The notes beneath the pieces were generated by a model. It worked only from the letters and a program-made list of their open reading frames with translations, was not told the origin of the DNA and ran no database searches. Source: a virus. Taken from it: a stretch of DNA of 32,772 nucleotides. A program made the position numbers and the translations under genes. Position 1 is the first letter of the stretch. Each line of letters starts with the position of its first letter. Shown here one piece after another: positions 1 to 32,772 of the stretch. The stretch spans positions 1 through 32,772 of the IMG/VR virus record IMGVR_UViG_3300042691_025458; one strand, 5' to 3'.

Positions 1-1
1 C

Positions 2-607
2 ATGTGGAGGCGTGGTGATCGGATGAACCAGTCTGTCGGCGAGGGGATCAGCAGCAAGTTGGCGTCGATCCCAAGTGGCACGCGTCCTCCTGGAGCTTGG
101 GTGTTGGCATACCAGGCAGGAGCAATCGCCTCGTTCACCGGGTGTAAGGTTGTTGTTGCGGTTGACAATCTTAACGTTGCCAGTGGCCGCAACATTGATG
201 GCTCCACAACAATTACCGTTACGGTGCCTGACGCGCAGTTGCAGTTGACAGTCAGCGGGTCTGGCTCTGCGACGATTAGCTTTACGGCAGCCGGAAACTT
301 GGCCGGCGGCGCGTTCGTTGACGGGTCTGCGGCCTTCTCGTTTACCGTCTCGAGCGCAACACTAGGCGCCATTGTCGATCTGGTCGGGCAGTCGAATGTG
401 TCGGTCACTGCTTCTGCGTTGATCAATGCGATCGGAAGCCTTGCTGGCGATATTACGCCGTTCACCACGCTCAGTCCCGAGAACTTAGCGGCTGCGGTTC
501 TGAACGCGGCGGCTGCCACTCCTATCGCCAGTAACGTCAAGCAGATGAACGACGCCACAATGTACGGCACGGGTGTCCCCGTTGACCTGTGGCGAGGATC
601 TCCGTGA
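2..607 (+). CDS. Phage structural (tail-type) protein, C-terminal part or whole
   Basis: The frame is open from base 2 and may continue upstream of the window, so treat it as possibly 5'-partial; an internal ATG at 23 is another start. The product is rich in Ser, Thr, Val, Ala and Gly with alternating beta-strand-like segments, as in phage tail or fibre proteins. Near the C-terminus is an L-[ST]-P-E-N-L-A-A-A-V stretch, then a QMND...YGTGVPVDLWRG ending. I associate both with minor tail or virion proteins of environmental phages, without a defined function. Its stop codon overlaps the GTG of the next gene (604-607), so the two are translationally coupled. The structural role is inferred from composition and from lying at the head of the virion block. 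Confidence 0.6.
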   Translation: MWRRGDRMNQSVGEGISSKLASIPSGTRPPGAWVLAYQAGAIASFTGCKVVVAVDNLNVASGRNIDGSTTITVTVPDAQLQLTVSGSGSATISFTAAGNLAGGAFVDGSAAFSFTVSSATLGAIVDLVGQSNVSVTASALINAIGSLAGDITPFTTLSPENLAAAVLNAAAATPIASNVKQMNDATMYGTGVPVDLWRGSP

Positions 608-1026
608 CTTCGTTTAGCGACCAGTCATTTAGTACCAACGCATTCAGTCAGAACGCTTTTGAGTTTGCGGGCAATGTTGCGGCGGCTCAGGCATCTGCTA
701 CTGGGTCCGCAACGGTTGCGGCTCAAGGCGCGACGATCGCTGAAGGCGCGGGCAGCTTCCTCATGCGTGAGGCGCGCTGGGCGTCCTACCGCAAAGTCGA
801 AGGCAAGTACATTCGACAGGTTTCGCCTGGCGTGTTCTTGCGGGTCGAGAAGGACAAGCCGGTTGCTGTCGTTGAAAACCGCAAAGCGATGGACGGGTTG
901 TGGCGCGACGACAAAGTTGTTGCTAGCCTCGATGCAGATGAGGTGGAAGCCCTTAAGAAGGTTCCTGTAGGGGCAAGGCGGCGCGTCCAGGAAGCTGCTG
1001 CGCTTGCCGCGCTTGGCATCATTTAG
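604..1026 (+). CDS. Hypothetical virion-region protein, 140 aa
   Basis: I chose GTG at 604 because it overlaps the previous stop (GTGA) and has a GCGAGG ribosome-binding sequence 8 bases upstream; another GTG at 589 is less likely. The N-terminus has a short repetitive S/N/F/A-rich segment (SFSTNAFSQNAF). A low-complexity Ala/Thr/Gly middle follows, then a charged half containing W-R-D-D-K and an R-R-R-V-Q-E-A-A-A helix. No family is recognised. Its position among virion genes and its beta-rich start suggest a minor structural protein, but this is only context. Confidence 0.7.
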   Translation: MTSFSDQSFSTNAFSQNAFEFAGNVAAAQASATGSATVAAQGATIAEGAGSFLMREARWASYRKVEGKYIRQVSPGVFLRVEKDKPVAVVENRKAMDGLWRDDKVVASLDADEVEALKKVPVGARRRVQEAAALAALGII

Positions 1027-1034
1027 GGGGTATC

Positions 1035-1283
1035 ATGGCTAAGACACCAGCATGGCAGCGTAAAGCCGGTCAGAATCCGAAAGGCGGGCTAAATGCCAAG
1101 GGTCGTGCGAGCTACAAGGCCGCGACCGGCGGCACCCTCAAGCCTCCGCAGCCGGAAGGTGGTCCTCGCAAGCGGTCATTCTGTGCCAGGATGGAAGGCA
1201 TGAAGAAGAAGCTGACCTCGGCCAAGACCGCGAGCGATCCCAACTCCCGGATCAACAAGTCCCTCCGCGCATGGAAGTGCTGA
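1035..1283 (+). CDS. Small basic phage protein, DUF6321-like
   Basis: This 82-aa protein starts MAKTPAWQRKAGQNPKGGLN, followed by AKGRASY. That W-Q-R-K-x-G-x-N-P-K-G-G-L-N-A-K-G-R signature is one I associate with DUF6321, a family of small lysine- and glycine-rich proteins found in environmental phages. It is strongly basic, with K/R clusters to the C-terminus, and ends in Cys. The start follows a GGGGGT ribosome-binding sequence at 1026-1031. No enzymatic residues are visible; nucleic-acid binding or virion packing would fit its charge, but that is inference. The family name is from memory. Confidence 0.8.
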   Translation: MAKTPAWQRKAGQNPKGGLNAKGRASYKAATGGTLKPPQPEGGPRKRSFCARMEGMKKKLTSAKTASDPNSRINKSLRAWKC

Positions 1284-1284
1284 C

Positions 1285-1443
1285 ATGAAGAAGCCCATCT
1301 GGGATCGAGATCGCCCCAAGTCTCTTGGCAAGCCCAAGAAGCTGTCGCCGGCACAGAAATCCTCTGCCAAGGCTGCGGCTAAGGCTGCGGGTCGTCCTTA
1401 CCCCAACATGATCGACAACATGCGAGCGGCAAGGAAGAAATAA
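1285..1443 (+). CDS. Small basic phage protein, 52 aa
   Basis: ATG at 1285 lies two bases after the previous stop and opens a 52-codon frame ending at TAA 1443. The product is Lys/Arg-rich. It contains S-L-G-K-P-K-K-L-S-P-A-Q-K, an alanine/lysine helix and a conserved-looking R-P-Y-P-N-M-I-D-N-M-R-A-A-R ending, which I recognise as typical of small proteins beside DUF6321-type genes in phage structural modules. The function is unknown. Close packing and matching composition with the preceding gene suggest that they act together or share a role. Confidence 0.7.
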   Translation: MKKPIWDRDRPKSLGKPKKLSPAQKSSAKAAAKAAGRPYPNMIDNMRAARKK

Positions 1444-1453
1444 GGAGACTGCA

Positions 1454-1861
1454 ATGGATTATGAGTATCTCAGCAAAGACCAAATCGCTCTTTTGGAGCA
1501 GATTCTTGGTGGCCCAAACGCCGACACTTCTATGGCGATTACAAAGCTGAAAGAAAACCCATTAGAGCGATCTCTGATCGATGAGGCTCTTTATGAGATT
1601 TTGGGGGCGCGATATATCCAGGATGTTGTCAATCGCGAGATTCAATCGCAAAAGCCGCCAGTTTCTCCGCTTCCATTGGCTCAGTTTCGTCGCAATGTCA
1701 AGCAAGAGGGCATCAGCCCAGAGCAACTGTACCAAGATTTATCCCAGAGGCACAGTAACCCCTCTGCTCGCCAGAGGTATTGGCCAACACCGGATCAAGA
1801 GGAAGCGGTTCAGCGGCCACGCATAGAGCAGATTATGTCTATGCTGTCTCGCCAGAGGTAA
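1454..1861 (+). CDS. Hypothetical protein, 135 aa
   Basis: ATG at 1454 is preceded by AAGGAGA at 1442-1448, a strong ribosome-binding sequence. The product is mostly helical and charged: it opens MDYEYLSKDQIALLEQILGG, has a proline-rich middle (K-P-P-V-S-P-L-P) and ends in a polar Q/R tail with S-M-L-S-R-Q-R. There is no membrane segment or signal peptide, and no family is recognised. It sits in a block of small genes between tail-type and head-type genes. Confidence 0.7.
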   Translation: MDYEYLSKDQIALLEQILGGPNADTSMAITKLKENPLERSLIDEALYEILGARYIQDVVNREIQSQKPPVSPLPLAQFRRNVKQEGISPEQLYQDLSQRHSNPSARQRYWPTPDQEEAVQRPRIEQIMSMLSRQR

Positions 1862-1863
1862 GC

Positions 1864-2064
1864 ATGAAGCTAGACCAAGACGAGATCGATAACTGGCGCC
1901 GACACCCTGTAACGCAGGAGATGATCAAGGCGCTGAAGAAGGAGGATCCGCTCCACAGGTATCGTGGGGCGAATGACCTTCTGAGCCTTGGCCGCGCTCA
2001 GGGCTACGACATGGCGTTGATGACGTTAGGCCGCGTGATCCAAGACCCCAACTTGTTGGTGTGA
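1864..2064 (+). CDS. Hypothetical helical protein, 66 aa
   Basis: I prefer ATG at 1864, two bases after the upstream stop, over the far-upstream ATG at 1780, which would overlap the preceding gene by over 80 bases. An AGAGG sequence at 1852-1856 serves as ribosome-binding site. The 66-aa product is charged and helical: D-E-I-D-N-W-R-R-H-P-V-T-Q-E is followed by a K-A-L-K-K-E-D run and a G-A-N-D-L-L-S-L-G-R-A-Q-G segment. The size and W-x-x-H-P pattern recall small helical phage proteins near portal or scaffold genes. No function is assigned. Confidence 0.65.
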   Translation: MKLDQDEIDNWRRHPVTQEMIKALKKEDPLHRYRGANDLLSLGRAQGYDMALMTLGRVIQDPNLLV

Positions 2065-2065
2065 C

Positions 2066-3166
2066 ATGAAGCGCAGCATGAAACTTGCAGAAGCCCTCGA
2101 GGTCGTGCGGCAGTATGGCCGTGGCAAGGACACGGAGGTGGCGCATGTCATGCCGCGTGAGAAGGCGCTTCTGAAGGCCTTGGGTGGCCGTGGAAGCATC
2201 AACCCCAGGACAGGCTTTCGCGAGTACGAGGTGGATGGCGGCGGCACCGACGCTGGCGGCACCGACGCTGGTGGCGGTGAGGGCGGGCAGGCTGATGGTA
2301 TGGGGGATTTTGGTTCTGCTGACGAACGATCGGCTGGTCCGTCTGATTTTGGCGGGCAACTCGGTGGCTACATGGAAAGCGCATCTGCTAGCGCTCCTGC
2401 GCCGGTCGAACTTTCGCAAAATTCCATTCAAGGCGGAGCCATTGAGAGTGCGCCGCTTGGTCCGCCCACATCGCTTTATGGCGACTTCATCAACAGCCCA
2501 GTCGTGCCGGAAGAGAGAAATGCGCTGGATCGACTGAATGCACCGGCCGCAGTCCCGACCGTTGGAGACTTTGAGCTTGCCACTGGCATTGCCGCTCCTG
2601 CGCCCCAGGTAAGCTTCCTCGACCAGGTTTTGAGCGCATTGAACACTGGTCCTGGCATTGCCGGTGCCGTCGCTGGAACTCCGACTGGGTTGCTGGCTCA
2701 GACCATGCAGAACATCAACAACACCTATTTTGGCGGGCAGGCTCGAGCATTTGGTGGCACGGAGGAAGCGGGGCCGTTCCAGGCATCTCTCGGGCCAGAG
2801 GGTCTGAACGAGTCTGTTGCGCCGGCAGCGACATCTAGCGAGCCTGCGCCGGCATACATCCGTCCTGCGGCACAAGAGGTTCCAGACTTCCTTTCCGGCT
2901 ATCTTTCTCCTGGCCTAACGGACTTGCAGCGTCGCGCGTTGATCAGCACGCTTGGGAGCCAAGGCGTGAACCCGCTGTTCCGCAGTCGTCCTGTTCAGCA
3001 GTTCTACGCATCGATGCTGGCAAGGGAATTGGTCAATCCGCAGAACCAACTGGCACAGACACCGTACATCCTGCCGATCGAGCAGAGGTATCTGTCGGGT
3101 GTGGTTGGCGTTCCTGGCGGGCAGCCGCAACAGATTTACCAGGGCATACGCCCATTGATTTCGTAA
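2066..3166 (+). CDS. Phage virion-region protein with Gly/Asp linker, 366 aa
   Basis: ATG at 2066 follows the previous stop by one base; an in-frame ATG at 2078 is possible. Residues 1-55 form a compact N-terminal domain with A-H-V-M-P-R-E-K-A-L-L-K-A-L-G-G and G-S-I-N-P-R-T-G-F-R-E-Y. I have seen this domain in environmental phage proteins of unknown function. A low-complexity G-G-T-D-A-G linker follows (about 55-80), encoded partly by a short nucleotide repeat. The rest is Pro/Ala/Gly-rich, with a more ordered C-terminal region around L-T-D-L-Q-R-R-A-L-I-S-T-L-G. It is probably virion-associated, from context only. Confidence 0.7.
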   Translation: MKRSMKLAEALEVVRQYGRGKDTEVAHVMPREKALLKALGGRGSINPRTGFREYEVDGGGTDAGGTDAGGGEGGQADGMGDFGSADERSAGPSDFGGQLGGYMESASASAPAPVELSQNSIQGGAIESAPLGPPTSLYGDFINSPVVPEERNALDRLNAPAAVPTVGDFELATGIAAPAPQVSFLDQVLSALNTGPGIAGAVAGTPTGLLAQTMQNINNTYFGGQARAFGGTEEAGPFQASLGPEGLNESVAPAATSSEPAPAYIRPAAQEVPDFLSGYLSPGLTDLQRRALISTLGSQGVNPLFRSRPVQQFYASMLARELVNPQNQLAQTPYILPIEQRYLSGVVGVPGGQPQQIYQGIRPLIS

Positions 3167-3180
3167 AGGGGGTGGTTTAA

Positions 3181-3222
3181 GTGAAGAAGAAGCCGATGAA
3201 GAAAGGCGGTCGTGGCTGCTGA
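3181..3222 (+). CDS. Possible 13-aa lysine-rich micropeptide
   Basis: GTG at 3181 is preceded by AAAGGGGGTGG at 3166-3176, a strong ribosome-binding sequence with nothing else to serve. The frame gives a 13-residue peptide rich in Lys and Gly (K-K-K-P-M-K-K-G-G-R-G-C) ending at TGA 3220-3222. The composition matches the other tiny basic proteins in this phage. It could equally be a leader peptide coupled to the structured RNA just downstream. It is too short for coding statistics. Confidence 0.35.
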   Translation: MKKKPMKKGGRGC

Positions 3223-3234
3223 CCGCTCGAATAG

Positions 3235-3273
3235 AGGCGCCGTTTTCCCCCTTTTCGGCGCTTCGGGAAGGGG
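3235..3273 (+). promoter_or_regulatory. Two mutually exclusive hairpins upstream of groES-like gene
   Basis: AGGCGCCG (3235-3242) pairs with CGGCGCTT (3256-3263), giving an 8-bp stem with one G-T pair around a pyrimidine loop. The loop sequence CCCCTTTTC (3248-3256) can instead pair with GGGAAGGGG (3265-3273), counting G-U pairs. The second stem uses bases needed by the first, so only one can form. There is no T-run, so this is not a classical intrinsic terminator. A further AATGCG/CGCATT inverted repeat lies at 3317-3341. Folding by eye only. Confidence 0.45.
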
Positions 3274-3359
3274 TGGGATGTTATTCCTTGCGTCCCCCCC
3301 TTCTTTCTCGCCCGTTAATGCGTAGCGTCGGGCGGCGCATTGTGCGCAAAGAGGAAGGT

Positions 3360-3662
3360 ATGAGCAAGAAACTGAAACCGCTGTTCGCGCGCGTGGTCGT
3401 GCGAGCAGATACTATGCAGTCTACCGTCACTGCAAAATACGCGGGTCTGGCCAAGATGGGGTTCCAGGTGCCGCAGACGGTCGAAGAGAAGCAGATCCCC
3501 GACGAGGGGGTCATTGTCTCGGTTGGCGAAACCTGTGAAGTGCTGAAGCCTGGCGACAAGGTGCTGTTCGGCAAATGGGCCGCAAAGCAGCTTACCTTTG
3601 AGCCTGGGCTGTACGTCATGCAGGAGGAAGACATCATTGGTCTCCTCGAGGAGGCTGCATGA
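3360..3662 (+). CDS. groES-like: Phage GroES-like co-chaperonin (Cpn10 family)
   Basis: ATG at 3360 is preceded by GAGGAAGG at 3351-3358, giving 100 aa, close to the usual Cpn10 length of about 97. The beta-barrel pattern is visible: K-P-L-F-A-R-V-V-V-R at residues 6-15, then a long region with G-F-Q-V-P where the GroEL-binding mobile loop should lie. After that come I-P-D-E-G-V-I-V-S-V-G, K-P-G-D-K-V-L-F-G-K and a terminal Y-V-M-Q-E-E-D-I-I-G. GroES caps the GroEL chamber during folding, and phage versions such as T4 gp31 help fold capsid protein. It overlaps the scaffold gene by 4 bases, and the capsid gene is 2 kb away, which supports a head-assembly role. Confidence 0.85.
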   Translation: MSKKLKPLFARVVVRADTMQSTVTAKYAGLAKMGFQVPQTVEEKQIPDEGVIVSVGETCEVLKPGDKVLFGKWAAKQLTFEPGLYVMQEEDIIGLLEEAA

Positions 3663-4594
3663 GCACGGAGCGCATGTCCAACCGCATCGAAATCCCTGAC
3701 GACGAGCCCGCGCCGCCGCCGGCCAAAACTCAGGCTCAACCAGAGGCTGCGCCGCCAGCAAAGGCAGAAAAGTCGGCGCCCGCCCAGGAACAGGACGGCG
3801 ACGGTTCTGACTGGGTGGACATCGAGGATCCCAAGCTCAAGGCTCGGTTCAATCGGCTCTATCGCCACACGAAGGAGGCGAATGCCAAGGCCGAGAAGAC
3901 GGAGCGTCAGGTTGCTTTGCTTGCAGAGCAGAACCGCAGACTTCAGTCCGCTCTTGAAAATTATGCGGCTCATCAAAAGGACGTTAGGACTAAAGCTGAA
4001 TTGGCTTCTCTGAAGAAAGAGGCCAAGGAAGCTCTTGCGACTGGCGACACCGATGCCTTTCTGGCGGTCAACGAACGGCTGACTGAGATCAAGCAGGAGG
4101 TGAAGAAGCCTGAGCCTGAGCCTGCACCGCAGCCGCAGAACGCCATCTCTGACACGGAGGTGAAGGTTCTGAACAATTGGCAGAACCAAGTCGATGACGA
4201 CGGGGAGCCAGCGCGTCCATGGGCTCGTCCTGGGCATCCTGAGTTTGCGGCGACGCAGGACATGATCCGGCGAGTCGTGAACCTCCCTGACATGCAGGAT
4301 GCGCCAATTCGCGAGATCTTGGCAGAGGTCGATCGCCGGATGGCGAAGGTGCTCGGCTCGGATGACATTGACGACGAAGCGCCGCGCAATACGGTGCAGC
4401 GTGCGTTTTCGTCTCCTCGAGGCGAACGGCCACGCGCGCAGGAGCGGACAACTCTGTCGGCTCAAGAGCGTATCATCGCGGAGCATATGTTCATGGGTGG
4501 GCGCGGCTCTCTTGCGCGCACGGCCAAGGATGCACATGAACTCTACGTCAAGCAGAAGCGTGCTTTGGGTAGGGTGGTTGAGGTGGAGGACTAA
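3659..4594 (+). CDS. Probable head scaffolding protein
   Basis: ATG at 3659 overlaps the groES-like stop (ATGA), so it is coupled to it. The 311-aa product starts with an acidic, Pro/Ala-rich disordered segment (about 1-60). A long coiled coil follows (about 65-145), rich in K, E, A and L, with T-E-R-Q-V-A-L-L-A-E-Q-N-R-R-L heptads. A conserved-looking W-A-R-P-G-H-P-E-F segment and a basic C-terminal helical part come next. This acidic plus coiled-coil architecture, directly before the decoration and capsid genes, is usual for scaffolding proteins. No protease motif was noticed. Identification rests on architecture and synteny, not on a specific motif. Confidence 0.7.
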   Translation: MSTERMSNRIEIPDDEPAPPPAKTQAQPEAAPPAKAEKSAPAQEQDGDGSDWVDIEDPKLKARFNRLYRHTKEANAKAEKTERQVALLAEQNRRLQSALENYAAHQKDVRTKAELASLKKEAKEALATGDTDAFLAVNERLTEIKQEVKKPEPEPAPQPQNAISDTEVKVLNNWQNQVDDDGEPARPWARPGHPEFAATQDMIRRVVNLPDMQDAPIREILAEVDRRMAKVLGSDDIDDEAPRNTVQRAFSSPRGERPRAQERTTLSAQERIIAEHMFMGGRGSLARTAKDAHELYVKQKRALGRVVEVED

Positions 4595-5056
4595 ATGGCA
4601 GAAGATATTGAAATCCAGGGCGATGTTTCCCTGGAAGGAGCGATCCGCAAGCGTGGCGTGCGCCGCGTGGAGGAGCCGAAAAAGGGAACTCGGTCGTGGG
4701 TTCCGGCGGCACCTCTGGGGATCAAGGCGAAGGATCCGACGAATCGACTTCGTTGGGTCCACGCGGAACCGGCCAACATGCTCAAGAAGCGTGCTGAAGG
4801 CTGGGAACGCGCAACTAGGTCCGATGCCGTCCACGATCGCCCAAATGGCGTCGAGAGCGGGGTCGGGGCTCCGGCCGATGTGCTGGAGTACAGAGACATG
4901 GTTCTGATGAAGCTTCCAGAGGAAGTGGCGCGCGAGCGGGAGGCGTACTACCGCACCCAGGCGCAGCAGCAACTCTCGGGGCTCCAGAGCAGGGCCAAGA
5001 CCGAAATCCGCCGTCAGACCGGAGCTACGGTCGATGGCTCAATCCAAATCGATTAA
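4595..5056 (+). CDS. Conserved phage protein between scaffold and capsid genes
   Basis: ATG at 4595 directly follows the TAA of the scaffold gene. The 153-aa protein is charged and has no membrane segment. Notable is L-R-W-V-H-A-E-P-A-N-M followed by K-R-A-E-G-W-E, and a later E-Y-R-D-M-V-L-M-K-L-P-E-E segment leading into a Y-Y-R-T-Q-A-Q-Q helix. I have seen this W-x-x-P/A-N...A-E-G-W-E...D-L-V-L-x-x-M-P-E layout in phage proteins just upstream of capsid genes. The role is unknown; head completion or scaffold assistance are guesses from location. Confidence 0.75.
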   Translation: MAEDIEIQGDVSLEGAIRKRGVRRVEEPKKGTRSWVPAAPLGIKAKDPTNRLRWVHAEPANMLKKRAEGWERATRSDAVHDRPNGVESGVGAPADVLEYRDMVLMKLPEEVAREREAYYRTQAQQQLSGLQSRAKTEIRRQTGATVDGSIQID

Positions 5057-5074
5057 TCTCAGGAGACCTTCAAC

Positions 5075-5671
5075 ATGGCTAATGCACCGTTCGGGTTCGC
5101 CCCCGTTCGGAACATGGCTGCGGGTGGTGACCTTCCGACTCGGATGTATCGAGTCACGGCTACCGGCAACACCCAGGGCTTGTTCATTGGCGACCCGGTT
5201 CGATTCAATCCCAACGGCGTCGGCATCGCTCGCGTCTCGGGCAATGCTGCGGCGAACACTCGAGTCCTGGGTGTCGTGGCGCAGATGTTCGATGACAACG
5301 GCCGTCCGCTGACCTTCAATCAGCCCAACCGTGGTCCGTTCCTCCCGTCGTCCACGTCGGGCTGGGCGGCGGTCTACGACAGCCAGCAGATCACGTTCAT
5401 CTGTCAGGTTGACGGCAGTGCGGCAGAGACGCTGGTTGGTCAGTACGTCAGCCTGACTGCGGCGACGAACGGTGGCAACACTGCTGCCGGCACGTCGATC
5501 TTGCAGATCCGTGCGGGGTCGGCCGATACCAGCGTGAAGATGTTCCAGGTTCTGGGCATCTCGCCGACTGAGTCTCGCGGCCTCGGCAGCTTTGCCAATG
5601 CTTCGGGCTGGGGCAATACGGACATCGACGTTGAGGTCCGCATCGCTCTCCACTCCCTGACCTCGACCTGA
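5075..5671 (+). CDS. Head decoration / structural cement-like protein
   Basis: ATG at 5075 follows TCAGGAGA at 5058-5065. The 198-aa product begins M-A-N-A-P-F-G-F-A-P-V-R, a start I associate with capsid decoration or cement proteins encoded beside the major capsid gene in many environmental phages. It is beta-rich with a G-L-F-I-G-D-P-V-R-F motif and a W-G-N-T-D-I-D-V-E-V ending. Such proteins bind the outer capsid surface and stabilise the expanded shell. It lies 15 bases upstream of the capsid gene, fitting the usual pair. The exact fold cannot be told by reading. Confidence 0.75.
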   Translation: MANAPFGFAPVRNMAAGGDLPTRMYRVTATGNTQGLFIGDPVRFNPNGVGIARVSGNAAANTRVLGVVAQMFDDNGRPLTFNQPNRGPFLPSSTSGWAAVYDSQQITFICQVDGSAAETLVGQYVSLTAATNGGNTAAGTSILQIRAGSADTSVKMFQVLGISPTESRGLGSFANASGWGNTDIDVEVRIALHSLTST

Positions 5672-5686
5672 TAGGGAGGCCATTCA

Positions 5687-6577
5687 ATGACGACCGGAAC
5701 TTCCAATCTTCCTGAACTGCTTTGGCCTGGCATCAGCACGATCTGGGCCGACACCTACCGCCGGTATCCGCCGCTCTGGAACCGCATGCTCATTCTTCGT
5801 CGGTCCACCAAGGCCTTCGAGAAGGAGCAGGGTGTGACCGGCTTCGGCCTGGCCGGCGCCAAGACAGAGTCTGGCAGCGTGCCTTTCGTTGATATGCTCC
5901 AGGGCTATCAGCGTGAGTACGTCAACCTGACCTACGGTCTCGGCACGATCATCACGCGGGAGTTGATGGATGACGAGCAGTACAACGTCATCAACAACGT
6001 CCCCCGTATGCTGGCCGAGTCCATGCGTCAGACGGAAGAGACGATCTCGGCGTCTGTGTTCAACCTCGGCTTCAGCACGATGGTTGGCGCGGATGGCGTG
6101 TCGTTCTTCAACTCGGCGCACCCGAATGTGCGTGGCGGCTCGCAGCGTAACATCCCCGCTGTGGCCTCCGACCTTACCCAGGCCTCCCTGGAGCAGGCGT
6201 ACATCGACATCCACGACTGGCAGGACGATTCGTCCCTCAAGATCAATCTCATGCCAGAGAAGATCCTGGTTCACCCGTCCAATCGGTTCGTCGCCGAGAA
6301 GATCCTGGGGACCAAGTTCGCCGTGGGAAGCGCTGACAACGACATCAACCCGATGGCCGGCCAGCTCGACCTGATCGTCAATCCGTTCTTCACGGATCCC
6401 GACGCCTGGTTCGTGCTGACGAACGCCAAGGCTGGTGCCACGTTCTATCGGCGCCGCAACGCTGAGATCTCCCGTGACAACGAGTTCGACACGGAGAACC
6501 TCAAGATCAAGACGACGGCTCGCTTTGCCGTTGGCGTCACCGACTGGCGCTACGGCTACGCTTCGGCCGGCGCCTGA
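5687..6577 (+). CDS. Major capsid protein (HK97-type fold likely)
   Basis: ATG at 5687 is preceded by AGGGAGG at 5672-5678. At 296 aa the length fits a short HK97-like major head protein without a long delta domain. Features match the Mu gpT-like and related capsid families: an N-terminal helix with P-P-L-W-N-R-M, then a G-x-V-P-F-V-D-M...Y...Y-G-L-G-T-I-I-T-R-E-L-M-D-D segment. Further on are F-F-N-S-A-H-P-N near the centre, L-M-P-E-K-I-L-V-H-P followed by the A-E-K-I-L-G region, and W-F-V-L-T-N near the C-terminus. It is the last gene before a hairpin, as expected for a gene needing high expression. Assignment is by motif and synteny. Confidence 0.9.
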   Translation: MTTGTSNLPELLWPGISTIWADTYRRYPPLWNRMLILRRSTKAFEKEQGVTGFGLAGAKTESGSVPFVDMLQGYQREYVNLTYGLGTIITRELMDDEQYNVINNVPRMLAESMRQTEETISASVFNLGFSTMVGADGVSFFNSAHPNVRGGSQRNIPAVASDLTQASLEQAYIDIHDWQDDSSLKINLMPEKILVHPSNRFVAEKILGTKFAVGSADNDINPMAGQLDLIVNPFFTDPDAWFVLTNAKAGATFYRRRNAEISRDNEFDTENLKIKTTARFAVGVTDWRYGYASAGA

Positions 6578-6601
6578 GTCTCTGGCGCAGTTAAGGTGGT
6601 G

Positions 6602-6627
6602 GGGGCGTCCTTTGGGGCGCCCCTTCT
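6602..6627 (+). terminator. Probable intrinsic or partial terminator after capsid gene
   Basis: GGGGCG (6602-6607) pairs with CGCCCC (6618-6623) around a 10-base loop, followed by TTCTGCTT, a weak U-rich tail. It lies 25 bases after the capsid stop, in a 117-base gap without a gene. A leaky terminator or mRNA-stabilising hairpin would raise capsid output over the downstream genes. The tail is poor, so partial read-through is likely. Confidence 0.5.
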
Positions 6628-6694
6628 GCTTGAGGGGGCCTACCCCACAGAACCTCCGTCCCTATGATGGCTCGACCACATCAGGGAGGCTTGC

Positions 6695-8125
6695 ATGAGC
6701 TTCAAAACCCAGTTTAGCGGTCCCGTGGCTTCTGGCCTGGACCTTGGCGCACCGGCACTGACCACGAAGGCATTCGGTCGCTTTACGACCTGGACGCCTG
6801 TCACGACTCTCCCGATCGGTCGTCAAGCGATCGCCGCCATCCCCCCTGATGGTATCCTCCAGGAGATCAATGTCTGGAAGACAGGATCTTTTACTGGTGA
6901 CGCTGTGTTTACGTTTGGAACGGGCGCCGCACAGACCAACAATCTCTGCCAAACGACCGTGTCGGCGAACGGGATTTATCGTCCCTTGCAATCCAGCACG
7001 ACGGCTCAGACCACCTTCCCGTACCTTCATGCTCCGTTGTCTGCGGCCCCGACGCCAATCTATGTCGGCATGAGTCAGAGCAGCGGGACGCTGACGGCTC
7101 TCACGTCGTCGGCTTGGATCGAGGTCGTCTACACCCGCATTGGCCTCGCGGATCGTCCAGACCTGGTCGCGGCGTTCAAGGGGAACGACACAACCTACCA
7201 GGGTCCGATTATCAGCGGCGCGCAGGATGTGGGCATCCCGTCCCGCTTGAGCTACGGCAACCTTCAAACCGTCCAGCAGACCACCGCCGCTACGGCACCT
7301 GTGACCGCTCAGGTGGTTGGTGTGCTCCCGTTTGGCGCGCAGCTTGATAGCATCAACCTTTACGTCAAGTCTGGTGTGACGGGTGACGCAACGGTTCGGT
7401 TTGCTGCCGGCACGGATGGCGACAACCTTGGGTCAGTCTCAGTCTCGGCGGCGCGGGTGTATTCGGTGGCGCTGACGACAGCCCTGACCACGATCCCGCG
7501 CGGAATCAACACTGGCTCTGGCCAGCCGATCCGCATGTCGATCGTGTCGGGCAACGGCGCCCTGACCAACTTCGCTGCGGTAGCCGAAATCATCTTCACC
7601 CGGCACGGGCAGTCTGAGGGCTACCGTGGGATTTCGATGAAGGAAACGACGTTCCAGGGGCCGATCGGCAGTGGCGTTCTGACGGGTCAGATTGCCGATC
7701 GCCAAGACATTGGTTGGGGCCGCCTGTCTCGCCTGACGACGACGATCCAGAGCACCAATGGCGTCGTTTCGGCGCAGTTGGCTGGCTACGTGCCGATCGG
7801 GGCGGCTTTGGTCGAGATCAACTACTACGCGGCCACGGCTGCTGGCGGCGAAGCGATTGTGCGCGCGACCAACAGCCCAACGGTGTTCACCTCGGATGTC
7901 TATGGCTCGGTCTCGGTTTCTGCTGCCGGGGTGTACCAAGTCATCTCCTCGAGTGCGCCCAGCGTCTTTGGGTTCACTGGCGTCAACCGGGCGGTGTCTG
8001 GAGCTACAGCGCAGCCTGTGTACATCAACGTGGCGGCGGTCTCTGGCAGCATTGCCGCTCTGAGCGGTCAGGCGGTCATCGAGATCGTGTACACGCGCCT
8101 CGATCCCTCCATCTACGGAGTTTGA
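6695..8125 (+). CDS. Triple-repeat beta-rich virion protein, 476 aa
   Basis: ATG at 6695 is preceded by AGGGAGG at 6683-6689. The protein consists of three diverged copies of one domain, at about residues 6-148, 167-303 and 319-468. Each opens with F/Y-x-G-P-(I/V)-x-S-G, then has an L-x-x-I-N-x-Y/W strand, G-D-A/G-E-A with V-R-F-like residues, a V-S-A-x-G/R-V-Y turn and P-I/V-Y-I/V. Each closes with I-E-I/V-V-Y-T-R or a variant of it. It follows the capsid gene and precedes other probable virion genes, so a head-surface or tail role is likely. A one-chain mimic of a trimer is an inference. No known family is named with certainty. Confidence 0.75.
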   Translation: MSFKTQFSGPVASGLDLGAPALTTKAFGRFTTWTPVTTLPIGRQAIAAIPPDGILQEINVWKTGSFTGDAVFTFGTGAAQTNNLCQTTVSANGIYRPLQSSTTAQTTFPYLHAPLSAAPTPIYVGMSQSSGTLTALTSSAWIEVVYTRIGLADRPDLVAAFKGNDTTYQGPIISGAQDVGIPSRLSYGNLQTVQQTTAATAPVTAQVVGVLPFGAQLDSINLYVKSGVTGDATVRFAAGTDGDNLGSVSVSAARVYSVALTTALTTIPRGINTGSGQPIRMSIVSGNGALTNFAAVAEIIFTRHGQSEGYRGISMKETTFQGPIGSGVLTGQIADRQDIGWGRLSRLTTTIQSTNGVVSAQLAGYVPIGAALVEINYYAATAAGGEAIVRATNSPTVFTSDVYGSVSVSAAGVYQVISSSAPSVFGFTGVNRAVSGATAQPVYINVAAVSGSIAALSGQAVIEIVYTRLDPSIYGV

Positions 8126-8126
8126 T

Positions 8127-8459
8127 ATGAAGCCGAAACGCTGGGAGTTTTCCCTTGCCGGTACGACTACGATCTACTGGCCGACCGATTACTACATCAG
8201 CACCCAGGAGTACTCGTTCAACATCCGGCAGTCTGGCGGCTCTGGTAACCTGACCACGGCAACCTCGGCGGCATGGTCGATCGACCCTGTCCTTTCTCGA
8301 GGGGTGGTAAGCGCCACGTTCACCCAAGTGACGGCTGGTGCCGGGTTCCTGGCGATCCACGAAGATCCGGCGAGTTGCTTCCGGTTCACGGTGGCAGCGT
8401 CTGGCACGGCAACGGTGGAGATCGTGGCGATCCAGAGCGGACCTGAGCGCACCAAGTAA
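8127..8459 (+). CDS. Hypothetical beta-rich virion-region protein, 110 aa
   Basis: ATG at 8127 follows the previous stop by one base, and its own stop overlaps the next ATG (TAATG at 8457-8461), so it is tightly coupled on both sides. The product is small and rich in Thr, Ser, Gly and aromatic residues, with alternating strands and a W-S-I-D-P-V-L-S motif. It has no signal peptide or membrane segment. It resembles one beta-sandwich domain in size. The function is unknown; location suggests a minor virion component. Confidence 0.65.
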   Translation: MKPKRWEFSLAGTTTIYWPTDYYISTQEYSFNIRQSGGSGNLTTATSAAWSIDPVLSRGVVSATFTQVTAGAGFLAIHEDPASCFRFTVAASGTATVEIVAIQSGPERTK

Positions 8460-8902
8460 TGTCCTCCTGGACTGAACGGAACAGGTGGAAGCGTGGTCGC
8501 TGGCTGGTCACTGACGACGAGTCTGGCGAGGTTCTGTATTCGGATCAGGTCGTTCGTCGTTGGGACGGGATGTATGTCCGCAAGGACCAGGACGAGCCGA
8601 TCGATCCCCAGTGGTTCATCACCTCAGAGAACGACCCCGCACCACTTCCTTTCATCCGACCCGACGATCCTGCTGCCCCAGCCTGCAAGACGCGGCTGGC
8701 CTATCAGAGCGACGGGATCTTTTCGCGATCGGTGGGGACGATGGCAATTGAGGAGACGTTCATAGTGTTCCCTGACGGTCGTCCTGTTGTTCGTCCGTTC
8801 CCTGGCTACAGCCTGTATGTCGGGAGTTCGATCGGCTCTCTCGAGATCGGTTGCAGCTTCGTTGTTTTCCCTGACGCCGGTCCCTACCCGCAGAAGAATT
8901 GA
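8459..8902 (+). CDS. Hypothetical virion-region protein, 147 aa
   Basis: ATG at 8459 overlaps the preceding TAA. The first half is hydrophilic and Trp/Asp/Arg-rich (W-K-R-G-R-W-L-V-T-D-D-E-S-G-E-V-L-Y). The second half holds two similar short strands that end in the same residues, F-I-V-F-P-D-G and F-V-V-F-P-D-A-G. This hints at an internal duplication (about residues 90-115 and 120-145). No catalytic motif or known family is seen. It is probably a small structural protein, from context. Confidence 0.65.
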   Translation: MSSWTERNRWKRGRWLVTDDESGEVLYSDQVVRRWDGMYVRKDQDEPIDPQWFITSENDPAPLPFIRPDDPAAPACKTRLAYQSDGIFSRSVGTMAIEETFIVFPDGRPVVRPFPGYSLYVGSSIGSLEIGCSFVVFPDAGPYPQKN

Positions 8903-8905
8903 CCT

Positions 8906-9538
8906 ATGGCAGAGCAGGACAAGGCAACCCTCAAGCAGTCGTTTCAGACGGGCGATTCGCCGACTGGGAGCGACTTCGCAAACCTGATCGACAGCCAGTT
9001 GAACCTGGCCGAAAGCGTCGAGCAGACGATTAACGGAGCGGTGAACTTTGCCGGCGGCATTGCATTCGCTTCGGTGTCCGCTGCGGTGGTGAACGGGACT
9101 GCCGGGACGTTTGGGACTCTGACGACATCGAATGCACAGATCACAGGCGGCGACATTGCTAACGTGGCGCTGTCAAACGTGTCTGGTCGCTTCGTGGAGC
9201 TTGGGTATTCGCCCGGCGTCGGAGCAACTGCAACGCAAGCCGGCGCGAAGACGGCTGCTGTGGCGATCAACGCTCTGTGCGGCACGATCACAATGAACAA
9301 CGCCACGTTGAACCGATCGACCGGCGTGTCTTTCACGATGGACAACTCCCGCCTTGGCAGCACCGACGTGATCATCGCCAACATTGCTGGCGGCGGCACC
9401 AGTGCTGCATACACCCTCAATGTGTCGAAGATTGCTGCCGGGAGTGCGCAGTTCTCGCTGCACAACCTGTTGTCTGGGGTGGACTTGTCTGAGGCAGTCC
9501 AGGTCCGGTTCGCAATCATCAAAGCCGTCGCGACGTGA
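8906..9538 (+). CDS. Fibre-like virion protein with KATLK/SDFANLIDS N-terminal module
   Basis: ATG at 8906 lies four bases after the previous stop. Residues 5-30 carry D-K-A-T-L-K-x-x-F-x-x-G-D-x-P-T-G-S-D-F-A-N-L-I-D-S, a short helical module common at the N-terminus of phage tail or fibre proteins. The remaining 180 residues are Ala/Thr/Ser/Gly/Asn-rich and beta-prone, with G-T-A-G-T-F-G-T-L-T-T-S-N-A repeats like fibre shafts. The same module begins two genes at 17749 and 18630. The module may be an attachment anchor, with variable C-termini making host contact; this is inference. Confidence 0.7.
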   Translation: MAEQDKATLKQSFQTGDSPTGSDFANLIDSQLNLAESVEQTINGAVNFAGGIAFASVSAAVVNGTAGTFGTLTTSNAQITGGDIANVALSNVSGRFVELGYSPGVGATATQAGAKTAAVAINALCGTITMNNATLNRSTGVSFTMDNSRLGSTDVIIANIAGGGTSAAYTLNVSKIAAGSAQFSLHNLLSGVDLSEAVQVRFAIIKAVAT

Positions 9539-9546
9539 GGTGAGGC

Positions 9547-10260
9547 ATGGCATCCCCCTATATGACCGTCATCGAGGTCGTGAACGAGGTCTGTGACCGG
9601 ATGGGGGTGCGCCGCGTCACGACAACCACGGCAAACCTGTTCACCCGCAACTGCATAAATCTGCTCAATGACGTGATCGAAGACCTGTGCGATTTCGGGA
9701 CGTGGAACGAGCTACAGGCGTCTGCGGCTGTGGTGATGGTTTGCGGGCAGTCTGTCTACGACATCCCGACGACCACGCTGGGGACGGCAAAGCAGTTCAT
9801 CCACTCGGTGCAAGAGGTCTACGTCTCTGGCCGGATTGCCAGCCTTGAGCCGATTGCCGACAAGAATGAGTTCCGTCTTCTGGTGCGCACTAGGTCGATT
9901 GGCACGCCATCCAGGTATGCGATCGATGGGACGGATAGCCTTGGCAACCCACGGATTGGCCTCTTCCCGCGCCCTGGGACGACATACGATGGCGGGAGCG
10001 CCTTCGTCCGGTTCCAGGTGTTGCCGCCCAAGTATGTTGCCGGCAGCGACGACAACGTGGTGATGCCGTTCCCTGGGCGAGTCCTGACCATGGGGTTGCA
10101 TGCTGCTGCCATCCTTGACGAGTCTGGCGGGGTTCAGACCGACCAGTACAAGGCGGCGCAGTCCCGGTACTTCATCATGCGGAACAACAGTCTCGGCCGG
10201 CAGACGGCGAAGACCGGCGAGTTCACTCGCTTCCAGCCTGGCATGACGACGAGGACTTGA
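9547..10260 (+). CDS. Head-tail adaptor-like protein (T7 gp11 / P22 gp4-like position)
   Basis: ATG at 9547 is preceded by GTGAGGTGAGG at 9536-9546. The 237-aa product begins with helices containing V-N-E-V-C-D-R-M-G-V and an I-N-L-L-N-D-V-I-E-D-L-C segment leading to W-N-E-L. This is the helical ring-protein pattern of adaptors below the portal in short-tailed phages. A beta-rich region with P-R-I-G-L-F-P-R-P and V-R-F-Q-V-L-P-P-K-Y follows, then a C-terminal helix. It directly precedes the nozzle-like gene with a 1-base overlap, which is the usual adaptor-nozzle pair. Assignment is by architecture and order. Confidence 0.75.
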   Translation: MASPYMTVIEVVNEVCDRMGVRRVTTTTANLFTRNCINLLNDVIEDLCDFGTWNELQASAAVVMVCGQSVYDIPTTTLGTAKQFIHSVQEVYVSGRIASLEPIADKNEFRLLVRTRSIGTPSRYAIDGTDSLGNPRIGLFPRPGTTYDGGSAFVRFQVLPPKYVAGSDDNVVMPFPGRVLTMGLHAAAILDESGGVQTDQYKAAQSRYFIMRNNSLGRQTAKTGEFTRFQPGMTTRT

Positions 10261-12338
10261 TGGGCGAGCGGTTCTACGAGATCGGCAAGCGGGGGCTGGC
10301 GACCAACTTCGCGGAATCGGAGATCCCGATCGACTACGCGGTTCGGTTCCGCAATCGGTTTATCAATGCGGCCGGCGCGGCTGAAAAGCGCCAGGGCTAC
10401 GTTGATTTCGGGGCTGCATTGCCGACGAAGGCAATCGTGACCGGCCTCCATGAGTACACCGACAACTTTGGTGACGAGAACCTGTTTGCCTCTGCCGATG
10501 GCAAGGTATTCCGTTACACGGGCTCTGCGTGGGTTGAGGTGTATGCCTTCACGACTGCGGCCAGGGTGAAGACAATCCAATTCGGCAGCACGTTGGTCTT
10601 CTACAACGGGTACGACCGACAGGTGAGCATCAACAGCGTGACTGCTGAGTTCACCCGGCTTGAGGCGGTCATGGAAGAGGGTGTGTGCGGTGCAGCAACC
10701 TCTGCGAATGGCATGTCTGATGCGGACATCACTGATTGGACGGCCCAGACATTCGTGGCTGAGGGCGACATCGTCTTCAATGCCAAGCGGGGCAGCTACG
10801 GACTGGTGACTTCGGTCACCTCTGGCAACATCACCCACACGGCGATGTCGGCTGCGGCTCAAGGCTTTGGAAGCACCCTGACCCCGGTGTCTGGCTCTGG
10901 ACCTGGTGGCGATCCGACCATTGGGGATGCCTACAAGATCTACGACAGCGTCGAACTGAACGTCATCAACAATGACGGTGTGCCAGACAACGTCGGGGTT
11001 GTCGCCACGGCGTCGGAAACGACATCCGGCACTTACGTCACAGTTTCATCTAGCTTTGTGCCGAATTGGCTCAAAACAGAGCTTCGTGACGGGGACATTT
11101 TCTACAACACGACCAAGGCTGCGGCGAGTTTTGTCCACACAATCCTGTCTTCTGGGATTTACTTGCAGCCGGCGATCACATCGACATCTGCCGGCGACGC
11201 TTTCGTTCTCTACAAGTCGGCTATGCCGATCGCGTCTTTCATCCATGTGCATTTCGGCCGCGCCTGGATGGTCGATGCCCGCGACAAGCGTGTGATCACG
11301 GCAAGCGGCGACAACGACATCGAGGACTTCTCCGTAGATCCTACGTCTCTGACGACTCGGTCGCTGGACATTGGTTCGCAGCAGGATGGCGGCGAGATCG
11401 TTCGGGCGATCGCGACGTTCCAGACGTATTTGATCGTTGGCACGGAGCGGGCGGTCTATGCCTACCGTGGGACTGACCCTGCGGAGCTTGTTCCGGCTGG
11501 TCTGTTCCCACAGGGGGTTGTCTCCCCAGACGGGTTTGTGAACACCGGCAACGACCTGGCCTTCGTTGGCTACGACGGGCTGATGAGCGTCAGTCTGCTG
11601 ATGAACACAAACAACCTTCAGCGGTCAAACCTGTCTGAGCCGATCAAGAACACGCTGCGGACGATCATCCGGCAGATAGTGAACCAGAATCCGGCCGATC
11701 CAGACATTCGTGTGTTAAATTACCAGCGACGTTCCTGGATCGTGTTAAAAATCGCGAGTAAATTGTACATTTACAACTACTCGAACTTCCTGGCTGACGA
11801 CGGGCGCCTCCTGGCTGGCGCGTCGTGGAGCGACTTTGACGGGCAGATCGGGTTGCAGAAGTCGATGCTGGTCAAGAACAACTCCGACATGCTCCTCGGT
11901 GGAGCGGATGGCCGGATCTACACTTTCGACCAGAACACCTACACCGATGCTGGCGTGACATTCCCGACTGAGTACACGACTGGTTGGCTGACCCTTGAGG
12001 AGCCTCGTCGGACGACTCGGACGAAGATGGGAACCTATTTGATCCCCTCCTATCAGGTCGGCGGCGATGTCGTATACACGATCGAGGCCACCGGGGATTA
12101 CGACATGCTCTCGCTGGATTCGGTGACGGTGACGGCTCGGGAGGACATTGGCGGGCGACCGATCGGTGCGTTCACGATTGGCGGGGCGCCGATTGGGACG
12201 GCCCAGACGATGGGGCAGAAGACGCCTTTGCGCTGGCGTGGCAAAAGCTTCCGACTGTCGTTCCGCACTCAAGACTCCGCTGGTCCTGATGTTCTGGCTG
12301 GCTTTTCTGTGTACGCCGAAATGGCAGGGAGGCGCTAA
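10260..12338 (+). CDS. Tail nozzle-like protein (tail tubular protein B type)
   Basis: ATG at 10260 overlaps the adaptor stop (TGATG); a TTG at 10257 is less likely. The 692-aa product starts with G-L-A-T-N-F-A-E-S-E-I-P and R-N-R-F-I-N-A-A-G-A-A-E-K-R-Q-G-Y. This corresponds to the N-terminal pattern of nozzle proteins, where each subunit names its framing residues then A-x-K-R-P/Q-G. Beta-propeller-like repeats follow (F-A-S-A-D-G-K-V-F-R-Y, V-G-T-E-R-A-V-Y-A-Y, A-F-V-G-Y-D-G-L-M-S-V). Length and position match T7 gp12-type proteins, which form the DNA exit tube of podovirus-like tails. Confidence 0.8.
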   Translation: MGERFYEIGKRGLATNFAESEIPIDYAVRFRNRFINAAGAAEKRQGYVDFGAALPTKAIVTGLHEYTDNFGDENLFASADGKVFRYTGSAWVEVYAFTTAARVKTIQFGSTLVFYNGYDRQVSINSVTAEFTRLEAVMEEGVCGAATSANGMSDADITDWTAQTFVAEGDIVFNAKRGSYGLVTSVTSGNITHTAMSAAAQGFGSTLTPVSGSGPGGDPTIGDAYKIYDSVELNVINNDGVPDNVGVVATASETTSGTYVTVSSSFVPNWLKTELRDGDIFYNTTKAAASFVHTILSSGIYLQPAITSTSAGDAFVLYKSAMPIASFIHVHFGRAWMVDARDKRVITASGDNDIEDFSVDPTSLTTRSLDIGSQQDGGEIVRAIATFQTYLIVGTERAVYAYRGTDPAELVPAGLFPQGVVSPDGFVNTGNDLAFVGYDGLMSVSLLMNTNNLQRSNLSEPIKNTLRTIIRQIVNQNPADPDIRVLNYQRRSWIVLKIASKLYIYNYSNFLADDGRLLAGASWSDFDGQIGLQKSMLVKNNSDMLLGGADGRIYTFDQNTYTDAGVTFPTEYTTGWLTLEEPRRTTRTKMGTYLIPSYQVGGDVVYTIEATGDYDMLSLDSVTVTAREDIGGRPIGAFTIGGAPIGTAQTMGQKTPLRWRGKSFRLSFRTQDSAGPDVLAGFSVYAEMAGRR

Positions 12339-12994
12339 TGGCGCTGTTCGACTTCGTCAAGGACATTGCGGGAATTGCGGGTGCGGCGACAGGCGTTGCC
12401 GGCATGCTCGGACTCGGCCGCGACAGTGGGTCAAAAGAGACGCGCCGGCTGGCTCAAAGGCAGGCTGCGATCGCGGAAGCCTTGGCAGACCCCAATAGCC
12501 CGATGTTCCAGCAGGCTCGGCAGCAGGCGATGGAGCAGTCTCGCACTGCCCAGTTGCAGGCACTGAGGGACTACATGACGGCTCAACAGCGGCAGGCCCG
12601 CCGGTTCTCTCGCCAGGGTAACGTGTCGATGTACGCAATGAACCCGCGCAGGGATGAAGCGATCTCGCGCCAGCTTGCCTCGATGGGCCAGAATGAGGCT
12701 GCGAGGGCTGATATTGCGGCGCGGCAGCAGCTTGCCGGTGCGGCACAAGGGTTCGGGTCAGCGGCACAGGGCATGGGATATGCTTCTGAGATTGGTCGGC
12801 GTCAGAATGTTGCTCGCATGTCTGGCTTGATTGGAGGCCTTGAGGGCTTCGGGGAACTGGCGTCTCGTTTGCCCGGTACGATCAACCGCACCGCACAGAC
12901 CTTCGGATTTGAGCCTCCGGTCCAGTCTCAGGCAATGCCGCAACAGCCGGCGCCGCCAGCACAAACGATGCAGCGCTTCACGGGATTCCGCTGA
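12338..12994 (+). CDS. Small internal virion (ejection) protein candidate
   Basis: ATG at 12338 overlaps the nozzle stop (TAATG). The 218-aa product has an N-terminal Ala/Gly hydrophobic helix, F-D-F-V-K-D-I-A-G-I-A-G-A-A-T-G-V-A-G. A long Gln/Ala/Arg-rich helical body follows, then a Pro/Gln C-terminus. Glycine/alanine-rich helical proteins of this size, located between the nozzle and two large virion proteins, correspond to T7 gp14 or P22 gp7. Those leave the head at infection and help form a DNA channel in the host envelope. There is no sequence motif that proves this; synteny is the main support. Confidence 0.65.
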   Translation: MALFDFVKDIAGIAGAATGVAGMLGLGRDSGSKETRRLAQRQAAIAEALADPNSPMFQQARQQAMEQSRTAQLQALRDYMTAQQRQARRFSRQGNVSMYAMNPRRDEAISRQLASMGQNEAARADIAARQQLAGAAQGFGSAAQGMGYASEIGRRQNVARMSGLIGGLEGFGELASRLPGTINRTAQTFGFEPPVQSQAMPQQPAPPAQTMQRFTGFR

Positions 12995-14703
12995 TGGCTA
13001 TCTTCGGTCTTGATAGAGGGCAGGGGCCGGCGATGGAGGCTGCGGCCAGCATGACGCCTGTGGGGCCGGTTGCTCCTGCTCGTCGTCCTGTAGTTGCGCC
13101 GCGCCCCCCTGCGCCCGCTCCAGCCGCTGCGCCGACTGGCCAGCCGGTGATGATGGACATCGAGACCGTTCAACCTGGGGCGTCGCCGGCAGATCTGGCT
13201 GCTGCGAGCCGGGCTTTGAACATCGAGGCCGCGACTGGGGCTCAAGGCCAGCCCATGCCGACCTACGCCTCGGAAGCTGCGAACAGGGCGACTGCGGTCA
13301 GTCGGTTCCTTGAAGGCCAAATGAAGACGTTGGATCGCGGGGCGTTCAGCCCGATCGCCTCGGCTGCGCTTCGCGTCATTCAGAACCCACAGCAGGCGCA
13401 ATTCGGCACAGCCCTGGCTGACATCGAGGGCGCAAACATCACGCGCGCCTACAACATCGCGAACGCATTGGCTGGGTTGCAGCGGTCTCAAGGGCAGCAG
13501 CAGTTGACGCCAGCACAGCTTCTGCGGTTCACGATGGACGCGGCCGGCAAGGGGCAGAAGAACGCGCAGCTTACTTTGGGTGCGGCTGACAGGTTTGCTG
13601 CGGCTTACGACGACCCCACGGCAGCGAGAGAGGCCTACCTTTCGGTCGCTTATGAAGCGCAGCAAAGGAATCCTAGCGCCGGTCCCGAGATACTGACAAA
13701 CCCCGCGACTGTCGCCGCTGCTCGAGCGCGGATGGATGCGTCGGGCGTTGGCATGAAGCAGACAGGACGGGTGGCAAAAGCGGAGGCCGCGACGCCTGGC
13801 GCTACGGGTGGTGGGCCTGAGTTCGATGCGGAAGGCAACCTTGTTCGGTTCACGCCTTGGTCTGGAGAAAAGCTAACCCGCGACGAACAGGCTGCGAACA
13901 CGCACTTCAAGACGTTCGGTGCCACAGCCATGCCTGGCTTCTTCAAGATGCAGGAAGAGAAGGCCAAGGGCGCAGCGGCAAAGGCCGATGTCACCAAAGT
14001 CCAGAAAATGAAGGAGTCGATCGTTGAGACGAACTCTGTCCTTCGTCTGACTGACTCGATCTCCCGTGGGATTGCAGAGGGCGCATCTGTCGGCGGCACT
14101 GGTATGTTGCAGTTGGCGCTTGCTGGGGTGACTGATCAGGTCAAGCAATTGGCATCTGCTCCGATCAAGTATGGGGAAGGCGCAAACACGCTCCAGACTT
14201 CTGTGCAGGAACTTCAGAATCCCTTGGGTGCTAGGGCGACGTGGGCTCGGGTCACTGGCGGAAACGAGGGCTTAAAGAGTGCATTGTCGTGGGTCGATAA
14301 GGCGCCGGAAGCACAGGCGGTCAAGACCAACATGCTTCTGCTGGCCTTTTCTGTAGCTCGAGCGATCGATCCCGGCGGGCGGCTGTCGAACAAGGATGTT
14401 GAAAGCGTCCTGATGGCTCTTGGCCAAGGTGGGTCTGGCGTCCTGACGAACCGCGACGCGATGTTGCGGGCCATGCGGGAGGTCGAGGACTACACCGTGA
14501 TGCGGGTGCAGGATCGCTACAACCAGGATCGCGCGCTGTACGAGAAGAACAATGTGATCTTGCCGCAGCGTCGTGGTCAGGCGACACAGGCACAACCGGC
14601 ACAAACTGAAGCGCAGACGGACCCGCTTGAGGGCAGGATTGCAGAAGACGCATCCGGCAATCGCATTGTTCGCCGCAACGGCCGATGGGAGCCTATGGAA
14701 TGA
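12994..14703 (+). CDS. Internal virion (ejection) protein candidate, 569 aa
   Basis: ATG at 12994 overlaps the previous stop (TGATG). The first 60 residues are Ala/Pro-rich and disordered. The body is helical, rich in Ala, Gln, Arg and Lys, with A-A-L-R-V-I-Q-N-P-Q-Q-A-Q-F and a later K-M-K-E-S-I-V-E-T-N-S-V-L-R-L-T-D segment. The C-terminus is Q/A/T-rich and ends in V-R-R-N-G-R-W-E-P. There is no lytic transglycosylase motif and no membrane segment. It stands second in a three-gene set typical of podovirus ejection proteins. That role is likely, but not shown by a motif. Confidence 0.65.
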   Translation: MAIFGLDRGQGPAMEAAASMTPVGPVAPARRPVVAPRPPAPAPAAAPTGQPVMMDIETVQPGASPADLAAASRALNIEAATGAQGQPMPTYASEAANRATAVSRFLEGQMKTLDRGAFSPIASAALRVIQNPQQAQFGTALADIEGANITRAYNIANALAGLQRSQGQQQLTPAQLLRFTMDAAGKGQKNAQLTLGAADRFAAAYDDPTAAREAYLSVAYEAQQRNPSAGPEILTNPATVAAARARMDASGVGMKQTGRVAKAEAATPGATGGGPEFDAEGNLVRFTPWSGEKLTRDEQAANTHFKTFGATAMPGFFKMQEEKAKGAAAKADVTKVQKMKESIVETNSVLRLTDSISRGIAEGASVGGTGMLQLALAGVTDQVKQLASAPIKYGEGANTLQTSVQELQNPLGARATWARVTGGNEGLKSALSWVDKAPEAQAVKTNMLLLAFSVARAIDPGGRLSNKDVESVLMALGQGGSGVLTNRDAMLRAMREVEDYTVMRVQDRYNQDRALYEKNNVILPQRRGQATQAQPAQTEAQTDPLEGRIAEDASGNRIVRRNGRWEPME

Positions 14704-17435
14704 CTGACGGACTCCCCCCTGGGTTCAAACTAGTTGAGCCTGATGCCGGCCTGCCGCGTGGGTTCAAGCTTCTGCCTCAGACGCCGGCGCCCCCGCAAGA
14801 CTTGGCCATTGCAAGCAAACAGGATCTGCGTGCAGAGGCCATGTTCCCTGGGGCATCCGTTGACCCGTTTGGGCGCCCGCTTGATATGGGTCTTGAACGG
14901 CAAACAGAAGATGCCCGGATTCGGGAGCGGCAAGTGTACCGGCAGGCTGGCGAACAGCAGTTGCGGCAGGGGAACATCAGGATCGGTGAGGCCCCATTGC
15001 AGGCCCGCATCGAGTCTGGCCTTGGGATGTCCCGTCTCAGTGGCTACCGGGCTGCTTTGGGTCCAGATTTCGAGGTCAAAGAGATCGAGACTGAGGGGCC
15101 TTACAAAGGCGAGATCGTTTACCGGCGCAAAGGCGAGCCCACCTTCCAGACCGTCAGGGATCCTGAGTTCCTTGGCAAGCCAATGGACTTTGCGGCTCGG
15201 GCGCGTGACATCCAGTCGGTGCAGAAGACAGCGGTTCCTGAGCTTCTTGGAACGGCCGGTGGGATGGCGGCAGTGGCGTTGCCAGAGGGCATGGCTCCAT
15301 TGCTTGGCCCCATTGCGCGCACTGCGCTTGGCGCGTTTGGCGGTCGCATGTTCGGGGAGACACAGCGACTCAGAGAGGGTCAGAGCAAAGGCATCGTCTC
15401 TCCTGACGATCCTGTCATTACTGAGGCGGCAAAGCTCGGTATGGAGCAGGGGCTTTGGGAGGCCGGCGGTGTCGCGGCCCTTAGCCTCTTCCGTGCTCTT
15501 GCCGGCCGTGGCATCCCTGACATGCAGGGCATTACCCAAAGGGACATCCAGGACGCGTTGGCTCGCATCCGATCCAAGGTGGGCGATGAGGGCGCCAGGC
15601 TGGCGAGCATAGGCGACGTTCTCGCTGAGATGGGGCGCACGAATGCGGCCAACCTGTTCAAGTCGGTTGAAGAGAAGATTGCTCGCACCGCACGCGCCCC
15701 GTCCAACCGTGAGTTCGCGGAACGGGGGGCGCAGAAGGAGCAGTTTGTCGGCGGGCGTCTTGGCGGTGAACTCCCAGAGGGAATTGCTCGTCCTGGCGTC
15801 GATGTCGAGCAGCTTGGGCGCCAGGTCGAGGCGGCGGCTCCTGGGATAGAGCAGTTCACGCAGCAAGCGCAGCAGATCGGAGGGCGTCCTGGCGTTGCTC
15901 CTCGAGAGTTGGCGACCGGCATCCAAGAGACGGCACTTGCAGCGGAGAAGGCGGCTCAAGCGCCGATCCAGGCCGGATACAAGGCGATTGAGGCACAGGT
16001 CGGCGGCTTGCAAGCGCCTGCGACTGCAACGGGTGAACTTGCCGAGAGTTTGCGGGCTGGATATCAGACGCGCCTTTTCCCCAATCTCTCAAGCGACTCG
16101 CGATCGGCTGTCAACTCGGCGGTGGATCGTCTTTACGAGACCGTGCCGGATCCTGCCAACCCGACAAAGGAAATCCGTCAACTTGCGCCGGTTACCTATC
16201 GGCAGCTTGATGATGCGATCAGCGACATCCGCACAGCGATCCGCAAGAAGCTGAAGGGGGAGTGGACCGGAGAACTGCGCGAGCTTGAATCGATCGAGAG
16301 GGCTCTTCTCAAGGATCGCGACGATCTGTTGCGGCAGGCCGGCGGCGACGACCTAGTGAAGAGCAATTACGATCTTGACGCAGATTGGCGCCGCACGAAG
16401 GACATCTTCCGGCGCGGGGACTTTGCGGATGCTTTCCGCGTGAAGGCGACTGAGGCGCGCGCGATCACCGCTGAGAACTTCCTCCAGGAATTGGCTCTCG
16501 ACAAGGACACGGCGTCGGCCATGCTGCCGTATCTGACGGATCCGCAAAAGCGGGAGATCCGTGCGTTGATGGTTGCGCGGTTGTCTGATCTGGCCCAGGT
16601 CTACGGCAAGGCGACGAACCGTGAAATCGGTCAGGCTGCGGTCGAAAAGGTTCTGATGCAGGCAGACTCGCCATTCCCGGTCTTCTTCAACCGTTCGGAG
16701 ATCGATGGGCTGATCAAGGGCGGGCAGTTGCAGCGCACCCGCAAGCTGCTGGGAGTCGAGGACAGACAGGATTTCAGCGGCTGGTTCAATGACTTCTACA
16801 AGGAGCAGAACACCAGTGCGGCCAAGGCTCTGTACAAGCGTTTGGGTGCTAACCCTGCCCTCGCCGACACCGTGCGTGGCTTGACCAGGCAGCGGTTGTA
16901 CGACGAGATTGCGATGGAGGGGCCGCAGAAGGGGACGAAGATCCTGGACATGGATGCTTTTGACAAGCTCATGCAGGACGACAAGAAGCTGCTGTTCTTG
17001 CAGCAGACGCTTGGATCTGACTTCCCCGCCCGTATGCGTGTTGTGGCGGATGCGACGACCGCTCTGTTCCCCAAGTTTGCGCCGCTGAACCTTGGTGAGA
17101 AAGAGATCGCAGACGCGACGGTCAAAGGACAACTCGTCGGCGCAGCGCGAGCCGTTTTGGGTCCGTTGAGCCCGATGCAACGTAGGATCACCTACGCCAC
17201 GCAGCTTGCTGACGCAGATACCAAGCAGCGGATCGCCCGCGCCATTCTCGACCCTGAGTACTTCGGCCGGATTCTCGAGGCTAGCCGATCAACGGCTGGC
17301 AGTCGTGCGACCGCTGCCGGAATCGGCGCCATCCTGAGCGAAAAGAACAACATGCTCGACCAGGATCAGGACACCTGGTTGACGCAAATCCCGACGATTG
17401 CGGGCAATGCCTATCAACGCATGAGAGGAGACTGA
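14700..17435 (+). CDS. Large internal virion (ejection) protein, 911 aa
   Basis: I chose ATG at 14700, which overlaps the previous stop (ATGA) and has GGAG at 14688-14691; ATG at 14685 lies inside the previous gene. The N-terminus holds two copies of a short motif, L-P-P-G-F-K-L-V and L-P-R-G-F-K-L-L. I have seen this motif at the starts of large environmental phage virion proteins. A glycine/alanine hydrophobic stretch lies near residues 180-215 (G-M-A-A-V-A-L-P-E-G), and the rest is long helical and charged. It is the largest of the three proteins after the nozzle, like T7 gp16. No transglycosylase catalytic motif is recognised. The DNA-ejection role is inferred from size and order. Confidence 0.7.
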   Translation: MTDGLPPGFKLVEPDAGLPRGFKLLPQTPAPPQDLAIASKQDLRAEAMFPGASVDPFGRPLDMGLERQTEDARIRERQVYRQAGEQQLRQGNIRIGEAPLQARIESGLGMSRLSGYRAALGPDFEVKEIETEGPYKGEIVYRRKGEPTFQTVRDPEFLGKPMDFAARARDIQSVQKTAVPELLGTAGGMAAVALPEGMAPLLGPIARTALGAFGGRMFGETQRLREGQSKGIVSPDDPVITEAAKLGMEQGLWEAGGVAALSLFRALAGRGIPDMQGITQRDIQDALARIRSKVGDEGARLASIGDVLAEMGRTNAANLFKSVEEKIARTARAPSNREFAERGAQKEQFVGGRLGGELPEGIARPGVDVEQLGRQVEAAAPGIEQFTQQAQQIGGRPGVAPRELATGIQETALAAEKAAQAPIQAGYKAIEAQVGGLQAPATATGELAESLRAGYQTRLFPNLSSDSRSAVNSAVDRLYETVPDPANPTKEIRQLAPVTYRQLDDAISDIRTAIRKKLKGEWTGELRELESIERALLKDRDDLLRQAGGDDLVKSNYDLDADWRRTKDIFRRGDFADAFRVKATEARAITAENFLQELALDKDTASAMLPYLTDPQKREIRALMVARLSDLAQVYGKATNREIGQAAVEKVLMQADSPFPVFFNRSEIDGLIKGGQLQRTRKLLGVEDRQDFSGWFNDFYKEQNTSAAKALYKRLGANPALADTVRGLTRQRLYDEIAMEGPQKGTKILDMDAFDKLMQDDKKLLFLQQTLGSDFPARMRVVADATTALFPKFAPLNLGEKEIADATVKGQLVGAARAVLGPLSPMQRRITYATQLADADTKQRIARAILDPEYFGRILEASRSTAGSRATAAGIGAILSEKNNMLDQDQDTWLTQIPTIAGNAYQRMRGD

Positions 17436-17436
17436 G

Positions 17437-17601
17437 ATGAAGAAGCAGATGAAAGGGCCGGCTAAGGTCGATAGGGTCATGGGCGAGTACAAGCGCGGCA
17501 CCCTCCATTCCGGCAAGGACGGCCCGGTGGTAAAGAAGCGTGGGCAGGCGATCGCCATTGCCTTGTCGGAGGCCGGTATGGCCAAGAAACGGAGGAAGTG
17601 A
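17437..17601 (+). CDS. Small basic protein, DUF6496-like
   Basis: ATG at 17437 lies one base after the previous stop with AGAGGAGA at 17423-17430 as ribosome-binding site. The 54-aa product has V-M-G-E-Y-K-R-G-T-L-H-S-G-K-D-G, then a Q-A-I-A-I-A-L-S-E-A-G core, with a Lys/Arg-rich end. This is the signature I associate with DUF6496, small proteins widespread in phages and bacteria, function unknown. It overlaps the next gene by one base (TGATG). The family name is from memory and should be searched. Confidence 0.8.
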   Translation: MKKQMKGPAKVDRVMGEYKRGTLHSGKDGPVVKKRGQAIAIALSEAGMAKKRRK

Positions 17602-17747
17602 TGCCTGGACACTACGGCAAGATGGACAAGAAGAAGTCGGGCGGGGCGAAGGTCAGCATGAGCTACCCCACCGGCACGACCAATTCGGCCAAGGTTTCGC
17701 TGTCGGCGCAGAAGACGAACCCGGCGAAGCGCAACAAGAAGGCCTGA
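17601..17747 (+). CDS. Small basic protein, 48 aa
   Basis: ATG at 17601 overlaps the preceding TGA, with AGGAAG just upstream at 17592-17597. The 48-aa product begins M-P-G-H-Y-G-K-M and is Lys/Ser/Gly-rich with S-A-K-V-S-L-S-A-Q-K-T-N-P and a basic tail. There is no hydrophobic segment. It pairs with the DUF6496-like gene, as similar small genes pair at 1035-1443. The function is unknown; virion packaging or nucleic-acid binding would fit the charge. Confidence 0.65.
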   Translation: MPGHYGKMDKKKSGGAKVSMSYPTGTTNSAKVSLSAQKTNPAKRNKKA

Positions 17748-17748
17748 T

Positions 17749-18633
17749 ATGCCCGCCCTGTCGAAAGCCTCCTTGAAGGCGCTGTGGACGAACTTCTTCC
17801 AGCCCACCAGTGCCGACTTTGCAGACCTGATCTCCTCCTGGACCGATTACTACGCCGGCCTTGAGACGCTCGGGGCTGCGGTGAGCGGTGGATCGACAGG
17901 GCTGGCAAACTTCACCTCGCCAAGCTCGATCTCTTTCATTTCCCTGGGCGATACGGGTTCTAGCCTGATCTCGACCAGTGTGGCTTCGTCGGCCAGGTCT
18001 GTCCTGGGTCTGGGAACGCTTGCTGTTCTCGACTCGGTGTCGGCCGGGAACGTCGGCACGGATAGCGTTGGGACGGCGGCGATCATCGACCAGAACGTGA
18101 CGCTGGCCAAGTTGGCGCGCGTTGGCACGACCGGGCAGTCCCTTATCAGCGGTGGAGCGGCTGCGAGTCCTGCATACGGGTGGACCGGACTGGTGCAGCG
18201 TGTCGAGACGAAGAGTTCGGCTGTGGTCAGCGGCACGGCACAGATCCCCCTAGACGACACTATCCCTCAAGTGACTGAGGGGACGCAGTTTCTTGCGGTG
18301 ACGATCACTCCTCGATCGGCCAGCAGTACGTTGCTGGTGCGCGCCAATGTCTTTTTCTCGTCGGTCAACAACGTCGTCGTGACCGGGGCGATCCACACTG
18401 CGTCGTCGGCCGATGCGATCGCTGCTGTAGGAACGACCATTGGTGCAGCGGCCGATGGCGTGCTTACGATTGAGCACACGTTCGTCGCAGCAACGGTCGC
18501 AGCTATCCCGGTGCAGTTGCGGCTTGGGGGCAGTGGGGCGACGACGATCCACATGAACGGCAGTTCCGCTGGTGCTCGGCGGTTTGGTGGCGTAGCTGCA
18601 TCGATTCTTTCGGTTTCGGAGATTGCGTCATGA
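17749..18633 (+). CDS. Fibre-like protein with shared N-terminal module, 294 aa
   Basis: ATG at 17749 follows the upstream stop by one base. Residues 4-52 carry L-S-K-A-S-L-K-x-x-W...F-x-P-T-S-A-D-F-A-D-L-I-S-S-W-T-D-Y, then L-E-T-L and A-V-S-G-G-S-T-G. This closely matches the start of the next gene and, in shorter form, the gene at 8906. The body is Ser/Thr/Ala/Val-rich and beta-prone, with an L-A-R-V-G-T-T-G-Q-S-L-I-S-G-G segment typical of fibre-like virion proteins. Host-contact or decoration function is inferred. It overlaps the next gene by four bases. Confidence 0.7.
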   Translation: MPALSKASLKALWTNFFQPTSADFADLISSWTDYYAGLETLGAAVSGGSTGLANFTSPSSISFISLGDTGSSLISTSVASSARSVLGLGTLAVLDSVSAGNVGTDSVGTAAIIDQNVTLAKLARVGTTGQSLISGGAAASPAYGWTGLVQRVETKSSAVVSGTAQIPLDDTIPQVTEGTQFLAVTITPRSASSTLLVRANVFFSSVNNVVVTGAIHTASSADAIAAVGTTIGAAADGVLTIEHTFVAATVAAIPVQLRLGGSGATTIHMNGSSAGARRFGGVAASILSVSEIAS

Positions 18634-19403
18634 CGGCACTCAGCAAAGCGACGCTGAAGAACATCTGGAAGGCTCGGTTCCAGCCCCAAGCGAGCGACTT
18701 CGCGAACCTGATCGACTCCTGGACTGACTACAGCGTCCCCCTTGAGACCCTGGCTGAGGCGGTATCTGGCGGCTCTGTTGGGGTTCCGCTGTACACCTCG
18801 GCTGCGAGCGTGACGATGGTAGCGGCATCTGCGGCTGCTGTTGCCGGCATCCCGATCTTCACCGGATCCCCTTCGGTAGGTGCTATGCCGATAGGGTCAC
18901 AGATGTTCTACGCCACAAGGTTTGCCGGCGGCAGTTTCTTCACCATGCAGTCTGTTGGTGCCGCCAGTCCTACTGTTTTCGCCAACACAGGTCTTTACCT
19001 CACGACCTACCAAGGCTCTGCCGGCACGATCTTCAGCAACTTCATCAATGCTGAAATGTCTCGCGGAACACCGGCTGCGCCGCTTGCTGTTCCGACGAGT
19101 ACGAACGTTTTGCAAATAAGGGCAATCGCGCAGGGGGATTTATCCGGATTAACCGGGGCCGAGATTCGGGCAAGGACTGTCTCCGCAACGTCTGCGGCGG
19201 CGAACATCGAGTTCATGTTCTACATTGCAGACAATGTCACTGGGGCGACCAGTGAGCGCCAGATGCGTATCCGAAAGGGCGCCGTGAACTTCGAGCCAAA
19301 GGTCTCTGCCATTGCCACTCCTGTGGCCGGCGACGTGTACTACGACAGCGGGACCAACAAGCTGCGTTGTTGGGACGGGACTTCTTGGAACGATCTCTTT
19401 TGA
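18630..19403 (+). CDS. Fibre-like protein with shared N-terminal module, 257 aa
   Basis: ATG at 18630 overlaps the previous stop (ATGA). The N-terminus repeats the module of the upstream gene almost residue for residue (L-S-K-A-T-L-K-x-x-W, S-D-F-A-N-L-I-D-S-W-T-D-Y, L-E-T-L-x-E-A-V-S-G-G-S). The rest is beta-rich and different. It ends with D-V-Y-Y-D-S-G-T-N-K-L-R-C-W-D-G followed by T-S-W, a common terminal motif in phage fibre and appendage proteins. It probably arose by duplication of the neighbour followed by replacement of the distal part. Receptor-binding is plausible but not shown. Confidence 0.75.
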   Translation: MTALSKATLKNIWKARFQPQASDFANLIDSWTDYSVPLETLAEAVSGGSVGVPLYTSAASVTMVAASAAAVAGIPIFTGSPSVGAMPIGSQMFYATRFAGGSFFTMQSVGAASPTVFANTGLYLTTYQGSAGTIFSNFINAEMSRGTPAAPLAVPTSTNVLQIRAIAQGDLSGLTGAEIRARTVSATSAAANIEFMFYIADNVTGATSERQMRIRKGAVNFEPKVSAIATPVAGDVYYDSGTNKLRCWDGTSWNDLF

Positions 19404-19409
19404 GGACGA

Positions 19410-19655
19410 ATGATGCCAAACGATCGCGACCTCGGTCGCCTTGAAGGCCGGCTGGACGAGTTCATCGAGGCGCGGGTGGCTAGAGACAAGCGCACAGACG
19501 AGAGGTTTGACCGGCTCGAGGGCAAGGTCCAGGAGCTTCTTGATGCGGCCAACATGGGCAAGGGCGCGTGGTGGTTCGGCCTCAAGGTCGGTGGGGCCTT
19601 GGTTGCGCTCGCGTCTGGGTTCGTTTGGATGTTCGACAAGATCCGGTGGCACTGA
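19410..19655 (+). CDS. Holin-like or lysis-associated membrane protein, one TM
   Basis: ATG at 19410 (or 19413) follows GAGGACG at 19403-19409. The 81-aa product has a charged amphipathic coiled coil (about residues 5-46, R-L-E-G-R-L-D-E-F and R-F-D-R-L-E-G-K-V). One hydrophobic helix follows (about 53-74, W-W-F-G-L-K-V-G-G-A-L-V-A-L), then a short basic tail. This coil-plus-one-helix layout resembles XhlA-type lysis proteins. It overlaps the 3TM holin gene by one base, which supports a lysis role as holin, antiholin or accessory. An unrelated small membrane protein is the alternative. Confidence 0.6.
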   Translation: MMPNDRDLGRLEGRLDEFIEARVARDKRTDERFDRLEGKVQELLDAANMGKGAWWFGLKVGGALVALASGFVWMFDKIRWH

Positions 19656-20053
19656 TGTTGGCTGCTCTTCTCCCAGTTCTCGGCCCCATCCTCGGCCAGG
19701 TCGCCAAGTCGGTCTTCCCGAATGCAGAGGATGAGATCCGCCGGCTTGAGATCCAGGCTCGGATGCAGGAAGCCCTGATCGCCAACCAGGCGCAGATCGA
19801 GGCTGCGGCAGCGGATGTGATCCGCACGGAGGCGCAGGGAGAGTCCTGGCTGCAACGCAACTGGCGCCCGCTGACGATGATGGTCTTTGTCGGACTGATC
19901 GTCGGCAAGTGGCTTGGTTACACTGCCCCAGGGGTTTCGGAGGCCCTGGAGCTACGTCTTCTTGGGTTGATCGAGATCGGCTTGGGCGGCTACGTGATCG
20001 GCAGGAGCGTCGAGAAGGTCGCCCCGGTGATTGCCGGCGCCCTCAAGAAGTAG
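19655..20053 (+). CDS. 3TM holin, GTA-holin family (PF11351-like)
   Basis: ATG at 19655 overlaps the previous stop (TGATG), giving 132 aa. Three hydrophobic segments are seen: near the N-terminus (L-A-A-L-L-P-V-L-G-P-I-L-G), in the middle (P-L-T-M-M-V-F-V-G-L-I-V-G-K-W) and near the C-terminus (L-G-L-I-E-I-G-L-G-G-Y-V-I-G). The segment E-S-W-L-Q-R-N-W-R-P-L-T is the hallmark of the holin family described for gene transfer agents and many alphaproteobacterial prophages. Such holins make inner-membrane holes for the endolysin. It ends in an 11-bp tail-to-tail overlap with the M15 endolysin gene on the other strand. Confidence 0.85.
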   Translation: MLAALLPVLGPILGQVAKSVFPNAEDEIRRLEIQARMQEALIANQAQIEAAAADVIRTEAQGESWLQRNWRPLTMMVFVGLIVGKWLGYTAPGVSEALELRLLGLIEIGLGGYVIGRSVEKVAPVIAGALKK

Positions 20054-20423
20054 GGTAGCTCCACACGGCCGGCGTCGGCCTCGTATCGACGTGCAGGAAC
20101 CTTTTCTCGGCTGGCCCCGTCTGTCTCACCCCGATGCCAGTAAACCCGATCGATAGGGCGAGCCTGAGCAGCTTGTAGGCTTCCTCTCCGCTCACCAGGA
20201 GATCAGCGGCCTTCCCTTTCGTGTGCCACCCAGGAGTTGGTTTTACGGCCTCTGATGGGTGGGAAGGGTCTCGGAAGGCAGATGACACCTTGATCGGCTT
20301 TCCGTGCGCCAGACGCAGCGAATCAAGCATCAGCATGAACGTTGGATCCATCTCGCACTTGCCGGTCCAACTGCACGACATCTCGGTCCGCGTGAAGAAC
20401 TGGTGGTTCCAGGGTTCTTTCAT
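20043..20423 (-). CDS. Endolysin, peptidase M15 family (M15_3-like)
   Basis: ATG at 20423 overlaps the upstream gene's stop (ATGA) and has GGAGGG just before it. The 126-aa protein has the M15 zinc ligands: H67 (in G-W-H-T-K-G-K-A-A-D), D74 in the same motif, and H111 in R-F-L-H-V-D-T-R-P. S-S-A-F-R-D precedes them, as usual in the fold. These enzymes cleave D-Ala or L-Ala-D-Glu bonds in peptidoglycan and act as phage endolysins. No signal peptide is seen, so it would need the holin. It lies on the opposite strand to the holins, which is unusual for a lysis pair. Confidence 0.9.
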   Translation of the reverse strand: MKEPWNHQFFTRTEMSCSWTGKCEMDPTFMLMLDSLRLAHGKPIKVSSAFRDPSHPSEAVKPTPGWHTKGKAADLLVSGEEAYKLLRLALSIGFTGIGVRQTGPAEKRFLHVDTRPTPAVWSYPTS

Positions 20424-20686
20424 TTGACCCTCCATATTCTGATCCCTGATGCCATTTTCCTGGCCACGTAGAGGCGATCCAGCCGCTTTTTCTTCGCCCA
20501 GTTATTCGCGCCCATTTGAACGTTCGACGCGGTTGTAGTTCTCTGGACTACGACTGAATCGCCTACCTCGAGTGGTTCGTATTTCGCTCTGTTGTACCTA
20601 ACCTGGATCTTAGGCAGTAAGCTTGCTTCGAGCGAACGTCGCCAGGTCTCGAATGTCAGGTGCGGTGGACACTCGGATGATTTCAT
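20420..20686 (-). CDS. Conserved-looking small phage protein, about 88 aa (start uncertain)
   Basis: The frame runs to a stop overlapping the endolysin start. ATG at 20686 gives 88 aa but overlaps the upstream gene by 77 bases and lacks a clear ribosome-binding site; a non-ATG start nearer 20610 is possible. The C-terminal half is convincing: V-G-D-S-V-V-V-Q-R is followed by a N-N-W-A-K-K-K-R segment and G-I-R-I-W-R-V-K. It is positively charged and resembles small phage nucleic-acid-binding proteins in layout, but no family is recognised. Confidence 0.6.
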   Translation of the reverse strand: MKSSECPPHLTFETWRRSLEASLLPKIQVRYNRAKYEPLEVGDSVVVQRTTTASNVQMGANNWAKKKRLDRLYVARKMASGIRIWRVK

Positions 20687-20828
20687 CAAGCGCCGCAGCC
20701 GCAAGTTGTATCGCCGCTTTGCGCTCGAGATCTGCGACTGCCAGAGCCGCCACAGCCGGCCGTTGCTTTGGCGGTCGCCCCCGGCGTCGGGGCGGATCCG
20801 CAATATGTGTCTGGGCATCTGTGGTCAT
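20610..20828 (-). CDS. Small protein with AT-hook-like motif, 72 aa
   Basis: ATG at 20828 overlaps the preceding gene's stop (ATGA) and has GAGGGAAA upstream; an ATG at 20864 would overlap that gene by 40 bases. Residues 12-24 hold P-P-R-R-R-G-R-P-P-K-Q-R-P, with the R-G-R-P core of an AT-hook, which binds the minor groove of AT-rich DNA. The rest is an Ala-rich helical region (D-L-E-R-K-A-A-I-Q-L-A-A-A). Its job is unknown. Local DNA binding in replication or packaging is inferred. Confidence 0.75.
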   Translation of the reverse strand: MTTDAQTHIADPPRRRGRPPKQRPAVAALAVADLERKAAIQLAAAALDEIIRVSTAPDIRDLATFARSKLTA

Positions 20829-21145
20829 ATTTTCCCTCGTCGGTTTGCACTCATGGTTTGCCAAGCGTCGATGACACGCTCGCGCCAGGCTCTTTCGTGT
20901 CGGAGACGTTCAGAATCAAGAAACGCCCGACGCTTCTCCTCAAGCGCCTTTCGGTAGGCCTCCGACGCATATGCGGTGGCTTCTCGATCGGCTGCTCGCG
21001 GGAGTTCGCACTTGAGGTATTCGTGTGCATGCACGGTCCTCAGATAATCTTCCGCGAAATCATAGTCGGCTCGGGCGATCGCGGCCTTCTCGCCCAGCCC
21101 TTCCAGAACGGTCAGATGCCGCTCGATGTCGTCGTCTGTGAGCAT
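20825..21145 (-). CDS. Conserved phage protein, helical, 106 aa
   Basis: ATG at 21145 overlaps the upstream stop (TGATG). The product is highly charged and helical: D-D-D-I-E-R-H-L near the start, Y-R-K-A-L-E-E-K-R in the middle and an E-R-V-I-D-A-W-Q-T-M-S-A-N-R-R end. The W-x-x-x-x-A/S-N-R tail is familiar from small phage proteins of unknown function. There are no membrane or catalytic features. It neighbours the SSB-like and recombination genes, so a role in that cassette is possible but not shown. Confidence 0.75.
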   Translation of the reverse strand: MLTDDDIERHLTVLEGLGEKAAIARADYDFAEDYLRTVHAHEYLKCELPRAADREATAYASEAYRKALEEKRRAFLDSERLRHERAWRERVIDAWQTMSANRRGKI

Positions 21146-21396
21146 CAGAACGGCACGTCGTCATCAAGCCCAGAGGGCGGGTCGTGCCGGATCGGCTTGT
21201 CGTCTTCCTTCCGCTCGCGAGGCGGGAACAGGCTGATCGACAGCTTCCCATCCTCCGATCGGGTGAGCGGCATATAGTCCAGGTACAGCGTGTAGCCACC
21301 AGCCTTGTTGGGCATGGCGATCCCGACCTTGCTCCAGTAGGTCTTGCCGCTGCGCGGGTTCTTGATCCCGTGCATGGCGTCCAGGCGTTCAGCCAT
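21145..21396 (-). CDS. SSB-like small protein with acidic C-terminal tail
   Basis: ATG at 21396 overlaps the previous gene by 8 bases and is preceded by GGAGA. The 83-aa product has K-N-P-R-S-G-K-T-Y-W-S-K-V-G followed by A-M-P-N-K-A-G-G-Y-T-L-Y-L-D, a short beta-type domain common in phage and plasmid small proteins. It ends in G-L-D-D-D-V-P-F, which matches the conserved D-D-D-I-P-F tail of single-stranded DNA-binding proteins that recruits partner proteins. It is far shorter than normal SSB, and an OB fold cannot be confirmed. The neighbouring Erf and exonuclease genes support a recombination role. Confidence 0.7.
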   Translation of the reverse strand: MAERLDAMHGIKNPRSGKTYWSKVGIAMPNKAGGYTLYLDYMPLTRSEDGKLSISLFPPRERKEDDKPIRHDPPSGLDDDVPF

Positions 21397-21721
21397 TTTG
21401 GTTCTCCATCAATTGCATCACCTTTTTCGTCGCCTCGGGCGAAAGACAGTCCACCGTCTCGTCATGCCAGTCGATCGCCGCGATCGAAAACGGCTTCACG
21501 GTCTGCCCCGTCTTTTCAAGCAGATGCCGCAGGATCGACTCCATGTCCTCCCTCAATTGCTGCTTCCTTTCCTCGAGGGTTGCAATCGAGTGACCAAGCT
21601 CGTCCATCGCGGCGTTAAGCGCCCTGAGCGTAAGCTTGTGGAGCGGCGCCAGTTGCGAGAGGTCGTAACGGGTTCCGTCTGCCATCGCCTGTTCTGCGAT
21701 CAATTGTGCCGGCGCCTTCAT
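21389..21721 (-). CDS. Hypothetical helical protein, 110 aa
   Basis: ATG at 21721 overlaps the Erf gene's stop (ATGA). The product has a central coiled-coil-like helix (L-E-E-R-K-Q-Q-L-R-E-D-M-E-S-I-L-R) and a C-terminal half with W-H-D-E-T-V-D-C-L. No family is recognised. It lies between the Erf annealing protein and the SSB-like protein in one operon, so it may serve the recombination complex, but only position suggests this. Confidence 0.7.
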   Translation of the reverse strand: MKAPAQLIAEQAMADGTRYDLSQLAPLHKLTLRALNAAMDELGHSIATLEERKQQLREDMESILRHLLEKTGQTVKPFSIAAIDWHDETVDCLSPEATKKVMQLMENQNG

Positions 21722-22356
21722 GAGTTGAACTCCGCGATCCGCTTGTCCTTCTCGGCCATGAGGGCGTCATAGCCCGCTGCGCTGGCGGTCTGGACGAGTT
21801 TGAGCGCCTCCTTCTCCTTGAGCAGGATCTCGGCCACGGAGATCGCGTCAGGTGCCTCCTGGATCGCCGTCTTGAGGCGCACAAACTCCTCGCGCGCCCC
21901 AGGAGCCTTCTGTTTCTGCGGGGCCTTGTCCTTCACCGCCTCGACCTTGTTGCCATCGGCGGCATTGGCGTCGTCGTCCTCTTCTGCCGCAAGGCCAAAG
22001 AAGCTGGACACTTGATAGCGGCGGGCGAAGGTAATGATCGAACCCATTTCCTGCATCTTCACGACCTTGGCTTGGTCGAGCGGCATACAGGTGCTGATCA
22101 TCCCGCCGGCACTATGACAGAGCCGCAGGCACATCACTATGCCCTCCGGTGTGCGCTCGAGCGTTTGCGTGAGCGACAGCCCGTTGTCGGACAGCGGCTT
22201 GCGGATGCCGTCAAGGATCGAGTCCAGCGTCGCATAGCTGAACTTGTACGTCCCGCGATCGGACTTCACGGTGACTTCCCGGTTCTTCACCGGGTTCTGC
22301 ATCTGCCCCTGCGCTTTGGCCAGGGCGGCATACAGGGCTGCGTTCGGATCGGTCAT
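21718..22356 (-). CDS. erf-like: Erf-family single-strand annealing protein (PF04404)
   Basis: ATG at 22356 is preceded by AAGGGGA, and the gene lies one base after the exonuclease. The 212-aa product shows the Erf-family pattern. Residues 37-64 hold Y-K-F-S-Y-A-T-L-D-S-I-L, then I-R-K-P-L-S-D-N-G-L-S-L-T-Q. Residues 105-131 hold G-S-I-I-T-F-A-R-R-Y and an S-S-F-F-G-L-A-A-E-E-D-D-D run. Erf proteins form rings on ssDNA and anneal complementary strands. Together with the upstream exonuclease this forms a Red-like recombination pair. The C-terminal third (E-A-P-D-A-I-S-V-A-E-I) is a separate helical region. Confidence 0.9.
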   Translation of the reverse strand: MTDPNAALYAALAKAQGQMQNPVKNREVTVKSDRGTYKFSYATLDSILDGIRKPLSDNGLSLTQTLERTPEGIVMCLRLCHSAGGMISTCMPLDQAKVVKMQEMGSIITFARRYQVSSFFGLAAEEDDDANAADGNKVEAVKDKAPQKQKAPGAREEFVRLKTAIQEAPDAISVAEILLKEKEALKLVQTASAAGYDALMAEKDKRIAEFNS

Positions 22357-22357
22357 C

Positions 22358-23158
22358 TCATTCCCCTTCGGTGATGGTGATGGCGCCGCGCTTGTTGCGG
22401 CTGGCCTGGATCCCGTGGCCTTTCGCGAGCTTCACGTCTTCCGCAATCAGCTTCTTCAATCCGGCGGCTGCTTTGTCGTAGCGCTTCGCGGGCTCCCTCG
22501 TTGCAATCCACTCGGCAGCGAGGTCACCCCACTCGTTGCTGCCGGTCATGTCTACAACCCGCGTGGGAGGAGGCGGCGCCAGCAGGGTCGGAGCGTCAGA
22601 CGGCGGCATCCCCAGCCGCACGCACTCCCAGAAGTCGTACAGGGTGCGTTGCAGTTCGACCGCGTACAGATCGTCGTACTCGACCTCCTGATAGTCCCAA
22701 GTGTTCCCCATGATCACGGTGAGGTATGCCCGACGCAGACCAGTCACGATCATGTTGTGATGAAGCTGAGGCTGATACCGTGCGGTTGCTTCTGCCAGCG
22801 ACGTGCGCTCGTTCGTGTGCTTGGCCTCGAGGACAGCGTCTGCCCCGTCAACCTCAACGATCGCATCCAGCGTGCAGGACATCCACCCGTTATCGTGGGT
22901 GATACGGTGCTGCACCGATCGCAGTTCGCCGCCCGTTTTGCGGCAGAACCAAGCCATGTTGAAGGACTCGGTGAACGAGCCCAGTTGAACCTGGAACACG
23001 TCGTCCAGGTTATCGGGCTCGGCAAGGCCGCACTTGACCTTCCAGAGCTTCATACGCTGTTCGTCAGTGCCGTTGATAATGATGTTCGAATCGGACCCAC
23101 CCAGGGTTTTGCGACGCGCTTCATGCCATTCCGGCGGATGCTGCTGAATAATCGTCAT
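22358..23158 (-). CDS. YqaJ-family viral exonuclease (lambda-exo-like)
   Basis: ATG at 23158 has GGGAGATGGACG before it; a farther ATG at 23245 would overlap more of the replication-like gene. The 266-aa product has W-H-E-A-R-R-K-T-L-G-G-S-D at 11-23, the family's N-terminal signature. The nuclease core follows, with L-D98 and E111-A-K113 (D-x(n)-E-x-K) and a Q-P-Q-L-H-H-N-M segment near 129-136. These match PF09588 nucleases, which degrade one strand of duplex DNA 5' to 3'. Pairing with Erf supports double-strand break repair or genome recombination. Confidence 0.88.
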   Translation of the reverse strand: MTIIQQHPPEWHEARRKTLGGSDSNIIINGTDEQRMKLWKVKCGLAEPDNLDDVFQVQLGSFTESFNMAWFCRKTGGELRSVQHRITHDNGWMSCTLDAIVEVDGADAVLEAKHTNERTSLAEATARYQPQLHHNMIVTGLRRAYLTVIMGNTWDYQEVEYDDLYAVELQRTLYDFWECVRLGMPPSDAPTLLAPPPPTRVVDMTGSNEWGDLAAEWIATREPAKRYDKAAAGLKKLIAEDVKLAKGHGIQASRNKRGAITITEGE

Positions 23159-23819
23159 CGTCCATCTCCCTTTTGCTGTGGACAGGCTCGTAATTATCAG
23201 ATGATTCCGGCGCGGTAAACAGGGAATTGCGACTTTGTCGCACAATTCCGGTCCGAGTTTCGTGCCGATCTTTCGCGCTAATCCAGTGCGACTTCTCGAT
23301 TGTCAGTGCGCCAGGGGCGCGCTCATCGTGAAACGCATCTGCGACAGCAGCGTCCCAAGCTCTGTTTTCGATGCCGTCGTACCCGTGCCGCAAGCACGAC
23401 CACAGTTCGGGCTCAGTGCAGTTGAGCCGGCGCGCCGCCTCTTGGATGCGGCCTGAGTGCGTCTCTCTGGTCTGCCGGATAAGGCGCTCTTTGATCTCTC
23501 TGGCCAGTTTGTTCCGTGCCAGCCAGTCCAGAGCCGCCGAATCGACCTTGTGCGGACCGGCGTCGAGATCGGCTGAATTGTGGTCCTCGTCCAGCCAGCG
23601 CTGCTGGTTCAACCAGGTCTGAGCGTGCGCAATGTACTGGATCTCAGACCCGGCCTTTGCGGCGGCATACCGTTTCGCGCCATCGATGATGACCTCTGGA
23701 GAGATCTTCATCTTGTTGACGACCTTGTCGAACGCCTTTTGGGCCGCGCCTTTCCCGACGCGTCTAGGGTACGCCCGCCAGAAGTCTTCAAAAGGGTCGT
23801 TGGTCAAAGAGAGCTTCAT
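23121..23819 (-). CDS. Replication-associated protein (primosome / initiator-like C-terminal domain)
   Basis: ATG at 23819 has GGGAGG six bases upstream; ATG at 23840 lacks that spacing. The 232-aa product begins with F-E-D-F-W-R-A-Y-P-R-R-V-G-K-G-A-A and A-F-D-K-V, then Q-Y-I-A-H-A-Q-T-W-L-N-Q-Q-R-W. This W-x-x-Y-P-x-K/R...T-W-L-N-x-x-R-W pattern is the C-terminal domain found in many phage replisome organisers and DnaT-like proteins. The remaining half is charged and not assigned. It overlaps the exonuclease start by 38 bases. It could also be a helicase loader; the motif does not separate these. Confidence 0.7.
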   Translation of the reverse strand: MKLSLTNDPFEDFWRAYPRRVGKGAAQKAFDKVVNKMKISPEVIIDGAKRYAAAKAGSEIQYIAHAQTWLNQQRWLDEDHNSADLDAGPHKVDSAALDWLARNKLAREIKERLIRQTRETHSGRIQEAARRLNCTEPELWSCLRHGYDGIENRAWDAAVADAFHDERAPGALTIEKSHWISAKDRHETRTGIVRQSRNSLFTAPESSDNYEPVHSKREMDDDDYSAASAGMA

Positions 23820-24078
23820 ACTCTGCCTCCCGTGCTTCAATCTCCATGGGATGGTTCCAATAGCCGTGGCGGATCAGTCCAATGGCGTAGCGCCAAAGGA
23901 AACCCACAGCCCCATAACGTTCGATCTGCCTGATATGCGCCTGTTCGTGAGCAACGAGACGGTGCGGGGCTGGCCAGTGTAGGTAGTAGGCCGCGCGCCA
24001 GGGCATGGTGATCGCCTGGAAGCCGGTGGCGCGGAGCCACCAGCGAAGGACTAGCGGTGCGGGGCGGTGGCGGGTCAT
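23788..24078 (-). CDS. Small HEXXH zinc-metalloprotein-like protein
   Basis: ATG at 24078 overlaps the previous stop (ATGA). The 96-aa product contains H-E-Q-A-H (residues 44-48), the HEXXH motif of zinc peptidases, followed by I-R-Q-I-E-R-Y-G and W-R-Y-A-I-G-L-I-R-H. Downstream, N-H-P-M-E-I-E-A-R-E could supply the third ligand. I recall this short HEXXH...P-x-E-x-E-A family in phages, with no known substrate. The N-terminus is Trp/Arg-rich with no signal peptide. Whether it cleaves protein or only binds metal is not known. Confidence 0.75.
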   Translation of the reverse strand: MTRHRPAPLVLRWWLRATGFQAITMPWRAAYYLHWPAPHRLVAHEQAHIRQIERYGAVGFLWRYAIGLIRHGYWNHPMEIEAREAEYEALFDQRPF

Positions 24079-24383
24079 GGCTTGGCCTCCAGCGCTTTGC
24101 GGGACTCCCTTGCTCGGTCGTATGCGTTGGCGAGCGCCGCGCGGCTGACATTGCAGATTGCTATCAGTTCGGCGCGTAGCGTCTCAGGTTCTAACTTCAG
24201 CCTCTCGACCTCGGCCCGCAGCCACTTAATCTCCTCGACGCCATCTCGGATCGCCAAGCCGCACGACGGTGGGTGCATGGCGTCCCCCTTGGGAGAGACT
24301 TTCAGCCACTCGTCTGTGCCGCGACGCAGGCCTTCTGAGATCGACAGCAGCAGCTCAAGTTGAGCTTCCCTTGGACGGGTCAT
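24075..24383 (-). CDS. Hypothetical helical protein, 102 aa
   Basis: ATG at 24383 overlaps the upstream stop (ATGA) and follows AAAGGGACAAGCC. The product is helical and charged with a leucine-rich coiled coil (E-E-I-K-W-L-R-A-E-V-E-R-L-K-L) and ends in A-L-E-A-K-P. The same ending closes the gene at 24843-25169, because both share a short junction sequence. A coiled-coil accessory protein is likely. The function is unknown. Confidence 0.7.
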   Translation of the reverse strand: MTRPREAQLELLLSISEGLRRGTDEWLKVSPKGDAMHPPSCGLAIRDGVEEIKWLRAEVERLKLEPETLRAELIAICNVSRAALANAYDRARESRKALEAKP

Positions 24384-24610
24384 GGCTTGTCCCTTTCGTA
24401 GAAGTGGCACTTCTCAACCGGGTTTTTAGTGTGGCGATCTAGGTATCCGCCCCTGACCTCGCCGATGTAAGACGCGAATGCCCACCACTTTGTTGCTGCC
24501 AGCGGAGGAAGCTCTGGGTTCGGAGCTTGACAATACCCAATCCCCGTCAGCCGACCGTTTCGGCGCGCCCACTCCGCATGCCGGCACGACAGGCATAGAT
24601 GCGTGCTCAC
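24380..24610 (-). CDS. Small Cys-rich protein, possible zinc-binding
   Basis: ATG at 24610 overlaps the next upstream gene's stop (ATGA). The 76-aa product starts M-S-T-H-L-C-L-S-C-R-H-A-E-W with a CxxC pair. A G-Y-C residue near position 27 and a late K-C-H-F-Y-E follow, giving four spaced Cys that could bind zinc. The same CxxC...C...C layout is seen in small phage and plasmid proteins with unknown roles. No DNA-binding motif can be named. Confidence 0.75.
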   Translation of the reverse strand: MSTHLCLSCRHAEWARRNGRLTGIGYCQAPNPELPPLAATKWWAFASYIGEVRGGYLDRHTKNPVEKCHFYERDKP

Positions 24611-24846
24611 GTTCCCTCCACCGGATGCGTCGCCGGCTCGCGGAAATATTCGGCGATCTGGGCGCGGAGCCGGGTGTTCAGGGCGCGCAGTTTCTCAACC
24701 TCGGCCAGCAGCGCGGCGCGGTCGTTATGGGCCTGCAACCCAACCCTCGTATGCTTCCAGTGGTGCTCTGGAAAATGCAAGTTTTCGGTGACCATAGCAT
24801 CGTATTCGTGTCTCTTCCGAATATCCGAGATGAGGTCTTCGGTCAT
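24607..24846 (-). CDS. Ea22-like small phage protein with coiled coil, 79 aa
   Basis: I chose ATG at 24846 because it overlaps the preceding stop (ATGA) and carries the shared GGCCAAGCC junction; an ATG at 24909 is within the previous gene. The product has D-I-R-K-R-H-E near the start and H-N-D-R-A-A-L-L-A-E-V-E-K-L-R in the middle, a pattern seen in Ea22-type phage accessory proteins. The C-terminus is a short charged tail. The role is unknown. Confidence 0.7.
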   Translation of the reverse strand: MTEDLISDIRKRHEYDAMVTENLHFPEHHWKHTRVGLQAHNDRAALLAEVEKLRALNTRLRAQIAEYFREPATHPVEGT

Positions 24847-25169
24847 GGCTTGGCCTCCAGCGCAGAGCGCACCTGTCTCGAACCTGTTCGACCGTGCCTG
24901 TCCGCCCACGCGCGCAGGGTGAGACGGCGGATCGCGACCAACGCTTCAGCCTCCGACAAGCCGGTCAACCCGCCGCTGTGTGCAATCGTCGCGATATCCG
25001 CCGCGTCGGCCCGCAGCCGCTCGATCTCCGCGCGCAGATTCTTGCTCTCCTCGCGCTGCTTCGCGATCTCTCTGTGCGCCCACCATTCCGCTTCGGATTT
25101 CGGGATACATGGGTCCACGATGCGCCGCTTCAACGTCTCCGCTGGCGTTGCCTTTCGTTGTTCGCTCAT
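24843..25169 (-). CDS. Hypothetical helical protein, 108 aa
   Basis: ATG at 25169 has GAGGAGGAAGGACG before it, a very strong site, and overlaps the upstream stop (ATGA). The product has P-S/K-S-E-A-E-W-W-A-H-R-E-I-A-K near the start and a long coiled coil (K-N-L-R-A-E-I-E-R-L-R-A-D). It ends R-S-A-L-E-A-K-P, like the gene at 24075. It is probably a coiled-coil accessory protein of unknown function. The shared tail reflects the junction sequence rather than protein homology. Confidence 0.7.
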   Translation of the reverse strand: MSEQRKATPAETLKRRIVDPCIPKSEAEWWAHREIAKQREESKNLRAEIERLRADAADIATIAHSGGLTGLSEAEALVAIRRLTLRAWADRHGRTGSRQVRSALEAKP

Positions 25170-25456
25170 CGTCCTTCCTCCTCTGGATATGAATCTCTCC
25201 CCGCCTCGATCAGAGCCGCGCGCAGCAATTCCTCGCCTCCGCACGCGGCCTCGTGGGCTTTCCGCAGCCGCTCGACCTCGGCCCGCGCCTCGTCGCGGTC
25301 TCGGACCACCGCATAGAGCGCGATCTGGAGCTGCCCAAGCGCTACTTGCAGCGCCGTCGCTTCCTCGACGGTGATCGTCACCGGCCATCCCGCGAGCGGT
25401 GCGCCGTCGCGCGCGGGTGGCTCGTCGGTGCGGCGGGTGGGGGTGATGTCGGTCAT
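25166..25456 (-). CDS. Hypothetical protein, 96 aa
   Basis: ATG at 25456 follows AAGGAGCC. The product has a Pro/Arg-rich start, V-T-I-T-V-E-E-A-T-A-L-Q-V-A-L, then a coiled coil (R-D-E-A-R-A-E-V-E-R-L-R-K-A). It ends R-D-S-Y-P-E-E-E-G-R, near-identical to the end of the gene at 26050-26640. That tail is encoded by the ribosome-binding region of the next gene, so it is shared by junction reuse. No function is recognised. Confidence 0.7.
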   Translation of the reverse strand: MTDITPTRRTDEPPARDGAPLAGWPVTITVEEATALQVALGQLQIALYAVVRDRDEARAEVERLRKAHEAACGGEELLRAALIEAGRDSYPEEEGR

Positions 25457-25776
25457 GCCTGCGGCTCCTTGTCGAGTTCCGCCACCAAAGCGTCGGCGTA
25501 TTTGACTGCGAGTGCAGCGATTTCGTGTTCCCATCCCCTTATTGCTGGGTTTGTCACCAACCCCTGCATCGCCGCCGTCGCGATGCGCTCGCGGCGCTCT
25601 GCGCGCCAGTGCCACGCAGCCTCCGCTTGATTGGCCGCGATTTTCTCCTGAGCGAGCGTGTGACGCTCATAGGTAGCCGCTATCTGCTCTTGCGCGCGAG
25701 TGGCGCGCTTCATGAGTTCGACCGAGTGGTCGTCCGCGCGGTCGTCCGTCGGTTCTCCTGTCATGTGACTGCTCAT
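25453..25776 (-). CDS. Hypothetical helical protein, 107 aa
   Basis: ATG at 25776 is preceded by GGGAGACGGACG. The N-terminal half is a charged helix (R-A-T-R-A-Q-E-Q-I-A-A). The C-terminal half has M-Q-G-L-V-T-N-P-A and E-H-E-I-A-A-L-A-V-K-Y-A-D-A-L-V-A-E-L. This ending is typical of small phage proteins that carry an A-M-x-G-L-x-x-N-P...A-V-x-Y-A-D-A-L-x-A-E-L domain of unknown function. It overlaps the next gene by four bases. Confidence 0.75.
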   Translation of the reverse strand: MSSHMTGEPTDDRADDHSVELMKRATRAQEQIAATYERHTLAQEKIAANQAEAAWHWRAERRERIATAAMQGLVTNPAIRGWEHEIAALAVKYADALVAELDKEPQA

Positions 25777-25964
25777 CGTCCGTCTCCCATCTCGGCAATG
25801 ACCTCTCGGAAGTTGTATCCGGCCTTCCACGCCTCGCGCTGCCTCTTCCTAATGATCCGGTCGATTTCTCGGGCCGTCCCTGCAACGTGAGCGCCGCTCA
25901 TCGCCCAGTTCTCGGCCATGCGCTTCGCAATGCGCTCGCCGTCCGTCTTCTTACGTCGGCTCAT
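25773..25964 (-). CDS. Small basic hypothetical protein, 63 aa
   Basis: ATG at 25964 follows a GGGGGT sequence and overlaps the 30-aa gene's stop (ATGA). The product is charged and basic: M-S-R-R-K-K-T-D-G-E-R-I-A-K-R, then R-E-I-D-R-I-I-R-K-R-Q-R-E-A-W-K. It is mostly helical with no hydrophobic segment. DNA or RNA binding is possible from charge alone. No family is recognised. Confidence 0.7.
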   Translation of the reverse strand: MSRRKKTDGERIAKRMAENWAMSGAHVAGTAREIDRIIRKRQREAWKAGYNFREVIAEMGDGR

Positions 25965-26053
25965 GGTTTACCCCCGTTATCCATGGCAGATGACTCCACA
26001 GAAAGCATTTCTTCAAGGCCTGTGAGATTCGAGCAGGGAGGGGAATTACTCAT
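25961..26053 (-). CDS. Micro-gene, 30 aa, unknown
   Basis: This gene is too short for routine gene calls, but its ATG at 26053 follows GGAGGGAGGACG, a near-ideal site. It overlaps the upstream gene (ATGA at 26050-26053) and the downstream gene (ATGA at 25961-25964). The product begins M-S-N-S-P-P-C-S-N-L-T-G-L-E-E and ends G-G-K-P. It has no membrane segment. The tight coupling at both ends supports its being real. The function is unknown. Confidence 0.6.
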   Translation of the reverse strand: MSNSPPCSNLTGLEEMLSVESSAMDNGGKP

Positions 26054-26640
26054 CGTCCTCCCTCCTCCGGATACGGGTCTCTCCCGTCCTCGATCTCGCG
26101 GCAGACGCGGCGTAGTTCGTCGGCCTGAACGGCCATCTCGTCTGCCCCTACCGCCGACGCTGCTACCTGCCCCGCCGTCAGCAGCGTCCACGCCACCGCC
26201 GCCCTCGCCGCCCTTGCCGCCTCCGCCGCCTCCGCCGGCCACGCCGCCGCCCTCTGCACCGCCGCCTTTGCCGTCCACGCCGCCTTTGCCGTCCACGACG
26301 CTTCCGACGCCACCGCCTCCGCCGCCTCCCTCAACTCGGTGCTGCTGCTTTTGCCTCTCGCATTCCGCTCTGCAACGTCGAGGGCTTCGAGACTTCGGGG
26401 GTCGGTCATGAGGTGCTGGACTTGCCGCGCGCACCACACAGCGTACAGCCGGATCTCTCGATCCCTGCCTTCGACCGCCCGGAGGCACCAAAGCGCGTCA
26501 TCAAGCCCGTTACTGTCCAGGACCGTGGTGATTGCCAGCGGCTCGTCGTCGGGTTGCGTCTTGCCCAGGTGGCGCAGAAGCGTTTCCCACCCATCTCGGC
26601 AGGGGCCATGCGCGCGGATTGCGTTCAAACTCGTTTTCAT
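26050..26640 (-). CDS. Conserved phage protein with Ala/Trp-rich repeat tail, 196 aa
   Basis: ATG at 26640 has GAAAGGGG before it. The N-terminal half has A-I-R-A-H-G-P-C, W-E-T-L-L-R-H-L-G-K, L-D-S-N-G-L-D-D-A-L-W-C-L-R-A and R-L-Y-A-V-W-C-A-R-Q-V. I have seen this conserved domain in several phage and prophage proteins. The C-terminal half is an Ala/Trp-rich repeat region, including an 18-bp perfect tandem duplication encoding W-T-A-K-A-A twice. Some relatives carry immunity-protein names, but I cannot confirm that role. It ends in the shared P-E-E-G-G-R junction. Confidence 0.75.
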   Translation of the reverse strand: MKTSLNAIRAHGPCRDGWETLLRHLGKTQPDDEPLAITTVLDSNGLDDALWCLRAVEGRDREIRLYAVWCARQVQHLMTDPRSLEALDVAERNARGKSSSTELREAAEAVASEASWTAKAAWTAKAAVQRAAAWPAEAAEAARAARAAVAWTLLTAGQVAASAVGADEMAVQADELRRVCREIEDGRDPYPEEGGR

Positions 26641-26840
26641 GCTTTCCCCTTTCTCAAACGATGGCACTCAGGGAATCCCAAGTGCATGCCTGGTGGCAAT
26701 GTTTCCTTGATCTCACGGTAGAGCAGCCGGCATTCGGCCACGGTCTCGACCTCCGCGATGAGAACGACGCAGTCCCGTTCGCTGACCGGCACGTTGACCG
26801 GGCAAGCCAGGACGAGCAGAGCAAAGACGCTCGGGTTCAT
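26637..26840 (-). CDS. Small secreted or membrane-anchored protein, 67 aa
   Basis: ATG at 26840 overlaps the 33-aa gene's stop (ATGA) and follows GGGGGACTCA. The product starts with a hydrophobic segment (M-N-P-S-V-F-A-L-L-V-L-A-C-P-V-N-V), which could be a signal peptide, lipobox-like anchor or TM helix. A Cys-containing region follows, with C-V-V-L-I-A-E-V-E-T-V-A-E-C and F-P-E-C. Disulfides in the periplasm would fit. The function is unknown; a spanin-like role is possible but no proline-rich outer part is seen. Confidence 0.6.
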   Translation of the reverse strand: MNPSVFALLVLACPVNVPVSERDCVVLIAEVETVAECRLLYREIKETLPPGMHLGFPECHRLRKGKA

Positions 26841-26938
26841 TGAGTCCCCCACATTGCGAGCACCGCCGCCGCGATTGCTGCGACGTAAATCACGACGTAA
26901 ATCGCGACGTGGACGAATTGATACCGACTTTCGCGCAT
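26837..26938 (-). CDS. Membrane micro-protein, 33 aa
   Basis: ATG at 26938 is preceded by AAAAGGGGTGACAA, a strong site, and the stop overlaps the next start (ATGA at 26837-26840). The peptide starts M-R-E-S-R-Y-Q-F-V-H and then has one hydrophobic helix of about 20 residues with Val, Ala and Ile (A-I-Y-V-V-I-Y-V-A-A-I-A-A-A). It ends M-W-G-T-Q. A single-pass inner-membrane protein is likely. The coding DNA contains the short repeat CACGACGTAAAT/CGCGACGTAAAT. Confidence 0.6.
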   Translation of the reverse strand: MRESRYQFVHVAIYVVIYVAAIAAAVLAMWGTQ

Positions 26939-26941
26939 TTG

Positions 26942-27868
26942 TCACCCCTTTTCTGCGATATATGCGGTCAATAATTTCGCGGCGACTTGCGGGACGATCG
27001 CGTTACCGTAGGCGCGCAGTCGTCCCACTCGGCCGGGAACCCCATGAGCCAGCGGGAATGTGCCGGGTTCAACTGGCCGCGATTTCCCGTCTCGGCAGGG
27101 GAGCCAGTCGGCAGCGGACCAAAATGAACCGCCTGGTTGGCCAACTGCTCGCCCTTCGTCGTCCCGCTGCGCTCTTGATAGCTCTGCGCGTTCGCGTGAC
27201 GATAATCCCTGCTCGCTGGCGTCGCCCAGCCCGCCATCCGCGCGGCATCGAGGAGCGTCGTGCCGGGATGCCCAGTCACGGCTTCCTTCCTGGGGTTCGT
27301 CGCTGCGCGATCCATCCCATCGTCCATGTATCCGTGACGCCTCGACCCCGCTGCATCCATGCGTGTCGGCGTCGGCCATCCAGTACAATCTCTGTCGGAT
27401 GTGCGGCGCACCGACGCCCGCAGCGCACAGATCTGCCGCCCCAACGGCGTAGCCCGCAGCTTCCAGGTCAGCGGATACACCGTCGAGCCACTCGAGCCCA
27501 AGTCGGCTTGCAACCTGTTCTCCAGCCACGACTGGAGGGCGGCACTCTCGGACGAGCCGATACATCTCGGGCCAGAGGTGTCTTGCGTCAGCGGTCCCTG
27601 CGCGGCGTCCTGCTCCGCTGAAGGGCTGGCAAGGGCAGGAGCCGGTCCACAGAGGTCGGTCATCCGGCCATCCTGCGATCCTGGCGGCGAGGCTCCACCC
27701 TCCGATGCCGGCGAAGAGGTGGACTTGTGTGTATCCTCGGAGGTCGTTGGGCTGGACATCTGTGATGCTCCTCTCATCAACATCGCCAGGCGCGATATGC
27801 CCAGCGGCGATCAGGTTCCGCAGCCAGGCGGCCGCGAAAGGTTCGATTTCGTTGTAGTACGCGCCCAT
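26942..27868 (-). CDS. dcm-like: C5-cytosine DNA methyltransferase
   Basis: ATG at 27868 has AGGAG before it and overlaps the upstream stop (TGATG). The 308-aa enzyme carries the family motifs in order: H-L-F-A-G-I-G-G-W (50-58, SAM binding), S-C-P-C80-Q-P-F-S-G-A-G (catalytic Cys), and A-G-E-Q-V (115-119, in place of E-N-V). R-Q-R-L-Y-W (158-163) follows, and [10 protein letters not shown] near the end. The stretch after Q-R-L-Y-W is Arg/Asp/Ser-rich and variable, and probably includes the target-recognition region. No restriction enzyme is seen beside it, so it probably protects phage DNA. EQV instead of ENV is a known variation but deserves attention. Confidence 0.92.
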
Positions 27869-28224
27869 CAACGGCTCCTGTAACTGAGGTCGCCCATCAG
27901 CCGCGCGAAGGCTAGCTCAGGGTCACGGATCTCGATCGGTCGTTCCTTGACGCCCGTGAAGTCAGCGCAGTTCCGGCGCCATCCCGCGCCAGGATCGACC
28001 GGGGCGAGCGGCGGGAACAGGCGTGGCTTGTGACGTAAAGAGCAACTCCCCTCCCAGTTCTCGCATCGTCTGCACGCATCAGGATGAGTTCTGTGCCTTT
28101 CGTACAGCGCACGGAAGTAGCTGAGTGCCGGAAGACGCTGATCTGGCTCGAGGTCTGCGAGGAAGACCAGGAACTCAGCATCTTGGGCCAGCAGCCAGGT
28201 CAATCGGGCGTCAGGGCGTTTCAT
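27868..28224 (-). CDS. Hypothetical Cys-containing protein, 118 aa
   Basis: ATG at 28224 follows a GGGGATTGAT sequence. The product has a helical N-terminal half (L-T-W-L-L-A-Q-D-A-E-F-L-V-F-L). A middle segment with C-R-R-C-E-N-W-E-G-S-C and a later N-C-A-D-F could bind metal. The C-terminus is acidic and helical. It directly precedes the methyltransferase with a 1-base overlap. The function is unknown. Confidence 0.7.
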   Translation of the reverse strand: MKRPDARLTWLLAQDAEFLVFLADLEPDQRLPALSYFRALYERHRTHPDACRRCENWEGSCSLRHKPRLFPPLAPVDPGAGWRRNCADFTGVKERPIEIRDPELAFARLMGDLSYRSR

Positions 28225-28508
28225 ATCAATCCCCGGTTTCTGAGAGCCTGAGCCTCTACAGCGCGAAACTTTCGAGCGGCATGAAGTCCCCGTTCCTGTT
28301 TCACGATTGCCTCAACCTGTTTTGCAAGGGAGGAGTAGCAGTACCCTCGCGCGGTGTAGATGCCAGCAAGTCGATTGCCCCAGCGAAGGATGGCGAGCTT
28401 GGCAAACCGATCGGGCTTAGTTCCTCCCTTCAGCCCAGCAATGCGGCACCAGTACATCAGCGCTTGTTTCGGACTGAAACTTGACCGCTTGATCATCTTT
28501 TCGCTCAT
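28221..28508 (-). CDS. Hypothetical basic protein, 95 aa
   Basis: ATG at 28508 has GAGGAGGAGTAG before it, a strong site, and it is the first gene of the tightly packed set after the non-coding stretch. The product is basic: S-F-S-P-K-Q-A-L-M-Y-W-C-R-I-A-G-L, then a helical charged region (A-K-Q-V-E-A-I-V-K-Q-E-R). No family is recognised. A role in DNA binding or regulation is possible from charge but not supported by a motif. Confidence 0.7.
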   Translation of the reverse strand: MSEKMIKRSSFSPKQALMYWCRIAGLKGGTKPDRFAKLAILRWGNRLAGIYTARGYCYSSLAKQVEAIVKQERGLHAARKFRAVEAQALRNRGLI

Positions 28509-28565
28509 CTACTCCTCCTCTACCTCGTTGAGACCAGACTGCTTTTGGGGTGGTGTGCGGGCAGA

Positions 28566-28598
28566 CTCCGACCATCCGTAGAAAGTCGGAGCTTTTTT
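28566..28598 (+). terminator. Intrinsic terminator, + strand
   Basis: CTCCGAC (28566-28572) pairs with GTCGGAG (28585-28591) around a 12-base loop, followed directly by CTTTTTT. This is a clear intrinsic terminator for + strand transcripts, while all surrounding genes are on the - strand. It may stop antisense transcription entering the gene array. Confidence 0.7.
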
Positions 28599-28660
28599 CT
28601 GCTTTTGGGTCCCATCTGGAGCCGCCGGAGCAGATTGCATCAGTCACCGTTGAGCCTGTG

Positions 28661-28873
28661 TTAGGCAATGGGCCGGGGCGGCGATCCGATGTGATGGCAA
28701 CTACCCCACCACACCCCGATTAAGACTGTCTCCATATCGCGGTGGCAGAACCGGACGATGCAATTCGCCCAGCCTGCGCGCCTCTTTTTCAAGGCATCAT
28801 TCTGGCTTCGCTTGAGCGCCGTTCCTGCTGTTTTGCCCATGCGGGCGCAGCGGCGCAGCCGATAGACGGCCAT
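28661..28873 (-). CDS. Possible small basic protein, 70 aa (weak)
   Basis: ATG at 28873 opens a frame giving a basic peptide (Y-R-L-R-R-C-A-R-M-G-K and C-I-V-R-F-C-H-R-D), but no good ribosome-binding sequence precedes it. It starts 31 bases after the palindrome at 28905-28924, so if real it would be the gene most directly controlled. Its lack of conserved features and weak start leave it doubtful. Confidence 0.25.
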   Translation of the reverse strand: MAVYRLRRCARMGKTAGTALKRSQNDALKKRRAGWANCIVRFCHRDMETVLIGVWWGSCHHIGSPPRPIA

Positions 28874-28904
28874 GTCGCGCTAGCCTTGCAATGGGACAGA
28901 TCAC

Positions 28905-28924
28905 GTGCCAAATTGCGTTGGCAC
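28905..28924. promoter_or_regulatory. Operator-like perfect palindrome GTGCCAA-N6-TTGGCAC
   Basis: Arms of seven bases match exactly, separated by ATTGCG. A 20-bp two-fold symmetric site is the usual binding unit for dimeric HTH repressors. It lies between a regulator gene (29028-29477) and the gene array it precedes, so the regulator is the first candidate for its ligand. Binding itself is inference. Confidence 0.55.
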
Positions 28925-28989
28925 TTGACCCGCCTCTGTGAAAGGCTGGGTCCGCGACACAGGGGCTTGCCAGCCCGCTGGGTCAGGGA

Positions 28990-29015
28990 GCCGGGGAGGC
29001 GCGAACCTCTCCGGC
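28990..29015 (-). terminator. GC-rich stem-loop after HTH regulator gene
   Basis: A 10-bp stem with one mismatch (arms 28990-28999 and 29006-29015) around CGCGAA follows the regulator's stop by 12 bases on the - strand. No T-run follows, so it may be a weak terminator or an RNA end-stabiliser. It is not a tRNA: no cloverleaf or CCA end is seen. Confidence 0.4.
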
Positions 29016-29027
29016 CCCCAAACCTTC

Positions 29028-29477
29028 CTACTCTCCGACAGGCTTGTCAAGCGGCTCGAGCACCAGCCGATGGCCCAGGGCGTTGGCGACCGCTTGCAAG
29101 CTCAGGAACGTAGCGTTCCCCTTGCGGCACCAATTCCGGTAGCTCCCTGGGTGAACGCCGGCCCGAAAGAAAATATCCCTGATGTTCCCTGTCCGCTGGC
29201 TCTCAGCCATGCAGAGCTTCAGAACTTGCGAGAGCGTCTTATCGACCCTCGGGTCTGGCTCGGTGAGGTTATGGGCGCCATCTTTCTGCTTTCCCCAAGC
29301 GCGAACATCAGCCTCGAGGACGCGGTACTGCTTCTTCCCCCGGTGTTGGACCCACTGCGAGGCGACGCGCCCTGTTTTAGCCAGGCGAGCGATATGCGAA
29401 GGGCTTGTGTTGGCGATCCACGCGGCGGTCTTGGTGTTGATCCAGCCCTCAGCGGACTGGTCTGAACGCATCGTCAT
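29028..29477 (-). CDS. Regulator with two HTH-like regions
   Basis: ATG at 29477 has AAGGGGGAT before it; ATG at 29471 is an in-frame alternative. Residues 10-61 (G-W-I-N-T-K-T-A-A-W-I, S-P-S-H-I-A-R-L-A-K-T-G and Y-R-V-L-E-A-D-V-R-A-W) look like an excisionase or MerR-type helix-turn-helix. Residues 80-137 (L-S-Q-V-L-K-L, F-F-R-A-G-V-H-P-G-S-Y and L-S-L-Q-A-V-A-N-A-L-G) look like a Cro/XRE-type domain. The fusion of two DNA-binding modules in 149 aa is unusual. It probably controls the neighbouring operator regions. It overlaps the DnaA-like gene by 29 bases. Confidence 0.7.
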   Translation of the reverse strand: MTMRSDQSAEGWINTKTAAWIANTSPSHIARLAKTGRVASQWVQHRGKKQYRVLEADVRAWGKQKDGAHNLTEPDPRVDKTLSQVLKLCMAESQRTGNIRDIFFRAGVHPGSYRNWCRKGNATFLSLQAVANALGHRLVLEPLDKPVGE

Positions 29478-29772
29478 GCTCGATCCCCCTTTTGATTTCG
29501 TGATGAAGCTTGAGCAACACCTTGTCTGCATTGACCATCGCGATCGAGTAGTTCACGACCGCTACGCTGCGGCCAAACATGGCTGCGATGCCGCGCTGGG
29601 TCGTCGTGCGGATCATGTCGTAGGCCAGGGCAATGGCCACGGCTCGGACCCGCGCGATCTCGGTGGTTCGGCGCTTGGACCGCAGATCGTTCGCGGTAAC
29701 ACCGAATCGTTTCTCGATATCGGCGGCGATCACCCGCCAGGCCTTCTCCTCCGGCGACTGAACGTCATGCAT
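29449..29772 (-). CDS. DnaA domain IV-like DNA-binding protein
   Basis: ATG at 29772 is preceded by GAGGTGG and overlaps the previous gene by 8 bases. The 107-aa protein has A-A-D-I-E-K-R-F-G-V-T-A-N-D-L, K-R-R-T-T-E-I-A-R-V-R-A-V-A-I-A-L and I-A-A-M-F-G-R. This is the layout of the DnaA C-terminal domain (PF08299), where helices bind DnaA boxes. The usual R-D-H-S-T-V is changed to R-S-V-A-V-V. It lacks the ATPase part, so it cannot be a full initiator. It may bind host or phage origins, or act as a repressor. Confidence 0.75.
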   Translation of the reverse strand: MHDVQSPEEKAWRVIAADIEKRFGVTANDLRSKRRTTEIARVRAVAIALAYDMIRTTTQRGIAAMFGRSVAVVNYSIAMVNADKVLLKLHHEIKRGIEHDDAFRPVR

Positions 29773-29992
29773 TTGAAGCCACCTCGCTCTGCCGCGCAGC
29801 GATGACGCCCGCGAGCACGGACGCCAATTTCGCGGCATTTTCCTCGGTCAGCATGATCGTGAAGTCGTCGATTTCAACGACCATCGCATCGCGCGCAGCG
29901 GTTTTGTCCCCGGTGTCGAGGGGGTAGACGTACCGCGCGGCGATGCTGTTTGGGCGCGGAAACAGGAAATTGCAGGAAAATCGTGTAATCAT
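29765..29992 (-). CDS. Hypothetical protein, 75 aa
   Basis: ATG at 29992 follows AAAAGGGAGTTTTCTT. The product begins M-I-T-R-F-S-C-N-F-L-F-P-R-P-N, has T-A-A-R-D-A-M-V-V-E-I-D-D-F, and ends with a hydrophobic Ala/Val helix (A-K-L-A-S-V-L-A-G-V-I-A-A). The strands and the final helix suggest a compact domain. No function is recognised. Confidence 0.65.
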   Translation of the reverse strand: MITRFSCNFLFPRPNSIAARYVYPLDTGDKTAARDAMVVEIDDFTIMLTEENAAKLASVLAGVIAARQSEVASNA

Positions 29993-30007
29993 AAGAAAAC
30001 TCCCTTT

Positions 30008-30202
30008 TCACGTATTGTGAAGATGTACGCGCCAGGACGAGCCGTCCTTATCGCCCCAGAACTCGACTGTCTGAGCCGTCTCAGCCCAGGCGTCGCACGC
30101 GACGAGAAGCTTAATGAGCAGCCTCGCCGAGTAATCGGCATGCGCGATCTCATTGTGCGAGATGCTGCGCGCGATCAACTGGTCTGCGGTTGGGTTCATC
30201 AT
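30008..30202 (-). CDS. Conserved small phage protein, 64 aa
   Basis: ATG at 30202 overlaps the upstream stop (ATGA) and follows GGGAGAGG. The product carries S-I-S-H-N-E-I-A-H-A-D-Y-S-A-R-L-L-I, then E-F-W-G, a W-R-V-H-L ending and a D-A-W-A-E-T centre. I have seen this arrangement in several siphovirus and podovirus small proteins with no assigned role. It is hydrophilic and has no membrane segment. Confidence 0.7.
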   Translation of the reverse strand: MMNPTADQLIARSISHNEIAHADYSARLLIKLLVACDAWAETAQTVEFWGDKDGSSWRVHLHNT

Positions 30203-30492
30203 GCCTCTCCCAGAACCTCTCGGATGCGCTCTGCCAGGGCGGCGCGAATGATCGCCTGATCCGTGGCATCGCGCACGTCGAAGCCCGGCGGCTGCGGCAA
30301 CGAGCCCGCCTCCCAGGTGTCAGTGTCCGACCAGTGCGCGGTTTCCTCCTCTTCGCACAGGGACGAGACATGCCCCTCGGCAGCGGTGAGGATCGCGGGA
30401 TCCTCGAGGGCTGCGGCGACGCGCGTCAGTGCCACGGGTTTGTTTGCGCCGACGATTGCGGCCCAATGGGTCCGCGCCAGTTTCTCGCTCAT
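30199..30492 (-). CDS. Hypothetical protein, 97 aa
   Basis: ATG at 30492 lies 2 bases after the previous stop. The product has W-A-A-I-V-G-A-N-K-P-V-A-L-T-R-V-A-A-A, an acidic stretch (C-E-E-E-E-T), and a C-terminal helical part with I-I-R-A-A-L-A-E-R-I-R. It is acidic overall. No family is recognised. Its neighbours suggest membership of an early control operon. Confidence 0.65.
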   Translation of the reverse strand: MSEKLARTHWAAIVGANKPVALTRVAAALEDPAILTAAEGHVSSLCEEEETAHWSDTDTWEAGSLPQPPGFDVRDATDQAIIRAALAERIREVLGEA

Positions 30493-30494
30493 TG

Positions 30495-30821
30495 TCAGAT
30501 CCTCTCAATGTCAGCAACAAGCGCGGGCCGACCGGCGCGCTGTTTGAACTGCTCGCGCGTCACCAGCGCGAACGCAGCGGCATCGTCTTCGTCGCTGAGC
30601 CAGGATGAGACCAACACCCGTTCCTTATCCCAAGACCAGACGCCCGCATGCACGGGGATCGGTTCCCCGCCAAACGTCGGGAGGTCGGAGAGATCGAGCG
30701 CCTCCCAAGCCTCCAACGTGAGCAGCTTGTCAACCTCAAGGATTTTCGTCCAGAGGTCGGTGAGGTTATGCGCCTCTTCGATGTACTTCATCGCGGCGCC
30801 GGTGATTTCGAACAGTGCCAT
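30495..30821 (-). CDS. Conserved small phage protein, 108 aa
   Basis: ATG at 30821 follows AAAGGGAGAGACGAA. The product has E-A-L-D-L-S-D-L-P-T-F-G-G-E-P-I-P, then G-V-W-S-W-D-K-E-R-V-L-V-S-S. This T-F-G-G-E...W-S-W-D-x-D/E-R-V/L-L-V pattern recurs in phage small proteins. It is the first gene of the transcript from the promoter near 30894, and a palindrome lies in its leader. The function is unknown. Confidence 0.7.
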   Translation of the reverse strand: MALFEITGAAMKYIEEAHNLTDLWTKILEVDKLLTLEAWEALDLSDLPTFGGEPIPVHAGVWSWDKERVLVSSWLSDEDDAAAFALVTREQFKQRAGRPALVADIERI

Positions 30822-30840
30822 TTCGTCTCTCCCTTTCTCA

Positions 30841-30853
30841 CCGGAACATCCGG
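30841..30853. promoter_or_regulatory. Palindrome CCGGA-N3-TCCGG in the leader of 30495-30821
   Basis: Five-base arms around ACA form a symmetric site lying about 30 bases downstream of the inferred transcription start and 20 bases before the ATG. It could act as an operator or form a hairpin near the ribosome-binding site. The role is inferred from position only. Confidence 0.4.
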
Positions 30854-30888
30854 TAGCCCTGTATACGCGCTATCCTATCATCACATGT

Positions 30889-30923
30889 AGGGTATTATCG
30901 CATAGCTGGCCGCGCGCGGTAAT
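30889..30923 (-). promoter_or_regulatory. Probable promoter with extended -10 (TG-N-GATAAT)
   Basis: On the - strand TGCGATAAT (-10 hexamer at 30894-30899) is an extended -10 element, with a weak -35 (TTACCG, 17 bases upstream). The inferred start is near 30887, before the gene at 30495-30821. ATTATCGCATAGCT (30894-30907) overlaps the -10 and is repeated with two changes at 30926-30939, a spacing of 32 bases. That layout is typical of operator pairs. Confidence 0.5.
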
Positions 30924-30939
30924 CCATTATTGCATGGCT
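30894..30939. repeat. Two direct 14-base repeats, 32 bases apart, over the promoter
   Basis: ATTATCGCATAGCT (30894-30907) and ATTATTGCATGGCT (30926-30939) match at 12 of 14 positions. Their start-to-start distance of 32 bases is near three helix turns, so both face the same side of DNA. One overlaps the -10, the other lies just upstream of the -35. A repressor or activator could use both. This is inference. Confidence 0.5.
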
Positions 30940-31074
30940 CGATCCACCTGATAGCGCTCGATCGATCGCATGCCAGCCGTGCGGGCGCGAGACCTAGCCG
31001 CGCGTGATCGGTTTTCAGCAGCTCGCGCGTGTCTGGGGAAGCTCGAATTCATGGGTGCGACCTGGCCGGCGCAC

Positions 31075-31107
31075 AAAACGAAAGGGGGCGGCATTGCTAC
31101 CGCCCCC
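31075..31107 (-). terminator. Intrinsic terminator, - strand
   Basis: On the - strand GGGGGCGG pairs with CCGCCCCC (31100-31107 with 31084-31091) around an 8-base loop, followed by TTTCGTTTT. It lies 26 bases after the stop of the 26-aa gene. It ends the small-gene transcript coming from the right and separates it from the promoter near 30894. Confidence 0.75.
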
Positions 31108-31132
31108 CCCCCCTAGGTCGCTTGGCGTGCTG

Positions 31133-31213
31133 CTACGCGACGAACACGATTAGCGCGCAAATCACGGCCATCATGGCCAAGAACGCGAGACCGTCAATGA
31201 AGGCTCGAAGCAT
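31133..31213 (-). CDS. Membrane micro-protein, 26 aa
   Basis: ATG at 31213 has AAAGGGAACTGACC before it, and the upstream gene ends in the same sequence. The peptide starts M-L-R-A-F-I-D-G-L and continues with an almost entirely hydrophobic helix (A-F-L-A-M-M-A-V-I-C-A-L-I-V-F-V-A). It would sit as a single pass in the inner membrane. It is short but has a good start and is followed by a terminator. The role is unknown. Confidence 0.6.
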   Translation of the reverse strand: MLRAFIDGLAFLAMMAVICALIVFVA

Positions 31214-31215
31214 GG

Positions 31216-31455
31216 TCAGTTCCCTTTCTGCGGAGCGACGATGAAGACGCGCGCATGCCGGAACGCGACAATGATGCCGCGCCGAGACCATCGGACGCTT
31301 TTGGGAGACGTTGCGGCGCTTTGCCCAAGCCCCCATCCATACATTTCGCGAACGCGCATCAATTCGTCGTGCGCAGTTTCGCATGGATGCGACGCGACGA
31401 AAGGCGCGGCCCCTGAACAGAACCATTTCGTACGTCGAACAGATTGCGTTGGCAT
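31216..31455 (-). CDS. Hypothetical basic protein, 79 aa
   Basis: ATG at 31455 follows GGAAAGGGGTTCTTT, a strong site. The product is Arg-rich with W-F-C-S-G-A-A-P-F-V and a K-S-V-R-W-S-R-R-G-I-I-V-A-F-R-H-A-R-V-F segment that reads like beta strands. Two Cys could form a metal or disulfide site. No family is recognised. The upstream overlapping frame (31359-31553) has no such site. Confidence 0.6.
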   Translation of the reverse strand: MPTQSVRRTKWFCSGAAPFVASHPCETAHDELMRVREMYGWGLGQSAATSPKSVRWSRRGIIVAFRHARVFIVAPQKGN

Positions 31456-31487
31456 AAAGAACCCCTTTCCTTCATTAGCCTCTTCAG

Positions 31488-31524
31488 TACCCGCATAACG
31501 GGTAGACCGGGGTGATGCCCCGGT
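31488..31524. repeat. Two consecutive hairpins between small genes
   Basis: TACCCG-CATAA-CGGGTA (31488-31504) and ACCGGGG-TGATG-CCCCGGT (31506-31524) stand back to back, separated by one base. They lie between the genes at 31534 and 31455 on the - strand. No T-run follows on that strand, so they may stabilise mRNA ends or act as weak terminators. On the + strand the second is followed by TTTCGG. Confidence 0.45.
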
Positions 31525-31533
31525 TTCGGCTTG

Positions 31534-31782
31534 TTAGGTAGCGGACTCGGCAAGCCAACAACCGCCCATGTCAGAAAAGGCCTTGATGCTTGTATGGGAA
31601 CCCTTGCGGCGGCGGGGCCTTAAGGCGATTGCAACTCGCCGCATTTCAGGCCGTTCAAGGGCCGCTTTATGAATGGCGACCGCTTGAGACCAATTTTCAC
31701 AAGCGACGCAAAGGAAAGAGTGTCCGCCCCTTGCCCTGCCCCAACCGGACATGAACTTATCGGTCATGTTTACGTAGATCAT
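31534..31782 (-). CDS. Conserved phage protein, 82 aa
   Basis: ATG at 31782 overlaps the upstream stop (ATGA) and has GCGGGAGACGACGC before it; ATG at 31818 lies inside the preceding gene. It begins M-I-Y-V-N-M-T-D-K-F-M-S-G-W-G-R-A, then G-G-H-S-F-L-C-V-A-C-E-N-W, and S-Q-A-V-A-I-H-K-A-A. This Y-V-x-M-T-D-K-F-M-S-G-W-G pattern recurs in small phage proteins of unknown function. Two Cys lie in C-V-A-C. Confidence 0.75.
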   Translation of the reverse strand: MIYVNMTDKFMSGWGRARGGHSFLCVACENWSQAVAIHKAALERPEMRRVAIALRPRRRKGSHTSIKAFSDMGGCWLAESAT

Positions 31783-32264
31783 GCGTCGTCTCCCGCAGGA
31801 AGCAAAGGAACAATCCATCCCTTGACGGTTTCCCCGTCGTCATCGATCCACTCGCCGAGTGAAACGGTTTCGCCGAGTTCCCACCCATTGTCATCCATTC
31901 GGTGAGCGGAAAAGTAGTTCTCGGCCACGATGAATGCCCATTCGGCGCATGACGCGCGGCCGATGACAACGTCACCTTCAAGGGATACAGGAAGGCGAGG
32001 CTTCGCCGTTTCGGCCAGCAGGGCATTCCAATCGTCTGTCTCAAAGACGGGGTAGCCGTCCTCCGTTGTCAGTCCGAAACGGGGAACGCTAGGGCATTCC
32101 CGGCGATCAGCGTCCGCGTAATCGATGAAGACCCGCAGCGTCTCGCCGTCAGCGACGAATTGGAACGATGGGCATGCGTCATTCTTCCATGACGTTTCGA
32201 TCCATCCCGAGGGTATCGGAGGGAAGTCGGATAGCGGATAGTCTGTGAAGATCGAGTGGTTCAT
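31779..32264 (-). CDS. Hypothetical acidic protein, 161 aa
   Basis: ATG at 32264 is preceded by GAAAGGGGTTTCG; an ATG at 32354 would run through the promoter. It is the first gene of the rightmost transcript. The product is acidic and rich in Asp, Trp and Glu, with S-G-W-I-E-T-S-W-K-N-D-A-C and F-V-A-D-G-E-T-L-R-V-F-I-D-Y-A-D, and a later E-W-I-D-D-D-G-E-T-V-K-G-W. It has no membrane segment. An early accessory or anti-host protein is plausible from position, but nothing in the sequence names a function. Confidence 0.75.
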   Translation of the reverse strand: MNHSIFTDYPLSDFPPIPSGWIETSWKNDACPSFQFVADGETLRVFIDYADADRRECPSVPRFGLTTEDGYPVFETDDWNALLAETAKPRLPVSLEGDVVIGRASCAEWAFIVAENYFSAHRMDDNGWELGETVSLGEWIDDDGETVKGWIVPLLPAGDDA

Positions 32265-32300
32265 CGAAACCCCTTTCGAGCGGCAGGATTGCCAGCGCCG

Positions 32301-32329
32301 ACTATGGTGCATGACGCGACCGATTGCAA
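32301..32329 (-). promoter_or_regulatory. Probable sigma70-type promoter for 31779-32264
   Basis: On the - strand TTGCAA (32324-32329) and CATAGT (32301-32306) are separated by exactly 17 bases. Each matches four of six consensus bases. The start would be near 32294, with a 30-base leader to the ATG at 32264. No other site with this spacing was noticed nearby. Confidence 0.5.
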
Positions 32330-32381
32330 ACGGTTTTCGCACCCGCTCATTCAAAATGTAGAGGTTAAAGAAAACACGCCC

Positions 32382-32442
32382 GTCTCTTCACCTCATGCAC
32401 ACACAGGAAGAGACACGTAGAGGGAGAGACGCTAAGGGAGAC
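32382..32442. repeat. Inverted repeat and GGRAGAC direct repeats upstream of promoter
   Basis: GTCTCTTC (32382-32389) and GAAGAGAC (32407-32414) form a perfect 8-base inverted repeat with 17 bases between. Related direct copies, GGGAGAGAC (32422-32430) and GGGAGAC (32436-32442), follow. Such spaced repeats suggest a protein-binding array upstream of the promoter. Their role is inference. Confidence 0.45.
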
Positions 32443-32772
32443 AGTGTCGCCCTATCTGATCCGGCCGCCGTCTCGCGATCTATCGCGACCAGGTCGATGC
32501 TGCGGTGCAACATGTCATCGCGCAATCCGTGTTGCAGCGCACAATGCCGGGCGTTCGAGCTTGACCCGCCGCCCGTCGCCCGCGCCCGCGCTCTACCGCA
32601 CGCCCAGCGCCGCCCATGCTGGTCTCGCCTCGCCCGCGCGCGCCGTCCAGCGCCGGATCGATGGGGGTAGGGGTAGGGGGTCGAGAACGACGGCGAAGCA
32701 GGCCCCCCCCGGCTTGGGGTTTTGACAAGATCAGTTGCAGAGGCTACGGGCATGTCCTCACGCTTGGCACGG

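Follow-up and report, generated by a model that had tools for sequence, protein, structure and literature searches.

Proteins made of DnaA domain IV alone (Bac_DnaA_C, PF08299; here DnaA_C) are already known in phages. Such a protein without the AAA+ ATPase is found as gp52 (106 aa) of the Octadecabacter phage DB2, in the Pelagibacter phages HTVC010P, Greip, Skadi and HTVC204P, in the Rhizobium phages RHph_N28_2 and TM3_3_3, in the Bradyrhizobium phages ppBeUSDA76-2 and ppBjS10J-1, and in Microcystis and Polaribacter phages. These genes sit in replication or early-type regions, often near genes for single-strand DNA annealing proteins, nucleases and organizers. The available text of one report states that 'DnaA' is present in all HTVC010P-related phage genomes (PMC6811365). 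In the literature that we searched, which included few subscription papers, we came across no experiments on phage proteins that consist of DnaA domain IV alone.

We searched a phage collection with the E. coli domain fragment and obtained 65 records, including some bacterial contamination. From 60 listed matches we examined 17 regions, omitting bacterial contaminants, unannotated faecal contigs and near duplicates. These regions encode DnaA_C proteins of 106–191 aa and, in AmM-1, a 396-aa fusion, which depositors annotated as DnaA-like, replication initiator or hypothetical. In several other phages, genes for replisome organizers are immediate or close neighbours of the DnaA_C gene. In Alphaproteobacteria, PF08299 matched in 136 of 142 genomes. 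Most of these matches are to full-length DnaA; about a dozen additional copies in short frames were among the matches listed, and 11 short-frame matches were examined.

DnaA domain IV is also found outside DnaA in the Y1 transposase fusions of TnpA_REP subclass 2.1. There it forms a C-terminal extension of the transposase, unlike the protein described below, and the authors suggest, in the part of the paper available, that it may have evolved towards a new target (PMC6006769).

A stand-alone DnaA domain IV-like gene in a virus record

The DNA analysed here (the window) is the full 32,772-base IMG/VR virus record IMGVR_UViG_3300042691_025458, positions 1–32,772. The genes needed for the argument are the following.

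5687–6577: major capsid gene (PF25209, E 1.8e-19)
21718–22356, minus strand: Erf-like single-strand annealing protein (phrog_2324, E 2.7e-35)
22358–23245, minus strand: RecE-like/lambda-type exonuclease (phrog_434, E 5.2e-37)
23121–23840, minus strand: replisome-organizer-like protein, C-terminal part only (phrog_270, E 1.8e-23)
29028–29477, minus strand: 149-aa protein with two weak helix-turn-helix matches (HTH_17, phrog_66)
29449–29772, minus strand: stand-alone DnaA domain IV-like protein, 107 aa (Pfam, 41.5 bits; fold match; purifying selection)
29765–29992, minus strand: 75-aa protein of unknown function, directly upstream of the DnaA_C gene (reading frame)

The record around the 107-aa protein is viral, with capsid, adaptor (SU10-type), exonuclease and Erf-like genes. 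It also encodes a holin and an M15-type endolysin, and a DNA methyltransferase gene belongs to the same leftward block as the annealing protein, exonuclease and organizer-like genes. The organizer gene lies 5.6 kb from the DnaA_C gene, and residues 13–143 of its product align to positions 175–313 of the 383-position phrog_270 profile.

The DnaA_C gene starts with an ATG at 29772, preceded by GAGGTGG, and stops at 29449. The coordinates in the earlier note were exact, and we add the strand. The stop of the 75-aa gene overlaps its start (ATGCATGA), and the 149-aa gene begins within its 3′ end, after AAAAGGGGGA. The 149-aa product matched HTH_17 in a Pfam profile search at E 3.8e-4, under the cut-off, and the excisionase/regulator family phrog_66 in a PHROG search at E 5.1e-6. 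The position is operon-like, and the DnaA_C gene is probably expressed early.

Three further observations were made in the window. A 205-aa reading frame (26050–26667, minus strand) is rich in alanine over a long low-complexity stretch. The match to a type II hammerhead ribozyme at 31470–31531 (minus strand) scored 34.8 bits against a gathering cut-off of 37 (E 1.4e-4). The surrounding DNA is 77% identical over 65 nt to contigs of a related type (G002, below), but an Rfam search of locus L202 gave no match at E 0.05. Lastly, a 3,884-base contig from an actinobacterial MAG (L140) carries a capsid piece 90% identical to that of the window over 80 residues; it is probably a misbinned phage contig.

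The 107-aa protein has a predicted DnaA domain IV fold

Residues 15–78 of the protein align to positions 4–67 of the 69-position PF08299 profile (E 1.4e-10; gathering cut-off 31.5), and the Pfam search gave no second domain above the cut-off. No PHROG family matched at E 0.1. The NCBIfam DnaA model TIGR00362 matched only over positions 348–418 of 437, where it scored 30.9 bits (cut-off 343.9); the suggestion that the ATPase is missing thus held up. Judged from its sequence, the protein lacks the AAA+ ATPase and is not a full-length DnaA replication initiator. It is short and has DnaA_C as its sole recognised domain, as do the phage stand-alone proteins.

The earlier note had proposed structure prediction as a check on the fold. 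An AlphaFold2 model built from two sequences was discarded (pLDDT 57.5, with a single over-long helix). With five members of the lineage described below (alignment A5), pLDDT was 72.6 and pTM 0.64. In Foldseek, all eight matches with a probability of at least 0.99 were DnaA chains, none of them under E 0.001. VIA-align gave Z scores of 13.7 with the M. tuberculosis DNA-binding domain (3pvp) and 13.4 with that of E. coli (1j1v); the first unrelated chain reached 4.6. The rmsd of the predicted fold to these two bacterial domains was 1.6, and helices 59–66 and 71–81 occupy the expected place of the helix-turn-helix. The Pfam match and the top structural matches, all DnaA, confirmed a DnaA domain IV fold, by a prediction of moderate confidence.

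The recognition loop lacks the D-H-T residues

The altered signature loop reads as the earlier note had described: in an ungapped alignment, FGRSVAVVNYS stands opposite FGGRDHTTVLHA of E. coli DnaA. We used the same alignment, with E. coli numbering taken from 1j1v (374–467), to map the DNA-contact positions 399, 423, 432–435 and 438–439, as given in the available text of PMC5043019. Only two of the eight are kept, R432 (R68) and the minor-groove arginine R399 (R35). The other six are changed (P423 to Q59, D433 to S69, H434 to V70, T435 to A71, L438 to N74 and H439 to Y75), so that D433, H434 and T435 of the D-H/R-T/S motif are absent. The lineage alignment also allows a three-residue deletion in the loop, so the change may be read as substitution or deletion; the D-H-T residues are missing in either alignment. 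The protein resembles bacterial DnaA domain IV in its predicted fold and minor-groove arginine, and differs from bacterial DnaA in these contacts and in having no domains I–III.

In E. coli, the T435M change at one of these positions makes DnaA defective in binding to the DnaA box (PMC5742627, available text), and the box preference of the 107-aa protein very probably differs, as had been supposed.

The named phage proteins all retain a D-H/R-T/S/A-T/S motif, unlike the lineage of the window. In a census outside this lineage, D-H/R was kept in all 46 other distinct DnaA_C domains (phage stand-alone, chromosomal stand-alone and full-length DnaA), although searches with PF08299 or the E. coli sequence favour the motif and could miss motif-less relatives elsewhere. 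The repeat rows L187, L200 and L201 were counted once, and L188, a locus with an earlier score of 22.4 bits and no profile match, was left out.

The gene is under purifying selection in a motif-less lineage

A sister contig (G001) encodes a 96% identical protein, with mostly the same gene order nearby. The two DnaA_C genes differ at 7, 1 and 27 first, second and third codon positions, respectively (dN 0.025, dS 0.507, dN/dS about 0.05). The gene is real and under strong purifying selection, so the loop change is not decay.

Searches with the capsid and with a DNA element (next section) added further members: G002 (with copies G211 and G213), G208, G206/G207 and G209. The lineage thus comprises the six types found, all without the D-H-T motif. 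The loops of the further types (LGRARHNSAV, GGRHHSFAV, NRKSGHCIT and GMTAHGSAS) are all different. Close relatives of the 107-aa protein numbered zero in the annotated phage collection, even at E 10, and zero in the genome contigs searched. PF08299 matched in 3 of 50 capsid-related virus records searched, drawn from 80 such records. One phage of the capsid group (G055, locus L171) has a DnaA_C gene that keeps the canonical motif, and the protein encoded after it looks GcrA-like by eye; GcrA is a cell-cycle regulator type of Alphaproteobacteria. The motif-less lineage is a divergent variant of the known stand-alone proteins.

In G208, G206/G207 and G209, the DnaA_C gene follows a gene for a small protein whose C-terminal pattern resembles, by eye, that of the 75-aa protein. 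The 149-aa helix-turn-helix gene is not directly after it in G208, G206 and G209. The organizer-like proteins of G002 and G206 align over the same stretch of phrog_270 as that of the window.

A conserved structured element lies downstream of the DnaA_C gene

28500–29050, minus strand: full conserved element, about 545 nt (window, sister, G208, G206/G207)
28872–29032, minus strand: 5′ domain of the element, four hairpins (covariation; covariance-model match of 163.6 bits)

The element lies between the 149-aa gene and position 28508 and contains no conserved reading frame. Every one of the six lineage types carries it on the strand of the DnaA_C gene, shortly after that gene; in G209 it begins at the DnaA_C stop. 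Its DNA is 97% identical to that of the window in the sister, 91% in G208 and 82% in G206/G207, and it is present in part in G002 and G209. From 28560 to 28739, 180 of 180 bases are identical to the sister, against 85–89% in the neighbouring genes; the element is conserved at the DNA level above these genes. We also noted that it is followed in the sister by an HNH endonuclease gene (L002, 7268–7618), a place taken in the window by an unrelated 95-aa gene, and that in G208 a gene between DnaA_C and the element has a start similar, by eye, to that of the 205-aa frame.

Single-base gaps and different frames in the relatives spoke against a coding function, and as the reading frame is not kept we treated the element as non-coding. 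Its first 160 nt are predicted to fold into four hairpins. Compensatory changes were seen in 10 of 38 pairs, against 3.5 in shuffles (0 of 500 reached 10) and 0–2 when the structure was slid, in a small set of six sequences from which the structure itself was derived. The covariance model was applied to 62 loci out of more than 220; it found the element in full in nine of these sources, all of this lineage, and in none of the other DnaA_C phages searched. An Rfam search with the element gave no match. It is apparently undescribed and could act as an origin, be transcribed as a non-coding RNA or form a structure in a 3′ untranslated region.

DnaA boxes are not enriched

There was no exact DnaA box (TTATNCACA) in the window or in the sister. 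Sites within one mismatch numbered 10 in the window, against 20 expected from shuffles, and 16 in the sister, against 28; as the shuffles ignore coding constraint, we read this deficit as no enrichment and not as avoidance. An origin in the form of a DnaA-box cluster was thereby ruled out, so any origin marked by the protein would be of another kind. A repeat search around the DnaA_C and organizer genes gave two- or three-copy families of the chance type, with no iterons and no operator-like family near the DnaA_C gene, and GC skew had no sharp turn at this gene. Neither approach located a phage origin or binding site. That the 107-aa protein marks the phage origin, as the earlier note had offered, is possible.

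Possible roles of the 107-aa protein

Tentatively, with a confidence somewhat short of an even chance, we propose a phage-specific DNA-binding protein that tags the phage replication start and recruits the replisome organizer. In this view the protein is DnaA domain IV alone, encoded by the phage and probably made from the early (minus-strand) operon, with the minor-groove arginine, fold and helix-turn-helix kept but the recognition helix rebuilt. Since this helix is rebuilt, the protein would bind a phage-specific sequence instead of DnaA boxes. It would mark the point where replication of the phage begins and attract the replisome organizer (23840–23121), and host helicase and primase would be loaded afterwards. 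The organizer has no N-terminal part, the usual place of the DNA-binding domain in such proteins, and the detached protein could supply what is missing. Some phage DnaA_C proteins are also annotated as replication initiators by their depositors. Against this proposal, the searches for an origin or binding site located none, the organizer gene is 5.6 kb away, and in other phages, for example at loci L018 and L020, the neighbouring replication proteins have N-terminal parts. A role in transcription control would account just as well for the overlapping helix-turn-helix gene. A split initiator cannot be the rule among DnaA_C phages, as several of their organizers have N-terminal parts.

Transcription control is the nearest rival, and we consider it rather unlikely: DnaA domain IV would serve as an ordinary helix-turn-helix factor, made together with the 149-aa protein, and regulate early or middle phage genes. 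Host DnaA itself doubles as a transcription factor. The starts and stops overlapping with the 75-aa and 149-aa genes, the resemblance of the 149-aa neighbour to excisionase/regulator families and the GcrA-like protein encoded after the DnaA_C gene in G055 all agree with such a role, but the repeat search found no operator-like family nearby, and the 149-aa gene is not the next one in three other types. Competition with host DnaA, blocking host replication, had been put forward in the earlier note on this DNA. In the form of competition at DnaA boxes, with host replication blocked or re-timed, it is poorly supported, and we regard it as very improbable. The same fold and the conserved minor-groove arginine would permit it. 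However, six of the eight contacts are changed, including T435, whose replacement by M impairs box binding in E. coli; the other five types also lack D-H-T, whereas all 46 census domains keep D-H/R, and the lack of an exact box in the window further argues against it.

It is also improbable, if slightly less so, that the 107-aa protein acts on the downstream element or is controlled by it. The element would then be a phage non-coding RNA or a structure in a 3′ untranslated region, with the protein as its RNA-binding or autogenous partner. Their constant order on one strand in six of six types, the covarying base pairs and the confinement of the element to this lineage among the DnaA_C phages searched would fit such a partnership, but the recognition loop differs greatly among the members whereas the element hardly varies, and the two may just be carried together. 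RNA binding is not known for DnaA domain IV. In a wider form, a DnaA domain IV freed from DnaA boxes and a structured RNA (or RNA-like origin element) downstream would make up a phage-specific DnaA-fold/RNA module controlling replication or early expression, which we hold to be a long shot. The linked element is a candidate new phage RNA or origin.

If our preferred reading, a phage-specific DNA-binding protein at the replication start, is right, phages would retain the DNA-binding fold of DnaA while altering what it reads. It would also call for caution against regarding every phage Bac_DnaA_C gene as a DnaA-box binder or a replication initiator.
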